Shown here in pieces: positions 1 to 64,000 of a DNA stretch of 64,000 bases. Every line of letters begins with the position of its first letter. Position 1 is the stretch's first letter. The DNA comes from an uncultured Nitrospira sp. (GTDB lineage Bacteria; Nitrospirota; Nitrospiria; Nitrospirales; Nitrospiraceae), in assembly GCA_902500775.1 (NCBI GenBank), contig CABVRZ010000008.1:1-64000 (forward strand), written 5' to 3'. Under the pieces are notes generated by a model. The model was not told the DNA's origin and searched no databases. It saw only the letters and a list, made by a program, of their open reading frames with translations. Both the position numbers and the translations under genes were made by a program.

Positions 1-17
1 CCTATCCATCATGGCTC

Positions 18-1325
18 CTAGAAGATCAACCCAGCGCTTAACCGGACAGTAATGGTTTCTCCGCTGAGATGAGTGTGTCTATTTCTGGCAGAGAAATGTG
101 TGAATTGGTTTCTGGCCTCCACAATTGCCCTGAGTGCGTCTTTGATGTCGGGAACGATTTTGAGGATAATCTCTTTGTTTTCAGCTACCAGTTCTTTCAG
201 CCGTTTGGCGAGGGAAAACTCATTCAAGTATTCAAATCGTTGCCGCATCACCTCAATTAGGTCCGCAGGTAGGTCTGCCGGTATCCGTTCAATCAGGAGT
301 GGCAAAACCTCATTCTCATACCGGTTGGATTCCATGTATTCACCGCGGCGAAAACGTCGATGAAACACCTCAGCTGCTTGGCACATCGACAGAAACTTGT
401 TCTCGGCATAGGGATGATCGCCATAGAGAGCAGATAAGTACAGAACACGAACACTCTTCAGCTGAGTTGGAGTCTCAAACCACCTTGCCAGAACAGGCTC
501 AAAATGGTTAGCCAAGTCAGACCGCTTTAGAAGCGCATTCATGGGATGAGGATTCCTCCGTTTCTTTGGGCTATAGACTGGCATGCAATGGAAATGAGCC
601 GTGGGGTAAATGATCGTTCCACCCGTTAACGTTCTAGGGCAGAAATTTGCTTCAAGTTGGATGTCTTCCGCGGAGCACAGATCCATGCAGACGAACGTGA
701 AGAAGTCGAACGCGACATGGAGACTATCCAGAAGTTTTCGATAGAGTTGTGGCGTCTCAGGCTTCAGCGACAGCCAAATATTTTCTCGAATCTTCACCTC
801 TGCCCCAAGGCCGCCAGCGATTGGTATGCTGGCAGGACGCACTGAGACTTCCATCCTCATCGATGGATCAATCCTGGCAATGAGTGGTGGAACTTGACGG
901 TATATGATCTCAAAATCGTGGAAATCATTGGCGTGCTTGACGTCGATTCCTGTGGCTCCAAGCCACGAGCTCAAAACTGGCACTGTCGCGGAAATGCTTC
1001 GGATGTTCTCGCTTTCAACCGAAGGAAGATGGAAACCGTCGAGGGTAAGGTGCCCGAATATAGTCTGTGTTGATATGCCGGCATTTGACCATCGGTCTTG
1101 GGTCAAGTAGCAGTCGATCAAAGTAATGTCTCGACCGCTGCCGGTCGTTCCATGGATTAGAGGAAAATCATTTTCTTCTCTGAAAAATGAAGGAGTTTCT
1201 TTTTCAACGGTGAGTTCTAGGCGTGCACCGTCTTTGGGGTCGAAGCTAAGGTGTCCGGGTTAGCGCCGAGAAGGCTCTTCCGAAACCCACCAGTATCCGC
1301 CTTCATCTGAAAAAGGATTATCCAA
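18..1325 (-). pseudogene. ApeA-like HEPN-domain protein, interrupted by an in-frame stop codon
   Basis: The frame reads from a TTG at 1325-1323, preceded at 6 nt by a GGGAGG ribosome-binding site, to a TAG at 18-20 (about 435 codons). An in-frame TAA at 1262-1260 (codon 22) splits it. Codons 1-21 (with a GGYWW motif) and the residues after the stop (PGHLSFDPKDG, then GRDITLIDC) together look like the N-terminal beta domain of ApeA-type proteins, so the stop falls inside the conserved domain. The C-terminal helical part ends with an RNQFTH motif (Rx4H, about residues 405-410), the catalytic signature of HEPN ribonucleases. ApeA proteins are known abortive-infection anti-phage factors; the defence role here is inferred from family. 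An internal TTG at 1121 could give a truncated product lacking the start of the domain. The gene lies 63 bp downstream of the SNF2 helicase gene on the same strand and may be co-transcribed with it. A sequencing error at codon 22 is possible. Confidence 0.75.
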
Positions 1326-1388
1326 GCGGAACCTCCCCAAGGTTCACTGGAACAAACGAATATGCGACCACGGCCACAGTCTCCCATT

Positions 1389-4300
1389 TCATACACTCGG
1401 CGAGAGCAGGTAATCGATATCGGCCTTTGTCAGCACGCCTTGCCCTGAGCCTCGCACCGCGCCGGCTAGGACCGCGTCGTACAACTCAAGCTTCCGTTGC
1501 TTGAGGGCCATCATCTTCTCCTCAATACTGTGCCGCATGAGAATCCGCACGATCGTGACGGTCTGCCGTTGCCCGATGCGATGCGCACGATCCGACGCTT
1601 GCCGCTCCACTGCGGGATTCCACCAGGGATCCAGATGAAAGACATAACTGGCCCGGGTCAGATTCAACCCTTGCCCTCCTGCTTTCAGACTCAAGAGAAA
1701 GACATCGGGCTGATCACTATCCTGAAAAGCCTTCACGCGGACTTTACGCGCAGCCGGTGCTGTCGCGCCGTCCAATCGGTGGTACGGCAATCCATGTTGT
1801 ATGCACGCTTCCTGCACCAGGTCCAGAAAGCTGGTGAACTGTGAGAACACCAGCGCACTGTGCCCTTCCTCTCGCAATACATTTAATCGTTCCACGAGAA
1901 AGCCAATCTTGGGGGAGCGCTCCTCTGGTTGCTTTGTGAGGAGTCGAGGTGAAAGGCAGACTTGCCGAAGCTTGAGGATCGCCGTGAGGGCGATGAACTG
2001 CGCCTGCCCGGAAGTCTTGCTGCGATAGGCCTCGTCGATTGTTGAGCGAACTTGTTCGACCGTCTGCTGGTAGAGTGCCTTTTGGCGATCGGTTAACTCC
2101 AGAAACACCTCATGCTCGATCTTCGGGGGTAAGTCCTGAAGAATCTCCGTCTTGGTCCGCCGGAGAATAAAAGGTCTCGTCCGGCGTAGCACGCGGTCAA
2201 GCGTAGGACCCGAGAGACGTTTCACATCCGTCTTGAATTGCTCACTCTCACCCAAGAGTCCCGGTACGCAGAGATCGATCACGGAGAAATATTCACCCAG
2301 GTGATTTTCGAGCGGTGTGCCGGTCAGCGCGATTTTGAAGCGCCCCTTGAGTCGACGGACTGCGCCCGTCGTATCCGCCTGAATGTTCTTCACCGCCTGG
2401 GCTTCATCGAATACGATCACATGGAAGGCGATCTGCTCCAGCGCATCGATGTCCCGACGGATCAGTCCATAGGTCGTGAGCACGATCTCACCATTCCCGG
2501 CCTCGAATGTCCGTTCGCTCCCGCTATACACATGGACCTTGAACTCTGGCGCAAACCGAGCCAATTCTTGCTCCCAATTGAAGAGCAGGCTCGTCGGTAC
2601 CACAACCAGATGAGGACCTTGCACCCCGCGCGCCGCCTTGAGACCTCCCTCTTTGATGGCAGCCAAGAGGCAGATGGTTTGGATGGTCTTGCCCAACCCC
2701 ATGTCGTCCGCCAAGCAGGCCCCGAAGCGATGGGCATAAAGAAACGCCAACCAGGCATAGCCGTCATGTTGATAGGGGCGCAACGTTGCGTGAAGTCCCT
2801 GCGGTAATGGCGGCTTCTCGATTTGTACAAATCCCAGCAAGCCCGCCAGCACCACCTCATCTTCTGCCGGCAGCGATACATGGATTCCCTGCTCGCGCAG
2901 CAACAGCCAATCAAGGATCTGTAAGCGAGGCACCCGTACAACCTGCGCCGATTCCCGATTCGCCAGGGTATTCCCACTCAGGTCGAGAATGGCTCGTAGC
3001 CGTTCCAGGCTTGGACCATCCAAAACCCGGAGCCCGCCTTCATGTTCGATAAGTCCTCCCCGCTGCAGAGCCATTCTCCATTCATGTTCGTCAATGGCCA
3101 TCCCATCACAGCGAATCTCCGGCCTGATCTCGAACCAATCGATCCCGGTCGCCTGTCGATCCTGATGCCCAACGTGGACGGAATAGTCCCACCGAACAGA
3201 CTTGAGCGGTTTGTCCTCGTACAACAACGTGACTCCCGCCGTCGTCAGCTTTTCCAACAAAGCCGGCAATCGCGGAAGCAGCACCTGCGAGTCGATCACC
3301 ATCGCATCATATGAGGGCATGCCGCGAAACACCTCTGGACCGAAGACCTCGAACGGAATCTGATACAGCCACCGCTCACAAGACTTGTCGATGGGTTGCA
3401 ACCCCCACTGCCCAGCCTCCAGCTGCAACCGCACGTCTGGTCTGGCATACAGAGCCAAGTGCTGTTTCAGCCATTGGGTGGCCTCTAGCCGAACGCTCCG
3501 TACCCAATCAGTTTCATCCAGCGCTGTCTTGATGCGACGGTCTCGTTCCTTCGTCTCGCAGACCGTCAGTAACGTGAAGAACAACTCATACAGTACCATC
3601 TTGCGTTTCTGTGCTCGCAACGGCCCTGACACAGCGCGACCCTGCTCCAACTCCCGGATGAAGGAAAAGGTCGACGCGCTTGGAGTCAACCACCTGTCAC
3701 CTCGCCGACTTTGTGCCTGAAGCATCCATGCAGACGTTGGTGCACCGGTCTCATCGAGAAGCGGCCTGAGTGTTACTCCATATGTCTGCTCCTCGTCTGA
3801 CGATCTATCAGACAAGCGAACCGGCATCTCGTTCCCATCGATGCGCCACTGAATATCGTGAAGAACCGTATCGACCTGCTTGTGTATCAAATCGATCTGA
3901 GCAGATTGAAATTCCTGTCGTGAAATCGTGAAGTCCAGCTCATGGTGACGACCTTGCCATCGTCGACGGTCCTCACTGGCGGGTAAGGTGACCGCACAAG
4001 GCGCATCATCCAAACCACCGCGATCAGAAGGGATATCGAACCTCTGCAATCCATTGCGCAGTGCCAGAAAGGAGGCCCATCCACCTTCATCCTCCAAAAG
4101 GAGCAAGCGCCGACCGGTCACATCGACCACAAACTGACGAAAACGGACGATCCTGTCGAGCGTTGTGCCGTCCGCGATGCACACCGCACGAATCCTCACC
4201 CTCTCACCGGACAGCGCGATCTCCGTCTTGCTTCGGCACGTAACCGTCGGAGCCCATTGAAGGACCAGTAAGTCCTGGCCGACTTTGATCACAATAGGGA

Positions 4301-4994
4301 ATCGGCGCTTGGTCAAACGAAGGTAACGCAAGAGGGGATCATCCCCATAAGCCGACGAAAACCAGGACGGATGAAGCAGCGACCGCAGCTCAGGTGGTAC
4401 CGCAGAAGCCCATCCTGCTGCTAGCCTCATACCATTGCGGTAGATGGAGAGCTGCGAATAAGACTGGCTCGCGTCGATCACGATTTGATAGCCCGACTGC
4501 CGAGTGTGCTCCTTGCTCGAACCCGCCTGAATAGGTTGCCCGAGCAAGTCGGCTCTGAGTGCAGCGAGATGAACTTGTTCCTGATCCGGCAATTGAAACG
4601 TCTCGGGTGCAAGGAGATGTTTGGTGGTGAAACAGGCACACAGGACATGTTTGCACGGACGATCGAATTCCCAGGCCGGGCAGTCACAGAACGCAGAGAG
4701 AAACCCATCATCCAGGGAAAACACAACCTCGTACAGGATGGTGCCCTGCACATGGGCGGTGAGCGTCGCGCCATCCTTGCTCCAGGCATAGTGCCGAAGT
4801 CGCTGCTGCCGGTAGTAGTCGTGCCCCCGAACCACCGATGCTTTTGGAGCCATCGTATACACATCATCGACGGCAAGGGCACGCAATGCGGCAAGGAGAG
4901 CGGCGGCGGCAGGAACTTTGGTGATGGAGCTCACCGTGGCTTCAGCAGGAGGGCCAATCCCTTTCCTGGAACGAACCGCAGGTTTTCTTCGCAT
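1389..4994 (-). CDS. SWIM zinc-finger SNF2/HepA-family helicase
   Basis: A 1201-aa protein of the Swi2/Snf2 superfamily 2 ATPases, which use ATP to translocate on double-stranded DNA and remodel protein-nucleic acid complexes in the cytoplasm. Seen in sequence: a SWIM zinc finger (C103, C105, C114, H116), a long middle region without clear motifs, then the helicase core with Walker A (DDMGLGKT, about residue 765), a DEAQ box (FDEAQAVKN, about 863), motif III (LTGTPLENH) and, near 1138, the C-terminal lobe signature ending QASDRAHRIGQ. DEAQ replaces the more usual DEAH box, which is common in bacterial members. Length and order match bacterial SWIM-SNF2 proteins. The substrate is not known. 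The ATG at 4994 is the first in frame. The downstream ApeA-like gene on the same strand hints at a shared defence or DNA-maintenance context, but such helicases are also common in housekeeping regions. Confidence 0.93.
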   Translation of the reverse strand: MRRKPAVRSRKGIGPPAEATVSSITKVPAAAALLAALRALAVDDVYTMAPKASVVRGHDYYRQQRLRHYAWSKDGATLTAHVQGTILYEVVFSLDDGFLSAFCDCPAWEFDRPCKHVLCACFTTKHLLAPETFQLPDQEQVHLAALRADLLGQPIQAGSSKEHTRQSGYQIVIDASQSYSQLSIYRNGMRLAAGWASAVPPELRSLLHPSWFSSAYGDDPLLRYLRLTKRRFPIVIKVGQDLLVLQWAPTVTCRSKTEIALSGERVRIRAVCIADGTTLDRIVRFRQFVVDVTGRRLLLLEDEGGWASFLALRNGLQRFDIPSDRGGLDDAPCAVTLPASEDRRRWQGRHHELDFTISRQEFQSAQIDLIHKQVDTVLHDIQWRIDGNEMPVRLSDRSSDEEQTYGVTLRPLLDETGAPTSAWMLQAQSRRGDRWLTPSASTFSFIRELEQGRAVSGPLRAQKRKMVLYELFFTLLTVCETKERDRRIKTALDETDWVRSVRLEATQWLKQHLALYARPDVRLQLEAGQWGLQPIDKSCERWLYQIPFEVFGPEVFRGMPSYDAMVIDSQVLLPRLPALLEKLTTAGVTLLYEDKPLKSVRWDYSVHVGHQDRQATGIDWFEIRPEIRCDGMAIDEHEWRMALQRGGLIEHEGGLRVLDGPSLERLRAILDLSGNTLANRESAQVVRVPRLQILDWLLLREQGIHVSLPAEDEVVLAGLLGFVQIEKPPLPQGLHATLRPYQHDGYAWLAFLYAHRFGACLADDMGLGKTIQTICLLAAIKEGGLKAARGVQGPHLVVVPTSLLFNWEQELARFAPEFKVHVYSGSERTFEAGNGEIVLTTYGLIRRDIDALEQIAFHVIVFDEAQAVKNIQADTTGAVRRLKGRFKIALTGTPLENHLGEYFSVIDLCVPGLLGESEQFKTDVKRLSGPTLDRVLRRTRPFILRRTKTEILQDLPPKIEHEVFLELTDRQKALYQQTVEQVRSTIDEAYRSKTSGQAQFIALTAILKLRQVCLSPRLLTKQPEERSPKIGFLVERLNVLREEGHSALVFSQFTSFLDLVQEACIQHGLPYHRLDGATAPAARKVRVKAFQDSDQPDVFLLSLKAGGQGLNLTRASYVFHLDPWWNPAVERQASDRAHRIGQRQTVTIVRILMRHSIEEKMMALKQRKLELYDAVLAGAVRGSGQGVLTKADIDYLLSPSV

Positions 4995-5037
4995 GGGCCG
5001 CCACTATAACGGGCGGGAAAGATCCCCATCAAGTCAT

Positions 5038-5489
5038 TCGCAGGCTGTTGACAAAGGCCGCCAGCGGCGTGCTTGCATCGCTCAGCGGCTCACCGTACGG
5101 CCTGGGCAAGCGCCTGTTCACACAGGCGATGGGTGGGGCGAGTGAAAAAAGTCTACGATTCGCCCCTTCGTTCGCTACGGCCTTTCTGGACGGCCTGCGT
5201 AACATCAGATCAGGCAGGTCACCAGGCGCACCGTTCCTTTAGCCCGCATTATTCATGACAGTTCGTGACGAAACCGACGAAACGCCAGGCGAGACGGGCA
5301 CGCGGAGCCCTGAGAGACCGAGGCATACTTGCAACAGTATGTCGAGGTCACGAAGGGCGAGCCTGCTCGACTGACCGCTGACAGACCGCGGCCAGGCTTG
5401 TCGCAGCGGCGTATCGGCGGGTGCAGTAGAAGTGTTCATGAATAATGCGGGTTAGGGAAACGGCGAAGAGCTTGTGAACACACTGCTAG
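5038..5489. repeat. Repeat family A, copy 1 (split by a nested family B element)
   Basis: The left end GCAGGCTGTTGACAAAGG followed by CCGCCAGCGGCG matches the ends of the other A copies (10444, 14600, 52949). The right end (TTGTGAACACACTGCTAGG near 5472-5490) matches their opposite terminal inverted repeat. Between them sits a complete family B element (5243-5451). The A interior is diverged and carries a private stretch near 5110-5140. No gene is present between 4995 and 5558. Confidence 0.7.
5243..5451. repeat. Repeat family B, copy 1: 209-bp MITE-like element
   Basis: Perfect terminal inverted repeats CCCGCATTATTCATGA / TCATGAATAATGCGGG bound a 209-bp non-coding unit. It is flanked on both sides by TTAG (5239-5242 and 5452-5455), a likely 4-bp target duplication. 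A second 209-bp copy lies at 11322-11530 with a near-identical interior. No transposase is encoded, so this looks like a non-autonomous miniature transposable element; a 4-bp duplication would be compatible with an IS1380-like parent, but that is inference. Confidence 0.8.
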
Positions 5490-5558
5490 GAAGACCGACC
5501 CTTCCCTGCCTCTATTCGCACCATAATATAGAGGGTGGAGACCACAGGGGAACCGCGC

Positions 5559-6101
5559 TTAATGAGTCGAATCCTCTTTGAATTTCTCGTTCACAGCTTC
5601 CATCAGGGTTCTTGCTGCCTCTGTTGCCGAGAGTTGCGTTGTATCAATCCTCACTTCTGGATTCAGCGACGCTTCATAGGGGTCTTGTAGACCTGGAACG
5701 GTTGACGCTTCACCGCGCTGACCTCGTTGATAAGTCCCCTTGTAATCGCGCTGCATGGCAAGTCCCAAGGGACATTCGACTGCGACCTCAATAAACTGAG
5801 GAATGAGGCTTCGAGCGAAGTCACGGTACAGGCGCTTGCTCGCCGTGGCATCGAAGATGACGGTAACACCATGCGAAACTAATCTCGCACCCATGAAGGC
5901 CAGGGCCCGGTAGAATAGATCTCGCTCCGCCGATGAATAGGTTGGCATCGGAGTGAGTACGCGCCTGACCGCATCGGATTCCAGCACTTCGACGGATAAC
6001 TTTAACCGCTCAAGCTGAGGTCGAAGCGCTGCGGCAATAGAGCTCTTACCGGAGGCTGGCAAACCGGTGAGCCAGATGGCGAAACTATGAGGTCGAGTCA
6101 T
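5559..6101 (-). CDS. cysC: Adenylyl-sulfate (APS) kinase-like protein
   Basis: A 180-aa P-loop kinase. APS kinase phosphorylates adenosine 5'-phosphosulfate to PAPS in sulfate activation. Seen: Walker A GLPASGKS at residues 13-20, ESDAVRRVL in the position of the ExDxxR substrate loop, the FMGARLVSHGVTVIFDAT strand-helix, and the C-terminal YKGTYQRG and GLQDPYE segments typical of the CysC family. Length fits a stand-alone CysC. It follows the APH-like kinase gene on the same strand with 118 bp between them. No sulfate-assimilation genes are nearby, so it may serve another sulfation or phosphorylation role. The symbol reflects the family rather than proven activity. Confidence 0.82.
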   Translation of the reverse strand: MTRPHSFAIWLTGLPASGKSSIAAALRPQLERLKLSVEVLESDAVRRVLTPMPTYSSAERDLFYRALAFMGARLVSHGVTVIFDATASKRLYRDFARSLIPQFIEVAVECPLGLAMQRDYKGTYQRGQRGEASTVPGLQDPYEASLNPEVRIDTTQLSATEAARTLMEAVNEKFKEDSTH

Positions 6102-6113
6102 GAATAACCCCGA

Positions 6114-6213
6114 GCTCTCAGTCCTCAGCTGTCAGCTTTCAGTATATGCAAAGTTCGAGACCTCGTCTCCCCCCTTTTTCCAACTGTTAGCTGAAAGCCG
6201 TTTGCTGAGAGCG
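6114..6213. repeat. Imperfect inverted repeat between two kinase genes
   Basis: CAGCTTTCAG (about 6132-6141) is complementary to the CTGAAAG run near 6190-6196, and the outer CTCTCAG and CTGAGAG segments also pair. It lies between the APH-like gene and cysC and could form a long stem. Whether it is a terminator, an mRNA-processing site or a REP-like repeat cannot be told. Confidence 0.4.
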
Positions 6214-6219
6214 CATTAT

Positions 6220-7308
6220 TTATAGACCGCAGTAATCATTGACCCGCTCTGGTTCAAAGCGTGGCACATCGAGCACATTTTCAATGAAACGAAAGAGACT
6301 GCGTCGGATGTCGATCGACAGCTTGGGATACCAGAGTGGACTGGCCACAACCAGGCCGCGAAAGGCAAAGAATGGCGCGGCTGTTTCCGTCACGTCCTTG
6401 TCGCTACTCGCGTCCACATAGGTCTCCCAGAACGATCGAAAGAGAACCTCGAACGGCCCCTGTAGCTTCCCCCATCGAATCAGGGAATTGAGCAGGTAGT
6501 TGATCGTCATGGCGGTGAGGTCATCGGCTGGTTCACCCCACTCGCCGCGCGACCGATCCAAGACAGCAAAATCCGTTCCCGCGCGGAACAGCACATTGTA
6601 GGGATGGAAATCTCCATGAACTTGAGAGAGCCGACTGGTCTTTCCACGCAGACGCCACCGCCATCGGTTGCAGGCTTCCTCCACCGTTCGTAACAGATCG
6701 TCGGTAATAAACCCACAAGGCGACGGATAGCTGTCGGTCAACCCCATGATACATTCGCCGTGGCCGATCAATTCGCGCAGCCGACGCTTGTACAAATCTG
6801 CATCCCGTCGTTTCTTGGCGTGGATCTGCGCCAGATACCGCGCCAGTGTGACTGTTCGTTGTCGATCCAACTTGCGCAGCGCTCCGCCTTTCATCAGTCG
6901 TTCGAGATCTGCGTGATAACTCGCCCCGTCAGTCCATTCGTTCAGCACGAAGAATTCACGGGCTTTTGCGATCGAAAAGAGCGCTTGGTTGGAGTCGAAC
7001 GCCCCAACATCGAGAGCGTTCACATGGCGCGGAAGACGTCCATAGGAGTCATAGTCCCACAGTATCGCCTGAGCACGATCTGCCATATGTTCATGCCCGA
7101 ATGGGCCGGGTTTCATCGTTTCCAGCACGGCTGACCGAACCTGTCGTCCGATTTGGAACGTCAACTTGACCGGCGTGCCATATCCATAACGCTTCTGCGT
7201 TCCTTTGGAACTCTCCTTGCCGATAACACCATAGGATAAAATCCTCGCCTCCGGCCCAAAGCGGGTCTGTAGATAACGTTCCAGAGCTGGCTTGCGCAAC
7301 GTAGGCAT
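6220..7308 (-). CDS. APH/choline-kinase-like phosphotransferase
   Basis: A 362-aa protein of the aminoglycoside phosphotransferase (APH)/protein-kinase-like fold. Seen: VHGDFHPYNVLF (catalytic loop with the conserved HGDxHxxN) and, about 20 residues later, VLDRSRGEWGEPADDL in the position of the metal-binding D-x-G-P segment; the local DR instead of the usual DW/DF is slightly unusual. N-terminal residues 1-120 form the nucleotide-binding lobe. Substrate unknown; such proteins phosphorylate small molecules and often have nothing to do with drug resistance. The ATG at 7308 is the first plausible start. It sits upstream of the APS-kinase-like gene on the same strand, a pairing that suggests a shared small-molecule phosphorylation pathway, though this is inference. 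Confidence 0.8.
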   Translation of the reverse strand: MPTLRKPALERYLQTRFGPEARILSYGVIGKESSKGTQKRYGYGTPVKLTFQIGRQVRSAVLETMKPGPFGHEHMADRAQAILWDYDSYGRLPRHVNALDVGAFDSNQALFSIAKAREFFVLNEWTDGASYHADLERLMKGGALRKLDRQRTVTLARYLAQIHAKKRRDADLYKRRLRELIGHGECIMGLTDSYPSPCGFITDDLLRTVEEACNRWRWRLRGKTSRLSQVHGDFHPYNVLFRAGTDFAVLDRSRGEWGEPADDLTAMTINYLLNSLIRWGKLQGPFEVLFRSFWETYVDASSDKDVTETAAPFFAFRGLVVASPLWYPKLSIDIRRSLFRFIENVLDVPRFEPERVNDYCGL

Positions 7309-7594
7309 GTCCGAATCTCTCGCAAAACATGTTCCACCGACACCGCGGTTGACTTCATCGTACCACTCACTCGTTTGCCCTCATCTGTTCAGGAACTGGT
7401 GCATTCGGCACCACCTGTCAAAAACTCACTGTGGGAAAAAGCGTCACATCGGTCGTGGAGCAGAATATGAAGTCGTCAAACATCAGACCTGAGCCTTTCC
7501 ACACATCACTCCCTTGGCATCCTTCCAAGTCGGCATATCGCTTGCGACCCATGGTTACTATTAGTGACGTGAACTATTGCGATATGGAGGCACA

Positions 7595-8149
7595 ATGGAG
7601 CTGGAAATTCATAGCCGCAATGTTGCCATGCCCCCCCGCTGGAAAACGGAGATTGAGACTCGGATGGAGGACCTTCAACGCGGTCATGATGACGTGATTC
7701 ATGGTCGAGTCACCTCGACCATGAATCGGCACCACAAGAAACTTGCGAATGTGGCAGAAGCACTCATTGTGATCACGTTGCCCGGTCGCCATACCCTGAC
7801 CGCTCGGAAAGAGGACAAGACTTTCGAGAAGACGATCCGAACAGCGTTTCATGCCGTCGGGGTCGAACTTCGAAGATATCGAGAAAAGCGGGCGCATACC
7901 GACATCCATCTGCCATCCATACCCCCGCATTGCTGCGTCGTATCGAAGCTGTTCCCGCATGAGGGACACGGCTTCATTCTCAAGGAGAGAGGCGGTGAGG
8001 TGTATTTCCACGCGAATGCACTGCAGGATCTCGCCTTCGAGCAACTGGAAGATGAGGTCGACGTTGTGTTCGGCCTCGAGGAGGGTGACAAAGGTCCGCA
8101 GGTAACGGTTCTCTCGCTCCCGCAACCGATAGCGGTCAAGGTGTCCTAG
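7595..8149 (+). CDS. Ribosome-hibernation-factor-like protein fused to a cold-shock domain
   Basis: A 184-aa two-domain protein. Residues 1-100 resemble the HPF/RaiA (S30AE) family, which binds the 30S decoding centre and silences ribosomes: an alternating beta strand (ELEIHSRNV), an amphipathic helix, a long strand and a basic second helix. Residues 115-175 resemble a cold-shock domain (KLFPHEGHGFI, then GGEVYFHANAL and the kGPQ strand), a nucleic-acid-binding OB fold. The start at 7595 is set by a GGAGG 5 nt upstream; earlier in-frame ATGs lack a site. It stands alone on the plus strand. Known family logic suggests a stress-induced translation regulator that also contacts RNA; not shown here. 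Confidence 0.82.
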   Translation: MELEIHSRNVAMPPRWKTEIETRMEDLQRGHDDVIHGRVTSTMNRHHKKLANVAEALIVITLPGRHTLTARKEDKTFEKTIRTAFHAVGVELRRYREKRAHTDIHLPSIPPHCCVVSKLFPHEGHGFILKERGGEVYFHANALQDLAFEQLEDEVDVVFGLEEGDKGPQVTVLSLPQPIAVKVS

Positions 8150-8339
8150 GATGAACATCGACAAATGTAAAGTCCCCGTCTCAACGCTGGCCCTTGCGAT
8201 CGACCCCGGTCAGCTCGGCTTCGAGGATACGGGCGAACTCGAACCTCTTACCGAAATCATCGGACGGGAGCGGGTCGTGGAGGGATGGGGTGAAGGAGAA
8301 AAACAACCAAGCAGGCACATCATCACGGAGCCGTAGTTG

Positions 8340-9584
8340 CTATTTGTGTGTCAGTCGATATTTTTCAATCGCCAGACGAGCAATCTGTTTGCCCATCTCG
8401 GTTCCTACCTTGCCACTGTTCCGATAATGGACGCCATCATAGATTCGGGCGTTCGCAACTTCTTGCATGAACTCGTCCACATCGGCCCAGCTGCGCGTGA
8501 TGTCACCCGCTGCATGACTGCTCGTGGTGAGGGCCGGCATGGGATCATGGCCGACCTCAGCCTTTAACACCGTCCCCACGGCACCAGATGTAATACAGTG
8601 TGCGCAGGGATATTCCGGATGCATGGGTGTCTCGATGAATGGGAGCCAGGACTCGTCCCGTTCAGTCGCGTCGTTCCCATCGATGTCGCCGTTCCGAATG
8701 GCGGTGAGTGGTCGCCAGAACCCGTAGTGATATTTTGCATCAAACACCGCAATCAAGCCGTCATCCGACGCTTGCGTGACAGCCGCAAACAAGCGTGCGT
8801 TCCGCGTGATGTCTCGCTCCGGGGTCTTCGCGACTGATCGCACAATGCCATGATAGATCGGCGGCATGACCTCTTCCCAGAAACGGGCAATGTCTGTCTG
8901 GGCTGCCGTTCGCCGTCGGCTGTTTTTTCTGCCCAGTGCTTTCACTTCATTGAAGTCATGTGTCCATACTTCGCTGCCCAAGTCCGGCGGTGGCCCAGGA
9001 CGAAATTGCGACGGGCTTGCCATCAGCCAGGGCCTGCGAGACCTCCACTCTGGAGCCTCCGGTATCACCGTGGGCACATAGGTTCCTGCCCTCGTATGTG
9101 GACGATAGGATTCCCCTGCAGCAGCCCCGTCATTCGCCCGCCGCGCGAGAATGCCCGCCACCGCTTTTTCAGCAACTGCGATGCCGTTGAATTTAGCCGG
9201 ACCATCGGCGATGGCTGTCATGGCAGTCTGATAGGCGTGATCGATCATGGCTTGTTGAGACGGGATTAGTTTCGTCAGCATGGCATGATTCGCCGCAGCG
9301 ACCGCAGCCTCAACGGATGCCCCAGGGGCTGCTTCCAGTTTCAGATCGCTGACTGGATATCGCTGTGTAATGGCGTTCACCGCTTCATAGACTGAAGCTT
9401 GAACCATGGCCAGTGCCCGTTCCGCAGGCAACGGTCCTAGTCCTGCCTTCACGACGATCTCTCCGGCTCGTTCATTCCACTCGGTGACGACGTCTGCTCT
9501 GGCATCAGACAATGCTGGTGCCGTGAGGAGTAGCCCAACGAGGCCGATTCGCAGCATCGATGGATAGGCAATCATCCTTCGCAT
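8340..9584 (-). CDS. Exported vanadium-haloperoxidase/PAP2-like protein
   Basis: A 414-aa protein with an N-terminal hydrophobic signal (about residues 10-30, ending near ARADVV). It carries the three metal-oxyanion binding motifs of the vanadium haloperoxidase/PAP2 phosphatase superfamily: KYHYGFWRP (Kx6RP), HPEYPCAHC in the position of PSGH, and ARIYDGVHYRNS in the position of SRxxxGxH. Members either oxidise halides with peroxide or hydrolyse phosphoesters; which applies here cannot be told. PCAH in place of PSGH is seen in the bacterial haloperoxidase-like subgroup. Likely periplasmic. It is monocistronic, with gaps on both sides. The first Met (9584) is used; Met9 is an alternative that shortens the signal peptide. 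Confidence 0.83.
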   Translation of the reverse strand: MRRMIAYPSMLRIGLVGLLLTAPALSDARADVVTEWNERAGEIVVKAGLGPLPAERALAMVQASVYEAVNAITQRYPVSDLKLEAAPGASVEAAVAAANHAMLTKLIPSQQAMIDHAYQTAMTAIADGPAKFNGIAVAEKAVAGILARRANDGAAAGESYRPHTRAGTYVPTVIPEAPEWRSRRPWLMASPSQFRPGPPPDLGSEVWTHDFNEVKALGRKNSRRRTAAQTDIARFWEEVMPPIYHGIVRSVAKTPERDITRNARLFAAVTQASDDGLIAVFDAKYHYGFWRPLTAIRNGDIDGNDATERDESWLPFIETPMHPEYPCAHCITSGAVGTVLKAEVGHDPMPALTTSSHAAGDITRSWADVDEFMQEVANARIYDGVHYRNSGKVGTEMGKQIARLAIEKYRLTHK

Positions 9585-9827
9585 GGTATCTTCACCCCTG
9601 AGTTATGACTTGTTCTCTCATCACGCGTTCCCCGATCAAGCCCCACCGTAGCAATTGAGCAACTATCGTGCTTACGCTACCGCAATTGAACGGCTGCAAA
9701 CTCTCGACACCAGCTATGGTCAGTAATAGGTACCAGACTCAATGCTTATTGAAATGGGGATATTATCCTCAAGATCGTCAAATTATCTGGACAACCAGGA
9801 GCAAGAAGCTACGGTGTCAGCCTCGGT

Positions 9828-9855
9828 CTGAGGAGGGCACGCTGTCCCTCCTCAG
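9828..9855 (-). terminator. Strong hairpin downstream of the repeat-protein gene
   Basis: CTGAGGAGGG (9828-9837) pairs perfectly with CCCTCCTCAG (9846-9855) around an 8-nt loop. It lies 23 bp beyond the stop codon of the gene ending at 9878. No T-run follows, so it may stabilise the 3' end rather than terminate intrinsically. Nothing else is evident between 9585 and 9877. Confidence 0.55.
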
Positions 9856-9877
9856 CTCCCTCTCTCGCCGAGTCATC

Positions 9878-10217
9878 CTAGCTCACAGGCTGGCTTGATG
9901 AATAGGTCGACCCTCCGGCCCCGATCCGCTCAATGACAGTCACGTGAGTCCGCTCATTTTCCGCCATGTGACAGCCATCGGTCTGACCGGAGGCATACAT
10001 TGATCCTCCTGCTCCAATGCGCTCGACTACATCGGCCTTCACCGAATAATGACCTGCTTGGACCGACTTTGACTGGTAGGTCGACCCCCCCATGTCCGAT
10101 ACGCTCCGCGCCAGCCATGTGGCCTGCCTCCAACGCGAAGCTGTTTGATCCATCGATCATGCCTGCTGCAACCACCATGGCCATGAACCCGATTCTCACG
10201 ACGCTCTTCCCTCTCAT
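9878..10217 (-). pseudogene. Exported small protein with three ERIGxGGS(T/M)Y repeats, frameshifted at a G7 tract
   Basis: The start at 10217 follows GGGAGG by 5 nt and opens a signal peptide (MRGKSVVRIG..., cleavage near FALEA). The frame then reaches AERIGHGG, where seven consecutive G (plus strand C7 at 10085-10091) shift it. With six G the protein would run on as STYQSKSVQAGHYS and through two further units, VERIGAGGSMY and IERIGAGGSTY, to a TAG at 9878-9880, about 113 aa. The threefold repetition of the same motif on both sides of the tract shows that the two frames are one gene. I do not recognise the family. The repeats suggest an extracytoplasmic structural or binding peptide. The G7 tract may be a real frameshift, a phase-variable switch or an assembly error. 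Confidence 0.72.
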
Positions 10218-10443
10218 GATGTCCTCCCTCTGGTTTGTCATCTGCTGCGGATCATTTCGCATGCTTGAGTGGAAGATAACCGCACCTCGCTAATCAGTCC
10301 AATTGGTAGTTCATGCATACACCATAAGATATTCTTATCAACCATGGACGCTTCGTCGCCTGGCGAGATTTTCATATGCTTAATGATGCGGGGGTTGGCA
10401 TCTCTCGAACGAGATCCTGTGCGCTTACAAACTGATGGGGGTA

Positions 10444-10654
10444 GCTAACAGTGTGTTGACAAACCCCGTGACGACCTCGGAAAGGGCGTCGTGTCTGAGA
10501 TCACGGATGACATTGGCGCGCCCCACAGGCTGTTCAGAAAGGCTGTCCAGCAAGGCCGCAGTGAGCGAGGAGGCGAATCGTACTCTCTGCCGTACGGTGA
10601 GCCTCTGAGCGAGGCGAGAACGCCGCTGGCGGCCTTTGTCAACAGCCTGCTAAT
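10444..10654. repeat. Repeat family A, copy 2 (211 bp, inverted orientation)
   Basis: Terminal inverted repeats GCTAACAGTGTGTTGACAAA and TTTGTCAACAGCCTGCTAAT bound a unit that, read on the minus strand, is almost identical to copy 4 at 52949-53159 over its full 211 bp. It contains no plausible gene. It lies in the 590-bp gap between the repeat-protein gene and the lipoprotein gene; apart from this element I see nothing else in 10218-10809. Confidence 0.88.
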
Positions 10655-10809
10655 TGGCTTGAACAGGAAAAGGCTTACAGGACTGTAGCGCAATGGAGGC
10701 TAGGAATATTGAGGTCCAGCAACCGCATCACGGCATGTGCTCAGAAGTATGGAGCGATAGAGCCAGGCCGAATGGCTAGACTAGACTCCTGGATACTTTG
10801 ATTCAGTAC

Positions 10810-11232
10810 TCAGTGATGCGTGAACTGATCACGCTTACAACTCTCTTCCGCTAAGAGTCGCTGACCTACCGTTGCATCCGTGGGGATGCGCGCCATACAG
10901 TCCTCGAACGAATCACCTTGCGTGCCGGCGGATGGACGGTTAGCACTTTTTGCGGCGGCCGTTGCGACGAGACTTTGGTGCAACTTTTCATTATCCTGAC
11001 AACTTTGTTCGGCCACCATCCGTGCCCCTTCGCTGGAATCATCTACAATTCGAGCCAAGCACGCCTTCAATAAATCCGACGGTCCAACGGGCGCTGGCTC
11101 AGCGGGAGCCGATGACATGACTGGGTCGGTTGCAGTTGTTTCCATTCCCGCGCGTTCGGATGCGCAACCGGCTATCACCGATAAGCAAACCAGTCCACAA
11201 AGCACCGTTCTAATCGGCATTCTTTTTATCAT
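10810..11232 (-). CDS. Small lipoprotein with two Cys-pair repeats
   Basis: A 140-aa protein. The start at 11232 is set by GGGAGGAAAGCG directly upstream; the longer frame to 11328 would run into repeat B2. N-terminal signal with a lipobox (VIAGC) indicates lipidation and membrane anchoring. A short Ala/Pro-rich linker follows, then two similar units of about 28 residues: CLARIVDDSSEGARMVAEQSC and, nearer the end, CMARIPTDATVGQRLLAEESC (first and last Cys conserved in each). Each pair could form a disulfide closing a helical hairpin. I do not recognise the family. Monocistronic. Confidence 0.7.
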   Translation of the reverse strand: MIKRMPIRTVLCGLVCLSVIAGCASERAGMETTATDPVMSSAPAEPAPVGPSDLLKACLARIVDDSSEGARMVAEQSCQDNEKLHQSLVATAAAKSANRPSAGTQGDSFEDCMARIPTDATVGQRLLAEESCKRDQFTHH

Positions 11233-11321
11233 TCGCTTTCCTCCCTTCCTAACGTTGAGGCTCTCCATCAGCCCTGTATAGCGAAGTCCCCTGCTTGGAG
11301 CAAGCCAAATTGTGGCCCTAG

Positions 11322-11530
11322 CCCGCATTATTCATGACAGTTCGTGACGAAACCGACGAGAAGCTAGGCGAGACGGGCACGCGGGGCCCTGAGAGACCGA
11401 GGCATACTTGAAACAGCATGTCGAGGTCACGAAGGGCGAGCCTGCTCGCCTGGCCGCTGACAGACTGCGGCCAGGCTTGTCACAGCGGCGGATCGGCGGG
11501 TGCAGTAGAAGTGTTCATGAATAATGCGGG
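11322..11530. repeat. Repeat family B, copy 2: 209-bp MITE-like element
   Basis: Same CCCGCATTATTCATGA terminal inverted repeats and same 209-bp length as copy 1 (5243-5451), with a closely matching interior. Flanks are CTAG (11318-11321) and CTGG (11531-11534), a target duplication with one mismatch. It lies between the lipoprotein promoter region and the 3' end of arsC. Readthrough of the frameshifted arsC frame would run into it. Confidence 0.82.
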
Positions 11531-11574
11531 CTGGGGCAAGACCCATTCGGTGGTGTGAGGGCAGATTGCTTGCG

Positions 11575-11999
11575 TCAGACGACCGAGAAGCGAGTGGAAA
11601 GGAATTCCTCGAGACAGGTCTTGATTTGATCCCGCACTGTATAAAAGCGTGACGTTGCGCTTCAGACGTTCCGATCGTGACAGCCGGGTCTTCAAAGCTC
11701 CAATGAATCAGATTCCCCATGTGAGGCCAACACAGGCAGGACTCTTTCGCCCGATCACATACCGTCATCACATAGTCGAATGGCTGATCCCTAAACTCGC
11801 CCATGTGCTTGGAGCGGTAGGCCGACATATCGATCCCAAGCTCCTGCATCACCGCCACCGCGACAGGGTTTAGCCCCACAGGATGCGTCCCGGCGCTTAA
11901 GACGTCATAGCGGTCCCCAGCCAGATGATGAAGCAGCACTTCCGCCATCTGACTGCGAGCTGAATTGCCCGTGCAGAGAAAGAGCACTCGCCGTTTCAT
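11575..11999 (-). pseudogene. arsC: Thioredoxin-type arsenate reductase, frameshifted near its 3' end
   Basis: Low-molecular-weight-phosphatase-type ArsC, which reduces arsenate to arsenite through a Cys relay. Seen: the CTGNSAR loop (C9x5R15) and the relay cysteines C81 and C88 in VCDRAKESC. The frame is intact up to HWSFEDPAVTIG and EAQRHAF; then the usual C-terminal helix (TVRDQIKTCLEEFL, ending at TGA 11577-11575) is found in the next frame. One base appears missing at the plus-strand A4 run 11643-11646 (minus-strand T4 where T5 would restore the frame). Without correction the frame runs on to 11427, into repeat B2. The start ATG (11999) overlaps the arsM stop as ATGA. All catalytic cysteines precede the lesion, so some activity might survive. 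An assembly error is equally possible. Confidence 0.82.
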
Positions 12000-12862
12000 G
12001 AGCAACACGTGGTCGAGCAACAGGCCGCGGAGCTGGCCTCCGGCTTGGTCGCGCGCACAAACCCGCTGAGGAACTTGCCGTCAACAACCTGAGCGATCGT
12101 CTCGAGATCGATCCCGGTCCCTTCAAAGAGTTCTCGCGCATCGGCGGCCGTATAGACTCGTGTGGGCTCGATGGAGATTCGCTCAAACCCCGCCCGTTCA
12201 AGCTTGGCAGCATACTCCTGTTCCTCCAACGCTCCGGCAACGCACCCAGCCCATAGTTCGATGCTGCGTTGGATTTCCTGTGGGATTGCCCCTCTCACGA
12301 CGATGTCCGATACCGCGAGGCGCCCACCAGGTTTCAGTACCCGGAAAGCCTCCGCCAGCACCAGATCCTTGTTGGGTGACAGATTGATGACACAGTTCGA
12401 AATGATGAGATCGACAGAGTTGTCCGGCAGCGGAATGTGTTCGATGTCGCCCTTCAAGAACTCTACGTTCGTCACCCCCGCTTTTACCTGATTGGCTCGT
12501 GCCAACTCCAACATTTCATCCGTCATGTCCAGGCCATACACTTTACCGGTTGGTCCAACTCGCTTTGCCGAGAGCAGCACATCGATGCCGCCTCCCGATC
12601 CAAGGTCCAACACCGTTTCACCGGGTGCTATCTGAGCCAGCGCCGTTGGATTGCCACAGCCTAACGACGCTGTCACAGCATCTTGTGGCAGTGCGGCTGT
12701 TTCGTGATCGTTGTACAGATTGTCTGTGATTGGGTCGAGCTTCCCTGCCTGCAAAACAGTCCCGGTCCCGCAACAGGAACGCCGCTCCTGTTTCTGCGCC
12801 TGCAGCGCCGCCTGGCCGTATCTGGTCTTGATTTCTTCTTTGAGCGTCTGTGCGTCACTCAT
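11996..12862 (-). CDS. arsM: Arsenite S-adenosylmethionine methyltransferase
   Basis: A 288-aa class I SAM methyltransferase that methylates trivalent arsenic. Seen: SAM motif I (VLDLGSGGG, about 85-93), the post-I acidic strand (YGLDMTDEM) and the ArsM cysteines C30/C31, C69 (SLGCGNP), C157 (SNCVINL) and C207 (WAGCVAGA), the last two being the As(III)-binding pair in characterised members. A Cys-rich tail (CCSTTCCS) may add metal ligands. It is the first gene of an arsM-arsC unit, with a 4-bp ATGA overlap with arsC and an ArsR-type box 12 bp upstream of its start, so arsenite-inducible expression is likely. Confidence 0.93.
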
Positions 12863-12873
12863 ATTGACCTCCT

Positions 12874-12889
12874 ATCAAGAAATGTTGAT
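12874..12889. promoter_or_regulatory. ArsR/SmtB-type operator upstream of arsM
   Basis: ATCAA (12874-12878) and TTGAT (12885-12889) form an exact inverted repeat with a 6-nt spacer, the core pattern of ArsR-family operators. It sits between the arsR stop and the arsM start, placing arsM-arsC under ArsR control independently of arsR. Functional assignment is inferred from pattern and position. Confidence 0.6.
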
Positions 12890-12906
12890 GTATATGGGCT
12901 GAAAAA

Positions 12907-13224
12907 TTAGCAACAGCGGCCTCTAGAGACTGCCGACCTTGCCACCTTCTTGAGAGAACCCACCAAATCCTCCAGTTCCTCAATCGCTTGAATGCTCAGG
13001 GAGTAATACATCCACCGCCCTTCACGACGGTCTTCGATGAGCCCTGCCTCCTTGAGGACTTTGAGGTGAAACGACAGCCGCGACTGCGCGGCTTTCATCG
13101 CATCCGTCAGTTCACAAACACACTGTTCCCCGTCTTTCAGTCGGTCAAGCAACGCCAAGCGGGTCTCATCCGATAACGCATGGAACAACTCGACAGCTTT
13201 TTTCGTCGACAGCTTAGCAACCAT
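12907..13224 (-). CDS. arsR: ArsR/SmtB-family arsenic-responsive repressor
   Basis: A 105-aa winged-helix repressor that leaves DNA when As(III)/Sb(III) binds. Seen: the helix with QCVCEL (C35, C37), matching the ELCVCDL metal-binding motif, followed by the recognition helix AAQSRLSFHLKVLKEAGLI and the wing REGRWMYYSL. A C-terminal CC pair (104-105) may be an extra ligand. The start at 13224 (MVAKLS) is chosen because the upstream extension to 13296 is not conserved-looking and would overlap a palindrome at 13238-13250. It heads the cassette arsR, arsM, arsC. Confidence 0.9.
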   Translation of the reverse strand: MVAKLSTKKAVELFHALSDETRLALLDRLKDGEQCVCELTDAMKAAQSRLSFHLKVLKEAGLIEDRREGRWMYYSLSIQAIEELEDLVGSLKKVARSAVSRGRCC

Positions 13225-13237
13225 GCCAAATGGATAT

Positions 13238-13250
13238 AACAATAATTGTT
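13238..13250. promoter_or_regulatory. Palindrome upstream of arsR (probable autoregulatory operator)
   Basis: AACAATAATTGTT is a perfect 13-bp palindrome 14 bp upstream of the arsR start and is followed by GATGA, giving a TTGAT half-site like that of the operator at 12874. Autoregulation of arsR is inferred. Confidence 0.45.
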
Positions 13251-13436
13251 GATGAGTCAAGGACCGGTGGGGAGATGAGTGACATGAATCGTGCAACCTG
13301 CGGTTTACAAATTTCAGAGCGCCCTACCTCTAACAACGTAACCCCACAAGAAACCACAACTCAGGAATCTGGCACGGTTGTGCTGATGGGACCGGTTTGT
13401 CCGGTCCTGGCAGCAATGAGCGAGCAGAGTGAAAGT

Positions 13437-13919
13437 TTACGTTGTTCTGTCGGTAGAGTGCGATGTCTTCCCATCTTTCTTAAAAAGTGAAAGGGAGGCG
13501 GTGAGCATACTGAGCAACCAACCAAGAAGTAAGAAGGAAAGTATGCCAATCGCGACCGACCATGCGATTTGTTCCAGCGAAAATCCTCCAAAAACGATTA
13601 CAACTGTGCCAGCCATCCCTATGAAATAGAGGCTCGCATATATAATGAAGGCCTGTCTCTTCAGACTCTTTGTCTCTGGCTGGGAACAGGGTGGCAAAAG
13701 ATTAGTGTACCAAGTTGGTAAGGGACCAGTGAAGGCGCTGAGCAAGTGCATAAAAAGAAAGAGGGCTCCGCCGCTGAAGATCAGAAAGAAGACGGCTAAG
13801 AATCCGGTCGGATTCTCCACATGAAACAATCTGTAACCCAATTTCACTACGAACAGCGCACAAATTGAGAAGTACAGCGATAAGGCAAAGATAAATCCCA
13901 TGCGTGCCATTGCGTGCAA
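13437..13919 (-). CDS. Unknown polytopic membrane protein
   Basis: A 160-aa hydrophobic protein with about four to five predicted membrane segments (approximately residues 5-28, 38-62, 88-112, 117-140), a loop rich in Pro and Thr near residues 66-85 and a polar Ser/Thr/Lys tail. I do not recognise the family. It lies between the arsenic cassette (same strand, downstream) and the divergent PII-like gene. There is no clear ribosome-binding site to decide between Met1, Met4 and Met7. Confidence 0.6.
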   Translation of the reverse strand: MHAMARMGFIFALSLYFSICALFVVKLGYRLFHVENPTGFLAVFFLIFSGGALFLFMHLLSAFTGPLPTWYTNLLPPCSQPETKSLKRQAFIIYASLYFIGMAGTVVIVFGGFSLEQIAWSVAIGILSFLLLGWLLSMLTASLSLFKKDGKTSHSTDRTT

Positions 13920-14283
13920 TTTCTCCAGCTGGTGCCTAATCGACAGCCCAATGACACAAATCGTAGCACAACGGTTCAGTTAAGCCATTTGAATCTGGCT
14001 TGGGATGAATGAGCAGTCGGTGCCTGAGGGGTGAAACGCCTGCAAAGAGAGTCATCGTTGACCTGCGATTTCCTAGAACGCGAGGCATAGGCTCAAGAGG
14101 TTCAAAAACCCCTTGTTTGTTTAACACTTGTAGACGCGGCCTCTTCAAAGGCTTACTCGTAATCTCCGTGAAAACTCAGAAAGAACTCTTAAAATGACAG
14201 AGCATTTGTTAGGGATTTCACCCTGTGGTACGCTCAACACAACGATTGCTCGGGCCATAACCACAACGTCGAAGGGTGCTCTG
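13920..14283. other. Divergent intergenic region, no gene seen
   Basis: 364 bp between the start of the membrane protein (minus) and the PII-like gene (plus). Short frames on both strands have neither ribosome-binding sites nor recognisable content. It should hold both promoters; I cannot place them with confidence. Confidence 0.4.
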
Positions 14284-14604
14284 ATGAAGATGCTTCACAT
14301 TGTCTGTGGGAAGCGATTAGAAGACGAGATTCTGGCCCTGTTTAAAAAACTGGGGATCAACGGATACACGATCATCTCAGGCGTGGGAGGCAGTGGTGTG
14401 ACGGGGACTGTCGATGCCAGCCACTCCGCCGATCACAATGCTCAGACCAATACCCTCTTCATGGTCGCACTCGGATATGAATCCACCTTTCTCCCGCAGA
14501 TTCTGGCGGCACTCAAAGAGTTGCGTGCCAAGCATATTCAAGGGCATGAGGACCGTGAAATCCCTCTAAAAGTCTTTCTTCAACCCTGCGAAATCATCAT
14601 CTAG
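14284..14604 (+). CDS. PII-like small signalling protein
   Basis: A 106-aa protein with the ferredoxin-like beta-alpha-beta layout of the PII superfamily: MKMLHIVCGKRLEDEILALF (strand-helix), NGYTIISGVGGSG leading into a T-loop-like segment, TLFMVALGYE and a C-terminal strand PLKVFLQPCEI. Such proteins are trimeric sensors that regulate transporters or enzymes. It lacks the uridylylation-site Tyr context of GlnB/GlnK, so it is a divergent PII-like protein rather than GlnB. The start at 14284 (MKML) fits the fold; the frame is open from 14194. The stop TAG (14602-14604) lies inside the terminal inverted repeat of repeat A3, so the present 3' end was set by that insertion or coincides with it. 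Confidence 0.68.
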   Translation: MKMLHIVCGKRLEDEILALFKKLGINGYTIISGVGGSGVTGTVDASHSADHNAQTNTLFMVALGYESTFLPQILAALKELRAKHIQGHEDREIPLKVFLQPCEIII

Positions 14605-14810
14605 CAGTGTGCTGAGAAACCCTGCCCCGCCTGGAAAAAGAATCGTGCGCATATGGAGGCTGACCAGATCTGGATGCCCCGCAGGCGATTCAGAAAGGCC
14701 GTCCAGCAAGGCCGCAGCGAGCAAAGAGGCGAATCGTACCCTGTCCTGTACGTTGAGCCTCTGAGCGACACGAGAACGCCGCTGGTGGTCTTTATCAACA
14801 GCCTGCTAGC
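14600..14810. repeat. Repeat family A, copy 3 (211 bp, inverted orientation)
   Basis: Ends CTAGCAGTGTGCTGAGAAA and TTTATCAACAGCCTGCTAG match the family A terminal inverted repeats. Read on the minus strand, the first 120 bp closely follow copies 2 and 4, whereas the far half is diverged. It directly abuts and supplies the stop codon of the PII-like gene. The rest of the gap to 14969 shows no gene. Confidence 0.82.
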
Positions 14811-14969
14811 AGATCGCACACAGGTTCGTTCTGCATCTATTCACCAGAAGGGGCGATGCCGCTGGCCCCAATCGGACCCCTTCTCAGCATTGGAACCATG
14901 GCACCTCCGAGCTAGAATCGAGTAGTATCATGAAAGGATGACTCTTGAGGCCGTTAAACGGAGCAATCA

Positions 14970-16235
14970 ATGCGGTGGGTAAAGAGAATTCTCATCGGAC
15001 TCGTCGTATGTGGCGGGCTCACGTACCTGTACTACACCGAAGTGAAGCCGGTCGTTATCTTCGGCTTGCGAGAAGACTACGCCCACGCCATCCCCCACCA
15101 ACAAGTGCCTGAAGGTCTCACGAGCTTGAAAGCCGAGTCCTGTGGAGTCTGCCATACCGACATCTACAACGAGTGGAAGACGAGTATCCATGCGCAGGCC
15201 TATACCGATCCCTTCTTCCAAGCCTATTGGACGAAGGACAAACATATCTGGGTCTGCCTGAACTGTCACACGCCGCTGGAAAACCAGCAACCGACCTTGA
15301 TCAAGGATATTCCTCGGGATCGAGTTGAACGTGCTGTGCAGGAACCAAATCCCCACTACGACAAGGAGTATCAACAGGAAGGTGTGACCTGCGCGGGCTG
15401 CCATGTGCGAGATGGGGTCATCATGGGACCATACGAAGACGCCAAGGCCCCCCATCCGACAAAATACGATCCGACGTTTCGCACTGCACAATTGTGTGAG
15501 CGTTGTCACAGTGTCGTGGGAGGACCGGCACAGTTTTATAACGGAGGGCCCTGTGGCACCTATCCCGAATACGAGGATGGGTACTGGAAGAAAGAGAAGG
15601 ACTTCATCTGCCAAAACTGCCACATGCCGGCAATCGAACGGCCGGTCGCAGCAGGCGGCCCTATTCGTCAGGGACGCCAACATCTTTGGCGTGGCGGTCA
15701 CGACCCTGCGATGGTCAAACGAGCGATCGATGTGAAGGTGGTGGCCGATCCGGCTGAACCCAAACCCGGCGACAACGTCAGGATCACGCTAACTCTCATC
15801 AATGCGGGTGCGGGGCACAAACTCCCCACGGGAGATCCCGATCGCCATTTCACGGTCGAGTTTGCAGTGGAAGATGAGAATGGCAACGTAACGGAACAAC
15901 AGTCCGATACCATGGGCCGCTGGATCCTGTGGCAACCGGCGATCATCGAGCTCTACGACAATCGGCTCATGCCGCTAGCCAGCCGAGAATATACATTTGA
16001 GTATCAACTGCCGAAGGAGAGTGCGGGTCTCAAGCTCAACACGAAGATCCGTTACCACATCCAGACCGAAGGGCAACATCAGATGCTCATCGACAAGTAT
16101 GGCCTCACGGCAAAAGATCCGTACAACTTCATCGTCTATGAACGGGCTGTGCCATTGATTGGCAATCTCGCCAACGCCTTTACGCAGAGCGTCGTTGAGA
16201 CGCACCTTGCCTGTGCAGCACCAGGTCGCGGCTAA
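14970..16235 (+). CDS. Membrane-anchored five-haem cytochrome c
   Basis: A 421-aa periplasmic electron carrier. An N-terminal uncleaved or signal helix (residues 5-23) is followed by five CxxCH haem-binding motifs: CGVCH (58-62), CLNCH (96-100), CAGCH (141-145), CERCH (176-180) and CQNCH (214-218), the last with an adjacent Met. Residues 240-400 form a beta-rich domain (VRITLTLINAGAGHKLPTG and following strands). The haem part resembles cytochrome c554-type multihaem proteins. Extra His residues (IHAQ, HWR-like contexts) could be distal ligands. A small exported Cys protein gene follows 45 bp downstream. Partner and redox role are unknown. Confidence 0.88.
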   Translation: MRWVKRILIGLVVCGGLTYLYYTEVKPVVIFGLREDYAHAIPHQQVPEGLTSLKAESCGVCHTDIYNEWKTSIHAQAYTDPFFQAYWTKDKHIWVCLNCHTPLENQQPTLIKDIPRDRVERAVQEPNPHYDKEYQQEGVTCAGCHVRDGVIMGPYEDAKAPHPTKYDPTFRTAQLCERCHSVVGGPAQFYNGGPCGTYPEYEDGYWKKEKDFICQNCHMPAIERPVAAGGPIRQGRQHLWRGGHDPAMVKRAIDVKVVADPAEPKPGDNVRITLTLINAGAGHKLPTGDPDRHFTVEFAVEDENGNVTEQQSDTMGRWILWQPAIIELYDNRLMPLASREYTFEYQLPKESAGLKLNTKIRYHIQTEGQHQMLIDKYGLTAKDPYNFIVYERAVPLIGNLANAFTQSVVETHLACAAPGRG

Positions 16236-16280
16236 CCAGACGCTCTCCAGGAAAGTCGTGATGTGAAGAGAGGATGAATC

Positions 16281-16583
16281 ATGAAACGACGTACTCACTT
16301 ACTCACTATCGCATTGATTCTTACCACCACTGCTTCGATAACAGATGTCTATGCCGGTCCAGAAATTACCGGCATTCCGAGAGAACCGGTGGACAAAGCC
16401 AAGATGGAAAAGGCGAGATTATCCGCACAACTCTGCGGCCCAGAATGGACGCTGTCGGACGACCGTGAACATACCTCCGCGAGTTTCTTGTGCGTCCCTG
16501 TCAAGCCAAGAGTACAATGCCCACCGAATACGCAGTTGCTTGAAACAGACTATTCAATTGGCTGTATCCCAAAGCCGAAGTAG
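16281..16583 (+). CDS. Small exported Cys-containing protein
   Basis: A 100-aa protein with a clear signal peptide (residues 1-25, ending VYAGP) and four Cys in the mature part (QLCGPEW, FLCVPV, QCPPN, IGCIP). A GAGAGGATGA sequence precedes the ATG. It lies 45 bp after the five-haem cytochrome gene on the same strand and is probably co-transcribed with it. I do not recognise the family; the four Cys suggest two disulfides in a periplasmic protein. Confidence 0.65.
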   Translation: MKRRTHLLTIALILTTTASITDVYAGPEITGIPREPVDKAKMEKARLSAQLCGPEWTLSDDREHTSASFLCVPVKPRVQCPPNTQLLETDYSIGCIPKPK

Positions 16584-16977
16584 GTAAGCACCAGTATTGA
16601 GCCACCAACCATTTATCGTGCTCCCTGAAATCGACTCACCTGAGGCTTCAAAAGGATTTCTGCCCGCCTAACCAACTTCAATCGCACCAGGTCAATTTGT
16701 AAAGAGCTTCTGTGGCTCAGTATCTGGAGAGGACAACGGCCGGTTTCCTCAGGAGAACCACTTTGACTGGGAAACAGATGGCATCGCCTGTTGGGAAGGC
16801 GGTGGCGGAGTGTTGAACAGGAAAACTCCCGCGCCTGGTTATGAAACCAGTGTCTACCAAAGTTTCTTTCTCCAGCCTCCGTTACCGAGGAATCAATCGC
16901 CGAGACCAGACGGTCAAAAGACCGTCTACGGGTCAGAGCAACTAGGCGAGCTAGTTTTGGACGAGCGCATGAGAACG
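16584..16977. other. Intergenic region between converging genes, nothing seen
   Basis: 394 bp between the exported Cys protein (plus) and the alcohol dehydrogenase (minus). An open frame of 130 codons on the minus strand lacks a ribosome-binding site, overlaps the dehydrogenase end and has no recognisable content. No clear terminator was found. Confidence 0.4.
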
Positions 16978-17994
16978 CTATTGCATGGTCAGGACCACAC
17001 GACAACGGGCCTTCCCACTCAACATTCGGTCGTAGGCTGCCGCAGCTTGGTCCAGCGGGAATGTCTCTACCATTGGACGGATGCCGGTCAGTGCACAGAA
17101 GTTGAGCGCATCCTCTGAATCACGGGCAGTGCCAGATGGCCATCCCTGAATCGTCCGACGTGCGCTGATCAGTTGAATTGGTGTCAGGGTCATGGGATCA
17201 GTCGACGCCCCAAGGACGATAAGCTTGCCTCCGACCCCCAACCCATCAATCATGTCGGACATGGCTTTGCCGCTCGGAGCTGTCGCCAAAATGACCGTTG
17301 CTCCACCAAGACTCGCCAGTTCTTTTGCTGGATTAGTCGCTTCTGCATCCAAGTAACGCTCGGCTCCGAGCTTTAGGGCGAGCGCGGCTTTGTCTTGGCC
17401 TCGTCCAATAGCCACTGTATGGAAGCCCATCCTATTGGCAAACTGCACACCAAGATGACCCAGACCGCCCAGCCCCTGAACGGCCACTAGATCACCGGCC
17501 TTGGCTCCACTGTGACGCAAGCTGTTGAATGTGGTGATCCCGGCACAGAGAATGGGGGCTGCTTCCGTTGGTGCTAATACGTCGGGGATGGCCGCGAGCG
17601 CTTCCGTCCGCGCAATGAGGTACTCCGCATACCCGCCATCCTCATGAAAGCCGGTCACGAGAAATTTCTGGCAACCAAAAAAGTCACCGCGATGGCAGTG
17701 GGCGCATCGGCCACAATGCCCACCGTGCCACCCCACCCCGACACGCTGCCCCTTCTCCCAGGCAACCACCCCCGCACCGACTGCATCGATCACCCCCGCC
17801 ACCTCATGGCCCGTGACGCGCGGATACTGGAGTCCCGGCCAATGGCCTTCCTTAACGAACATGTCACTATGGCATATCCCACAGGCCTGCGCCCTCACGC
17901 GAACAGTATTGGGCTTGGGTTCCGGCACCGGCCCCTGGACGATCTTGAACGGACCTCCTGGAGAGATGATCTGCACGGATGTCATCATTGTCAT
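16978..17994 (-). CDS. Zinc-dependent alcohol dehydrogenase (MDR family)
   Basis: A 338-aa medium-chain dehydrogenase. Seen: catalytic zinc ligands C38 (ACGICHSD) and H63 in TGHEVAG, structural zinc cysteines C94, C97, C100 and C108, and a Rossmann GLGGLGHLGVQFA motif for NAD(P). Such enzymes interconvert alcohols and aldehydes. The start at 17994 is chosen for the GGAGG 5 nt upstream; the frame is open to 18042. Length and spacing match the AdhP-like group. It stands alone; the broken L,D-transpeptidase gene lies upstream on the same strand. Confidence 0.9.
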   Translation of the reverse strand: MTMMTSVQIISPGGPFKIVQGPVPEPKPNTVRVRAQACGICHSDMFVKEGHWPGLQYPRVTGHEVAGVIDAVGAGVVAWEKGQRVGVGWHGGHCGRCAHCHRGDFFGCQKFLVTGFHEDGGYAEYLIARTEALAAIPDVLAPTEAAPILCAGITTFNSLRHSGAKAGDLVAVQGLGGLGHLGVQFANRMGFHTVAIGRGQDKAALALKLGAERYLDAEATNPAKELASLGGATVILATAPSGKAMSDMIDGLGVGGKLIVLGASTDPMTLTPIQLISARRTIQGWPSGTARDSEDALNFCALTGIRPMVETFPLDQAAAAYDRMLSGKARCRVVLTMQ

Positions 17995-18066
17995 CAACGC
18001 CTCCTTCTCTGGTAAAATATCGAGGAAGCTTACAGGTGACACAGGAACACTCTTGCTGCCTGTGGC

Positions 18067-18423
18067 TTAGTGCTGCCCCGGTGCCTTGCCAAGAATGTGA
18101 ACACTTGGTCCATTTGACAGGGTGATCACTCGATCATCCTCCACTTCGCCTCCTAATATCCATTCAAACAATCGTTTCGCGTCGTTAAGCTCCGGATCTC
18201 TTGGAACGCCGTACTGCTCTTTCTGCATCGGTTCGTCATAGAGGCCAATACAGCCATGAGAAGCAAGGTAGCCTGGCAAGTCGCGACCGTGAATCCAGTA
18301 CGACACCCCTTCACGATTGATATGAAACCTGAGCGCATAGTTCATTGGATAGGGACGGTTCGTTCCTTCAACAGTATAGCGACAGGATTGATGGGCGCGG
18401 TGAACGGCGGTGAGGCGAAATTC
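18067..18423 (-). pseudogene. L,D-transpeptidase, 3' half (split by the IS1595 element)
   Basis: Encodes the C-terminal part of a YkuD-type L,D-transpeptidase, a periplasmic enzyme that makes 3-3 cross-links in peptidoglycan. Seen: the catalytic signature IHGRDLPGYLASHGCIG with the nucleophile Cys at 18252-18250 (about residue 207 of the rebuilt protein). It begins at the 8-bp target duplication (18416-18423) and has no start of its own. The 5' half is at 21271-21725. Removing the element and one duplication copy gives an uninterrupted 804-bp frame (267 aa). Confidence 0.9.
18416..18423. repeat. Target-site duplication, left copy
   Basis: CGAAATTC, identical to 21271-21278 on the other side of the element. 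Eight-bp duplications are typical of the IS1595 family. Confidence 0.92.
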
Positions 18424-18436
18424 GGCATTAATATAC

Positions 18437-18465
18437 TTGACTCATCATTACCATCCTGCTAGTAT
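18437..18465 (+). promoter_or_regulatory. Transposase promoter within the left end of the element
   Basis: TTGACT (18437-18442) and TAGTAT (18460-18465) are spaced by 17 bp, a sigma-70-like arrangement, 25 bp before the transposase start; the -35 lies within the terminal inverted repeat. A GGAGG follows 5 nt before the ATG. Confidence 0.55.
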
Positions 18466-18489
18466 TCTGGCGTCACAACGGAGGACGCC

Positions 18490-19422
18490 ATGAGTCAGAA
18501 CCTTCCCGCCACTCTTCAAGAAGCCATCCGATACTTTGCCGACCAGCAACGCTGCCAAGATCTCCTCTCGGCGATGCGCTGGCCTCAAGGCCCCGTGTGT
18601 CCACGGTGCAATTCCCTTAACCATGGCTATCTGAAATCTCGCAAGGTGTACCAGTGTAAAGACTGCCGCAAGCAATACACTGCCAAGCTCGGAACCATCT
18701 TTGAAGATAGCCCCTTACCCTTGGATAAGTGGTTCTGTGCGCTTTGGATGATCACCAGCGCCAAGAATGGCGTTTCCTCGTATGAAGTCCATCGCGCCTT
18801 GAAGGTCACTCAAAAGACTGCGTGGTTTATGTTGCATCGACTACGGCTAGCCCTACAGAAGGGTTCGATTGATCGGAAGCTCATGGGGGATGTCGAGGTA
18901 GATGAGACTTATATTGGCGGGCAAGCTCGCAATATGCACAAAGATAAACAGCTCAAAATGAAACGTGAAGAAGGTTTCTTTAGAAAAGCCGTCGTGATTG
19001 GGATGCTAGAGCGAAAGGGCGAAGTCCGAACTGCTGTGATCAATCGCGCTTCGGCTCAGCTCATTGAACAAGTCGTAAAAGATAACGTAGTTCCTGGGAG
19101 CAACCTCTACAGCGACCAGGCAAACGCCTACGCCAAAGTCGGAAAAGAATATGCGCATCAGGTCATCAATCACGCTGAAACTTACGTGAAAGGCAACGTG
19201 CACACCAACTGCATCGAGAGCTATTGGAGCCTATTGAAGCGCGGGATTAAAGGCACTTATGTGAGTGTCGAGCCGTTCCACCTGTTCCGATATTTGGATG
19301 AACAAGCCTTCCGGTTTAACGCTCGAAAGGACAACGATCAAGGACGATTTATGACTGCGCTCTCTCAGATCAGTGGGAAGCGTGTCCAATATAAGCAACT
19401 ACTTGGGCAATCATGGAATTAG
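18490..19422 (+). CDS. IS1595-family (ISXO2-like) transposase
   Basis: A 310-aa DDE-type transposase. Seen: an N-terminal zinc ribbon (C37, C40, C56, C59), a helix-turn-helix-like segment (SSYEVHRALKVTQKTAWFML) and the catalytic domain with D138 (VEVDETYIGG), D209 (LYSDQANAY) and the N240/E243 region of HTNCIESYWSLLK followed by GIKGTY. All motifs and a full length are present, so it should be active. It starts 66 bp inside the element. Confidence 0.96.
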   Translation: MSQNLPATLQEAIRYFADQQRCQDLLSAMRWPQGPVCPRCNSLNHGYLKSRKVYQCKDCRKQYTAKLGTIFEDSPLPLDKWFCALWMITSAKNGVSSYEVHRALKVTQKTAWFMLHRLRLALQKGSIDRKLMGDVEVDETYIGGQARNMHKDKQLKMKREEGFFRKAVVIGMLERKGEVRTAVINRASAQLIEQVVKDNVVPGSNLYSDQANAYAKVGKEYAHQVINHAETYVKGNVHTNCIESYWSLLKRGIKGTYVSVEPFHLFRYLDEQAFRFNARKDNDQGRFMTALSQISGKRVQYKQLLGQSWN

Positions 19423-19537
19423 CAAGTTTGGCGGATATAAAAGACAAGGGAAGGGGAAGCGCATAAAAGTAGTAAAGAATTGAGCAGGTAGAGAACCCTG
19501 AATATACTCTGATACAATGTGACCTTCTCACACTGTA

Positions 19538-19561
19538 ACGATCATTCTCCTTGATGATCGT
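19538..19561 (+). terminator. Hairpin after the transposase gene
   Basis: ACGATCAT (19538-19545) pairs with ATGATCGT (19554-19561) around an 8-nt loop, between the transposase stop and the passenger operon. It may end the transposase transcript, although no T-run follows. Confidence 0.45.
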
Positions 19562-19570
19562 CACAGCCTA

Positions 19571-19585
19571 ATACTATCTTAGTAT
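19571..19585. promoter_or_regulatory. Palindrome before the passenger operon
   Basis: ATACT (19571-19575) and AGTAT (19581-19585) form an inverted repeat 13 bp before the start of the first passenger gene, beside its GGGGAGG ribosome-binding site. An operator for autoregulation is possible; no regulator is recognised. Confidence 0.3.
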
Positions 19586-19598
19586 AGGGGAGGCTGTG

Positions 19599-20351
19599 AT
19601 GTCTAAGAAACCAAAGCCAGCAGAATATAAATTTAAAATCGACGCTTTTTCTCCACAAACCATCCCAATGGTTAGATTAGGAGAATATCTGTCTTCCTTG
19701 GCGAAGTTCCTAGGCGAGACAGGTATGGTTCATTTTGTTGATATGCGCCAAGGGAGTACCGTTTTATTGCACAAGATTCAGACGGAAGCTGTTCCTAAAG
19801 TCCAGGCAAGAATTGAGCGTGTTAGAAAGGGCATCGCTTCTATGGAGGAGATGAGACCATACGAAACCCTCAATGAAATGCTGCGAGAAGATAACGGTAT
19901 TGGTTTTTTACATGCTGGACGAGGAAAGATTCTGAAGTTTCCAGGGAGAGAATCTGAAGATAAATTGGACTACGGAGAATTCTATCAAGAAGGTTCCATT
20001 GACGGGATCCCAATATGGGTGGGTGGAACTCAAGAAGTTATCAATATTACGGTACAAGAAGGTAAGCGAACTTTTCGCTGCACCGCGAGTAAAGATATAG
20101 GCAGGAAAATAGCGGATCATTTGTGGTCTACCCCTTTAAGGTTTAGTGGCCGAGGGCGATGGAAGAGGAGCCATCATGGGGATTGGGAGCTTATGGTCCT
20201 TAAAGTTAATAGCTTCACACCTCTAAAAACGACCTCTCTCCAAGAAGTTGTGGGCGAATTGCGATCTATCCAAGGAAGTGAGTGGGCCACCATTAATGAC
20301 CCATGGGTAGAGTTGAGAAAGCTAAGGCAAGGGAATGGTGGCACTACCTAA
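19599..20351 (+). CDS. Unknown passenger protein paired with a PIN-domain protein
   Basis: A 250-aa soluble protein. The start at 19599 follows GGGGAGG. The N-terminal part (FKIDAFSPQTIPMVRLGEYLSSLAKFLGE, then VHFVDMRQGSTVLLHKI) has alternating strand and helix character with no catalytic motif I can name; the C-terminal part has beta segments (NITVQEGKRTFRCTAS, WELMVLKVNSF). No signal peptide or membrane helix. It ends with TAA immediately followed by the ATG of the PIN-domain gene, so the two are certainly co-transcribed and probably act together, for example as nuclease partner, antitoxin or specificity subunit. I do not recognise the family and assign no function. Confidence 0.72.
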   Translation: MSKKPKPAEYKFKIDAFSPQTIPMVRLGEYLSSLAKFLGETGMVHFVDMRQGSTVLLHKIQTEAVPKVQARIERVRKGIASMEEMRPYETLNEMLREDNGIGFLHAGRGKILKFPGRESEDKLDYGEFYQEGSIDGIPIWVGGTQEVINITVQEGKRTFRCTASKDIGRKIADHLWSTPLRFSGRGRWKRSHHGDWELMVLKVNSFTPLKTTSLQEVVGELRSIQGSEWATINDPWVELRKLRQGNGGTT

Positions 20352-20918
20352 ATGGTACTGTTTGACGCAACAATACTCCTGCTACTATTGCATCCAGATA
20401 CTAGCCCGCCAATTGACCCTGCAACAAAACTGCCGGTAACTAAAGCAAGAGAGCGCATTGATTTCCTAATTCATACACTCGGGGAAAGCGGATCAAAAAT
20501 TATTATCCCCACTCCTGTCTTGAGCGAAGTGCTTGTTTGGGCGGGGCGGGCTGGTAGTTCGTATATTCCAGTCATTGAGAGATCTGCTGTATTCCGTATA
20601 GAGCCTTTCGATACTCGTGCTGCTGTCGAGGTTGCATTATTAACAGCAAGCGCATTGAAAAGCGGGAATAAAAAAGGTTTATCTAAAGAACAGACATGGG
20701 CCAAGATAAAGTATGACCGTCAGATTATTGCCATTGCTAAGGTTGCGCATGTTTCTACGATTTACTCAGATGATGAATCTCTTAGTAAGCTCGCTCGATC
20801 CCATTCTATCTCCGTAATAAGGCTAGCTAGCTTACCCCTCCCTCAAGAAGATCAACAGATGGGCATTAACTGGGAATCAAAGGCAGGTGAAGATGAAGCA
20901 AGCCACAAAACCGATTGA
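20352..20918 (+). CDS. PIN-domain protein (putative metal-dependent ribonuclease)
   Basis: A 188-aa protein of the PIN fold. The acidic quartet expected of PIN nucleases is visible: D5 (LFDATILL), E59 (TPVLSEVLVW), D122 (IKYDRQIIAIA) and D140 (IYSDDESL), with the usual strand-helix order. PIN proteins cleave RNA and are common toxins of toxin-antitoxin pairs (VapC), but this one is longer than VapC and its partner is much larger than a VapB antitoxin. The start abuts the upstream stop codon with no gap; the 3' end overlaps a small ORF by 26 bp. Passenger gene of the IS1595 element. Activity is inferred from the motifs. Confidence 0.8.
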   Translation: MVLFDATILLLLLHPDTSPPIDPATKLPVTKARERIDFLIHTLGESGSKIIIPTPVLSEVLVWAGRAGSSYIPVIERSAVFRIEPFDTRAAVEVALLTASALKSGNKKGLSKEQTWAKIKYDRQIIAIAKVAHVSTIYSDDESLSKLARSHSISVIRLASLPLPQEDQQMGINWESKAGEDEASHKTD

Positions 20919-21036
20919 GATAATAGCCAAATCAAATCAAACGCCCTTCGACCGCTTCAAGGACGCCCTGTCTATCGTCGCATCGGTCCCGAGGTCCTCA
21001 CTTCCGAAATCCACGAAGAAGCCGAGAAAGAAGTAA
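20893..21036 (+). CDS. Small basic passenger ORF (47 aa)
   Basis: Reads MKQATKPIEIIAK and ends with a strongly basic tail (PKSTKKPRKK). It overlaps the PIN gene by 26 bp in another frame, with GGTGAAG before the ATG, and is followed after 1 bp by a second small ORF. Tight packing suggests translational coupling. Too short to assign; the basic tail could bind nucleic acid. Confidence 0.45.
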   Translation: MKQATKPIEIIAKSNQTPFDRFKDALSIVASVPRSSLPKSTKKPRKK

Positions 21037-21037
21037 C

Positions 21038-21196
21038 GTGAGGCTGATTACCTACCTGAGAAGCGAAGATGGGGAACCAACCACCCCAGAGCCCTGCGAA
21101 GATGACGGGTTGATCCATTGCAAGACGGTCTTTTCCAAAGACGGCAAGTCCAGTATTCATTTCTCTCTTCGCGTCCCCGAAAAACCGACCAAATAA
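21038..21196 (+). CDS. Small acidic passenger ORF (52 aa)
   Basis: Starts with GTG one base after the stop of the previous ORF, reads MRLITYLRSEDGEP, has two Cys (EPCEDD, IHCKTV) and ends in a beta-like segment (SSIHFSLRVPEKP). It ends 74 bp before the element's right end. No family recognised. Position and packing support expression as the last gene of the passenger operon. Confidence 0.42.
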   Translation: MRLITYLRSEDGEPTTPEPCEDDGLIHCKTVFSKDGKSSIHFSLRVPEKPTK

Positions 21197-21270
21197 GGAC
21201 CGCTAGAACCGAGAAAACTCTACGAGTTATCCACGATTTCGTATCGTGATGAGTGTGGTATATTAATGCC

Positions 21271-21278
21271 CGAAATTC
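21271..21278. repeat. Target-site duplication, right copy
   Basis: CGAAATTC, matching 18416-18423, directly after the right inverted repeat of the IS1595 element. Confidence 0.92.
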
Positions 21279-21725
21279 CCCTGTCGGCGTTTCATCCTGG
21301 CCATTCCCTGAAACAATCGGCACAGCAAATCGCAGAACGCCGTACTCGTAGGCACCCAGAAATTGCTCGGATAGATTGATAAGGATGAACCGTCTGTCTT
21401 GTTCCACTGCGAGATACAGCAACGGTAGCGGCGCGAAGTACTCCACGTCTTCGATTTGTTTCGGAATCTTGATCGACACCCCGGCATGGACATGGCGCCG
21501 GTCGATTCGATTGAACCGCGCGACACTGCTCCACCGCTCACCGAAAAGCGTTTCCAACGTTTCACCGGCACGAAGAGTCCAGCACTTCCATTCGATCGTC
21601 GCATCGCTTGGATATCGGATGTCGCATGGACTGTGATGTTTCTTGGGAAGTTCGGCATATGAAACGACGGGAAGGAGCACCAGCGCCGTGAGCAGGGAAC
21701 GGAGGATATGATATGGACGACGCAT
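21271..21725 (-). pseudogene. L,D-transpeptidase, 5' half (split by the IS1595 element)
   Basis: Carries a signal peptide (MRRPYHILRSLLTALVLLP, cleavage near SYAEL), a LysM-like region (LRAGETLETLFGERWSSVARFNRID) and the start of the YkuD domain up to DETPTGEFR, where the frame meets the insertion. Beyond this point the frame continues into the element for about 75 codons of unrelated sequence. The start at 21725 is chosen because it opens the signal peptide; the frame extends to 21791. The gene follows the CBS-domain gene on the same strand and was probably co-transcribed with it. Disruption should abolish 3-3 cross-linking by this enzyme. Confidence 0.88.
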
Positions 21726-21799
21726 CAGGAAGACCCGTCGCGCTTTTCCTGCTCGACTCACTTTTCCTACGAGATACGCTTCATGTTTCACATCTCTGA

Positions 21800-22261
21800 T
21801 TACGCCCAGTATGGTGACGGCTTCATATAGCCGAACAGCAGATCCCGTCTGGCCAAGATTCCCACGAGCTTGTTGTTCCGGACCACCGGGACACGGGTCA
21901 GATAGCAGTCTTGGAACAGGTCAGCCACCTGAGCAAGCGTTTGGTCCTCCGTCACGGCGACGGGATGAGAGGACATGGCTTCTGTCGCAAGGATCTTCCG
22001 AATGTCACGTCCCTCGATCATCGCTTGCAGGAGGTCGTATTCTGTGACGATCCCCACTTCGGTGTGCGACGTGCATCGTATGAGCGCATGCTCGCTGACG
22101 ATGCCGGTTAGCTTGCGCCCATTCTCCACGACCGGCACAGCCCCAAACCCCTTGATCATGAGCGAGGCAATCACATCCCCCTTCGCCCTTAGGCGGACGT
22201 ACTGCACTTCTTTCTCCATAACCCGGCTCACAGTCATGGAGTCGAAGTCTTTGACTTTCAC
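21800..22261 (-). CDS. Tandem CBS-domain protein
   Basis: A 153-aa protein of two CBS motifs, which bind adenosine nucleotides and regulate partner proteins. First motif around residues 12-80 (MEKEVQYV, KGFGAVPVVENGRKLTGIVSE), second around 92-148 (EAMSSHPVAVTEDQTLAQVADLF, then RVPVVRNNKLVGILARRDLL). Between GIVSE and the expected EYDLLQAM lie about 17 extra residues beginning HALIRCTS, giving a doubled GIV(S/T)E; a partial in-frame duplication is likely. It precedes the L,D-transpeptidase gene on the same strand. Confidence 0.85.
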   Translation of the reverse strand: MKVKDFDSMTVSRVMEKEVQYVRLRAKGDVIASLMIKGFGAVPVVENGRKLTGIVSEHALIRCTSHTEVGIVTEYDLLQAMIEGRDIRKILATEAMSSHPVAVTEDQTLAQVADLFQDCYLTRVPVVRNNKLVGILARRDLLFGYMKPSPYWA

Positions 22262-22547
22262 TGGGCCTTTCTTCTTCTTTTTCAGTCTCCCTCTTATGTG
22301 GAAGCACCCTGTGATCCCACCTTCTCAGAGATGCATTCTTACTGGCGCCATTTACCCCAGTCTCGTCATGGTCGCTGCGGCAAAACGCCTCAACACACCT
22401 TTCGGTCTTAGAAATGTTTCTCTCCATCTCTCTGGTAATTAGCCAATTGTTCTTCCGACTTTTCCCATGCTACAGGCATATCAGATGCAGAACTGATACC
22501 CGAGGCGGTTTCTCCAGAATCGCAGACTGCACGGAAGGGGACCAGTT

Positions 22548-23453
22548 ATGCGGATCTTATGCGCAGTCGATGGATCGGAACATTCGCAGTGGGGGGTCCA
22601 GGCGCTTGAGGCACTTGCCAGTCGAGAACCTGAGCATGTGATGCTCCTGCACATCGTCGACCAGCCGGCACTCCAGGCCGCCACGAATAAGAATCCCGTC
22701 GCAACAAAACGTGCCCTTGCTGCGATGGAGAAGGCTGGTACCATCATGTTGCGCGATGCCGCACGAACGGCACGACTTGCCCTCGGTCAAGCAGCAACCC
22801 GGCCACGAACGAAATTCCAGAGCATTCTCGCGCATGGTCCGATCGCCCATACCATTTCGCGAATGGCCCGGCGGCTGAAGGCTGACCTTATTCTCATGGG
22901 ATCGCGCGGCCTGAGCGACATTCAAGGATTCTTGCTCGGGAGTGTCTCTCGCCAGGTGGCCGCGACAGCTCCCTGTCCCCTATTGGTTGTGAAACAACCC
23001 ATGACCACATTGCTCCGCGTGGCCATCGCCGTGGACGACTCCAAGCCATCACGTGCTGCAGCCCGGTTTCTTCGATCCCACATACTGCCGGAATCCGCCA
23101 CCGTCACGATCCTGACCTCTGTGGAGAGTCCCGTGACGGACTTCGCGGCACGCTATCTCTCCGAATCGCAACTGGCCGAATTGAAAGGACCCGTGATGGA
23201 ACGGGCCACCAGGTTGGTCGATGCCCTACGGGGTGAGTTCATCAAAGGTGGCTTTTCGGTTGTCACTCAGGTCCACATGGACCATGTGATCGAGACTATC
23301 GTGAAACATATCGAGACTAGCCATGACCAGCTGCTGGTGATCGGCTCTCGTGATTTGACGAAGAGCGAGCGGCTCTATCTCGGCAGCGTGTCCGAAAGTC
23401 TGCTGAGACACGCCCCCTGCTCTGTGCTCGTGGTGCGAGGAGCCCGTGTCTGA
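22548..23453 (+). CDS. Tandem universal stress protein (two UspA domains)
   Basis: A 301-aa cytoplasmic stress protein with two UspA domains. Domain 1 (about 1-145) starts MRILCAVDGSEHS and ends with the ATP-binding motif GSRGLSDIQGFLLGSVS (Gx2Gx9GS). Domain 2 (about 150-298) starts LLRVAIAVDDSKPS and ends with GSRDLTKSERLYLGSVS, in which the second Gly is replaced by Asp, so nucleotide binding may be weaker there. Tandem Usp proteins commonly bind ATP and aid survival in growth arrest. GGGGAC lies upstream of the ATG. The divergent CBS gene shares the 286-bp upstream region. Confidence 0.93.
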   Translation: MRILCAVDGSEHSQWGVQALEALASREPEHVMLLHIVDQPALQAATNKNPVATKRALAAMEKAGTIMLRDAARTARLALGQAATRPRTKFQSILAHGPIAHTISRMARRLKADLILMGSRGLSDIQGFLLGSVSRQVAATAPCPLLVVKQPMTTLLRVAIAVDDSKPSRAAARFLRSHILPESATVTILTSVESPVTDFAARYLSESQLAELKGPVMERATRLVDALRGEFIKGGFSVVTQVHMDHVIETIVKHIETSHDQLLVIGSRDLTKSERLYLGSVSESLLRHAPCSVLVVRGARV

Positions 23454-23641
23454 CTTCAGCAGGCCGCCGAAGAGTTCACCCAGTTTTGTTCCCACATCGC
23501 TCAGACCTTCAACGTACCCCACGTACTCCCCGGAGAGAAGGTACTTGAGCAACTGAGGAAAGGGCGGGTAACGGAAACAACGACTCGGCTCTTCGCTTGC
23601 TGCAGCCGCGCTTAGCGACACGTTTGAGCAGCCTGCGAGAT

Positions 23642-24060
23642 TCACCGCAATTGTCCAGCTGGCACATACCGCTTGACCATCTTCCAGATCGCTCATTCTC
23701 CTACCGTCGCCATATCGTACCAGTCGGCTCAACACTCTCCGCCCCACAGCACTCGTTTAACGGCGGTTTCCGGCGAAAGATTTCCCGGGCCATGAAGCTC
23801 TTGAATATCTGCCCAATCCCTCCTGGCGCCATTTTCGGATGAGCACGGCAAAGTAGATGACTACGCTCCCTGTCTGTTCCGATCATTTCCCTCTCGATCG
23901 GAAGCCGATCCATAATCGCTGCCGCCGTGTCCCGGATAACCGCGGTGACCTCCTCATCCAGCAGCGCCTTGGCACAGTTCACCGGAAACGCAATATGGCG
24001 GGAGATGTGCCACGCTCCGTGCGCCAGAGGGTACCAGAGACGAGGATCCCCGTAGCAAGC
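23642..24060 (-). pseudogene. IS200/IS605-type TnpA transposase remnant
   Basis: The minus strand retains segments like those of Y1 (HUH) transposases of the IS200 group: AFPVNCAKALLDEEVTAVIR, IGTDRERSHLLCRAHPKM in the place of the HxH-containing region, IGQIFKSFMAREIFRRKP, and after a frame change VLWGGEC, DWYDMATVGE and WKMVKRYV. At least one frameshift (near 23745) and two stop codons break the frame, and the HUH histidines are degraded, so it is inactive. It lies between the Usp gene and the MscS gene. The rest of 23454-24378 shows nothing else I can identify. Ends are approximate. Confidence 0.72.
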
Positions 24061-24378
24061 GACGGGGAATCTCAAGTTCAACAGCAGGGTCCTCGCTGGA
24101 ACATACCGGATCACCATCAACAGCTCACGCTGTGGAAAACTACCTTGTAGAGCCACCACTCCATCGCACATGATTCATGTTCATCCCGATAGGCTATCCG
24201 CACTTCACAGATCTCGCGATTCTGTGTTCACAGACATACGTCGCACGAGATGCGCTTCGCACACCGGTGATTCACTTTGTCGAGATGAAATGGTGTGATA
24301 TTCTCCTGCTGAAACACTGTTAATTGCGCTCCGCGTCCGGCAGGACGAGAACACATTCGGAATACGTAGTTGGTCTAT

Positions 24379-26085
24379 ATGGCATCACACAAGATCTCGA
24401 CATGTCTCCTGCTGGCCTCCATGCTCACATCGGGGCTCTCCCTGGCTGAGACACAGACGCCGGTTCCTTCTATCAGCCACCCCATCTCTGCACAGCCCAC
24501 TGGGGCACCGGTCGTCTTCGACGAACAGACACTCTTTTTCATCTACGATACAATCGGCGCGTTTACTCCGCAGGAACGGGCGCACGCGATTGCCGAGCGA
24601 CTCGTGCGTTTGGCCAACGATCCCCTCGTCAAAATCTATCCCATTACGGCCGTCGATCGAGAAACGACGAGCGAACTCGTCTACGGCGAGATGGTCGTCA
24701 TGGCCGTGACGGATCGCGATGCGGCGCCGACCGGAAAGACGCGACGGGAGCTTGCACAAGGCTATGCCCAGAAAGTGCAATCCTCGCTGGTCACCGGGCA
24801 CGAGAAGTTTACGCTTCGATCACTCATCGTCAATATCGGCCTGGCGATCCTCGATACATCCATCTTGGTCATCCTACTCTTGTTGTTTAGCAAGATCTTC
24901 CCCAAGATCTACGACAAGATCGAGGCCTGGCAAGGAACCGTCGTGCGTGCGATTAAGATTCAGCGCGTAGAACTGTTGTCGTCCGATCAGATCGCCGCAG
25001 CACTCACCGGCATCATGAAAACTATCCGTTTTGCCGCAACGGCGACCCTACTGTACATCTATCTCACCAGTGTCCTCGGCATTTTTCCTTGGACCCACGG
25101 CATTTCCATGTCCTTGCTCACGGCCGTCCTGAGCACGCTTCAGGCCATCGGGCAGGCCTTTACTATCTACATCCCTGACGTGGTCTCGATCGTCGTCATT
25201 GTCATCGTGACCCACTACATCATCAAGCTAATCCATGTCGTCTTTGACGGGGTCAGGCGGGGCAATATCTCATTTTCCGGATTCTACCGCGAATGGGCGG
25301 AGCCGACCTATAAGATCATTCGATTCCTGGTGATCGTCTTTGCCACCATCGCCTGCTTCCCCTATATTCCCGGATCACAATCCGAAGGATTCCGCGGCAT
25401 CAGTGTCTTTCTTGGACTCCTTATTTCGTTGGGATCGGCCGCTGCCTTCGGCAACATCATCGCCGGAGTGGTCTTAACGTATATGCGGCCGTTTGGAATC
25501 GGCGACCGCGTCAAGATCGCCGACACGACCGGCGACGTGATGGTCAAAACGTTGCTCGTGACACGCATACGCACTATCAAGAACGTGGATGTCACCATCC
25601 CCAACGCCATGGTGCTTGGGAGCCATCTCATCAACTTCAGCGCCTGCGCCCGCGATCAAGGCTTGATTCTGAACACCTGCGTGACGATCAGCTACGATGT
25701 CCCTTGGCGCAAAATTCATGAGCTCCTGATCGAAGCGGCCCGCGCAACGACGCACGTCCTTCCAAAGCCAGAATCGTTTGTCTTGCAGACCGCACTGAAC
25801 GACTTCTATGTGACCTACGAGATCAACGCGTACACGAATGAGCCGAATCGCATGGCGACCATTTATGCGGAGCTGCACCAGAACATTCAAGACAAGTTTC
25901 ATGAAGCCGGCGTTGAAATCATGTCGCCGCACTACGCCCAGATTCGAGACGGCAATAAGACGGCGATTCCAGATGAGTATCTGCCCAAGACCTATCGCGC
26001 TCCGGGCATCCGCATTGATGGATTAGGAACGCTGTTCGGGCAAGCTCAACGTCCGAGATCAGGCGACGAAGCACCTCAATCGTGA
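24379..26085 (+). CDS. Large MscS-family mechanosensitive channel with periplasmic N-domain
   Basis: A 568-aa membrane protein. A signal-like N-terminus (to about residue 24) is followed by a roughly 130-aa extracytoplasmic region and then by membrane segments near 155-175, 220-245, 275-300 and 325-345. The MscS pore helix and beta domain follow (GLLISLGSAAAFGNIIAGVV, MRPFGIGDRVKI, then DVTIPNAMV), and a cytoplasmic C-domain ends near HEAGVEIMSPHY. MscS channels release solutes on hypo-osmotic shock. The extra N-terminal region resembles larger YbdG/MSC-like forms. ATG 24379 is used; a TTG nine bases upstream is the alternative. No strong ribosome-binding site. Confidence 0.87.
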   Translation: MASHKISTCLLLASMLTSGLSLAETQTPVPSISHPISAQPTGAPVVFDEQTLFFIYDTIGAFTPQERAHAIAERLVRLANDPLVKIYPITAVDRETTSELVYGEMVVMAVTDRDAAPTGKTRRELAQGYAQKVQSSLVTGHEKFTLRSLIVNIGLAILDTSILVILLLLFSKIFPKIYDKIEAWQGTVVRAIKIQRVELLSSDQIAAALTGIMKTIRFAATATLLYIYLTSVLGIFPWTHGISMSLLTAVLSTLQAIGQAFTIYIPDVVSIVVIVIVTHYIIKLIHVVFDGVRRGNISFSGFYREWAEPTYKIIRFLVIVFATIACFPYIPGSQSEGFRGISVFLGLLISLGSAAAFGNIIAGVVLTYMRPFGIGDRVKIADTTGDVMVKTLLVTRIRTIKNVDVTIPNAMVLGSHLINFSACARDQGLILNTCVTISYDVPWRKIHELLIEAARATTHVLPKPESFVLQTALNDFYVTYEINAYTNEPNRMATIYAELHQNIQDKFHEAGVEIMSPHYAQIRDGNKTAIPDEYLPKTYRAPGIRIDGLGTLFGQAQRPRSGDEAPQS

Positions 26086-26267
26086 TCAGCGTTGGTCGAG
26101 CAGCATCACAAACGACGCCGTCTTGATTCGGCCGACTGCATGCCTAGAAATAGGCTATTCGCCGTGGGCGGCATGCAAACTCCTCTTAGTTGCAGACCTG
26201 GCGTGGACGTCATACGCCATGGTATCCATCAGGTAGCAGTATTCTTGGAACACCGAGGGTCTCAACC

Positions 26268-28052
26268 ATGTCGATTGAAATGATGGCCGTGCTGCTCGTC
26301 GTGCTGTCGGCGGTGATCCTGTTCGTCACGGAAAAGCTTCCGGTCGATGTCGTAGGATTGATCATCATCGCCGTCTTGCTGCTCAGTGGGATCGTGACTC
26401 CTGAAGAAGGCCTGGCCGGGTTCAGCAACACGGCGACCGTGACGGTCGGCGCCATGTTGATACTCAGCGCCGGGCTCGTCAAAAGCGGCGCAATGAATCG
26501 CATCGGGTCAGGACTCACCAGGCTTAGCCGTCGTGGTATGGCGATTATGTTGCCGACCATGATGATCGCCATTGGAGTCATCTCCGCATTCATCAACAAC
26601 ACCGCCGCGGTGGCCATGCTGATGCCGGTCGTCATCGGCATGGCCCATGAGGCCCGTGTCGGTCCCTCGAAGCTCCTCATGCCGCTGTCCTTCGCCTCCA
26701 TGTTCGGCGGCGTCTGCACGCTGATCGGCACCTCGACCAATATTCTCGTCAGCTCCATCGCTGAACGGTATGGACAGCCGGGGCTCGGCATGTTCGAAAT
26801 GACGCCGCTCGGCTTGGTGTTTTTCGCCGCAGGAACCCTGTACATGCTGATCGTCGGCATCCGTTTGATTCCGGACCGGCGAGCAGCCAGCGACCTAACA
26901 CAACACTTCAGCATGGATGAGTATCTCACGGAGATCGTCCTACTCCAGAATGCGGAGTCCGTCGGCACCACGATCGCGGACTGTCCGCTGGTAAAAGACA
27001 TTGAGCTCGATATTCTGGAGGTTCGTCGCGGCGCCGGCAAACTGCTGTCTCCGGATCCCCTCACCGTCCTGCAAGCGGGGGACGTCCTGCTAGTTCGATG
27101 CAACGTCGCCAAGATCAAGCACCTACAGGAGCGGGTCGGGATCGTACTCAAACCTGAGATGAAATGGCAGGATAAGGATTTGGAATCCGATCACACACAA
27201 CTGATCGAAGCGGTCATCGCCCCCTATTCCGTGTTGGACGGACGGTCCCTGAAAGGAATCAGATTTCGAGATAACTTCGGCGCGACCGTCCTGGCCATTC
27301 GGCACAATGGAACTGTGGTCCATGATAATTTAAACACGCGCGTCTTACGCGGCGGCGATGTATTGCTGATCAAAGCGCGAAAAGACTCTCTGCCTCGTCT
27401 TCGTGACAGTCCCGCCTTTGTGATGATCTCCGACATGCTGCCGACCTTTCGAACCCAGAAACTCCTGATCGCACTCACGATCGTCGTCGGTGTCGTGGGA
27501 ACTGCCGCGCTGAACCTCGTCCCCATCGTGGTCAGTGCCATCTCCGGCTGCGTCCTGCTGGTGCTGACCGGCTGCCTGACCATGCAAGAGGCCTATGAGG
27601 CCATCGAATGGAGAATCATTTTTTTACTGGCCGGAGTGCTCACGTTGGGGATCGCCTTAGAAAAGACCGGCGCCGCAACGTTGCTGTCCAACTGGCTGAT
27701 CGCCACCGTGGGGGTCTGGGGTCCGGTCGCGCTCGTCTCGGCATTTTATTTCGTGACGTCGTTGCTGACGGAAACGATGTCGAACAACGCCACAGCCGCG
27801 CTTCTCGCCCCCATTGCCATCGCTGCGGCACAGTCGCTGGGTTTGGACCCTCGCCCGTTCTTGATGGCGATTACCTTCGCTGCCTCAGCAAGTTTCATGA
27901 CTCCGGTAGGCTATCAAACAAACACGCTGATCTATGGGCCAGGCCGATATAAGTTTGCCGACTTTGTCCGTGTCGGAACGCTCCTGAACATCGTATTCTG
28001 GTTATTGGCGACCCTATTAATCCCGGTCTTCTGGCCGTTCCGTCCGGCGTAA
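26268..28052 (+). CDS. SLC13/DASS-family anion transporter with two RCK-C domains
   Basis: A 594-aa inner-membrane carrier of the divalent anion/Na+ symporter superfamily. Seen: two membrane halves, each with the family signature (AFINNTAAVAMLMPVV near residue 105 and TETMSNNATAALLAPIA near 505; FMTPVGYQTNTL near 550), separated by a cytoplasmic stretch of about 200 residues with two TrkA-C/RCK-C-like modules (LEVRRGAGKLLS..DPLTVLQAGDVLLVRC and AIRHNGTVVHDNLNTRVLRGGDVLLI). This layout is known for sulfate/dicarboxylate carriers. The substrate is not fixed by sequence. ATG 26268 opens the first membrane helix. An MscS gene follows, then a porin gene. Confidence 0.88.
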   Translation: MSIEMMAVLLVVLSAVILFVTEKLPVDVVGLIIIAVLLLSGIVTPEEGLAGFSNTATVTVGAMLILSAGLVKSGAMNRIGSGLTRLSRRGMAIMLPTMMIAIGVISAFINNTAAVAMLMPVVIGMAHEARVGPSKLLMPLSFASMFGGVCTLIGTSTNILVSSIAERYGQPGLGMFEMTPLGLVFFAAGTLYMLIVGIRLIPDRRAASDLTQHFSMDEYLTEIVLLQNAESVGTTIADCPLVKDIELDILEVRRGAGKLLSPDPLTVLQAGDVLLVRCNVAKIKHLQERVGIVLKPEMKWQDKDLESDHTQLIEAVIAPYSVLDGRSLKGIRFRDNFGATVLAIRHNGTVVHDNLNTRVLRGGDVLLIKARKDSLPRLRDSPAFVMISDMLPTFRTQKLLIALTIVVGVVGTAALNLVPIVVSAISGCVLLVLTGCLTMQEAYEAIEWRIIFLLAGVLTLGIALEKTGAATLLSNWLIATVGVWGPVALVSAFYFVTSLLTETMSNNATAALLAPIAIAAAQSLGLDPRPFLMAITFAASASFMTPVGYQTNTLIYGPGRYKFADFVRVGTLLNIVFWLLATLLIPVFWPFRPA

Positions 28053-28124
28053 TTCGTGACCACTGCTTCAAGGGCAATGCCGGAATCGATGCACCGCATG
28101 TTTCAACAGAACGAGGAGACGCTG

Positions 28125-29021
28125 ATGAATACGCTGCTTGACGGATGGGAGTCGATCAGAGGCTGGTTGAGTATTCCGCTCTTCAGCGCCGGAACCACTC
28201 TGGTGACACTCTGGACGCTGTTATACCTGCTTTTTATTTTTGGCCTGATGCTGTGGTTGACGAATAAACTCAAGGACTGGATCGTCTTGACGTTGCTCGC
28301 CAACAGTCGGATCGATATCGGTGTGCGGCAGGCCACGGGCACGATCGCCCGCAATGCCGTCGTGACCGTCGGGTTCATGGTCATCGTCCAAACAGTTGGC
28401 ATCGACTTGAGCACGATTACGGTTCTGGCCGGTGGGGTAGGCATCGGCGTGGGATTCGGCCTGCAAACCATCGCGAACAATCTCGTCAGCGGCTTGATCA
28501 TTCTCTTTGAACGCCCGATCAAAATCGGCGACCGTATCGAAGTCGGACATGTGAACGGAGATGTGGTTGACATCGCGGCACGTGCCACCACCGTCGTCAC
28601 GAACGACAACATCGCCATCATTATTCCCAACTCCGAGTTCGTATCGTCAAAAATCACGAATTGGAGCTACACGACACGAAACGTGCGATTCAATTTCCCT
28701 GTGAGCGTATCCTATCGTGAAGACCCTGAGAGGGTTCGGACCCTCTTGTTGGAAGTTGCCGATGCCCATGCCGGAGTGCTCAAAGAGAACAAGCCCGACG
28801 TGTTGTTTCAAGAGTTTGGAGAGAGCTCCTTGCACTTCATTCTGAGAGTATGGACACGGGACTACACGAACCGTCCGGGAGTCCTTCGAAGCGAGTTGAA
28901 CTACGCCATCAGCCGGAAATTCCGCGAGCATGGAGTCGAGATTCCCTATGCGCAACGGGATATTCATATCAAGGACGGTCATATTACCGTCAGCACCTCC
29001 TCACCTTCGGCTACACCATGA
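28125..29021 (+). CDS. Small MscS-family mechanosensitive channel
   Basis: A 298-aa channel of minimal MscS size. Seen: membrane helices near residues 20-45, 75-95 and the pore helix with ITVLAGGVGIGVGFGLQTIA (Gly-rich packing face) followed by NNLVSGLIILFERPIKIGDRI, then the beta domain (ATTVVTNDNIAIIIPNSEFV) and a C-terminal alpha/beta domain. The start at 28125 follows GAGGAG; the frame is open from 28056. The stop overlaps the porin start as ATGA. Releases osmolytes on membrane tension; linkage to a porin and a transporter is unusual. Confidence 0.93.
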   Translation: MNTLLDGWESIRGWLSIPLFSAGTTLVTLWTLLYLLFIFGLMLWLTNKLKDWIVLTLLANSRIDIGVRQATGTIARNAVVTVGFMVIVQTVGIDLSTITVLAGGVGIGVGFGLQTIANNLVSGLIILFERPIKIGDRIEVGHVNGDVVDIAARATTVVTNDNIAIIIPNSEFVSSKITNWSYTTRNVRFNFPVSVSYREDPERVRTLLLEVADAHAGVLKENKPDVLFQEFGESSLHFILRVWTRDYTNRPGVLRSELNYAISRKFREHGVEIPYAQRDIHIKDGHITVSTSSPSATP

Positions 29022-30172
29022 GAGCCGGAATCGTCTTAAGGATCTCCCTGCTGTTTCTTTGCATGGCTCCTGCGCCTGCCTTCGCTGAAGAATCGCGATC
29101 GGACACGGGCGCCTGGCGCTATGGAGGCATCCTCGATAGCGCCTATGCCGTCGATTTCAATTTCCCTCAGGAGAACCGTTGGCGGAGCAAGACCACCACT
29201 GTTCAGGTCAATGAACCGGTTCTCAATATGGTTATGGCGTATGTGCGCAAGGTTCCGACACCGGGATCTCGGTTTGGGTTGGAGGTTGGCGTTCAAGGAG
29301 GAGATGATACGGAGGGTCTTGTCCCCGTTTCGATACCTGGGCGCGACAAGCCGCTGACCGGAGCCGACAGCTTGCGACACGTTTCTCGGGCCAATGTGTC
29401 GTATCTTGCCCCGGTCGGCAACGGCCTCACGCTGACGGCGGGATTGTTCAACAGCTACATCGGCTACCAGTCGATCTACGCCAAAAACAATCTCAATTAT
29501 ACTCGGTCATATATGGCCGATAATGCTCCCTACTTCATGTTCGGCCTCGGCGCGACCTATCCAATCAATCCGTCGATGCAGGTCGGCCTCTACATCCTTA
29601 ATGGCTACAGCTATCTGTCTCATATCAATAATCAGCCAAGTTACGGCTCTCAGTTGGTCTGGACACCCACAGCCCGCCTGACACTCACACAAAACTTGTA
29701 CTATGGCCCAGATCAGTCCAACACGGCCATCGAATTTTGGCGGTTGTTTTCCGACAGCATCATCGAATGGAAAGAGGGGCCGCTGACGCTGGCCGTGGCA
29801 TACGATATCGGTACGGAAAACGCCGCGGAGCTTTCTGGCCACCCTCGTACCTTCTGGACGGGCGGAGCGTTGTATGCCCACTGGAATGTCCACGGTCCTT
29901 GGAGTCTCGCCTTACGCCCAGAACTCTATTGGGATCGCAATGGCCGACTGACAGGGTCTGAGCAACTCTTGAAAGCAGTGACCACCACCCTCGAATACAA
30001 GTGGACCAATACCTGGCGATCAGCATTACTCCGAATGGAGTACCGATATGACGAATCGACCGGCATAGGAGGTGGTTTCTTCTCGGGAAGAAACCTTTCG
30101 CTACACGTACCGGGTGTTGCACGAGATCAACACCTCCTACTCTTTTCGATGATTCTCGCGGTCACGAGATGA
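29018..30172 (+). CDS. Outer-membrane beta-barrel porin (BBP2-like)
   Basis: A 384-aa protein with a signal peptide (MRAGIVLRISLLFLCM, cleavage near AFAEE) and many alternating amphipathic strands rich in Tyr, Trp and Gly (for example SANVSYLAPVGNGLTLTAGLF-like and TLEYKWTNTWRSALLRMEY regions), ending in a strand QHLLLFSMILAVTR that fits the barrel-closing end. It resembles the BBP2 group of bacterial porins. The ATG overlaps the MscS stop by 4 bp, so it belongs to the transporter-channel-porin operon. Possibly supplies the outer-membrane path for the SLC13 substrate; this is inference. Confidence 0.82.
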   Translation: MRAGIVLRISLLFLCMAPAPAFAEESRSDTGAWRYGGILDSAYAVDFNFPQENRWRSKTTTVQVNEPVLNMVMAYVRKVPTPGSRFGLEVGVQGGDDTEGLVPVSIPGRDKPLTGADSLRHVSRANVSYLAPVGNGLTLTAGLFNSYIGYQSIYAKNNLNYTRSYMADNAPYFMFGLGATYPINPSMQVGLYILNGYSYLSHINNQPSYGSQLVWTPTARLTLTQNLYYGPDQSNTAIEFWRLFSDSIIEWKEGPLTLAVAYDIGTENAAELSGHPRTFWTGGALYAHWNVHGPWSLALRPELYWDRNGRLTGSEQLLKAVTTTLEYKWTNTWRSALLRMEYRYDESTGIGGGFFSGRNLSLHVPGVARDQHLLLFSMILAVTR

Positions 30173-30454
30173 GCAGGCCCCACATGACACGATCTTGCTC
30201 AACGCTGTGATCGAGCTGAGGGAGCCGCGAGGAGCCTTATTGATGACCACGTACCGCAAACGAGTACACGACGGCACCATTGACCACGCCAATGACCACG
30301 CCAAACTCGAGAGTCGCTCGACGCCGACCATACGCACGCGCGGACCATTCACGTTCTTCATCGCAAGAGGCGTCGACATGACAACCACCGAGCTCCACGG
30401 AAACTCGGGTCGTCTTTGACTCACCTGACGCAGCTTGTTACTGTAGACGACCGC

Positions 30455-31483
30455 ATGCAACCACCGACTCATCGATCACCGACGGCGCGTATTCTTCACA
30501 CACCGTCCGACCTACTGCCGGTCAGAAGAATCCTCTTGAGGCTCGGTATCGTCGCACTGCTGTTGTGCACGGTCATCGTTATTCTGTGGTTTGATCGTGC
30601 AGGCCTAGTCGATCATCACGATGGAGACGTGTCGTTCGTCGACGTCGTGTATTTCACGATGGTCACGATTACGACGGTGGGATACGGGGACATCACGCCG
30701 GTCACTTCCCAATCCAGACTCATCGATGCGCTCGTCGTGACACCGGTACGCATCGTTATCTGGCTCATGTTCTTAGGCACCGCCTACCAGCTCGTCATCC
30801 GCCGCTACATGGAGGACTACCGTATGACTGTGTTGAAAGCAAGTCTGCACGAACATATCATCGTCTGCGGTTTCGGCAACACGGGAGCAGCGGCAGTGAA
30901 GGAACTTTTAGCGAAAGGAACCGAACCTGGGAAGATCGTCGTGATCGAGCAGGACGAGATCAGAGCACGAGCCGCAACCGATTACGGGGTGGTGGCGCTT
31001 CAAGGAAATTGCGCCCAGGAAGCCATTTTGAAAGACGTAGCGATCGAGAGTGCGAAAGCCATCATTATCGCAGCCGGTCGAGATGACACGAGTGTCTTAG
31101 TGCTTCTAACCGTACGACATCTCAATCCTTCCATTCGCATTATCGTCAGTGCCAAGGAAGAGGAAAACATCAAATTATTTCGCCAAGGAGGAGCGAGCAG
31201 CGTGGTGGCCCCTTCCACGTTCGGCGGCTACACACTGGCCGCCGCCGTCGAACAATCGCATATGGTCCACTACTTGGAAGACTTGTTGACTGCCGGAGGC
31301 CGTGTCAATCTCCTTGAACGTCTAGTACGCACGGAGGAAGTCGGCAAGACCGCGACCGACCTTAGACCCTCGATCGTACTAAGAGTGTATCGAGGGAACA
31401 GCGTCGTTTCGATGATTGAGATCCAAGAGGGAGCACGGCTGCAGGAAGGCGATCTGCTGGTCATATTAAATCCCATAACTTAG
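30455..31483 (+). CDS. Two-helix potassium channel with TrkA-N/TrkA-C regulatory domains
   Basis: A 342-aa channel of the KefA-like/MthK type. Seen: helix 1 (about 28-46), the K+ selectivity filter TTVGYGD (74-79 region), helix 2 (about 90-112), then an RCK N-domain with a Rossmann motif (IIVCGFGNTGAAAV) and an RCK C-domain (after about 260, RPSIVLRVYRGNSVVSM). RCK domains gate the pore in response to Ca2+ or nucleotides. ATG 30455 is used because 30416 is a TTG with no site. It lies after the porin gene (282-bp gap with no gene) and converges on nhaA. Confidence 0.9.
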   Translation: MQPPTHRSPTARILHTPSDLLPVRRILLRLGIVALLLCTVIVILWFDRAGLVDHHDGDVSFVDVVYFTMVTITTVGYGDITPVTSQSRLIDALVVTPVRIVIWLMFLGTAYQLVIRRYMEDYRMTVLKASLHEHIIVCGFGNTGAAAVKELLAKGTEPGKIVVIEQDEIRARAATDYGVVALQGNCAQEAILKDVAIESAKAIIIAAGRDDTSVLVLLTVRHLNPSIRIIVSAKEEENIKLFRQGGASSVVAPSTFGGYTLAAAVEQSHMVHYLEDLLTAGGRVNLLERLVRTEEVGKTATDLRPSIVLRVYRGNSVVSMIEIQEGARLQEGDLLVILNPIT

Positions 31484-31553
31484 CCCCTCAGACATGAGGC
31501 CCCCTGTTATGTGCGTACACGCCTGGAAGAAGGCTACGTCACACACGGCATGA

Positions 31554-32900
31554 TCATTCCTTATTTCCTTTGGTTTTCTGAATATGTCTTAGCAATACCC
31601 ATCCGGTGAGTCCAGCCATCGCTGAGGCGATCAGGGTGCCGGCCTTGGCCGCCACCAAGGCAGGTCCCTGGGGAAAAGCCAATCCTGCGATGAATAGGGA
31701 CATGGTGAAACCAATCCCAGCCATCACTCCAACGGACCCGAGTTGCCCCCAGGAGACACCCTCGGGCATGGTGGCCAGTCCGCCACGGATCGCCACCCAA
31801 GACGAGAGCAAAATACCGATCGGTTTCCCCAGGAGTAAACCAACACCCACACCCAGCGCTATAGGATCAAGAAGCATCGCACTAATGTCAGCATCAAATG
31901 ATATGCCGGCATTGGCGAGTGCGAATACCGGCATAATCACGAGTATCACCCATGGATGTAGCGCATGTTCCAATTGCAGTAAGGGTGTCTCGACATGCGC
32001 GACGGCGTTCTTTATACGGCGAGCAATCTGATGTCGTTCCCGATTGGCCAATGGGGGTTGGTCCGGCGATAAAACCTGTTCGAACCGCCGGAGTAGCCCC
32101 TTTCCCTTCTCAACAAACTCAGGCCCCGTCAATCGTGAACGTGCGGGGATTGTCATCGCCGCAATCACACCTGCGACAGTGGCATGCACGCCTGACAAGA
32201 GAAACGCCAGCCAGAGTCCTCCGATCCCAAAGACCGAATACACGAGCAGGTGTCGTACTCCGGCCCAATTCGCACCGATGAGCAGTATGAGAAAGACCGC
32301 TCCAAGCCCAAGGCTTAGCCAGGAAATCGTCGATGTATAGAACAGCGCAATGACCAATACGGCCATAAGATCATCAGCAATGGCTAACGCTGTTAAGAAT
32401 ACTTTCAGGGCTAGAGGAACGCGCGCACCGACTAACGACAGGATGCCCAGTGAGAAAGCGATGTCGGTTGCCATTGGGACACCCCAGCCCTTTGCCCCTT
32501 CCGTACCTGCGTTGAATACCGTGAAAAGTAATGCAGGAACGGCTGACCCGCCCAATGCAGCGGCAAGCGGTAACGCGGCTTGCCGCCATGAAGCCAACTC
32601 TCCAACCAAGATCTCACGCTTGATTTCCAATCCGATGACGAAAAAAAACATGGCCATCAGCCCGTCGTTGATCCATTGGCGTAAAGTCTCTTTCAGCGTT
32701 GAAACTCCAAACGCCAGGCTGACGGGAGTACTCCAAAACTCATCGTAGCTCGCTGCCCAGGGGGAATTGGCCCAGATCATCGCGACAAATGTGGCGAGTA
32801 GTAACAGAATCCCACCGGACGCTTCGGTGTGAATGAATGATTGAAAGGGCTCGATTATTGGGTGGATCAACGGCCGTTCAGAAACTCGTGTGTTTTTTAT
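31554..32900 (-). CDS. nhaA: Na+/H+ antiporter NhaA
   Basis: Electroneutral-to-electrogenic sodium/proton exchanger of the inner membrane. Seen: the N-terminal ASGGILLLLATFVAMIWANSP, the WINDGLMAMFFFVIGLEIKRE segment, the paired aspartates ALAIADDLMAV (D163/D164 equivalents) and TDIAFSLGIL. About 12 membrane helices; C-terminal charged tail. The start is unclear: a GGAGGG lies 5 nt before an ATA codon (32900-32898), and the next candidate is a TTG at 32870 (just before IHPIIEPF). No ATG or GTG opens the homologous region. Convergent with the K+ channel gene; a small ORF with a strong ribosome-binding site lies directly upstream. Confidence 0.93.
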   Translation of the reverse strand: MKNTRVSERPLIHPIIEPFQSFIHTEASGGILLLLATFVAMIWANSPWAASYDEFWSTPVSLAFGVSTLKETLRQWINDGLMAMFFFVIGLEIKREILVGELASWRQAALPLAAALGGSAVPALLFTVFNAGTEGAKGWGVPMATDIAFSLGILSLVGARVPLALKVFLTALAIADDLMAVLVIALFYTSTISWLSLGLGAVFLILLIGANWAGVRHLLVYSVFGIGGLWLAFLLSGVHATVAGVIAAMTIPARSRLTGPEFVEKGKGLLRRFEQVLSPDQPPLANRERHQIARRIKNAVAHVETPLLQLEHALHPWVILVIMPVFALANAGISFDADISAMLLDPIALGVGVGLLLGKPIGILLSSWVAIRGGLATMPEGVSWGQLGSVGVMAGIGFTMSLFIAGLAFPQGPALVAAKAGTLIASAMAGLTGWVLLRHIQKTKGNKE

Positions 32901-32926
32901 GGCACCCTCCGCACAGGAATTTACCC

Positions 32927-33211
32927 CTACGCCTCTCGCGCCAGGCCTGTCGCCATAAAGCGCCACGAGCTGACAGCCGTGGTCTCTATTATTGCACGCG
33001 CCTCGCAAGAGCCGTTCGGATTAAACTGAAATCTGATTGCTGAAGATCTGGCGAAAGGCCCAAGCAGCGGCATGAGCCCGGCCTGCAGGCCGAATAGTTT
33101 GCAATACGGTCGGAGCAGAACAGTCCCTGCCCACACGGTGATGGGATGATCCGTACACGCAGAGCCGATCTTTGGGTAGAGCGGTGATGCCAGGGGGCGA
33201 CGAATTCGCAT
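32927..33211 (-). CDS. Small unknown ORF upstream of nhaA
   Basis: A 94-aa frame beginning ATG at 33211, 6 nt after AGGAGG, one of the best ribosome-binding sites in the window. Reads MRIRRPLASPLYPKIGSA, then a mildly hydrophobic stretch (TVLLRPYCKLFGLQAGLMPLLG) and a polar end. It stops 26 bp before the presumed nhaA start, so it may be a leader or coupled gene. No family recognised; composition is not strongly gene-like. The rest of 33212-33380 is empty. Confidence 0.35.
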   Translation of the reverse strand: MRIRRPLASPLYPKIGSACTDHPITVWAGTVLLRPYCKLFGLQAGLMPLLGPFARSSAIRFQFNPNGSCEARAIIETTAVSSWRFMATGLAREA

Positions 33212-33380
33212 GCCAAACCTCCTGTGACTGCAAGAACATTTGGCTGTTTAGTCTAACCAAAACCACTGTGGAATCTGGGTTAAATGGCATCTCATGAACT
33301 TCGCCTACACTGATCCATCCACGAATGAATGTGCGCCTGTGAATACCGGAAAAATAGCTTCGTCAAGAAGACACATTCGA

Positions 33381-35549
33381 TCAGACGATGAGTACGACGT
33401 CTACCTCGCCGGTTCGGCGGGCGACCCTCAGTGCAACCTCGTTCTGATGACGATCGAGTACGAGGTCTAGACGTGCGGTGCCGATTGAGAGATTCAGCAG
33501 TTCGACACGTTCCAGAAACGGCGGAAGAATGGGACGCACAAACTGCACGAGACCTCGTGTTCCATCAATCTGCAAACCTAAGCAGGCTTGCAAGGCCTGA
33601 AACCCAGCGCTGGCTGCCCAGGCCTGAGGTGAACAGGCCGTCGGATAGAGTGTCGGACTCTCACCTGAGCGCCGAGAGAATCCACAGAATAATTCCGGCT
33701 GCCGATGGAGATCGAGAAACAAGCTGGCGTCGAAGAGCCCGGTCAAAATCTTCATGGCGCCTTGCTTATAGCCATAAGCCGCCATGCCGGCCGCAATGAT
33801 GGCGTTGTCATGAGGCCAGACCGACCCATTATGGTACGACATCGGGTTATATCGGGCCTCCGACGTCGCAATGGTTCGAATGCCCCATCCACTGAAAAAC
33901 TCCTCGCGCAACAACGTTCGTGCGGTGCGCACTCCACGCTCCTTGCTTGCAATGCCGCCATACAGGCAGTGGCCTGCGTTCGACGAGCGGACCCGACACG
34001 GGCGTCCTTTCCCATCCAAGGCCAGGGCATAGGAGTCGAGGGCATCTTGCCAAAAAGCTCGTTCGAACCGCACGCGAAGCGATTCGGCTTCACCCTCCAA
34101 GTGATCGGCTTGATCGGTCTCCCCCAGCACTCTCGCGAGGTCCGCCGCCGCTCGCTTGGCGCGATAGACGTATGCCTGCACCTCGCAGAGCGCAATCGGC
34201 CCCTCCGCGGCTGTTCCGTCGGCATGAAAGATCGAGTCATACGAATCTTTCCATCCCTGATGGACGAGCCCCGTCGGAGACTGCCGCGCATAGGTCGTGA
34301 AGCCGGTACCCGTTGGATCTCCGTACCGATCGATCCATTGCAACGCCTGCTGAATATGAGGCCACAGTGTTTTTAGAAAACGAATGTCGCCGCTACGTTC
34401 ATAGTAGGCTCCTGCCAGCATGATGAAGAGCGGGGTCGCATCGACACTCCCATAGTATTTCCCGAATGGGATTTCTCCGAGCGCTGCCATCTCTCCTTGC
34501 CGTGTTTCATGCAGAATTTTTCCGACCTCCGCATCTTGTTCCGGACGATCCTCCGTGGCCTGAGTCGCGGCCAGATACCCGAGAACCCCTCGCGCAGGCG
34601 CAGGATTCATCCAGAGCATCTGCAGCGCGGTAATGATCCCATCCCGACCAAACGGGACGCTGAACCACGGGACTCCTGCATAGGGATACGGCCCCTGCGG
34701 CGTTTCCGAGATCAACATGTGGAGGTCGGCGATCGATCGGTTCAACCAGTCATTGAATTGTTCGTTCGAGGTATACACATGAGCATCGTGAGCTTTGGAT
34801 TTCTTCAACGAGCGGCCGGCCTCGCGTTGGGCATGATCATAGGAGAGTACGACCCGGTTCCGTTGCGGTTCGATTTCGCAAGACACGGCAATCTCCCAGG
34901 TTCTCCCGGCCTGCGAGGGAACGCTCGACTCAATACTGAATCCATTTGCCGTCACCAGTTTCGGCGCCGGAGAGCATCGGACATGCGTTCGACGGATCGT
35001 CTCATCCAGTCCCTTGTATCCGAACACCAATCCGGTTTTTGAGCGAATCGTGTTGAGCCGTCGTCCACGACGCGGCCGACGATGGCCTCGGGCCTCAAAG
35101 AGATCGGCAAAATCCGCATCGATCGTGATCTTGAGCGAGATGGGGAGTTTCACCATTCCATAGTTCCGAACATGGATACGCTCATGCCAGGTCCCATTCC
35201 ACAGAAAGCGCGTCCGACACAGATGGAGCGTTCCTCGCGGGACAGGATGTGTCCCGTCCAGCGTCAGATCGGTGTTGGTCACGTCGACCGTAAACAGCGC
35301 ATTGTCTTCCTTGACCGATGCACTGAGCAGCATCGGCTGATACGGACCGAGTGACAACTCGAATCGAGAAAGGAATCGTGTCCCTTCATGATAGAGACCT
35401 TGCGGACCAGGCAACACTTCATGAATATCACCGTATCGATCGAACACCGCGAAAGTTTCACCTTGCTTTAAGACTTCCGTCCGGTCCTCCGCCAGAGAGG
35501 ATTCCGCACGGATATAAAATTGATTGTTCCATCGAATCACATCGTTCAT
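33381..35549 (-). CDS. Amylo-alpha-1,6-glucosidase (glycogen-debranching-type)
   Basis: A 722-aa cytoplasmic enzyme acting on alpha-1,6 branch points or related oligosaccharides. N-terminal beta domain (about 25-215, FAVFDRYGDIHEVLPGPQGLYHEGTRFLSRFEL) of the N-terminal glycogen-debranching type, then an (alpha/alpha)6 barrel (about 255-690) with GVPWFSVPFGRDGIITALQ and YGSVDATPLFIMLAGAYYE, the sites of the family's catalytic acids, and SYHNGSVWPHDNAIIAAGM. Length and order match the bacterial proteins usually called amylo-alpha-1,6-glucosidase. The ATG overlaps the MFS stop by 4 bp; last gene of the BON-MFS-glucosidase run. Confidence 0.92.
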   Translation of the reverse strand: MNDVIRWNNQFYIRAESSLAEDRTEVLKQGETFAVFDRYGDIHEVLPGPQGLYHEGTRFLSRFELSLGPYQPMLLSASVKEDNALFTVDVTNTDLTLDGTHPVPRGTLHLCRTRFLWNGTWHERIHVRNYGMVKLPISLKITIDADFADLFEARGHRRPRRGRRLNTIRSKTGLVFGYKGLDETIRRTHVRCSPAPKLVTANGFSIESSVPSQAGRTWEIAVSCEIEPQRNRVVLSYDHAQREAGRSLKKSKAHDAHVYTSNEQFNDWLNRSIADLHMLISETPQGPYPYAGVPWFSVPFGRDGIITALQMLWMNPAPARGVLGYLAATQATEDRPEQDAEVGKILHETRQGEMAALGEIPFGKYYGSVDATPLFIMLAGAYYERSGDIRFLKTLWPHIQQALQWIDRYGDPTGTGFTTYARQSPTGLVHQGWKDSYDSIFHADGTAAEGPIALCEVQAYVYRAKRAAADLARVLGETDQADHLEGEAESLRVRFERAFWQDALDSYALALDGKGRPCRVRSSNAGHCLYGGIASKERGVRTARTLLREEFFSGWGIRTIATSEARYNPMSYHNGSVWPHDNAIIAAGMAAYGYKQGAMKILTGLFDASLFLDLHRQPELFCGFSRRSGESPTLYPTACSPQAWAASAGFQALQACLGLQIDGTRGLVQFVRPILPPFLERVELLNLSIGTARLDLVLDRHQNEVALRVARRTGEVDVVLIV

Positions 35550-36850
35550 GAATGGTTCCCTTCGAATTTGTCACTCGCTCGACTCATCCGTGCGGCCACG
35601 AGCCCCGTGATCAACAACATCAGGCCGATCCCGAGCACACTGGTTTCCGAGCCGTGCTGTTCCGTGATCCAGCCAAACGCAGAGATCCCTCCGATGGCGG
35701 CGGTCATGGCACCCGTCCCGTAAAGTCCTAGCACTCGACCGATCATATGACTTGGCGCCATCTCTTGAATGATCCCCCATGCAATCGGGGTAAACACTCC
35801 CATTCCGCACCCGATCAGACCCATCACCAGGCCGGCGACATACGGATCAGGCGTCCATATCAGGCTGCTCAGAGCGAGACCGCTCAACACACTCGCGGCG
35901 ATAATCAGCCGCATACGATCCTTGACTGTCCAATCCGTCACCCACAACAGTCCGATCGACGTCAGGAGTAATCCAACGCCAAGGGCCGACCACAAATACC
36001 CAACCTCGACCGGTCCTAACCCAAGCATCTTCCTGGCGAAAACCGGAAACAGCGCCGTCAAGGCACTCGTACCGAACGTATAGAGCGCGGCCGTGCCAGT
36101 AAGGAGTAACAAGACCGGTTTCGTGACCACGCCATAACGAAATCCTTCGATCAGATCCTGCAGCATGGTCGGAGCAGACGACTCCTTGGGGGAGCTTGCG
36201 GCGGATGTGGAAAAACGAACCAGCATGAGGCATGCGGCGGAGATTAGGTACGTCGCAGCATTGATGCAAAGCACCTCCTGGGAGCCGTACGCAGCAATGC
36301 CAAGACCGCTCAACGCCGGACCAAAAATAATACCGAGACTCGTCGTACCTTGAAGAAGCGCATTGGCGGCGGTAAATTTCTTTTTGGGGACAAACTCCGG
36401 AATGGCGGCCGTCATCGCCGGACCAAATACCGCCGTGGAAATAGCATGGAGAAACACCAGGACAAACAATACCGATACGGTGAACGATTCCACGGGGATG
36501 AGGCAGGGAATCAGTCCAAGCAAAACCGCGCGCAGTACATCGCTTGTGATCAGCAGGACTTTTTTCGGAAACCGATCGACATAGACACCGATGATCGGCC
36601 CAAGAACAATCGGTGGGATCGTCTGCAACAGACCGATCACAGAGGTCTTGAGGGGGGATCCGGTGACCGCGTAGACGAACCACAACAGGGCGAGTCTGGA
36701 GACACCATCCCCGATCTGCGAAATGAGCTGCCCCCACCAGACCAGTCCGAAATCACGAGTCAGGAGGAGCGGACGAGTCGCGATGGAGCGACCCTCTGCA
36801 TTCTCTGCCGAAGGAGTGGAACAGGCCAAGGAACCGGGACGGCCCTGCAT
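35546..36850 (-). CDS. MFS transporter (EntS-like)
   Basis: A 434-aa major facilitator with about 12 membrane helices. Seen: the N-terminal FGLVWWGQLISQIGDGVSRLALLWFVY and, between helices 2 and 3, IIGVYVDRFPKKVLLI, the conserved MFS loop of the EntS/MFS_3 group. Substrate unknown. It is 1 bp overlapping with the BON gene upstream (TGATG) and 4 bp overlapping with the glucosidase gene downstream, so the three form one transcript. Closely related in layout to the second MFS gene at 38045-39364. Confidence 0.9.
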   Translation of the reverse strand: MQGRPGSLACSTPSAENAEGRSIATRPLLLTRDFGLVWWGQLISQIGDGVSRLALLWFVYAVTGSPLKTSVIGLLQTIPPIVLGPIIGVYVDRFPKKVLLITSDVLRAVLLGLIPCLIPVESFTVSVLFVLVFLHAISTAVFGPAMTAAIPEFVPKKKFTAANALLQGTTSLGIIFGPALSGLGIAAYGSQEVLCINAATYLISAACLMLVRFSTSAASSPKESSAPTMLQDLIEGFRYGVVTKPVLLLLTGTAALYTFGTSALTALFPVFARKMLGLGPVEVGYLWSALGVGLLLTSIGLLWVTDWTVKDRMRLIIAASVLSGLALSSLIWTPDPYVAGLVMGLIGCGMGVFTPIAWGIIQEMAPSHMIGRVLGLYGTGAMTAAIGGISAFGWITEQHGSETSVLGIGLMLLITGLVAARMSRASDKFEGNHS

Positions 36851-37878
36851 CAGCCCTCGCCCTCCAGCCGTATTTTCTCGGTATTCACTGCACGGACCCC
36901 CGGTATCTGACGGGCCGCCTCTGCTGCCTCGAATGCGAGGACTTGGAAACGCACAGTTCCGTAGAGCTGGACCACGCCGCCCTCCGTCTTCACCTCAAAG
37001 TTCGCTGCCTTCAAGGTGGCGCTTTTCGCGAAGCGTTCTTTGATCAAGGCGGTCAGCGTCTCATCTTGCTTCTTCAGCAGCGCTTTTGCCAAGTCTTTAT
37101 CCACGACAAGCTTATTGATGACGGTTTTCACACCCTGGACTGCCTGCGCGACCTCCGCGACGGCCGCCTTCTCATCGTCACTCGATACCCGCCCGCTCAA
37201 CGTCACCGTTTGTTTTTCATCCTCCACCTCAATCTCGTAATGGAACACTCGCGCATCCCCCATGAGCGCAAGTTTGACTGAGAGGATCAGCGAACCCAAT
37301 GTCTTTCTGCCAAGCTCTTTTTCTTTGATTTCCTGCTCGGACGGAGACAGCGGTATATCGCCTTTTGTCGCAGGAGCAGGCTGAGGCTGCAGCTTAGGTT
37401 CCGTGATTGGTTTGTGCGGAGCAGCATGACCCTCGGCAGCAGGCGCAGACTGTTGAGAGCGCGAACCCTGCTTCTCCGGCACCGGCTCCTTGCGATCGGT
37501 GGACGAGTCTGCTTTTGTCGCGGGAGTCGATTGAGTCGGTGGTTTGGCATCCGTGGATGGCTTGAGCGGAGCAGATTGACCGTCGGAAACGGGCGGAGCC
37601 TGCGGCTGACGTGAGGCAGGTTTCTCCGGTACGGTCTCTTTGTGATCCGTCGATGAGTCTGCCTTTGTGGGAGGCGCCGGTTGCGGCTGTGGCTTGGGCT
37701 CCGTCGGTGCTTTGGGTAGACTGGGTTGCCCTTCAGAAACAGACGGCGCTTGCGGAGAAGGCTTTTCCGTCACAGCTTCTTTTTCTTGTGGCTCGGAGAA
37801 CGCAGGATAGGTACCGAGCGCCGTCACCAAGAACATACTGACGCTCAACACCATCGGTGTTCGAGCTAATATAGCCAT
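36850..37878 (-). CDS. Exported BON-domain protein with proline-rich repeats
   Basis: A 342-aa protein: signal peptide (to about residue 28, ending AFSEP), then a Pro/Lys/Ser-rich linker with three similar units of about 48 residues (each with KADSSTD or KGD after a PAPATK or PTK run, and P(V/E)PEK), then two BON domains (about 205-270, VFHYEIEVEDEKQTVTLSGRV, and about 280-340, NFEVKTEGGVVQLYGTV). BON domains bind membranes or peptidoglycan and occur in periplasmic proteins. The linker likely spans the periplasm. First gene of the BON-MFS-glucosidase transcript; association with sugar metabolism is unexplained. Confidence 0.88.
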   Translation of the reverse strand: MAILARTPMVLSVSMFLVTALGTYPAFSEPQEKEAVTEKPSPQAPSVSEGQPSLPKAPTEPKPQPQPAPPTKADSSTDHKETVPEKPASRQPQAPPVSDGQSAPLKPSTDAKPPTQSTPATKADSSTDRKEPVPEKQGSRSQQSAPAAEGHAAPHKPITEPKLQPQPAPATKGDIPLSPSEQEIKEKELGRKTLGSLILSVKLALMGDARVFHYEIEVEDEKQTVTLSGRVSSDDEKAAVAEVAQAVQGVKTVINKLVVDKDLAKALLKKQDETLTALIKERFAKSATLKAANFEVKTEGGVVQLYGTVRFQVLAFEAAEAARQIPGVRAVNTEKIRLEGEG

Positions 37879-37966
37879 GCGTAAATCCCTCCAGATAAAT
37901 CGTATTCCCTCGAATGGCCCGGAACATTGTAACTGGTGGTAGTGGCTCTGTCATCTGCACAGAGCG

Positions 37967-37998
37967 GACAGCCCCCCCTGAATCTCAGGGGGGCTGTC
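37967..37998 (-). terminator. Strong hairpin between the MFS and BON genes
   Basis: GACAGCCCCCC (from 37967) pairs with GGGGGGCTGTC (to 37998) across a short loop, a stem of about 13 bp. It lies 47 bp after the stop of the second MFS gene and about 90 bp before the BON start on the same strand; it could end the GT4-MFS transcript. No T-run follows on either strand, so it could also be a leader hairpin. Confidence 0.65.
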
Positions 37999-38044
37999 GG
38001 ACGATCACGTTACAGACTTTGTCGTGAGAGGTGGCGCTGATGGG

Positions 38045-39364
38045 CTACGCGGCTAAAGAACCCTGAGAGGGAACGACCAGACTCTGTGCGTGTGACTTGT
38101 AGAAGCTGAACAACCACGCGCTCGCGGCAGTCATGAGCAGAATGAGGCTAATACCTCCAAGGCACGTCGCCGGGCCAACCGTATCGGCCGCCCATCCAAA
38201 GCCAGCCATTCCGGCCATCGATGCGGCCATCCCTCCTGTGGCAAAGCTCGTAAAGACTCGACCAAGGAGATGCGTTGGCGTCAACTCCTGCAGCATGGTC
38301 CACACTAACGGGGTAAACATGGCTGTGCTGCCTCCAATCACGGCGATCAGCACACCGGCCGCGACTGGCGCATCAAGGAACCCAAGCGCCGCAACCGCAA
38401 GCCCACCGATCGCTAACGCGCCCGACATAAACCGCAGGCGCCACGAGACATCTCCCTGTGTCACCGACGTCAGACTGAGCGATGCCAGCAACATCCCCAC
38501 ACCGAGCGCCGACCACAACCAACCAAGTTGGACCGGCCCCACACCCAGGACCTCTTTCGCAAAAACCGGCAGCAGAAAAATGAAGGCGCTGATTCCGACG
38601 CTATACAGCGTCGCCGTCAACATCAGCATCAACACGGTCTTTTGTTCCACAAACACGAATCGGAAGCCTGCCAGCAAGTCATCGGTAATACCGCTCGTCA
38701 ACCCATTCCCGGCTACGCGGCTGCGATCAAGCGTTTCGTACATTCGAATAGGGAACAAACAGAGTGCAGAGATAAAAAACGTGGCCGCATCGACGTAGAG
38801 CACATTCTGGGCTCCGATGAGCGCGATCCCAAGACCACTGACGGCAGGCCCAACTAACATGCCTACGTTCGTCGTGGTTTGCATGAGTGCATTGGCTGCC
38901 ACTAATCGATCCTTTGCCACGATCAAGGGAACAGCAGAAGTCAAAGCCGGCCCAAAGACCGTTGAAAAAATCGCTGTGGCAAATACCAACATGTAGAGCC
39001 GATCAAGCGTTAACCCTCCCGTCGCATAGAGCACCGGAATGAGGAGGACCATTAAGGTCCGAAGGAGATCCACCCCGATCATCACCGGCTTCTTGCGAAC
39101 ACGATCTAAATACACACCGATCAGCGGCCCCAAAAGCAAGGGTGGAAGAGTTTGGAGCAATCCCACCACCGTCATCTTGAGCGCCGACCCGGTCATCTCA
39201 TAGACAAACCACAGCAACGCCACTTTATTGAGGCTGTCGCCGATCTGAGAGATCGTCTGACCGGCAAACAGGAATCCAAAATTCCTCGTTTTGACTAACT
39301 CCCACCCCTGGCCACGGCGAGCCGTAGAGGGAACCTCTCGCAAGTCAGCGGCTGCATCAGACAT
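38045..39364 (-). CDS. MFS transporter (EntS-like), second copy
   Basis: A 439-aa major facilitator with about 12 membrane helices. Seen: FGFLFAGQTISQIGDSLNKVALLWFVYEMTG at the N-terminus and PLIGVYLDRVRKKPVMI as the helix 2-3 loop. Same architecture as the gene at 35546 and clearly homologous throughout, so the two are paralogues in neighbouring transcripts. Substrate unknown; sugar or sugar-derivative export is only suggested by the GT4 and glucosidase neighbours. Overlaps the GT4 gene by 8 bp. Confidence 0.9.
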   Translation of the reverse strand: MSDAAADLREVPSTARRGQGWELVKTRNFGFLFAGQTISQIGDSLNKVALLWFVYEMTGSALKMTVVGLLQTLPPLLLGPLIGVYLDRVRKKPVMIGVDLLRTLMVLLIPVLYATGGLTLDRLYMLVFATAIFSTVFGPALTSAVPLIVAKDRLVAANALMQTTTNVGMLVGPAVSGLGIALIGAQNVLYVDAATFFISALCLFPIRMYETLDRSRVAGNGLTSGITDDLLAGFRFVFVEQKTVLMLMLTATLYSVGISAFIFLLPVFAKEVLGVGPVQLGWLWSALGVGMLLASLSLTSVTQGDVSWRLRFMSGALAIGGLAVAALGFLDAPVAAGVLIAVIGGSTAMFTPLVWTMLQELTPTHLLGRVFTSFATGGMAASMAGMAGFGWAADTVGPATCLGGISLILLMTAASAWLFSFYKSHAQSLVVPSQGSLAA

Positions 39365-40433
39365 GTCGGCCTCCTCCGTTCACTTTGTGTGCCGCAGCTT
39401 GGACGGCGACCCCTTCAAGAATCCGTTCGTACAAGGCGACATAGTCACGCGCCATCCGGTCGGCAGTAAATCGCTCATCGAACGACGCTCGACAGCGTCG
39501 GCGTTCAATGAGAGGCAGCTGTGCCACCGCCTCGACCATCTCATCCACCGTTTCACACACAAAACCCGTCACCCCATGATCGATGATTTCCGGAATGGAT
39601 CCCCGTCGATACGCCAACACCGGCGTTCCACAGGCGAGAGCTTCGATCAAAACCAGTCCGAAAGGTTCCGGCCAGTCATAGGGACAGACCAATGCCATGG
39701 CGTTTCCGACAAAATCGTTCTTTTCGGCATCGGATATTTCCCCAACGAATTCGATCAATGGGTGCTTGAGCAATGGTTCAACCGCGGCCTCAAAGTACAC
39801 CCGATCCGCAGGGTCGACTTTTGCCGCCATTTTCAGCGGAATACCGGACCGTTTGGCGATTTCAATCGCTTGATCAGGGCGCTTTTCAGGCGAGATTCGA
39901 CCTAAAAACGCTAGATACCCATCACTTTTTTGGTGGGACGAATAGAGATTGCGGGGCAGTCCATGGTGGATAGTCCCAGCCCAGTTGGCCCAAGGGAGTG
40001 GCCGGCGTTGGGACGCCGAAATGGAGACCAGCGGCATTTCGCTGAACTCGCGAAAGATCGGCTCCAGCTCCGGGAGATCCAGACGACCATGTAAGGTAGT
40101 CACCATCGGGACTGCATTTCGACGTGCAACCGGAAACCCAAGAAAATCGAGATGGGAATGCACGATATCGAAGTTGCCGCTCACTCCAAGCGCTCGCTCC
40201 TGCTGCATAATCAACGGAGCATCTCGGTTGAAGATGCCGGTGTTCAATCGCAGTGCCTGCGGGCAAATCGCCTCCAGCTTGGCGCTGGTTTCTGAATCGC
40301 CGCTGGCGAACAGTGTCACATCATGCCCCATCGCAACCAATTCTTCTGTAATGTACGACACAATTCTTTCAGTCCCCCCATACAGCTTGGGTGGAACGCT
40401 TTCCCACAGCGGCGACACCTGCGCGATTCTCAT
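39357..40433 (-). CDS. GT4-family glycosyltransferase
   Basis: A 358-aa GT-B fold glycosyltransferase. Seen: the N-terminal domain RIAQVSPLWESVPPKLYGGTERIV with the acceptor-side loop, and the C-terminal nucleotide-sugar domain with YLAFLGRISPEKRPDQAIEIAK and the E-x7-E donor motif CPYDWPEPFGLVLIEALACG. Retaining enzymes of this family build glycogen, trehalose-like sugars or envelope glycans; the acceptor cannot be told. First gene of a GT4-MFS pair. The ATG at 40433 is the only candidate start. Confidence 0.9.
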   Translation of the reverse strand: MRIAQVSPLWESVPPKLYGGTERIVSYITEELVAMGHDVTLFASGDSETSAKLEAICPQALRLNTGIFNRDAPLIMQQERALGVSGNFDIVHSHLDFLGFPVARRNAVPMVTTLHGRLDLPELEPIFREFSEMPLVSISASQRRPLPWANWAGTIHHGLPRNLYSSHQKSDGYLAFLGRISPEKRPDQAIEIAKRSGIPLKMAAKVDPADRVYFEAAVEPLLKHPLIEFVGEISDAEKNDFVGNAMALVCPYDWPEPFGLVLIEALACGTPVLAYRRGSIPEIIDHGVTGFVCETVDEMVEAVAQLPLIERRRCRASFDERFTADRMARDYVALYERILEGVAVQAAAHKVNGGGRHV

Positions 40434-40754
40434 GTCTTGTCCTTTCTTACACGTTCATCGACTGGCTGACCGAGTCATCAGTCGGTTTGTGAGGTGAATG
40501 AAGACTGGTTGATTATCCTATAGAGAATTTCGATCTGTTCGGTGCGTCCATGAACCGCAAATCACCTGCTGTTGCCCGTGCCTTATGAGCGTCATGTTAC
40601 TCAGTACATCTTTCCTGACTCAACGGACAAAAGTTCATGATCCCAGCGCCAATATGTCCACTCTGGCATCACTTGACTCCCCATCAATCTCATGGTTGGA
40701 CATAAGCAGGCTGCCGCGAGAATAATACAACGCAACAGCCATTGACGGCCCTGC
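40434..40754. other. Intergenic region upstream of the GT4 gene, nothing identified
   Basis: 321 bp between the GT4 start and the end of the coiled-coil membrane protein gene, both on the minus strand. It must hold the GT4 promoter; I see no convincing boxes, hairpins or ORFs. Confidence 0.4.
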
Positions 40755-42032
40755 CTAGTGATTGAGCCGAGCCTCTTTAATGATTTTTTCCCCTCTGATT
40801 TGCTCCAAGAAAAGATCAGGCGGGACTGGGGGAGGAAGGATCTGTACCTCTTGCCAGCCTTCGTTCTGAGCGCCTTTATGACCTTTCATCCCATTCAGCC
40901 ATTGATCAATACTCTCCTGAGTCGTTCCTTCGCTGAAGGTGACCCAGAACAGAAACGGCTGCGACTGGGTGCTCGATCGATTATCAACAACCGGCACTAA
41001 TTGATGTTTTCTCGCCATGTCGGCCTCGCGCGCCACCAAGCGTTCCGGGCTCTGCTCAATCGCTTTTGCGACATGTGCCATCGCCGTTTGCAATTTAGCC
41101 GTCACAATCCGGTTGTGCTCTTCCAGACCAGCTATTTGCTTGGACAAACGATCGTTGTCCGCGGCGAGACCGTGAATCGCCACTTCAAACTGCTCTTGAT
41201 CCACGACCCCCGTGCCAACGGTGACCTGAGTTGGACGATCGGCATCACGCTCAGGACCTTCCTGCCGCTTCTCCATCTCTTCCTTCACCATCACGACGCT
41301 GGTGGCCACAGATTCCTGCGTCGATGAGAGTCTGGCCATGGTTTGATGTAACAGCGTCATCCCCTTTTCTTGAGACTGGAGCGCTTCTCCGACCTTCGCC
41401 TGCATCAACCTCAGTTCACCGAGTTGTTTGGCCAGCTGTTCTATTTCGGTGATGGAAGCCGTGCTAAGGGTTCCTGTTTGCACAGTCGAGGCCACCATGT
41501 GCTCCGGATTCATCCAGATCATGGTACGGTCTACCACCAAGCCGACGACGGCGACCGCCAAAAGTGCCTGTGTAAAGGCCACCGTTCGCATTCCATACGC
41601 CATCGTGGCCTCTGGACGCCTGCTCGCCCATCTCTCGGCAAGGTCAGCACAAATATTCCTGGTTCGACTCCAGAAACTTGGAGCCGGAACGAACACAGCA
41701 CTGAGCGCCCCCCCCTGCACCGTATTATGAACACAGAGTTCAACGGCATCACCTGAAAGCCGGACCCGATTCGTCCGGAACCCATGCTCGGGAGCAACCA
41801 GCCCTCCCAGCAATTGTCCGTCTTCTGTGCGAAGCTGGACCGTCTCGACATGATCGACACCGTGCACATGCAGTGTCGCTTCGGTCTCCACGCCTTTTAG
41901 TTCGCCCACCCGCCGCTCATTGACGTAGACCTGTATGGGATCCACCAGACCTCGAACAGAACGGCTGGGTCGTTCGCTCATCGATTCAAGGAGTTGCGAT
42001 CGATAGAGTTCCAAATCTTCTTCCTGACCCAT
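40755..42032 (-). CDS. Membrane protein with N-terminal beta domain and coiled coil
   Basis: A 425-aa protein of unknown family. Residues 25-120 look like a beta sandwich (IQVYVNERRVGELKGVE, ATLHVHGVDHVETVQLR), followed by a membrane helix (about 150-172, TQALLAVAVVGLVVDR), a long coiled coil (about 195-330, ITEIEQLAKQLGELRLMQAK and AADNDRLSKQIAGLEEHNRIV) and a small C-terminal domain. Most of the protein after the helix is probably periplasmic. It follows a DNA-binding-like gene by 77 bp on the same strand, an arrangement like that of sigma factors with membrane partners, but no anti-sigma motif is visible. Confidence 0.72.
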   Translation of the reverse strand: MGQEEDLELYRSQLLESMSERPSRSVRGLVDPIQVYVNERRVGELKGVETEATLHVHGVDHVETVQLRTEDGQLLGGLVAPEHGFRTNRVRLSGDAVELCVHNTVQGGALSAVFVPAPSFWSRTRNICADLAERWASRRPEATMAYGMRTVAFTQALLAVAVVGLVVDRTMIWMNPEHMVASTVQTGTLSTASITEIEQLAKQLGELRLMQAKVGEALQSQEKGMTLLHQTMARLSSTQESVATSVVMVKEEMEKRQEGPERDADRPTQVTVGTGVVDQEQFEVAIHGLAADNDRLSKQIAGLEEHNRIVTAKLQTAMAHVAKAIEQSPERLVAREADMARKHQLVPVVDNRSSTQSQPFLFWVTFSEGTTQESIDQWLNGMKGHKGAQNEGWQEVQILPPPVPPDLFLEQIRGEKIIKEARLNH

Positions 42033-42109
42033 ATATACCCTCCCTCACTCTTCTTTCTGATTATGTATGCGTTAGCACACAAGAACCGTAGGGCAGAATC
42101 TCTGACCCC

Positions 42110-42976
42110 TTACGGCCGCACCTGCAACTCCAAACGTGGTTTTTCGCCGGCGGACGACCCGTTGGATCCTAATCCCCAGGCCGTCTGCATGCAGTCCAAA
42201 CAGAGTGCCAAATGCCAAATCCGGTAATCACACCCATACCCCTGAGCAAACATCTCGCCCCATTGCGACCGAGATAAACAGGGATAGTGATCCGGTTCGC
42301 TCTTTCGGTAATGCCCCTGTGCCACACGAATCAGCCGTTCCGCCTCGCTGTTAAATCGCTGCCGGTGGCGTTGCCGCTGGTTTTCCAACTCGGCCAGCTC
42401 CGGCTTCGTCAAGCCCATCTCGTCCATCGTGCGCTGCCAACCACTCTCACGCCATCGTCGGAAATTCTTATAGATGCGCTGGCTTTCCAACCCATTGAGC
42501 CCGGTCACGGAAATGACGTCCCCTGCACCCCACCCATAGGAGTGACAGTACAAAGCAATCAAGGCATCTCGGCTGACTACTGCCCGCGCGACCAACCCAT
42601 CGAGAAACCGCCCAAGGGGTTTCAGAAGATCAGGGTGATAGCAAAACGGCTCCGGCTTGCTATGCTGCTTCGCGACCAACGAATCGAACAGGAATAACGG
42701 TCGGCACGGAACCTCTGTCCGCCCACAAACGAGAAAGCGTTCCAGATATTCAGATCCCCAGCGTAGGGCAAATTTTTCATGCTCGATGTCGTCGCTCCAT
42801 TGACCAGTTTCTCGCAAAAATCGCTTCGTGTACCCTGCCGCCCGATCTAACAAAACCGGCAAGGCTTGCGTTACAACTTGATCGAACTCATCTGATGTCG
42901 TCACCACCTCTTCGAGGCGGCTCACGGTTGCCGTTCGATCAGCGATCATGTAGCTCTTCCTGAGCGTATTTTGCAT
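42110..42976 (-). CDS. Unknown regulator-like protein with sigma-4-like segment
   Basis: A 288-aa cytoplasmic protein. The start at 42976 is chosen by coding character (MQNTLRKS); the frame is open to 43285 but the extra N-terminus looks non-coding. Around residues 150-195 (LIALYCHSYGWGAGDVISVTG, then ESQRIYKNFRRWRESGW) the sequence has the spacing of a helix-turn-helix like that of sigma region 4, with a basic recognition helix. The C-terminal part has several Cys (HYPCLSRS, LALCLDCMQ). I do not recognise the family. It precedes the coiled-coil membrane gene by 77 bp; a regulator-plus-membrane-partner pair is my inference. Confidence 0.6.
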   Translation of the reverse strand: MQNTLRKSYMIADRTATVSRLEEVVTTSDEFDQVVTQALPVLLDRAAGYTKRFLRETGQWSDDIEHEKFALRWGSEYLERFLVCGRTEVPCRPLFLFDSLVAKQHSKPEPFCYHPDLLKPLGRFLDGLVARAVVSRDALIALYCHSYGWGAGDVISVTGLNGLESQRIYKNFRRWRESGWQRTMDEMGLTKPELAELENQRQRHRQRFNSEAERLIRVAQGHYRKSEPDHYPCLSRSQWGEMFAQGYGCDYRIWHLALCLDCMQTAWGLGSNGSSAGEKPRLELQVRP

Positions 42977-43377
42977 TGTCGCCACACCTATTGTGCCTGC
43001 ATTGACACGCCGGGAGCATTGGACAAATCTATGTTCGGGGCGTGGGTTTTGTCCGTTGTTCCCACTATCATCATTCTGGTAGAAAATTGCTGTTTGCGAT
43101 GCTCCTGGTTGAGCATTGCCGACCCTACGGTAATTCATCCTTTCAGCGTTCTTCAATCCCTCCCCTTGTCGACTCAGTAAAAATAGTTCGGAATACGACT
43201 CACTCATCCACCCACTACTCACATAACCTAAGCCAGAAACACTGACCCCACGTGGTTCGCTTACGGAGTAGCTGGGTGTGAGCACTATTACTCGCCCGAA
43301 TTAACCTTGAACCAGTGCAGTAGGTGAAGATGGAGGAGAGAAGCCTGAGTGAACATGGCAAATAACCGGAGTCGGCA
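42977..43377. other. Intergenic region, nothing identified
   Basis: 401 bp between the regulator-like gene start and the SGNH hydrolase stop, both minus. The open frame running through part of it (to 43285) has poor coding character. No hairpin or RNA gene recognised. Confidence 0.4.
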
Positions 43378-44847
43378 CTATCGTGCTCTCGTCATGCTCT
43401 GAGCTGTACCCAATGCCTCGCGAACCGGATCGACCAAACATTTCGCGACGGCGGCATTGCCCCGTGGAGAATAGTGAGTCACCAAGTACCGATCATTAGG
43501 CTGGACCTGAGCTAAACAGGGCCTCGGGTCGAGGTACGAAAGACCGGCCTCCTGCAACACTTGCTTGGCAAGAGGCGTGGTCTCACTCGTTTCCCCCCAC
43601 TCTCCACGACTCGGGAGATAGACAATGAGCGGGATCGCTCCAGCCTGGGTAGCAGACCGAACAAACTCCGTGAGAATCCTAGCATTGACCAACAACCGCA
43701 TCTCTTCTGAGGAATCGGAGTTCTCGGCTGTCCACTGGGGAAACACGGAGACGACCAGACGAGCCAGATAGGAATGATCAATGAACCTGTGGTGCCACTC
43801 GCTTGGTCTGTAGCTCTCATCATACATCATGAAGGGAAGCCGAGACATCGATTTCCTGTTAAAGATCTCGTCTGGCGAAAGGGGGGGGAGATTCTTAGGC
43901 ATCAACTGATCGTCTCGTAGAATAAAGCGCGGCTTCGAGAATGGCAGTTTCCAGTCTGGCATCGCTAAAAACGGATAGACCCATGTTGTGCGTCTGACAT
44001 CATGGGAGATGAAGCTGAATATCACCACCTTAGGGTTCCAGTTGCGGACGTCCTTCTCATACCGCAAGTAGGCCTGGCCCAGCCCATACCCTTCAACCCC
44101 AAAATTCAAGACTTGAAACTCCTGGTTTAACGCTTGTTCTAGATGGTAGCCCCATGAATCCTCATAGCGCACCTCTTCTGCGAAGGTAAAGCTATCCCCG
44201 ATCAGGGCAATCCTTGTCTTCCCTGTCACCTCGGCAAACGACACGCCTTGATGTGAAGCACGTACTCCTTCAGCGCTGGAGTAATAGAGCCCGTTGGCGC
44301 TCCGTTTATTTCGTCCAACCGTCCACCCCATCACATCATCATACTCAAGATACGTGAGACCAGCGGAAGCTTGCGCAATGAGCTTCCGATATTCGGCTGA
44401 AACCGTTTCCCAGCTTTTCGGCTTCAGGACCGTCGTCCCAAATACCTCACCTTCACTGGAACCGTGACTACCGAACCGCACGGCAATCTCTCCCGCAAAC
44501 AGGCTCAAGATCACAGTCATAAGATTGAGTCCCACGACCAATGGGAAGTGGCGTGATGATGACCGACGGGCGACTATATACTGGAGAACAATGACGATCC
44601 CGGTGAGAAGACACACGGGAACGGCGACGGCCATGGCCGTCCCTGGTATGGTGGAGAGAAATACCGCAAACGGTCTCGCCCCCTTCATATATAACGCGAT
44701 CGCCACGACGGCGAGAGACAATTCCAGGATAAACAGTGAGGCAAGAAGACGGAACTCCTGCTTCTGAGAAGGTGCGCGAGAAGAGATTGTCTGCTCAGGT
44801 ATCGTATCAGCACCCACGACGTTTGGCTCACCCTCACGAGAGATCAT
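43378..44847 (-). CDS. Membrane-anchored SGNH-hydrolase-like protein
   Basis: A 489-aa protein with about three to four N-terminal membrane helices (residues 20-130) and a large extracytoplasmic domain. Seen: block I IALIGDSFTFAEEV (GDS, nucleophile Ser near residue 215), block II-like LNFGVEGYGLGQ and the C-terminal DRYLVTHYSPRGN with the Asp/His of the SGNH triad. Such enzymes deacetylate or acylate glycans and often modify exported polysaccharides. The start at 44847 follows GAGCAGG; the frame is open to 44943. Monocistronic on present evidence. Confidence 0.82.
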   Translation of the reverse strand: MISREGEPNVVGADTIPEQTISSRAPSQKQEFRLLASLFILELSLAVVAIALYMKGARPFAVFLSTIPGTAMAVAVPVCLLTGIVIVLQYIVARRSSSRHFPLVVGLNLMTVILSLFAGEIAVRFGSHGSSEGEVFGTTVLKPKSWETVSAEYRKLIAQASAGLTYLEYDDVMGWTVGRNKRSANGLYYSSAEGVRASHQGVSFAEVTGKTRIALIGDSFTFAEEVRYEDSWGYHLEQALNQEFQVLNFGVEGYGLGQAYLRYEKDVRNWNPKVVIFSFISHDVRRTTWVYPFLAMPDWKLPFSKPRFILRDDQLMPKNLPPLSPDEIFNRKSMSRLPFMMYDESYRPSEWHHRFIDHSYLARLVVSVFPQWTAENSDSSEEMRLLVNARILTEFVRSATQAGAIPLIVYLPSRGEWGETSETTPLAKQVLQEAGLSYLDPRPCLAQVQPNDRYLVTHYSPRGNAAVAKCLVDPVREALGTAQSMTRAR

Positions 44848-45025
44848 TGCCTGCTCAGCGCCCAACCGATCGTCTGTTGGTTTGCTTCTGCATTCTTTAC
44901 GCCCTGTCGTTTGACATAAACAGAAAGGAGTCCCGCGTTGCAAGAGCTGATTCTCACTCCTGTCTTTACAGACCTGGGATTCGGTTATTACTGAGGATGA
45001 TGAGCTGCACTGAAGTCTTCGCTCC

Positions 45026-47770
45026 TCACCATCGTTTCACCCACTTGATCCCTTCCACGAGAGCCAGCGGTAGCAGCCCCATGGCCATCATCAGTTCCCA
45101 ATCTTCAATCGGTAAGGGCACAACCTTAAACACAGACTCTAGGACCGGAATGGTCAAAATGCCGACTTGTAGGGCCAGAGAAACCACCACCGCCCAGATG
45201 AGAGCATAATTAGTCGTCACCCCCACATGGAACAACGACCACCGATCGCTCCGGCAATTAAAGGCGTGCACCAGCTGCGCAGCAACCATCACGGTAAACG
45301 TCACCGTCCGAGCTTGATCGATCGGTTGTTGCCAGACAAAGAGGCTGTACGAAAACGCGCACAGGGCAATGACCGCTAACATCAGTCCCTCGCCGACGAT
45401 GGTCCATAACCGTCCACCATCCAGTAATCGCGCCTGGGCCGGTCGCGGTGGCTGTCGCATCAGATCCGGTGCTTTCGGATCCACCGCCAAGGCAAGTGCG
45501 GGAAAGCCGTCCGTCACAAGATTCATCCAGAGGATCTGAATCGGCAGGAGCGGGAGCGGCAAACCGAACAACGTTGCGAACAACATGACAAGCACTTCGC
45601 TCACATTACACGAGAGAAGAAAATGTACCGCCTTTCTGATATTGTCGAAAATACCTCGCCCTTCCTCGACCGCGGCGGCGATCGACGCGAAGTTGTCGTC
45701 CGTCACGACCATGTCCGACGCCTCTTTGGTCACATCAGTCCCGGCAATTCCCATCGCCACACCGATATCCGCTGCCTTGATCGCCGGTGCGTCGTTCACT
45801 CCGTCACCGGTCATGGCGACAATGGCCCCCGTCTTCTTCCAGGCTTGGACGATCCGGAGCTTGTGTTCGGCCGACACACGGGCATACACCGCCACACGCT
45901 CAACTCGCTGCGTCAATTGCTCATCCGTAAAGCTGTTCAGCTCTGACCCAGCTAACGCCACCCTGCCATCGCGGTGCAGGCCCAACTCGCGGGCGATTGC
46001 GACGGCGGTCTCCTTGTGATCACCCGTAATCATGGCCGTTCTGATTCCGGCTTCCTGACAGAGTCGCACCGCCTCCACGGCTTCGGGCCGCAAGGGATCC
46101 TTCATTGCGAGAAGACCAAGGAAGACCAACTCCCGCTCAACCTCCTTGTCCGAACCTGCTGCTCGGCCAAGAGGTCTATAGGCGACACCGAGCACACGGA
46201 GAGCTTGTTGTGCTAACGAGGCGTTCGCTTCGCTGATCAGCTGTCGCTGCGTCTCATCCAGCACCTCGATCCGGCCATCCAGTGTGGCGCGTGCCGTGCA
46301 CCCGTTCAGTAGGACATCGGGGGCCCCCTTGCAATAGGCCGCGCTCCCTTGCCCCGTTCGGCGGATCATCGTCATCATTTTACGCTCGGCATCGAACGGG
46401 ATTTCTCTCTCCAGCGGTGCGCGGTATTCCAACTCCGCCGTGGTAAGGCCAGCCTTTGCTGCCACCACGAGCAGTGCACCTTCCGTCGGATCACCGATGA
46501 TCTGCCAAGCCCCGTTTTCTTGTCGCAAGGTCGCGCCGTTGCACAACACCGCCGCAGTGAGCAAGTCGCGAAGACCAGGCGGCAGACGCGAGGGCTCTAT
46601 GGGATCCGTTTCACCTTTCACGTTTAGCGTTTCACGAATGTGTCCCCTCGGTTCATACCCTTCGCCTGTCACGTCGAATTGATGGCCGTCCATGACCAGG
46701 CGTGTGACCGTCATCTCATTCTTCGTCAACGTACCGGTCTTGTCGGTACAGATCACGGTCGCTGAACCAAGCGTTTCGACCGCGGGAAGTCTACGAATCA
46801 ATGCATGACGCTTGGCCATTCGAGTGACGCCCAAGGCCAGCGTAATCGTGACAACAGCCGGAAGGCCCTCTGGTACCGCTGCGACCGCGAGACTCACCGA
46901 GACCAGAAACATCTCCACCAACGGTTCCCCGCGAAGCGAGCCAAGCACAAACACAACGGCGACGACGCCGAGCGCCAGCCACAAGAGCGTCGATCCGAAT
47001 TGTTCCAATCGTCGCTGCAGCGGAGTTTCGGCACGCTCTGCCTCCGTGGCGTTTTGAATCATGGCGGCGATCCGCCCCAGTTCAGTGCCAAGTCCGGTCG
47101 CCACGACGACCCCACGGGCCTTACCGGAAACCGCCACAGTGCCCATGAAGACCATGTTGCGTTGATCAGCCAACGGGACCTCAGCTACCTCAAGTCGTTC
47201 CACCTGCTTCTGAACGGGCGTCGATTCCCCGGTGAGGGAGGCTTCCTGTGCTTGGAAATTCGTGGTGTAGAACAGACGTGCATCTGCTGGAATGCGGTCG
47301 CCCGCTTCAAGCGTGATCACGTCTCCTCTGACCAGGTCTCGCGCGGGAATGGATTGCAGCGTGCCATTCCGGATGACTCTGGCCATGGTCACCGACATCT
47401 TGCGCAATGCCGCCAGCGATCGCTCAGCTCGAAATTCCTGCACAAACCCCAGCACTCCATTGAGAAAGACGATGGCCAGAATCGCTGCCGCATCGATCCA
47501 GTCTCCTAGCAGGCCGGAGACAATGGCAGCCCCAATCAGTACCCACACAATGAGGCTTGTGAACTGCGAGAGAAAGAGTTTCAGTAATGAGGGGGGCGGT
47601 GCTTCGGGTAATTCGTTGGGTCCTTCTTGCGTTCGCCGATGTGCTGCATCATCGACAAGCAGACCGCTAGTGAGATCTGTCCGGAGTTCATCAGCCAAGA
47701 TCTCTGCCTGCCTGGCATGCCAGACTCTCCTACCCGTTGTCCCACTCGGTCCCTGCGCTGTCGTTTCCAT
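45026..47770 (-). CDS. P2A-type Ca2+-transporting ATPase
   Basis: A 914-aa P-type ATPase that pumps Ca2+ (or Mn2+) out of the cytoplasm. Seen: actuator-domain [10 protein letters not shown]4 [19 protein letters not shown] with the Ca2+-site Glu, phosphorylation motif [13 protein letters not shown] (Asp near residue 341), hinge [22 protein letters not shown], and M5-M6 residues NVSEV and [16 protein letters not shown] that complete the Ca2+ site. N-terminal and C-terminal cation-ATPase domains present; full length. The start at 47770 (METTAQ) is preferred; Met1 at 47815 is an alternative. A Na+/Ca2+ exchanger gene lies 177 bp upstream on the same strand, so calcium export is the local theme. 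Confidence 0.93.
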
Positions 47771-47947
47771 ACGTTTCTTGTCAGGTTTACTAGAACAGTT
47801 CTCAGCAGGGTGCATGCCACACAGAGCGCCAACTGTGAGACATCTTTATACTGATCGCTGTGGCATTCTTCCACGGTCGCGAAGAACCATGGTGGCTAAA
47901 TGCAACAGAAAGAGAGGAAGGGAGAGGAATGGCGCGTGGACTTTTTG

Positions 47948-48970
47948 TTACCCGTTGAAGAGGAGCCACAGGCCCAAGACATACGCGACGATCATCAACA
48001 GGCTATCTGGCTCAATAGGCCTAAACCGCCGTTCCGCTCGATACATGATGCCCATCAGCCCGATATTCATCATCACAATAGCCCAGAGGGCCGTGAGCGC
48101 ATGGGCTGAACTCACGGTGCTCAGCAGGCTTCCTCCGCGATAGGCCACATCGGCGAAGAAGAACGCAGCCATATTGAAAGCATTGCTCCCGAACAGATTG
48201 CCGACAGCTAAATCGAATGCGCCCAATCGGACCGCGGAAATTGAGACGACCAGCTCCGGCAACGAGGTGGTGATGGCCACGAGGGAGGTACCAACAAAGG
48301 TCGCCGTCATGCTGCTTTCTTCTGCGATCCGCTCAGCCGACCAGGCCAAGACTGGTGCCGCAACGACCAAGGCCAGGGCACCCATGCCGAACCCGATCAC
48401 GGCACGACGAAGTTCTCCGCGTCGATTCCCATCGGTGCCACGCGCTTCGGCCATGCTCTCGACAACGGCGGCATGTTCGCGTTGCCGACGTGTCATGTCC
48501 TCTTGCCGAAACACCAGCCTCATGCCGAACACATAGATGATCAGTAAGATCAGGCTCTCAAGTCCAACACCCAGATGAACAGCCTCGATCCGTAATAGGG
48601 CGAAAAAAGCCGCGAGGCCGGTCAAGACCATGGCCAATGTTGCCGTCAACGTATGCCCCAAGGCCGCCTGCTGCCACACTCGCTTGTGACGATACAGAAG
48701 ATCAATGAGCCCGAGTGTCAACATATTGCTCATCCCGGCGCCAAAGAGGTTGCCGGCGGCCAGGTCCGGCGCGGCCATCCATCCGGCACTCATTGTGGTA
48801 AAGACTTCAGGCAGGGAGGTCGCAGCGGCCATCAATACCACACCGATCCACAATCGCCCCAGGCCACTCAGCTCGGCGATCTGATCGCCATAGCGCGACA
48901 GCTTCGTCCCGACGATGACAATCGCACCGGCCGAGGCAGCGAAGAGAAACAACGGGATGATCATACTCAT
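47948..48970 (-). CDS. Sodium/calcium exchanger (CaCA family)
   Basis: A 340-aa membrane protein with about ten helices and the two inverted alpha repeats of the CaCA family: ATSLPEVFTTMSA with AAGNLFGAGMSNM (about 50-85) and TTSLPELVVSISA with AVGNLFGSNAFNM (about 232-270). Each supplies the Glu/Asn ion ligands. A polar loop near 155-185 separates the halves. It exchanges Ca2+ for Na+ or H+. First of an exchanger-ATPase pair on the minus strand. Confidence 0.92.
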   Translation of the reverse strand: MSMIIPLFLFAASAGAIVIVGTKLSRYGDQIAELSGLGRLWIGVVLMAAATSLPEVFTTMSAGWMAAPDLAAGNLFGAGMSNMLTLGLIDLLYRHKRVWQQAALGHTLTATLAMVLTGLAAFFALLRIEAVHLGVGLESLILLIIYVFGMRLVFRQEDMTRRQREHAAVVESMAEARGTDGNRRGELRRAVIGFGMGALALVVAAPVLAWSAERIAEESSMTATFVGTSLVAITTSLPELVVSISAVRLGAFDLAVGNLFGSNAFNMAAFFFADVAYRGGSLLSTVSSAHALTALWAIVMMNIGLMGIMYRAERRFRPIEPDSLLMIVAYVLGLWLLFNG

Positions 48971-49073
48971 TCACCCGGGTGGGGCGGGAGCAGAAGGACA
49001 CACCTCACAGTCGGGAACAGGCTACCCGGCGAGGCGTGATGGTCCGATCACAATGAGGCGTGCGGCGAGGTGC

Positions 49074-49367
49074 CTACCATTGATCTCGGAAGAAGAGAAA
49101 GTATCCGATCGCAACCGCAATCGCTTGGAGCAGGATAAACCAGCGCAGGAGCCCCCAATGGGTTCCTGCTCGGCTCTCCACCATTCTCATGTTCGCCATC
49201 ATCGACGGTTGTGAGAGAATGAACGATGCCACCAGTTCCCGAGCATCTTCTCGGCTGAGGCTTTGCTCACGCTGAACATGTTCGATCGCTTTGTTGCGGT
49301 CGCCCTCCAACAGAGCCTCCACGGCCCTCTGGGGAAGATCGATATTCCATTTAATTTCGTTCGCCAT
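49074..49367 (-). CDS. Small tail-anchored protein with L7/L12-C-like domain
   Basis: A 97-aa protein. Residues 5-55 (RAVEALLEGDRNKAIEHVQ, SLSREDARELVASFI) follow the helix-turn-helix pattern of the ribosomal L7/L12 C-terminal domain; a single membrane helix (about 72-92, WFILLQAIAVAIGYFLFF) ends the protein. The start at 49367 (MANEIKW) begins the domain; the open frame upstream is not conserved-looking. A paralogue with the same order is at 62342-62623. Function unknown; the domain alone may mediate protein contacts at the membrane. Confidence 0.72.
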   Translation of the reverse strand: MANEIKWNIDLPQRAVEALLEGDRNKAIEHVQREQSLSREDARELVASFILSQPSMMANMRMVESRAGTHWGLLRWFILLQAIAVAIGYFLFFRDQW

Positions 49368-49510
49368 AATGAGGGGGAGTGTACCAGAAAAGACTTCTTC
49401 CCGTCTCCATGATTTCTGCCCGATATTCGGTGAGCCTTTTGAATAGACTGCCTCTCGATTATCCTTTGGGGACATCCTATATAATGGATGTGACCTACCC
49501 ACCCCCCTAT

Positions 49511-49532
49511 ACCGCCTCCTCAAGGAGGCGGT
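49511..49532. promoter_or_regulatory. Perfect hairpin upstream of the aldehyde dehydrogenase
   Basis: ACCGCCTCC (49511-49519) pairs with GGAGGCGGT (49524-49532) around a TCAA loop, 9-bp perfect stem. It lies 9 nt before the GGAGG of the dehydrogenase gene. It could be an mRNA-stabilising 5' hairpin or a terminator of incoming transcription. Confidence 0.5.
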
Positions 49533-49550
49533 CGAAAAAGGAGGATGATC

Positions 49551-51056
49551 ATGACCACCGTCACTGCACAGATCCCTTTACACGAACACGTTCAATCCTT
49601 TGTCCGTACACCTCGCAAGATGCTGATTGATGGCCGATGGCTCGATGCCAGATCTGGAAAATCCTTTCTCACCTATAACCCCGCGACAAGCGGCGTTCTT
49701 GCTCAGGTAGCCGAAGGTGATCGTGACGACGTAAACCAGGCTGTTGCCGCAGCACGGAAGGCGTTCGAGAAAGGCCCTTGGCGGAAACTCACAGCCTCCG
49801 AACGTGGCAAGCTGATCTGGAAACTCGCCGACCTCCTCGAGTCCCATGCAGAGGAGTTTGCTCAGCTCGAATCGCTGGACAATGGAAAGCCGGTCGGTGT
49901 CGCACGGGCAGCCGACGTCCCGCTTGCCGTGGACCTATTTCGGTACATGGCGGGCTGGGCAACGAAAATTGAAGGACATACCATACCCATCTCAGTCCCC
50001 TACACACCAGGCGCACAGTACCTGGCCTACACCCTCCGCGAGCCGGTGGGGGTCGTGGCTCAGATCATCCCCTGGAATTTTCCGCTCTTGATGGCAGCCT
50101 GGAAGCTCGGGCCAGCCCTGGCCGCTGGTTGCACCGTCGTCTTGAAGCCGGCCGAGCAGACGCCACTGTCGGCCTTGCGGCTAGGTGAACTGATCTGTGA
50201 GGCAGGATTTCCAGATGGGGTCGTGAATGTTGTGTCTGGATTTGGTGAGACCACCGGTGCGGCACTCGCGGCACATCCGGATGTCGACAAAGTGGCCTTC
50301 ACCGGTTCCACGGAGGTGGGAAAGCTCATCCTTGGCGCAGCGGCAGGAAATCTAAAAAAAGTGTCTTTAGAGTTAGGAGGCAAGTCACCGAACATCGTCT
50401 GCAAAGATGCCGACGTGGATGCCAGTATCCCAGGCGTATCCAACGCCATTTTCTTCAACCACGGCCAGTGTTGTTGCGCTGGTTCCCGCCTGTTCGTTGA
50501 GAAGGGCATCTTCGATAAGGTCATCGAAGGGGTGGCGGCAGATGCAAAGAAGATCAAAGTCGGGCCGGGAATGGATCCCACGACTCAAATGGGCCCTCTC
50601 GTCTCAGATGAACAACAACGGCGCGTGCTCAGCTACCTCGAGTCTGGGTTTTCGCAAGGAGCGAAGGCTGTGGTAGGCGGACACAAACTCGGAGACAAGG
50701 GCTACTTTGTAGAGCCAACCGTTCTCGTCGATACGAAACAAGACATGAAGGTCATGCAGGAGGAGATCTTTGGACCGGTCGTCTGTGCCATGCCGTTCAC
50801 CGATGTCGAGGAGGTGCTGCCCGCGGCAAACAACTCTATTTATGGCTTAGCAGCAGCGGTGTGGACCCGCGACATCAGCAAGGCCCATCGTATCGCGGCA
50901 GAGCTACGGGCCGGCACAGTCTGGATCAACTGCTACAACATCCTGGACGCGGCTTTGCCGTTCGGCGGCTACAAACAATCGGGCTGGGGTCGGGAAATGG
51001 GGCACGACGCACTGGAACTCTACACCGAGGTGAAAGCCGTCACCGTACGCTTGTGA
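49551..51056 (+). CDS. NAD(P)-dependent aldehyde dehydrogenase
   Basis: A 501-aa enzyme of the ALDH superfamily oxidising aldehydes to acids. Seen: the Rossmann-binding IPWNFPLLMAAWKLGPALA, FTGSTEVG, the general-base Glu in SLELGGKSP and the catalytic Cys in FNHGQCCCAGSRL (around residues 306-309), then the EEIFGPVV segment. Closest in style to betaine/retinal-type (ALDH1-like) enzymes. The start at 49551 is set by GGAGG 6 nt upstream; the ATG two codons earlier overlaps the site. Substrate not predictable. Confidence 0.94.
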   Translation: MTTVTAQIPLHEHVQSFVRTPRKMLIDGRWLDARSGKSFLTYNPATSGVLAQVAEGDRDDVNQAVAAARKAFEKGPWRKLTASERGKLIWKLADLLESHAEEFAQLESLDNGKPVGVARAADVPLAVDLFRYMAGWATKIEGHTIPISVPYTPGAQYLAYTLREPVGVVAQIIPWNFPLLMAAWKLGPALAAGCTVVLKPAEQTPLSALRLGELICEAGFPDGVVNVVSGFGETTGAALAAHPDVDKVAFTGSTEVGKLILGAAAGNLKKVSLELGGKSPNIVCKDADVDASIPGVSNAIFFNHGQCCCAGSRLFVEKGIFDKVIEGVAADAKKIKVGPGMDPTTQMGPLVSDEQQRRVLSYLESGFSQGAKAVVGGHKLGDKGYFVEPTVLVDTKQDMKVMQEEIFGPVVCAMPFTDVEEVLPAANNSIYGLAAAVWTRDISKAHRIAAELRAGTVWINCYNILDAALPFGGYKQSGWGREMGHDALELYTEVKAVTVRL

Positions 51057-51283
51057 CGAAATGAAGCTCCCCGCAGCACGCTACGGGGAATCACAAGGTG
51101 AAAAGTCTGCGGCGTCACGTTGCTGCGGAAGGAGCTCGTGGACCAGACCCATTGGGAGTTTCACCACGTTGCCGAAGGCCTGACAATGCAAAAGAAAACC
51201 TAGGGTATCTCAGAGGAGCTCGGAGAAAAGTCCCCATCAGCGAGAGACTGGAGGGCCAGAAAGGTTGGTATGGTGAGATCATC

Positions 51284-52291
51284 TCATCGATCCAGTTCTC
51301 TGTTTGGTGCCCCTAGATGTTCGGTCTCCCACTCTCGCAAGAATTTAATAGCCTGGTCAAAGTAGGCATTGTCCATCCACCCCACACCCCAATCCTGTCG
51401 ACCTTCAGCATGTAGGCCTAACAACCACACGTGGCGTATAGCGACGAAGTACGGGACCGCTTGAATATCCTTCTCATAAAGGTCTCGTTCGTCTCGATAG
51501 CCTCTAAGAAATGCCGGCCACTGGTCCTGTTCCTTCTTACGCAAGCGTGCCGCCCAGCGAAAAACGGCGAGATCATACGCGCGCCAGCCCACACCGCAAC
51601 AGTCAAAATCAAACAGCGTGAGCCCGTTGTCGCCCTGGACGTGGGCATTTCCCCAGTGAAGATCGCCGTGACAGAATCCTCGATCGAGAGCGGATAGCGG
51701 TAGCTGCGTGACGTGTTGTCGCAGCTGTTCCGTTACGGTCTGGACATATCTCCAATCCTCTGGTCGATGCGTAAGCATCGGCTGGAGAGAGCGGAGCGGA
51801 GCTTCAATCAGATGCTCCAAGTCCAGGGGGACGCGTCGATGTGGACTCTGAAACATCTCCGTTGCGGTGTGGATCTGTGCAACGACCTTTCCGTACAAGT
51901 ATGCGGCGTTGTCGTCTTTGGCCTCGTAAGTTGGTTGTCTTCCCTGAGCGTAGGTAAAGAGGACCAGGTATCTTGGACCTTCCGGAGCATCGATGGTTCC
52001 GACGAATGTCCCATCTTGTTTTCGCACCGGAGCTGAAACCGCTATGCCTGCACGATAGACATGCAGGAGTGCATCTAACTCGTATTGAATGTCTTGAAGC
52101 GAACGCCACCCCCTCCGGTAAACCCGCAGGACATAGGTCGTCGCATTCGTTTTCAGAAGGTACGTATCGTTCAATCCCCAATGAAAGAACTGGCATTCGA
52201 TCGAACCGGCAAACGCATACTCCTCGGCGACCACCTCGCCCAACGCGTCGACGGAAAGTATCGAGCGTGTTACAGAAACAGCCCCGCGCAT
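51284..52291 (-). CDS. APH-family small-molecule kinase
   Basis: A 335-aa protein of the APH fold. Seen: FCHGDLHWGNAHVQG (catalytic HGDxHxxN) followed by LTLFDFDCCGVGWRAYDLAVF (DFDxxG metal site). The N-terminal lobe includes TYVLRVYRRGW, a strand-Arg in the position of the ATP-binding Lys strand. Resembles homoserine-kinase/stress-kinase-like bacterial proteins (for example the SrkA/HomK-like group). The substrate is unknown. Monocistronic; 226 bp to the aldehyde dehydrogenase. Confidence 0.85.
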   Translation of the reverse strand: MRGAVSVTRSILSVDALGEVVAEEYAFAGSIECQFFHWGLNDTYLLKTNATTYVLRVYRRGWRSLQDIQYELDALLHVYRAGIAVSAPVRKQDGTFVGTIDAPEGPRYLVLFTYAQGRQPTYEAKDDNAAYLYGKVVAQIHTATEMFQSPHRRVPLDLEHLIEAPLRSLQPMLTHRPEDWRYVQTVTEQLRQHVTQLPLSALDRGFCHGDLHWGNAHVQGDNGLTLFDFDCCGVGWRAYDLAVFRWAARLRKKEQDQWPAFLRGYRDERDLYEKDIQAVPYFVAIRHVWLLGLHAEGRQDWGVGWMDNAYFDQAIKFLREWETEHLGAPNRELDR

Positions 52292-52372
52292 GACTATCTC
52301 AGCCTTATGCCATCATACTGATGGTAAATTTTAAGAACGTGATGTGCAGAGCCTCCCATCACAATCGCTGTA

Positions 52373-52801
52373 TCAGGCATGTGCGGCAAGCCCGACAATC
52401 GCACACCCGGTTGCCAACATGAGACACAACTGTGAATACAGCACCGTGTCCAGTTGAGCAAAGCGGGTATCACGGACACGCTTAAAGAACCCGACCAATC
52501 GGAAATCCCCAATCGCGCGCAGCAGCAATCCCACAGCCAACGCACGGGTCAGCCACGCAAGGGCTGGCTCAGGCAACGGGAGCGCGAGTAGTCCACCTGT
52601 TGCGGCAATCAGGACAGCGCACAATGCCAGAATAAGTGCTACCACAGCGGTCATTATGGTCGATGGGTGAAACACCGGCTTCCCATCACGTTCAGGAATG
52701 GCGGCCAGTTGTCCCACACGCCCGCCCACGGCCCAATAGACATGCACCAGCGAGATGCTGAGGAACACGGTCATGAGCACGATCGCGATGCCGCAGATCA
52801 T
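52373..52801 (-). CDS. DUF3995-type membrane protein
   Basis: A 142-aa protein with four membrane helices (about 5-25, 48-68, 78-100, 118-138). The N-terminal SLVHVYWAVGGRVG segment and helix layout match the DUF3995 family, whose function is not known. Starts with ATG at 52801. It lies upstream of the APH-like gene on the same strand, 81 bp apart, and may be co-transcribed. Confidence 0.75.
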   Translation of the reverse strand: MICGIAIVLMTVFLSISLVHVYWAVGGRVGQLAAIPERDGKPVFHPSTIMTAVVALILALCAVLIAATGGLLALPLPEPALAWLTRALAVGLLLRAIGDFRLVGFFKRVRDTRFAQLDTVLYSQLCLMLATGCAIVGLAAHA

Positions 52802-52948
52802 AGTCGATCATAACCATCGGCGAACCTCAATGGAATAGGGAGATACTCCTCGTCGAACGATTCACGCAGCATGCGCTCCTTGTGGGGAATGTGATTACCA
52901 GTTACAGCGGATCGTGATCCTACCAACTGACGACTGTTTCACTTGCGT

Positions 52949-53159
52949 GCTAGCAGGCTGTTGACAAAGGCCGCCAGCGGCGTTCTCGCCTCGCTCAGAG
53001 GCTCAACGTACGGCATAGAGTACGATTCGCCTCTTCGCTCACTGCGGCCTTGCTGGACAGCCTTTCTGAACAGCCTGTGGGGCGCGCCAATGTCATCCGT
53101 GATCTCAGACACGACGCCCTTTCCGAGGTCGTCACGGGGTTTGTCAACATACTGCTAGC
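52949..53159. repeat. Repeat family A, copy 4 (211 bp)
   Basis: The best-preserved copy: inverted repeats GCTAGCAGGCTGTTGACAAA and TTTGTCAACATACTGCTAGC (two mismatches). The interior carries a small tRNA-independent dyad but no gene. Its right end contains the TAG stop codon of the acetyltransferase at 53155. Near-identical to copy 2 over the full length, although they are 42 kb apart. Confidence 0.9.
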
Positions 53160-53637
53160 CGACATCCAAGGTCAGGCGCTTTTCAAAGCACCGCAGTATT
53201 CCCTTCCGAAAACGCACGCCACCTGCGTCGTGGTAGCCCAATCTACGATAGAAACGTAGCGAGCGGGGATTGCCGGAAAATGCGTCGAGTCGAATGGCGT
53301 CGTATCCCTTGGCGCGCCCCCAGGTTTCTGCAAATTGCATGAGATTGGTCCCAATGCCTTGCCCTTGGTGTGGCGGACTCACCATAACTCGATGCACAAC
53401 CATGATCCGGCCTCCAGAGATCCTCCACTGCGTCATTGACCATTCGGAAGCTTGAAATTCATCGAGGGTCAGGGCACCAGCAAGGGTCGCTCCATGCTTG
53501 AAACCGAGATAGAGGGTCTCGGTGCGAATATCGGTCAAGAGTGTGCCGTATCCGGGATAGATCTCGTCCCACTGGTCAATTCCGACTTGCCGCATATCAG
53601 CGATGCAGTCTTGCAGCAACGCCTGGACCGCATCCAC
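53155..53637 (-). CDS. GNAT-family N-acetyltransferase
   Basis: An acetyltransferase of at least 160 aa. Seen: the GNAT core with VVHRVMVSPPHQGQGIGTNLM (acetyl-CoA P-loop, R/QxxGxG/A) and GYDAIRLDAFSGNPRSLRFYRRLGY. The annotated start is a GTG at 53637, but GNAT-like residues continue upstream (VIRLATEHD, to about 53667) with no ATG, GTG or TTG in frame; either CTG at 53667 is used or one base is missing near the out-of-frame ATG. The stop TAG lies in the inverted repeat of repeat A4. Substrate unknown. Second gene after another acetyltransferase. Confidence 0.82.
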   Translation of the reverse strand: MDAVQALLQDCIADMRQVGIDQWDEIYPGYGTLLTDIRTETLYLGFKHGATLAGALTLDEFQASEWSMTQWRISGGRIMVVHRVMVSPPHQGQGIGTNLMQFAETWGRAKGYDAIRLDAFSGNPRSLRFYRRLGYHDAGGVRFRKGILRCFEKRLTLDVG

Positions 53638-53703
53638 GTCGTGCTCCGTGGCAAGCCGTATGACCAGTTCATTGGTGATGTGGAGAATCTCCCTTTAGCT
53701 GGT

Positions 53704-54357
53704 TCATTTCGTGACCGAGATAGTTCTGGCAGATTGCTTGCTCCTGTCCCCAGAGAGCTTCAGACCGGGAACCCCCGATGAATGAGCCACATCGGCTTCC
53801 CATTGCCCATGCGTGAGACGATACAGGCAGTGTGTGCGAAGCACACTGCCTACGAGAACGCGCGGGTGCTCAAAGGTCTCGCCTGCGTGATGCATACCAA
53901 TTCTCTCCATGACGGTGCGTGAGCGGGTATTGCCCACCGCCGTAAAGGCGACGATTTCGGTCATGTGGAGTTGTGTGAACCCCACACGAAGCGCACCCTG
54001 TGCCGCTTCGGTCGCATAGCCACGACCCCAATGTTGTACCGCCAGCCGCCAACTGATCTCTATCGCTGGAGAAAACGGCAATTCAGATGCCGTCGGATGC
54101 AGGCCAACCATACCGATAAACTCCTGCCCGGTTCTGGTTTCTACAACCCAGAACCCCCACCCACGTTCGGAGATCAGGCGTTCACAACGATCGGCCATTG
54201 CGTCACTTTCTGCCTGGGTAAGGGTTGCTGGGAAAAATTCCATGACCCGTGGGTCGGCATTGAGGGCGGCGAATGGGTCTCGGTCTGCACTACGCCACTG
54301 CCGTAGCCGAAGACGATCCGTCACGATTTCGATGGTCTCTACTACGGGCTCAGACAT
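53704..54357 (-). CDS. RimJ/RimL-like N-acetyltransferase
   Basis: A 217-aa GNAT enzyme of the RimJ/RimL-like group (ETIEIVTDRLRLRQWRSAD, then ISWRLAVQHWGRGYATEAAQ and FTAVGNTRSRTVMERIGM). These acetylate N-termini or small amines. The start at 54357 (MSEPVV) opens the conserved domain; the frame extends to 54483. Located between a methyltransferase gene and another acetyltransferase gene on the same strand, spacing 61 bp and 66 bp, so the three may be one transcript. Confidence 0.85.
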   Translation of the reverse strand: MSEPVVETIEIVTDRLRLRQWRSADRDPFAALNADPRVMEFFPATLTQAESDAMADRCERLISERGWGFWVVETRTGQEFIGMVGLHPTASELPFSPAIEISWRLAVQHWGRGYATEAAQGALRVGFTQLHMTEIVAFTAVGNTRSRTVMERIGMHHAGETFEHPRVLVGSVLRTHCLYRLTHGQWEADVAHSSGVPGLKLSGDRSKQSARTISVTK

Positions 54358-54418
54358 GGGTTGCCGATCATGGAACCTTTGTGTAGCGAACCGTCTCACA
54401 GACAAGATGGGCTTTACC

Positions 54419-55015
54419 TCACCACCACGCAGGTCCACCGATCTTTTCAGCATCATAGTAATTGTTTTCGCCTTCATCGACATGCGTGCGGATCACCCGA
54501 AAACCGAGACGTCCGAGCGCGCGCGTGTACGCGATTCGACCGAGTGACCAACATTCGAGACCGGTGGTGACATCTCGCCAGGTTCCCATTTCGACAGGCG
54601 CCGTGAACAGAAAACGCCCTCCGCGCTCGAGGAGCTCCGATATCCGATGGAGGAAAGCCAGCTGGTCGTCCTGATGAAGCAGAAACACAAAGCCGATCGA
54701 GATGACCGCCTCGAATGTCCGCCCAAAGTAGGTACTATCCAATGCCGACGCGCATTGCGTGGGAATCATAGGGAAGCGCAGTCGAAACTGTTTCAGCAAT
54801 GTGGGAGAGCTATCGATCGCCCAGACCGGAAGCCCCGCATCCACGAGGACCTGCGTAATGGGATACCCTCCGCCACAAGCAATTTCGACGACGGGACTCC
54901 CGAACGGGAGAGACCTCGCCCAACGCTCAACAACATCAACCCCGACACGGGATCGATCTCGCACATCAAGATACTTCAGTGCCTGCATCTCATAGAAACG
55001 GCCTGCATCGATCAT
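54419..55015 (-). CDS. Class I SAM-dependent methyltransferase
   Basis: A 198-aa methyltransferase. Seen: motif I VVEIACGGGYPIT (about 43-54), the post-I acidic strand AIDSSPTLL and the later AVISIGFVFLLHQDDQ, the latter in the position of motif IV. Acceptor unknown. It precedes the RimJ-like acetyltransferase gene on the minus strand. The ATG at 55015 is used; 50 bp separate it from the cupin gene. Confidence 0.83.
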   Translation of the reverse strand: MIDAGRFYEMQALKYLDVRDRSRVGVDVVERWARSLPFGSPVVEIACGGGYPITQVLVDAGLPVWAIDSSPTLLKQFRLRFPMIPTQCASALDSTYFGRTFEAVISIGFVFLLHQDDQLAFLHRISELLERGGRFLFTAPVEMGTWRDVTTGLECWSLGRIAYTRALGRLGFRVIRTHVDEGENNYYDAEKIGGPAWW

Positions 55016-55065
55016 CCGGCTATGTCCTCCATGAAAAGATCAATGGCCACACCGAGAGACCCCGG

Positions 55066-55446
55066 CTAGACACGATGACTCTCACCCACGCGATTCGGAA
55101 ATGAGACTTCCAAGACCACACATCCCACATCTGTTTTGAATGGGCCGTGGGGTTCACCAGGAGGACGACTTGCGTAATGGCCTGCCTCAAGCCAGACCGT
55201 GAATGCGTGGTCGTACAAGCGTCCGCTCACGATGAACACTTCCTCAGGGTAGGGATGTGTTTTCCCTCCAAACCGTGATGTATCGGCGCCTGGGAGAAAA
55301 CGTGTCAGCCTGGTGTATTCACCAGTTTGCGGATCGATGCTGAGCGTCAATTCCTCAGCCATCCCTTCCAGACCACGGATGGGGCTCCACCGTTCACGAT
55401 TCTCCAGGTGCAAAGGATTCCAGTAGGTCGTCGTTGATTTCGGCAT
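55066..55446 (-). CDS. ChrR-like cupin-domain protein
   Basis: A 126-aa single-domain cupin. Seen: a first cupin motif GGKTHPYPEEVFIVSGRLYD (with E/H metal ligands) and a second GHYASRPPGEPHGPF. Such proteins bind Zn or Fe; some regulate sigma factors, others are enzymes. It is first in a possible cupin-methyltransferase-acetyltransferase-acetyltransferase run. Repeat C lies directly upstream. Confidence 0.82.
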   Translation of the reverse strand: MPKSTTTYWNPLHLENRERWSPIRGLEGMAEELTLSIDPQTGEYTRLTRFLPGADTSRFGGKTHPYPEEVFIVSGRLYDHAFTVWLEAGHYASRPPGEPHGPFKTDVGCVVLEVSFPNRVGESHRV

Positions 55447-55465
55447 TGGTGACCTCCTCGCGGCA

Positions 55466-55605
55466 TCTAACAGTCTGCTGAAAAACTCAATATGTGTGCT
55501 TCGACAAGCTCAGCACGAACGGAAAGCCTCAATAGTTTCAATGGCTGCCTCGTTCGTCCTGAGGCTCTCGAAGGATGAACGAAGGGGTTTTCAGCAGACT
55601 GCTAA
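55466..55605. repeat. Repeat C: inverted-repeat element with internal dyad
   Basis: Outer inverted repeats CTAACAGTCTGCTGAAAAAC and GTTTTCAGCAGACTGCTAAT resemble those of family A. Inside is a second dyad: TCGACAAGCTCAGCACGAAC facing GTTCGTCCTGAGGCTCTCGA. No gene. The inner sequence belongs to a type of palindromic repeat common in bacterial intergenic regions; here it may stabilise or end transcripts. The remainder of 55447-55800 shows no gene. Confidence 0.75.
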
Positions 55606-55800
55606 TTCCTGACGGCCGCCCCTGGTCCTAGGCACAGCTCGTCGCTAATGGGCGATGTGGATGATTTGGGCCGGTCATGCATGTCGGCCCGCATGACCCA
55701 CACTATGCAACTCCAGTTTACTTCCACAGTGCTGACAGTAGCGTGTGGTCATAAAGATTGCTCTTCCGTTCAGATGACTCTTTGTGACCGTTTGCAGCGT

Positions 55801-57603
55801 TCAGTTAGTTGATGTTCGCTTCAGCATGTACCCGGAATAACCCAAGACCTCCTCTCCCGCTTGCTGGAACACTTCGACCGTTTCCCCGCCACCGGCTCCC
55901 AGGCCCATCACAAGGGCCTCGGTGTCTGAGATAGGCGCTAACGCACAAGTGAGTTCAAAAGGAGTGGGCTTCCTGCCACGGGCGGATACCACCAAGAACC
56001 CCTCTTGATACGACAGGCGAATGTGGTCCGTATACGCCTCCTCGTCCCCTAGATTATTGATCTCATAGGTCCCAACCCGCTGGCGCCACGCATCAGGGAT
56101 CGGTACCGGAGCCAGTCGTTCTCCCACAACCATCCGTCGTGGGCTGCCTTGGCGAGCAATCAGTAAGTCTCGACCAGTGATAGTGGCGCGAGAAAACGTC
56201 ACACGAGCGAATGGGCCGAGATCGATCGGAAAAACGCCCAGCAATTTGTACTCGGCCCCAAGTTCTCGTCCGATTCGAGGCACCAGCCCAAGAGATTTCC
56301 CTGCGACATTGGCGTTCAGCGTCTCTCCACTCCTCGTCATATGTACCAATCCGACAATCGTACTGTACCATCCTTCATATCGTGCGAGCTCATCTGGTGA
56401 AAGCGGAATGGGCGGGACATCCGACTGCTGATGCTCTTCAGCTCGCTCCCCCGTCTTTGCTTCGCGTGCAGACTTGAGTAATTCAGCGGCAATCTGGTTC
56501 ACCGCTGCTTCACCAGTCGACGAGTTGCTGAGTACGACGACTCCCAGTTTCGACTCGGGCAACACCACAAGCTGGCTGTGAAACAACATCGTGCCCCCGC
56601 CGTGGTGTGCGACCGTTCCAACCTTCGGCAGGTCTAGTTCTCCCAAACTGCTGAGTACCCACCCCAACCCCATTCTTAAATCCAAATCCAGCGGGATGGT
56701 TTCGTTCTGCGATGACAACATCATGGCCAGTGTCTCGGGCTTCACAAGTTGACGATCCCCGGTTCGGCCTTGGGCGAAGACCATCCGAACGAGCCGTGCC
56801 AGATCAAGGACATTGGTATTGAGGCCTCCGGCTGGGATGTCTCGAAGGTTCGGTTCGGTGGCCTCTTTTCCCTTCCGGTAGCCATGCGACATAAGCAACG
56901 ATGCTGACACTCCGGTCTCGATCGATGCCGTGGTCATTCCTAAGGGCTGGAATAGGGCATGCGATACGTACGCGGTATATGGTTCACCGCTCACGCGTTC
57001 GATCACTTGTCCGAGGATCGTCATGCCGAGATTGGAGTAGGAAAAAATAGAGTTGGGTGGGTGAAGGACAAAACTCTCTTTGAGATCGCCCAGCACGGTT
57101 GCGTAGGGCTTCGGGTTGGGTGACCACATCCCTCGAAGCATGTCGCGTGGGAGACCGCTGTGATGCGTGAGTATGTGACGGATGGTGATGGGCGCAGCAT
57201 CGGGGAAACGGGTCTTAAACGAAAACTCCGGCAGATAGGCCTTGATCGGTTTATCAATATCTACCAGTCCGCGTTCTTGCAGTTGCATGATGGCGGTGGC
57301 TGTGAAGAGTTTGGTAATCGATCCGGCTCGATAGAGCGTTTCCGGCGTGGCCGGCACGTTGTGCGCCTGGTCGGCATACCCAAACCCTTCCGCCCAGACG
57401 ACGCGCTGATCATCGATCAACGCCAGACTCAAACCAGTGACATCGTGCTGCTTCACCTGCTGCTGAACGAACCAGCGGATGTATTCTTTCGTGTATTCAT
57501 AGTTGCCGGGTTGCTTGGTCTCCGGCTTGGGTGGAGGGCTACTGACGCATCCGGCGACCAGCGCAAGGAAACACGGGAACCAAATCCATCGTCGCGACAT
57601 CAT
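55801..57603 (-). CDS. Class C beta-lactamase-like serine hydrolase, lipoprotein
   Basis: A 600-aa lipoprotein (lipobox LVAGC, Cys near residue 19). The serine-hydrolase domain has SITK (S95/K98 in this numbering) as SxxK, YSN near 189 and HHGGG in place of KTG. The C-terminal region (about 400-600) is the lipocalin-like domain found in many class C-like peptidases. Such enzymes act on peptidoglycan peptides or esters; true beta-lactam resistance is not implied. The start at 57603 sits 8 nt from an AGGAGG; the two earlier ATG-like codons are too close to it. Stop at 55801. Confidence 0.88.
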   Translation of the reverse strand: MMSRRWIWFPCFLALVAGCVSSPPPKPETKQPGNYEYTKEYIRWFVQQQVKQHDVTGLSLALIDDQRVVWAEGFGYADQAHNVPATPETLYRAGSITKLFTATAIMQLQERGLVDIDKPIKAYLPEFSFKTRFPDAAPITIRHILTHHSGLPRDMLRGMWSPNPKPYATVLGDLKESFVLHPPNSIFSYSNLGMTILGQVIERVSGEPYTAYVSHALFQPLGMTTASIETGVSASLLMSHGYRKGKEATEPNLRDIPAGGLNTNVLDLARLVRMVFAQGRTGDRQLVKPETLAMMLSSQNETIPLDLDLRMGLGWVLSSLGELDLPKVGTVAHHGGGTMLFHSQLVVLPESKLGVVVLSNSSTGEAAVNQIAAELLKSAREAKTGERAEEHQQSDVPPIPLSPDELARYEGWYSTIVGLVHMTRSGETLNANVAGKSLGLVPRIGRELGAEYKLLGVFPIDLGPFARVTFSRATITGRDLLIARQGSPRRMVVGERLAPVPIPDAWRQRVGTYEINNLGDEEAYTDHIRLSYQEGFLVVSARGRKPTPFELTCALAPISDTEALVMGLGAGGGETVEVFQQAGEEVLGYSGYMLKRTSTN

Positions 57604-57970
57604 CTTCATGACCTCCTAGACGGAGCATCAACGGGTGAGATTTCTCAGGTCCATCCGCGTAGCGGTCTTTTCGTTTGAAACATACAGATAGTCCATTGGA
57701 ACGTATGCGTCGCCGGAGCACTCGCCTATCCATTTTCTCCGATGACTCTTGAACAGCAGATTAATCGGAAACTGCGTGCTGGAAAACCCTTTAATACGAA
57801 CGTCCGGTACGTGAATCGGGGCTGCGCATAGGAGGCCAAGAAACTCATTGCAGCGAGGATCGCTAAACTCTGTACCACAAATACAGGCTACTCTCTTCGG
57901 TGTGGGACACACAAGCTCGGTTGTTGGTGTGTATCGCAAGAACACTATTCGAAGGAGCAACATCCAGCTG
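57604..57970. other. Gap with a doubtful minus-strand ORF
   Basis: 367 bp between the serine hydrolase start and the methyltransferase-like stop. A frame from 57963 to 57628 (112 codons; several Cys, CICGTEF) is open but lacks a ribosome-binding site and resembles nothing I know. It could be a degraded gene. No other element seen. Confidence 0.3.
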
Positions 57971-58663
57971 CTATGTGAGACCTGCTCGCTTGATGCACAA
58001 CATCTGGTTCCCGCCGCGTTGGAGCTCGTAGAGCACAGTGCGCATTTCACACTGATAGCCACTGCTTGCGAGGTCCTCAAGAAGCGGCATGAGATAGGGA
58101 GACGGTTTCAGCGCAAGAGTGAGCAGGGGGAACACTCGGACTTCCGCTGCAACTCGCAACAGCTCAAAGAGAGCGGCACGGTGAAACTCATAGGAGAAAT
58201 GATCCGAATACAAAAATAAGAAGTGCGAGCAAAGGGCGATCTCAAATCGTTTGTCAGAATAATCCAATCGAGGAAGCTCACCGATGACGTACCGACCACC
58301 GGCTTTCCCTTGTTCGTAGTCGGCGAGGAATTGCATGAGCGTCTGAATACGACGCGCTCGCAGCTGTTCGGGTGACTGGTGGAACGTCCAGACCCAATCG
58401 TTCGCCGTCTCCTCGACCTGCCGCATAATCTCATCGACAACCGCATAGAACCGTCGCTCAATCTCAGCGGCCGAGAACACATACAACGGATCTACGGACA
58501 TCACGCGCTTTCCCAGAGCCTGCATCTCAGCATTGAAACTGGCCGGGCCGTCCGCTACGCCAATGATCTCACTGTCTAAATCATCGGGAGACAAGGAAAA
58601 CATCGCTCGATATTCATCGAGAGAGCGACCGAAGGGAACCACCTGATCCAACTGCATGGCCAT
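57971..58663 (-). CDS. Methyltransferase-like protein of unknown substrate
   Basis: A 230-aa protein that resembles a group annotated as SAM-dependent methyltransferases: VIGVADGPASFNAEM (motif I-like with D-G), SVDPLYVFSAAEIE (post-I acidic), RYVIGELPRLDYSDKRFEIALCSHFLFLYS (motif IV/V region). The Gly-rich loop is shorter than usual. Substrate unknown. It starts 12 bp after the metallo-hydrolase stop on the same strand, so the two are co-transcribed. Confidence 0.75.
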   Translation of the reverse strand: MAMQLDQVVPFGRSLDEYRAMFSLSPDDLDSEIIGVADGPASFNAEMQALGKRVMSVDPLYVFSAAEIERRFYAVVDEIMRQVEETANDWVWTFHQSPEQLRARRIQTLMQFLADYEQGKAGGRYVIGELPRLDYSDKRFEIALCSHFLFLYSDHFSYEFHRAALFELLRVAAEVRVFPLLTLALKPSPYLMPLLEDLASSGYQCEMRTVLYELQRGGNQMLCIKRAGLT

Positions 58664-58675
58664 GGGAGTCTGTTA

Positions 58676-59713
58676 TTAGGAACGAAGCGCCACAGTTCGG
58701 TACAACAGGTACAACAACAGAAAGCCCATGGTCGCAACCAGCAGACCCGCCCATTTGGACCAGAAGAGTGGGGGATCGACCAGGGGCGTCGTATAAATGT
58801 ACAAATCACCATTCTGATAGACCCGCCACGGGATACCCGGAGCAAGATAATGGGCCGCATACCGGTACGAGGCTGTCCCCTTGATGATCTTGTCCAGTTC
58901 ACGATCGAGCAGAACTACCCAGTCACGATCAAACCGTGGGAGACCATGTGCGCCGAAGAACAGCGTGTCGACATTGGTGAGGTGTAACAATCGCGTGCTG
59001 TTCTCCTTGTACGCCGTCAGATCGGACCCCGATGCAAAAGCGATAAGGCCCCCCAGATGTCGATAGACGAAATCGCCGGTGAAGATCTGATTACGGTGCC
59101 GATCGAACAACAGGACCGACTCCATGGTATGGCCTGGCAAATTGAAAACCTCGACGGTCCGGCCTCCAAGATCGAGTCCTGCACCATCCGCGACGAGCTG
59201 CGCAACCTTGAGCGGTCGCCAATCCATTCCGTGTGACTCCAATGGACTGATCGTATACACCCCGTCTTTGATATCGGCCCGAATGTCCGGACGGTCGATA
59301 AGGGTGACCGCGTCAAACCCAACGGCATCAGCAATATGATCATTGTGAAAGTGGGAGAGAATCAGCGAGATCGGCTTGTTGTCTGTGTAACGCTCAGCCA
59401 CCTCACGCATGGATCGAGAACCAACCGGGCGCTCGCCGCTCCCTGCATCGAACATGAGCGCTCGAGTCTCTCCGATGATCAGGTACGACGTGTTGTACTG
59501 AGAAGATTTTGGTTCGTTGATGGCAAAGGTCTGTGCATCGATCGCTTCGACCGCATACCAGTCATCAATCATGTGCGACGCAGAGCTGTAGGTCTCTCCT
59601 TGGTGAATGTCGCCAAAGACGTCTACGGGTTCGGCAATCCTCTCCACGCAACCGGTCACAGTGGAGCTCGCCATCATGACCGCTAGGATCAATATGAATG
59701 TCGCCTCGCGCAT
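58676..59713 (-). CDS. Metallo-beta-lactamase-fold hydrolase, membrane-anchored
   Basis: A 345-aa MBL-fold protein. The N-terminus (MREATFILILAVMM, STVTGC) is a lipoprotein-type signal and the last 25 residues (WAGLLVATMGFLLLYLLY) form a membrane helix. Seen: HFHNDH (about 121-126), then LPGHTMESV and GDFVYRHLGG, the metal-ligand motifs of glyoxalase-II-like enzymes. The domain is extracytoplasmic. Substrate unknown. The start at 59713 is chosen for the signal; the frame is open to 59821. Paired with the methyltransferase-like gene. Confidence 0.85.
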   Translation of the reverse strand: MREATFILILAVMMASSTVTGCVERIAEPVDVFGDIHQGETYSSASHMIDDWYAVEAIDAQTFAINEPKSSQYNTSYLIIGETRALMFDAGSGERPVGSRSMREVAERYTDNKPISLILSHFHNDHIADAVGFDAVTLIDRPDIRADIKDGVYTISPLESHGMDWRPLKVAQLVADGAGLDLGGRTVEVFNLPGHTMESVLLFDRHRNQIFTGDFVYRHLGGLIAFASGSDLTAYKENSTRLLHLTNVDTLFFGAHGLPRFDRDWVVLLDRELDKIIKGTASYRYAAHYLAPGIPWRVYQNGDLYIYTTPLVDPPLFWSKWAGLLVATMGFLLLYLLYRTVALRS

Positions 59714-60050
59714 AAAAGGCACTTGTTCCTGTCGCGGCAATGGCCGTTCCACACGACACCACAACGCCTCTGCAACATAGGTGGCCATGGCACATGCCAC
59801 GCGAACGAATTTCAGCGGCATTCACCCGACAAGGCTGTACGCCGGACACATCAAGCTACTATCTTGAATGTGGGATAAAAAGTCTAGCCCGCATGGCTCA
59901 CAAGACCGTTGGGAGGGTGTCCCACGGTTCCACAGCCGTGGCTTCCTGCGTAGGCAAGTGAATCCCGTTTCTAAGACACTCGCACTCTCAGAGCTTGGTC
60001 GTCATTGACGAGGCTCAGTGCGGAGAGTAGCCTGGCAGATGGAGACCACC
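59714..60050. other. Divergent intergenic region, nothing identified
   Basis: 337 bp between the metallo-hydrolase (minus) and the acetyltransferase (plus). Short frames without ribosome-binding sites. Both promoters should lie here. Confidence 0.4.
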
Positions 60051-60521
60051 ATGACAGTCCAGATTGCTCGCGCTGGAATTCAGGACGCGGATGTCATTGC
60101 CACCATGGTGGGTGAACTCTTGCATGACATCATGGCTGCGGTGAATAACAAGGTCTTTGGCTTTCATCATGCCGACACGGTGGGTCGTGCTCGCACGTGG
60201 ATGAAGGACGGTCTGTACACTGTCTTACTCGCGCACCTGGATTCCACGCCGGTAGGATTTCTGGCTCTGTACGAGAGCTATGCCCTCTACACGGAGGGTG
60301 TGTATGGAACGATCCCGGAGTTCTATGTCCGATCGCCACATCGCTCACAAGGAATTGGATCCGCACTCCTGGCCGAGGCCAAACAGACTGGTCGGGTACA
60401 GGGCTGGAAGCGTCTCGAAGTGACAACACCTCCTTTGCCGCAATTCGATCGGTCTCTGAGCTTCTATCAACGAAACGGGTTCACCATCTCCGGCGGACGG
60501 AAGTTGAAACTGATCCTATGA
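60051..60521 (+). CDS. GNAT-family N-acetyltransferase
   Basis: A 156-aa GNAT enzyme. Seen: VQIARAGIQDADVIATMVGEL (N-terminal strand-helix), YGTIPEFYVRSPHRSQGIGSALLAEA (acetyl-CoA P-loop) and FDRSLSFYQRNGF near the end. The start at 60051 follows GGAGACC; an upstream GTG (60018) lacks support. Overlaps the C39-like gene as ATGA, so the two act or are expressed together. Confidence 0.87.
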   Translation: MTVQIARAGIQDADVIATMVGELLHDIMAAVNNKVFGFHHADTVGRARTWMKDGLYTVLLAHLDSTPVGFLALYESYALYTEGVYGTIPEFYVRSPHRSQGIGSALLAEAKQTGRVQGWKRLEVTTPPLPQFDRSLSFYQRNGFTISGGRKLKLIL

Positions 60522-60928
60522 TGAAGCCGGTGATTCAGCTGGAGAGAACTGGATGTGGGATCGCCAGCGTCGCCGCGCTCGCCAGTGTGAGCTACACCGC
60601 CGCAAAGCAAGTGGCCGATCGGATGGGCGTCCGAGCGACGGACAGCCGCTTATGGTCAGAGACCACTCACGTGCGTCGACTCCTGAAGCAATATCGGCTT
60701 CGGGCATCAACAAGGGAATTACCATTTGCCTCTTGGGATGCACTGCCGAATCGAGCGCTCCTGGCTATCAAGTGGCATCGCATCACCGATCGGGCATTTT
60801 GGCATTGGGTTGTTTTTATCCGAGATGTGAGTGGACCCTACGTGTTGGATTCAAAGCGGAACCTGAAGCGGCATGTGCGGATGGATTTTGGGCGCATGAA
60901 GCCGAGGTGGTTTATTGAAGTTCAGTGA
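60518..60928 (+). CDS. C39-like cysteine-peptidase-fold protein
   Basis: A 136-aa papain-like fold protein. Seen: ERTGCGIASVAALA with the nucleophile Cys near residue 13, FWHWVVFIRD with the His, and YVLDSKRN with an Asp, the C39 peptidase-like triad. C39 domains cleave double-Gly leaders when fused to transporters; a stand-alone domain beside an acetyltransferase is different, so the substrate is open. Two adjacent ATGs (60518, 60521) are possible starts. Confidence 0.8.
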   Translation: MMKPVIQLERTGCGIASVAALASVSYTAAKQVADRMGVRATDSRLWSETTHVRRLLKQYRLRASTRELPFASWDALPNRALLAIKWHRITDRAFWHWVVFIRDVSGPYVLDSKRNLKRHVRMDFGRMKPRWFIEVQ

Positions 60929-61191
60929 GAGGCTCGCCTTCCGGCAACGAAAGGATCAACCGTCGGCATCCAAGACAGGACTTTGCTCTCATCGAGTCAC
61001 TACCAGTACGCATTGGGAGCTTCGGAGAATCGTTCCTGCCGCTCTGTGAGAGCACGTCGAGTCCTGGCTCAGCAAAGAAGGCAGGGTCTTTGCCGACCTC
61101 GCCTTCCCTTACTAACCCCCGTTAGTGGACGCGATGGGCTTGTGAAGTCTTAGCAGCCGCATTCATTGGAGAGGCGGAGATTGACCGGCCC

Positions 61192-61704
61192 GTGCAGATC
61201 TTACACGCAGCAGTTCTCTACTTTCTTCTGGTCTTTGGAGCGGGATTCGTACTGGGAGTCGGGCGGGTTCTTCTCGTTGTTCCACTACTCGGTGAGAGAG
61301 CTGCCGAGCTGATAGAAATGCCGCTGATGCTCGCCGTGATTGTCGCAACAGCAAGATGGGTGGTCCATCACAAGCTGGATGGTCGGAAGTCTTCGGCACT
61401 GTCCGTTGGCTTCATGGCCATGAGCTTCGTCTTGCTCGCTGACCTGACTGTGGGGATATGGCTGCGTGGAATGTCACCAGTCGAGGTATTCCTGAACCGA
61501 GACCCTGTGTCAGGTACTGCCTACTACGCGGCTCTTCTGCTCTTTGCCGTCATGCCGACCATTCTTACTCGTCTCCGACATGGCGAGTCTCTAAGATGCA
61601 CACCCTTAGAACAGCGGGTGATGCGGAGCGGACGAGAACGGGGTCGCAGCCGGCACCTCTCCGGCATTGCCAAGAAATCGCCAGTTCTCACCGTCTTTGA
61701 CTAA
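61192..61704 (+). CDS. Unknown four-helix membrane protein
   Basis: A 170-aa membrane protein with helices near residues 5-25, 40-58, 70-90 and 108-126, starting at a GTG (61192). The last 33 codons overlap the converging NTF2-like gene, and their composition is no longer membrane-like, so the genuine end may have been extended by loss of an earlier stop. Family not named with confidence. Confidence 0.65.
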   Translation: MQILHAAVLYFLLVFGAGFVLGVGRVLLVVPLLGERAAELIEMPLMLAVIVATARWVVHHKLDGRKSSALSVGFMAMSFVLLADLTVGIWLRGMSPVEVFLNRDPVSGTAYYAALLLFAVMPTILTRLRHGESLRCTPLEQRVMRSGRERGRSRHLSGIAKKSPVLTVFD

Positions 61705-62187
61705 ATAGTGAACCTCGCGGAACCAGCTGTCGAGGGTCACTCGCTTTCCGCTCTGTTCATCGGTGCCATACAGCCCTCCGGTGCAAGTCACCTCAACTCG
61801 TAGCTTCCCATCCACAGTCAGTACCTTGATGTCGGAAAACAAATGGAGCGACTCAAGGGCCCTGTAGTGCTCGAACACTTCGCTCCAAACCCGCCGGACG
61901 TCGGCTTGTTTCAACCCGTGGTAGTCGTAAGACGGAGCATAAAACTGCATGAGCCTATCGATCTCTTCTTGTTGTAGCCCAGATTCTGCTCGCTGAAATG
62001 CTGCAACGACCCCTTCTACCACCGGATGATGCAGCAAACTGTTTTGTCCACTGATCTTCTTGCCTTCCACGAGCAGCACCGTCTCCGGCAATACCTGCAC
62101 CTTGGCCCACAGCAGACCAGGTGTGAGCGTACAGAAGACGATCACACCCCGTACAAGCAAGGCCCATGTGCCTCGTTTACTTGTCAT
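61606..62187 (-). CDS. Exported NTF2/SnoaL-like protein
   Basis: A 193-aa protein with a signal peptide (MTSKRGTWALLVRGVIVFCT, cleavage near LLWAK) and an NTF2-like fold: helix AAFQRAESGLQQEEIDRLMQFY, then strands (YDYHGL, RVEVTCTGGLYG, VHYLVKDGENWRFLG). Such cone-shaped domains bind small ligands or act as enzymes. Function unknown. It overlaps the converging membrane gene by 99 bp. Confidence 0.78.
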   Translation of the reverse strand: MTSKRGTWALLVRGVIVFCTLTPGLLWAKVQVLPETVLLVEGKKISGQNSLLHHPVVEGVVAAFQRAESGLQQEEIDRLMQFYAPSYDYHGLKQADVRRVWSEVFEHYRALESLHLFSDIKVLTVDGKLRVEVTCTGGLYGTDEQSGKRVTLDSWFREVHYLVKDGENWRFLGNAGEVPAATPFSSAPHHPLF

Positions 62188-62253
62188 GTTGCCACCATGG
62201 AGTCATCGCAGCCATCTCGTTTTCTCGTATCTTGTTCAGGTTCATGGCATCTC

Positions 62254-62273
62254 CACCCTGACGCATCAGGGTG
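62254..62273. terminator. Hairpin between two minus-strand genes
   Basis: CACCCTGA (62254-62261) pairs with TCAGGGTG (62266-62273) around a 4-nt loop. It lies about 70 bp after the stop of the L7/L12-like gene and 67 bp before the NTF2-like start. No T-run, so only a possible terminator. Confidence 0.42.
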
Positions 62274-62341
62274 ACATGTTTCTGAGATGGTACAACCCAC
62301 TCCTCGTACGCTCACTATGAGCAAAGTTTCTGCCCACTTGT

Positions 62342-62623
62342 TCACGAGCCCCACATGATGAAATACGCGATGCCGGCTGCCACAACCAGCGTCCCCGCTA
62401 TCCATCCGATGAATCTCCGCTTCGCCGTTGCCAGCACTTCGTCGATCTTCTTCTTGAGGGCCGGCTGTGTGCCAATGTACGTGACCACATGCTCCTTGGC
62501 CTCCGCCATACCAATCCCCCGCTCTTTGCGCACAATATTGATTGCCCCAACCACATTGCCCTGCCACAGGGCCTCAATCGCGGATTTGGAAAGGCGCACT
62601 GAACGATCTGTTCTGGTTGCCAT
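62342..62623 (-). CDS. Small tail-anchored protein with L7/L12-C-like domain (paralogue)
   Basis: A 93-aa protein with the same order as the gene at 49074: a domain like the L7/L12 C-terminal domain (SAIEALWQGNVVGAINIVR, GIGMAEAKEHVVTYI) and a membrane helix at the end (about 70-90, IAGTLVVAAGIAYFIMW). The start at 62623 (MATRTD) is chosen; the frame is open to 62647. Two such genes in one window suggest a small family in this genome. Function unknown. Confidence 0.7.
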   Translation of the reverse strand: MATRTDRSVRLSKSAIEALWQGNVVGAINIVRKERGIGMAEAKEHVVTYIGTQPALKKKIDEVLATAKRRFIGWIAGTLVVAAGIAYFIMWGS

Positions 62624-62796
62624 ATCAAGTCTATGGATGGAATACATGGGCGATTACCTGCGTATGGCCGACCTATGCCCTGACTCCACTCCTCTTTTCT
62701 GTTCCCTTCTTTCTACGTACACCATGCTGAAGAATCAAGCTCTCGGACATGTTCCGCCACAATAGACGTTGTATCTCTCATTGAGAGGACGGCATC

Positions 62797-63735
62797 ATGT
62801 CCTTCCGTTCATCGAATATGATGCCACTGTCTCTTCAAGTCTTCATCGCGACGTTTGTCGTCGGAATCTTGCTGCGGTCTCGTGGCATCTTGACCAAGGC
62901 CCATGCCGAACGGTTGGCCACGTTTGTGTTCTCGGTCAGTCTGCCGGCGACGATTCTCATCTCGCTTGATCGTGTTGCACTGACATCGACAGCGTGGAAA
63001 CTCCCGTTGGCCGCCTGTCTGGTGACGCTTCCGATGGTCTTTTTCTCCTGGCAGCTGGCCCGGCGTCTCTCGCTTCCGCGTGAGACGCGAGGGGGATTCA
63101 TCCTGGCCACGAGCTCCATCAATTCCGTCTATTTTGCCTTCCCCGTCATTCTCGCCACCTTCGGTGAAGAAGGTCTGACGTACGCCGTGCTCTTCGATCT
63201 CGGCCAAACGACGCTGACCCTTACTGTTCTCTATGGTCTTGCGGTTTGGCACAACACTCAGACGACGACCAGTAAATCGGTGAGCACTCGTTTTCTCTCA
63301 TCTCCCCCCTTGTGGGCATTGGTCTGCATCCTCACGGTGAAGTTCTCAGGACATCAGCTCCCCCCATGGCTCGTTGAAGTCCTTCATCCATTGCATCTCA
63401 CCACGACTCCGCTCGCGAGCTTCGTGCTCGGTCTCTCGATTACGTTTTCCACAATCCAGCGAACGGTGGATCTGGCCACATTGGGTGTGGCAACACGAGT
63501 AGGTGGCGGGCTGCTGCTCGGACTGATGACCGTGTGGATATTAGGTCTGACGGGAGTGGAACGAGCGGTTGTACTCCTGATAGCAGCGATGCCCTCAGCC
63601 GTCAGCGCCCTGATCATCGCAGCTGAAGCGCAGCTCGATGAGGAACTGGTCGCCTCGATTGTCGCTCTTTCCATTTGCCTCGGTGTGCTGATGCTTCCCT
63701 GGCTCCCTCGACTAGCCCTAATATTGCTGGGATGA
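62797..63735 (+). CDS. AEC-family (auxin-efflux-carrier-like) transporter
   Basis: A 312-aa permease with about ten membrane helices in two halves (residues 8-150 and 165-310), separated by a polar loop near 148-160. Seen: GILTKAHAERLATFVFSVSLPATIL early, and in the second half VLGLSITFS and AMPSAVSALIIAAEAQLDEEL, typical of AEC carriers. These export organic acids or amino-acid-like compounds. GAGAGGACGGC precedes the ATG. Converges on the CBS gene. Confidence 0.9.
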   Translation: MSFRSSNMMPLSLQVFIATFVVGILLRSRGILTKAHAERLATFVFSVSLPATILISLDRVALTSTAWKLPLAACLVTLPMVFFSWQLARRLSLPRETRGGFILATSSINSVYFAFPVILATFGEEGLTYAVLFDLGQTTLTLTVLYGLAVWHNTQTTTSKSVSTRFLSSPPLWALVCILTVKFSGHQLPPWLVEVLHPLHLTTTPLASFVLGLSITFSTIQRTVDLATLGVATRVGGGLLLGLMTVWILGLTGVERAVVLLIAAMPSAVSALIIAAEAQLDEELVASIVALSICLGVLMLPWLPRLALILLG

Positions 63736-63747
63736 TCCCGTACGTTT

Positions 63748-64000
63748 CTACGACGGTTTGCTGAGGAACCGAGGGCGATCCCGAACAGAGACCATTTTCA
63801 CGAGATCCCGCACAGAGACTATTCCGACGATCTTCCCGCTTTCTGTCACGGTTAAGTGTCGCACGCCATGTTCGGCCATCATCTTACTGGCATCGCGAAC
63901 GGTACGATTCACGTCAATGCTGAGCAAAGGCGAGCTCATCACAGCACTGACATGCGTGTGCGGTGCTGCACGATTGGCCGCAAGTCCTTTCCGGACTAAG
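63748..64000 (-). CDS. CBS-domain protein, cut by the window end
   Basis: The reading frame enters from beyond 64000 and ends at TAG 63748-63750. The visible part holds one CBS motif (SSPLLSIDVNRTVRDASKMM, HGVRHLTVTESGKIVGIVS, RDLVKMV); another presumably lies beyond the edge. Adenosine-nucleotide sensing is the family role. Distinct from the CBS gene at 21800 by sequence. Start not visible. Confidence 0.82.
   Translation of the reverse strand, partial: LVRKGLAANRAAPHTHVSAVMSSPLLSIDVNRTVRDASKMMAEHGVRHLTVTESGKIVGIVSVRDLVKMVSVRDRPRFLSKPS

Follow-up and report, generated by a model that had tools for sequence, protein, structure and literature searches.

An L,D-transpeptidase (ykuD) gene of an uncultured Nitrospira species is split in two by a stretch of DNA that carries a transposase gene together with further genes. 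This locus raises the question of what kind of element interrupts the gene, how it came to lie there, and which of its parts are fixed and which exchangeable. The window analyzed here is the whole of a 64,000-nucleotide stretch (contig CABVRZ010000008.1, positions 1 to 64,000), which had previously been described in a note made from the sequence alone; new relative to that note are the identity of the cargo, its apparent exchange, a conserved small ORF, and a +1-frame segment. The best explanation overall, which we regard as probable though some way from secure, is that a transporter IS of the IS1595 family inserted recently, that it joins a constant skeleton to a replaceable cargo, and that its present cargo is a toxin–antitoxin-like or defense gene pair.

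The Element and Its Insertion into ykuD

The element is complete, and its coordinates, 18424-21270, are exact. Its terminal inverted repeats, GGCATTAATATACTTGACTCATCA at 18424..18447 and the arm with which it pairs at 21247..21270 (both + strand), are 24 bp long and match at 21 of 24 positions (88% complementary); the left arm is the same end seen in the window element's lineage, and the right arm aligns among related elements. The 13-bp repeats of the earlier note are the perfect outer core of these arms, not their full length. Immediately outside lie the two identical copies of an 8-bp target duplication, CGAAATTC at 18416..18423, where it is also part of the downstream ykuD half, and at 21271..21278. 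A script that scores arms and duplications recovered the same ends, and by our own arithmetic 19 matches in 22 arm positions together with a perfect 8-bp duplication at such spacing would be expected by chance ~1e-7 times or less. Members of the IS1595 family have inverted repeats at their ends and usually duplicate 8 bp of the target (PMC8101967); the window element shows both features. A sigma-70-like sequence, TTGACT-17-TAGTAT (18437..18465, + strand), with its −35 box inside the inverted repeat, is a possible transposase promoter by consensus match only; a promoter and terminator scan was at background, the count of such sites included. An Rfam search of the element and its flanks gave no match.

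The two parts of ykuD lie on the − strand, the upstream half (residues 1-149) at 21279..21725 and the downstream half, with the SHGC motif, at 18067..18423, and each gives a partial YkuD match (0.0027 and 1.1e-6, respectively). Removal of the element and one duplication copy restores, as the earlier note had it, a single open frame of 804 bp (267 codons and a stop), in which the two partial domain matches are contiguous and the YkuD SHGC motif is present. Intact orthologs of the joined gene occur in ~20 genus-mates, and in five genus-mates the site is empty, with 398-400 bp of joined flank aligned gap-free at 81-90% identity. Of the neighboring genes, those of the CBS-domain and universal-stress (USP) types are kept in all five, and the dehydrogenase (ADH) neighbor is kept in the three whose fetched stretch covers it. 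Because the site is empty in these genus-mates, the direction of the event is insertion. An IS1595-family transporter IS would thus have inserted by transposition into the chromosomal ykuD gene, making the 8-bp duplication and inactivating the gene.

The undamaged ykuD halves fit a recent insertion, which the clean restoration of the frame had already suggested. The accompanying proposal, that a peptidoglycan cross-linking function was probably lost, stands for the split enzyme but not for the function as a whole: loss of the enzyme is likely, since neither half contains the complete YkuD domain, whereas two other complete YkuD genes remain on contig C25 of the same genome. The earlier note had also held that the lack of an identical or near-identical element elsewhere would refute its reading. 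Such an element is indeed lacking: in its own draft genome the element is a single copy, and the closest relatives reach 77-80% identity at the DNA level, over the transposase end, the small ORF, and the right end only. This absence does not refute the insertion reading, because the empty sites establish insertion independently.

The Transposase and a Segment beyond Its Stop

The transposase gene (18490..19422, + strand) is intact and encodes a 310-aa protein with a zinc ribbon and a DDE domain, which matches Pfam DDE_Tnp_IS1595 (7.8e-42), Pfam Zn_ribbon_IS1595 (8.2e-14), and the NCBIfam IS1595 model (2.3e-56), all above the cut-offs. The zinc ribbon is N-terminal, as in all IS1595 groups except IS1016 (PMC8101967). 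IS1595 elements that carry passenger genes are known as transporter IS, or tIS (PMC3129680, PMC5704250), and within the ends of the window element lie genes that are unrelated to transposition. The element is therefore an autonomous IS1595-family transposon of an already known kind, the transporter IS, and the earlier assignment to a complete IS1595-family element with passenger genes is borne out by the ends, the duplication, the family matches, and the cargo.

The IS1595 family usually has a single transposase gene (PMC8101967). In the window element, one main transposase frame is followed, past its stop, by a segment that is conserved at the protein level in the +1 frame. The open stretch overlaps and passes the stop (19355..19483, + strand), and comparison of seven elements revealed within it a block, GYKRQGKGKR (19433-19462, + strand), that is kept in all seven with the consensus (G/D)Y(K/R)RQ(G/R)(K/R)G(K/Q)R. 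Across the segment, differences among six sequences fall 15/21/84 by codon position; all 10 third positions vary, compared with 6 of the 20 others (p = 0.0003, a value that overstates independence because the seven sequences are related). Amino acid identity of the block is 0.80 in the +1 frame versus 0.37 and 0.39 in the other two. Collectively, this pattern suggests a candidate basic C-terminal tail of the transposase, for which a programmed +1 frameshift is the simplest reading, although no slippery site was recognized. A separate tiny overlapping gene, or an element acting at the DNA or RNA level, is a serious alternative that we rate at somewhat below an even chance. Short GTG starts in the +1 stretch of two relatives (G016 and G024) speak for a separate gene, as does a second IS1595 subgroup in which an ATG-started ORF overlaps the stop in another frame. 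However, the +1 open stretch mostly has no start codon, in one relative (G347) it has none at all, and five of the seven elements have the +1 frame closed 17-20 nt ahead of the stop of the transposase. The codon-position pattern, for its part, argues for a protein over a DNA- or RNA-level element. In the second subgroup (L102, L118, L120, L122, L123, L124, and L126), the overlapping ORF, MLSTPPxKRAxMKYQPKN, is conserved and uses the other alternative frame; its differences by codon position, 109/74/155, form a weaker pattern than that of the +1 segment.

A Conserved Small Basic ORF

A second short ORF came to light through the islands that align by blastn. It encodes 47 aa, TPFDRFKDALSIVASVPRSSLPKSTKKPRKK (20893..21036, + strand), ends in a lysine-rich tail, and is constant in the window element's lineage. 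Among five elements compared, its differences number 56/43/150 at codon positions 1/2/3 and, because third-position changes dominate, the codons identify it as a protein under constraint. When a profile of this ORF was run against the genomes of 197 relatives, eight matches were obtained at E <1e-3, and all eight lie in IS1595 elements. In six cases the element has both ends and an exact 8-bp duplication; the seventh, that of G347, has matching arms, and a duplication was looked for and none found; the eighth is a remnant that retains a single right end and, as read by eye, the 3′ part of a transposase frame. This remnant (L155:3000-4700, also of G347) is a decayed relative that consists of the transposase end only, a DUF3800-like gene, the small ORF, and one right end. 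Four of the weak matches (E >0.005) were fetched (L158-L161); they fall within unrelated genes, or on the strand opposite such genes, and were regarded as chance matches.

Of 17 elements examined, most have a small ORF with a K-rich tail, and simple shuffles yield one in 0-5% of trials; the window's second match and that of L061 coincide in part with other genes and were left out of the evidence. Another IS1595 subgroup (L101, L102, L120, L122, and L123) has a different small basic ORF, PKAKPISLHPLxFEEAI, also with a K-rich tail and near the cargo.

Cargo among Related Elements

Six further elements, with transposases 67-89% identical to that of the window, carry other cargo. The transposases of three of them, in the genus-mates G016, G024, and G038, are 87-89% identical, and those of the three more distant ones are 67-77% identical, G347 being at 67%. 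Alignment of the window element with those of the three genus-mates is confined to three islands, namely the first ~1040 bases, which hold the left end and the transposase, a stretch of ~60-100 bp with the small ORF, and the terminal 46 bp. Against G347, the alignment covers the transposase part and the small-ORF island but does not take in the right end. What lies between differs from element to element: a DUF3800-like gene and an aspartic protease gene in G016 (Pfam), two short genes in G024, the first of them HicB-like by eye, a 278-aa gene on the opposite strand in G038, a DUF3800 gene in G347 (Pfam), and DUF3800-like genes, by eye, in G283 and G198. In G198 the order also differs, with the small ORF preceding the cargo gene. 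The recurring DUF3800 cargos are 23-37% alike, whereas their transposases are 67-94% alike. A wider survey of 30 loci gave 15 with complete ends and exact duplications, 1.8-3.6 kb long and with widely varied cargo, C5-methyltransferase-like, KilA-N-like, and other genes by eye; this is not a complete count, because in the other 15 loci the criteria of the script recognized no combination of inverted repeat and duplication. In two IS1595 elements from genomes of the same order (L117 and L125), C5-DNA-methyltransferase-like and 806-aa restriction-modification-like genes were recognized by eye.

At the level of sequence, these comparisons show a constant skeleton in this lineage: the left repeat, transposase, and +1-frame basic segment, then the 47-aa small basic ORF, and finally the right repeat. 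The cargo between these parts appears to be exchanged like a cassette. Exchange would proceed by recombination within the conserved islands or by repeated capture; the elements compared showed neither a recombination junction nor an intermediate of exchange, and repeated independent capture by a bare ancestor could take the place of cargo replacement. A more specific proposal is that of a cassette-exchanging lineage, in which a fixed core, made up of a transposase that gains a basic tail by programmed +1 frameshifting, a conserved small basic protein, and the ends, receives interchangeable cargo, often of a conflict type, that is swapped by recurrent recombination. In this full form, the proposal is rather improbable.

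The OB-Fold and PIN Gene Pair

The cargo of the window element consists of two adjacent genes. The first (19599..20351, + strand) encodes a 250-aa protein of the phrog_19868 family (6.7e-39), and the second (20352..20918, + strand) a 188-aa PIN-domain RNase-like protein of the phrog_21691 family (8e-28). A second variable slot holds an open frame of 52 aa with a GTG start (21038..21196, + strand), of uncertain coding status and with no family match among Pfam, NCBIfam, PADLOC, or phrog profiles. The structural model of the 250-aa protein (pLDDT 78, pTM 0.44) has an N-terminal alpha/beta part and a C-terminal OB-fold (residues 128-210) that resembles single-strand-binding proteins (Z ~9.5). This protein found no useful match in PADLOC, NCBIfam, or Pfam, and its model, compared with viral structure models, gave matches of two kinds only, generic ones to OB-folds and weak ones over the whole length; a sequence search of solved structures with profiles of both proteins likewise gave nothing useful. 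The match of the second protein to Pfam PIN (0.006) is below the cut-off; its model resembles VapC toxins, and the acidic residues D5, E59, D122, and D141 are invariant in the PIN alignment. A relationship of the PIN protein to protein-only RNase P was considered and rejected, what they share being the generic PIN fold only.

The PIN gene lies directly 3′ of the 250-aa gene in all 22 loci that have both (plasmids, phages, and whole genomes were searched), a count that includes one locus with the PIN frame broken in two (L027) and one weak, short pair (L060). Four of these loci are IS1595 elements that carry the pair in the same order: the window element and those of Rhodanobacter sp. B04 (L026), G109 (L025/L061), and G1077 (L056). 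Ends and exact 8-bp duplications were found by script in three of the four; for the G1077 element, both were identified by eye, the duplication being TTTTTTTT, a homopolymer and as such weak evidence. The remaining 18 copies have no adjoining IS1595 transposase; standalone copies are plasmid-borne or, in the case of Pseudomonas phage Ostro, immediately follow a CI-like repressor. In the host's phylum the pair is rare (1 of 396 genomes drawn, G109 having surfaced in a separate draw), and viral contigs scanned with the window, Rhodanobacter, and L048 proteins contained no relatives. Trees of the module are compatible with either one or several captures by IS1595 elements. On Sinorhizobium plasmids, the PIN gene is matched in two pieces in strains K101 and C101 (NZ_CP104131.1 and NZ_CP104135.1), likely through a frameshift, and in one piece in strain M103 (NZ_CP104127.1).

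From the gene pairing, the mobile-element context, and the predicted folds, the pair is most likely a toxin–antitoxin-like or phage-defense module. The PIN protein would cut RNA, and its OB-fold partner would bind nucleic acid and thereby control or target it; such a module would favor retention of the element by the host. The window element might instead be an ordinary transporter IS that captures adjoining genes, with the pair a chance passenger functionless for the element and the small ORF unimportant. IS1595 elements with passengers are known (PMC3129680, PMC5704250), and the diversity of cargo elsewhere, from C5-methyltransferase-like and KilA-N-like genes (by eye) to aspartic protease and DUF3800 genes (Pfam), is in keeping with this. 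Two observations make it unlikely, though not markedly so: the same pair occurs in the same order in four IS1595 elements whose transposases share as little as 38% identity, and the small ORF, which bears the marks of protein-level constraint, was found in IS1595 elements only. That the pair is not a toxin or defense module but serves transposition directly, for example by binding nucleic acid or by processing the RNA message of the transposase, is very improbable, even with a modeled OB-fold of the single-strand-binding type and a place immediately behind the transposase in four elements, given that most copies of the pair do not adjoin an IS1595 transposase and most related elements do not have it.

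Discussion

The elements most like that of the window are tISCpe8 and MTnSag1, mobilizable elements, one of which carries lincomycin resistance, and which likewise have an IS1595 transposase, inverted repeats of ~25 bp, a target duplication, and passengers (PMC5704250). The window element differs from them in its PIN/OB pair, its conserved small basic ORF, its +1-frame segment, and the different cargo of its near relatives. The pair itself is reminiscent of VapBC: a PIN protein with conserved acidic residues and a VapC-like fold is encoded by one of two adjacent genes, and the partner gene comes first. However, the partner, at 250 aa and with a predicted OB-fold, is unlike the short DNA-binding antitoxins known as VapB, and it matches no antitoxin family. 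PADLOC 2.0.0 gave no match among 5027 models at E 1 or less, a search that an undescribed system could still escape. Tn3-family transposons carry toxin–antitoxin modules, including PIN toxins, beside their transposition genes; they differ from the window element in both the transposase family and the partner protein. In the literature consulted, which leaves aside the founding IS1595 paper, no report was found that connects IS1595 with a PIN module, with a conserved small ORF, or with frameshifting.

The functional readings of the module and of the tail rest on comparison, and the genome is a draft assembly. Within this frame, the presence of the OB-fold/PIN pair in four IS1595 elements and beside a phage repressor points to a toxin–antitoxin-like or defense module that matched no described system. 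Moreover, the set of near relatives separates the core of the element from its exchangeable parts and brings to light two short coding segments that could readily escape gene calling. Transporter IS elements such as this one blur the line between insertion sequence and transposon.
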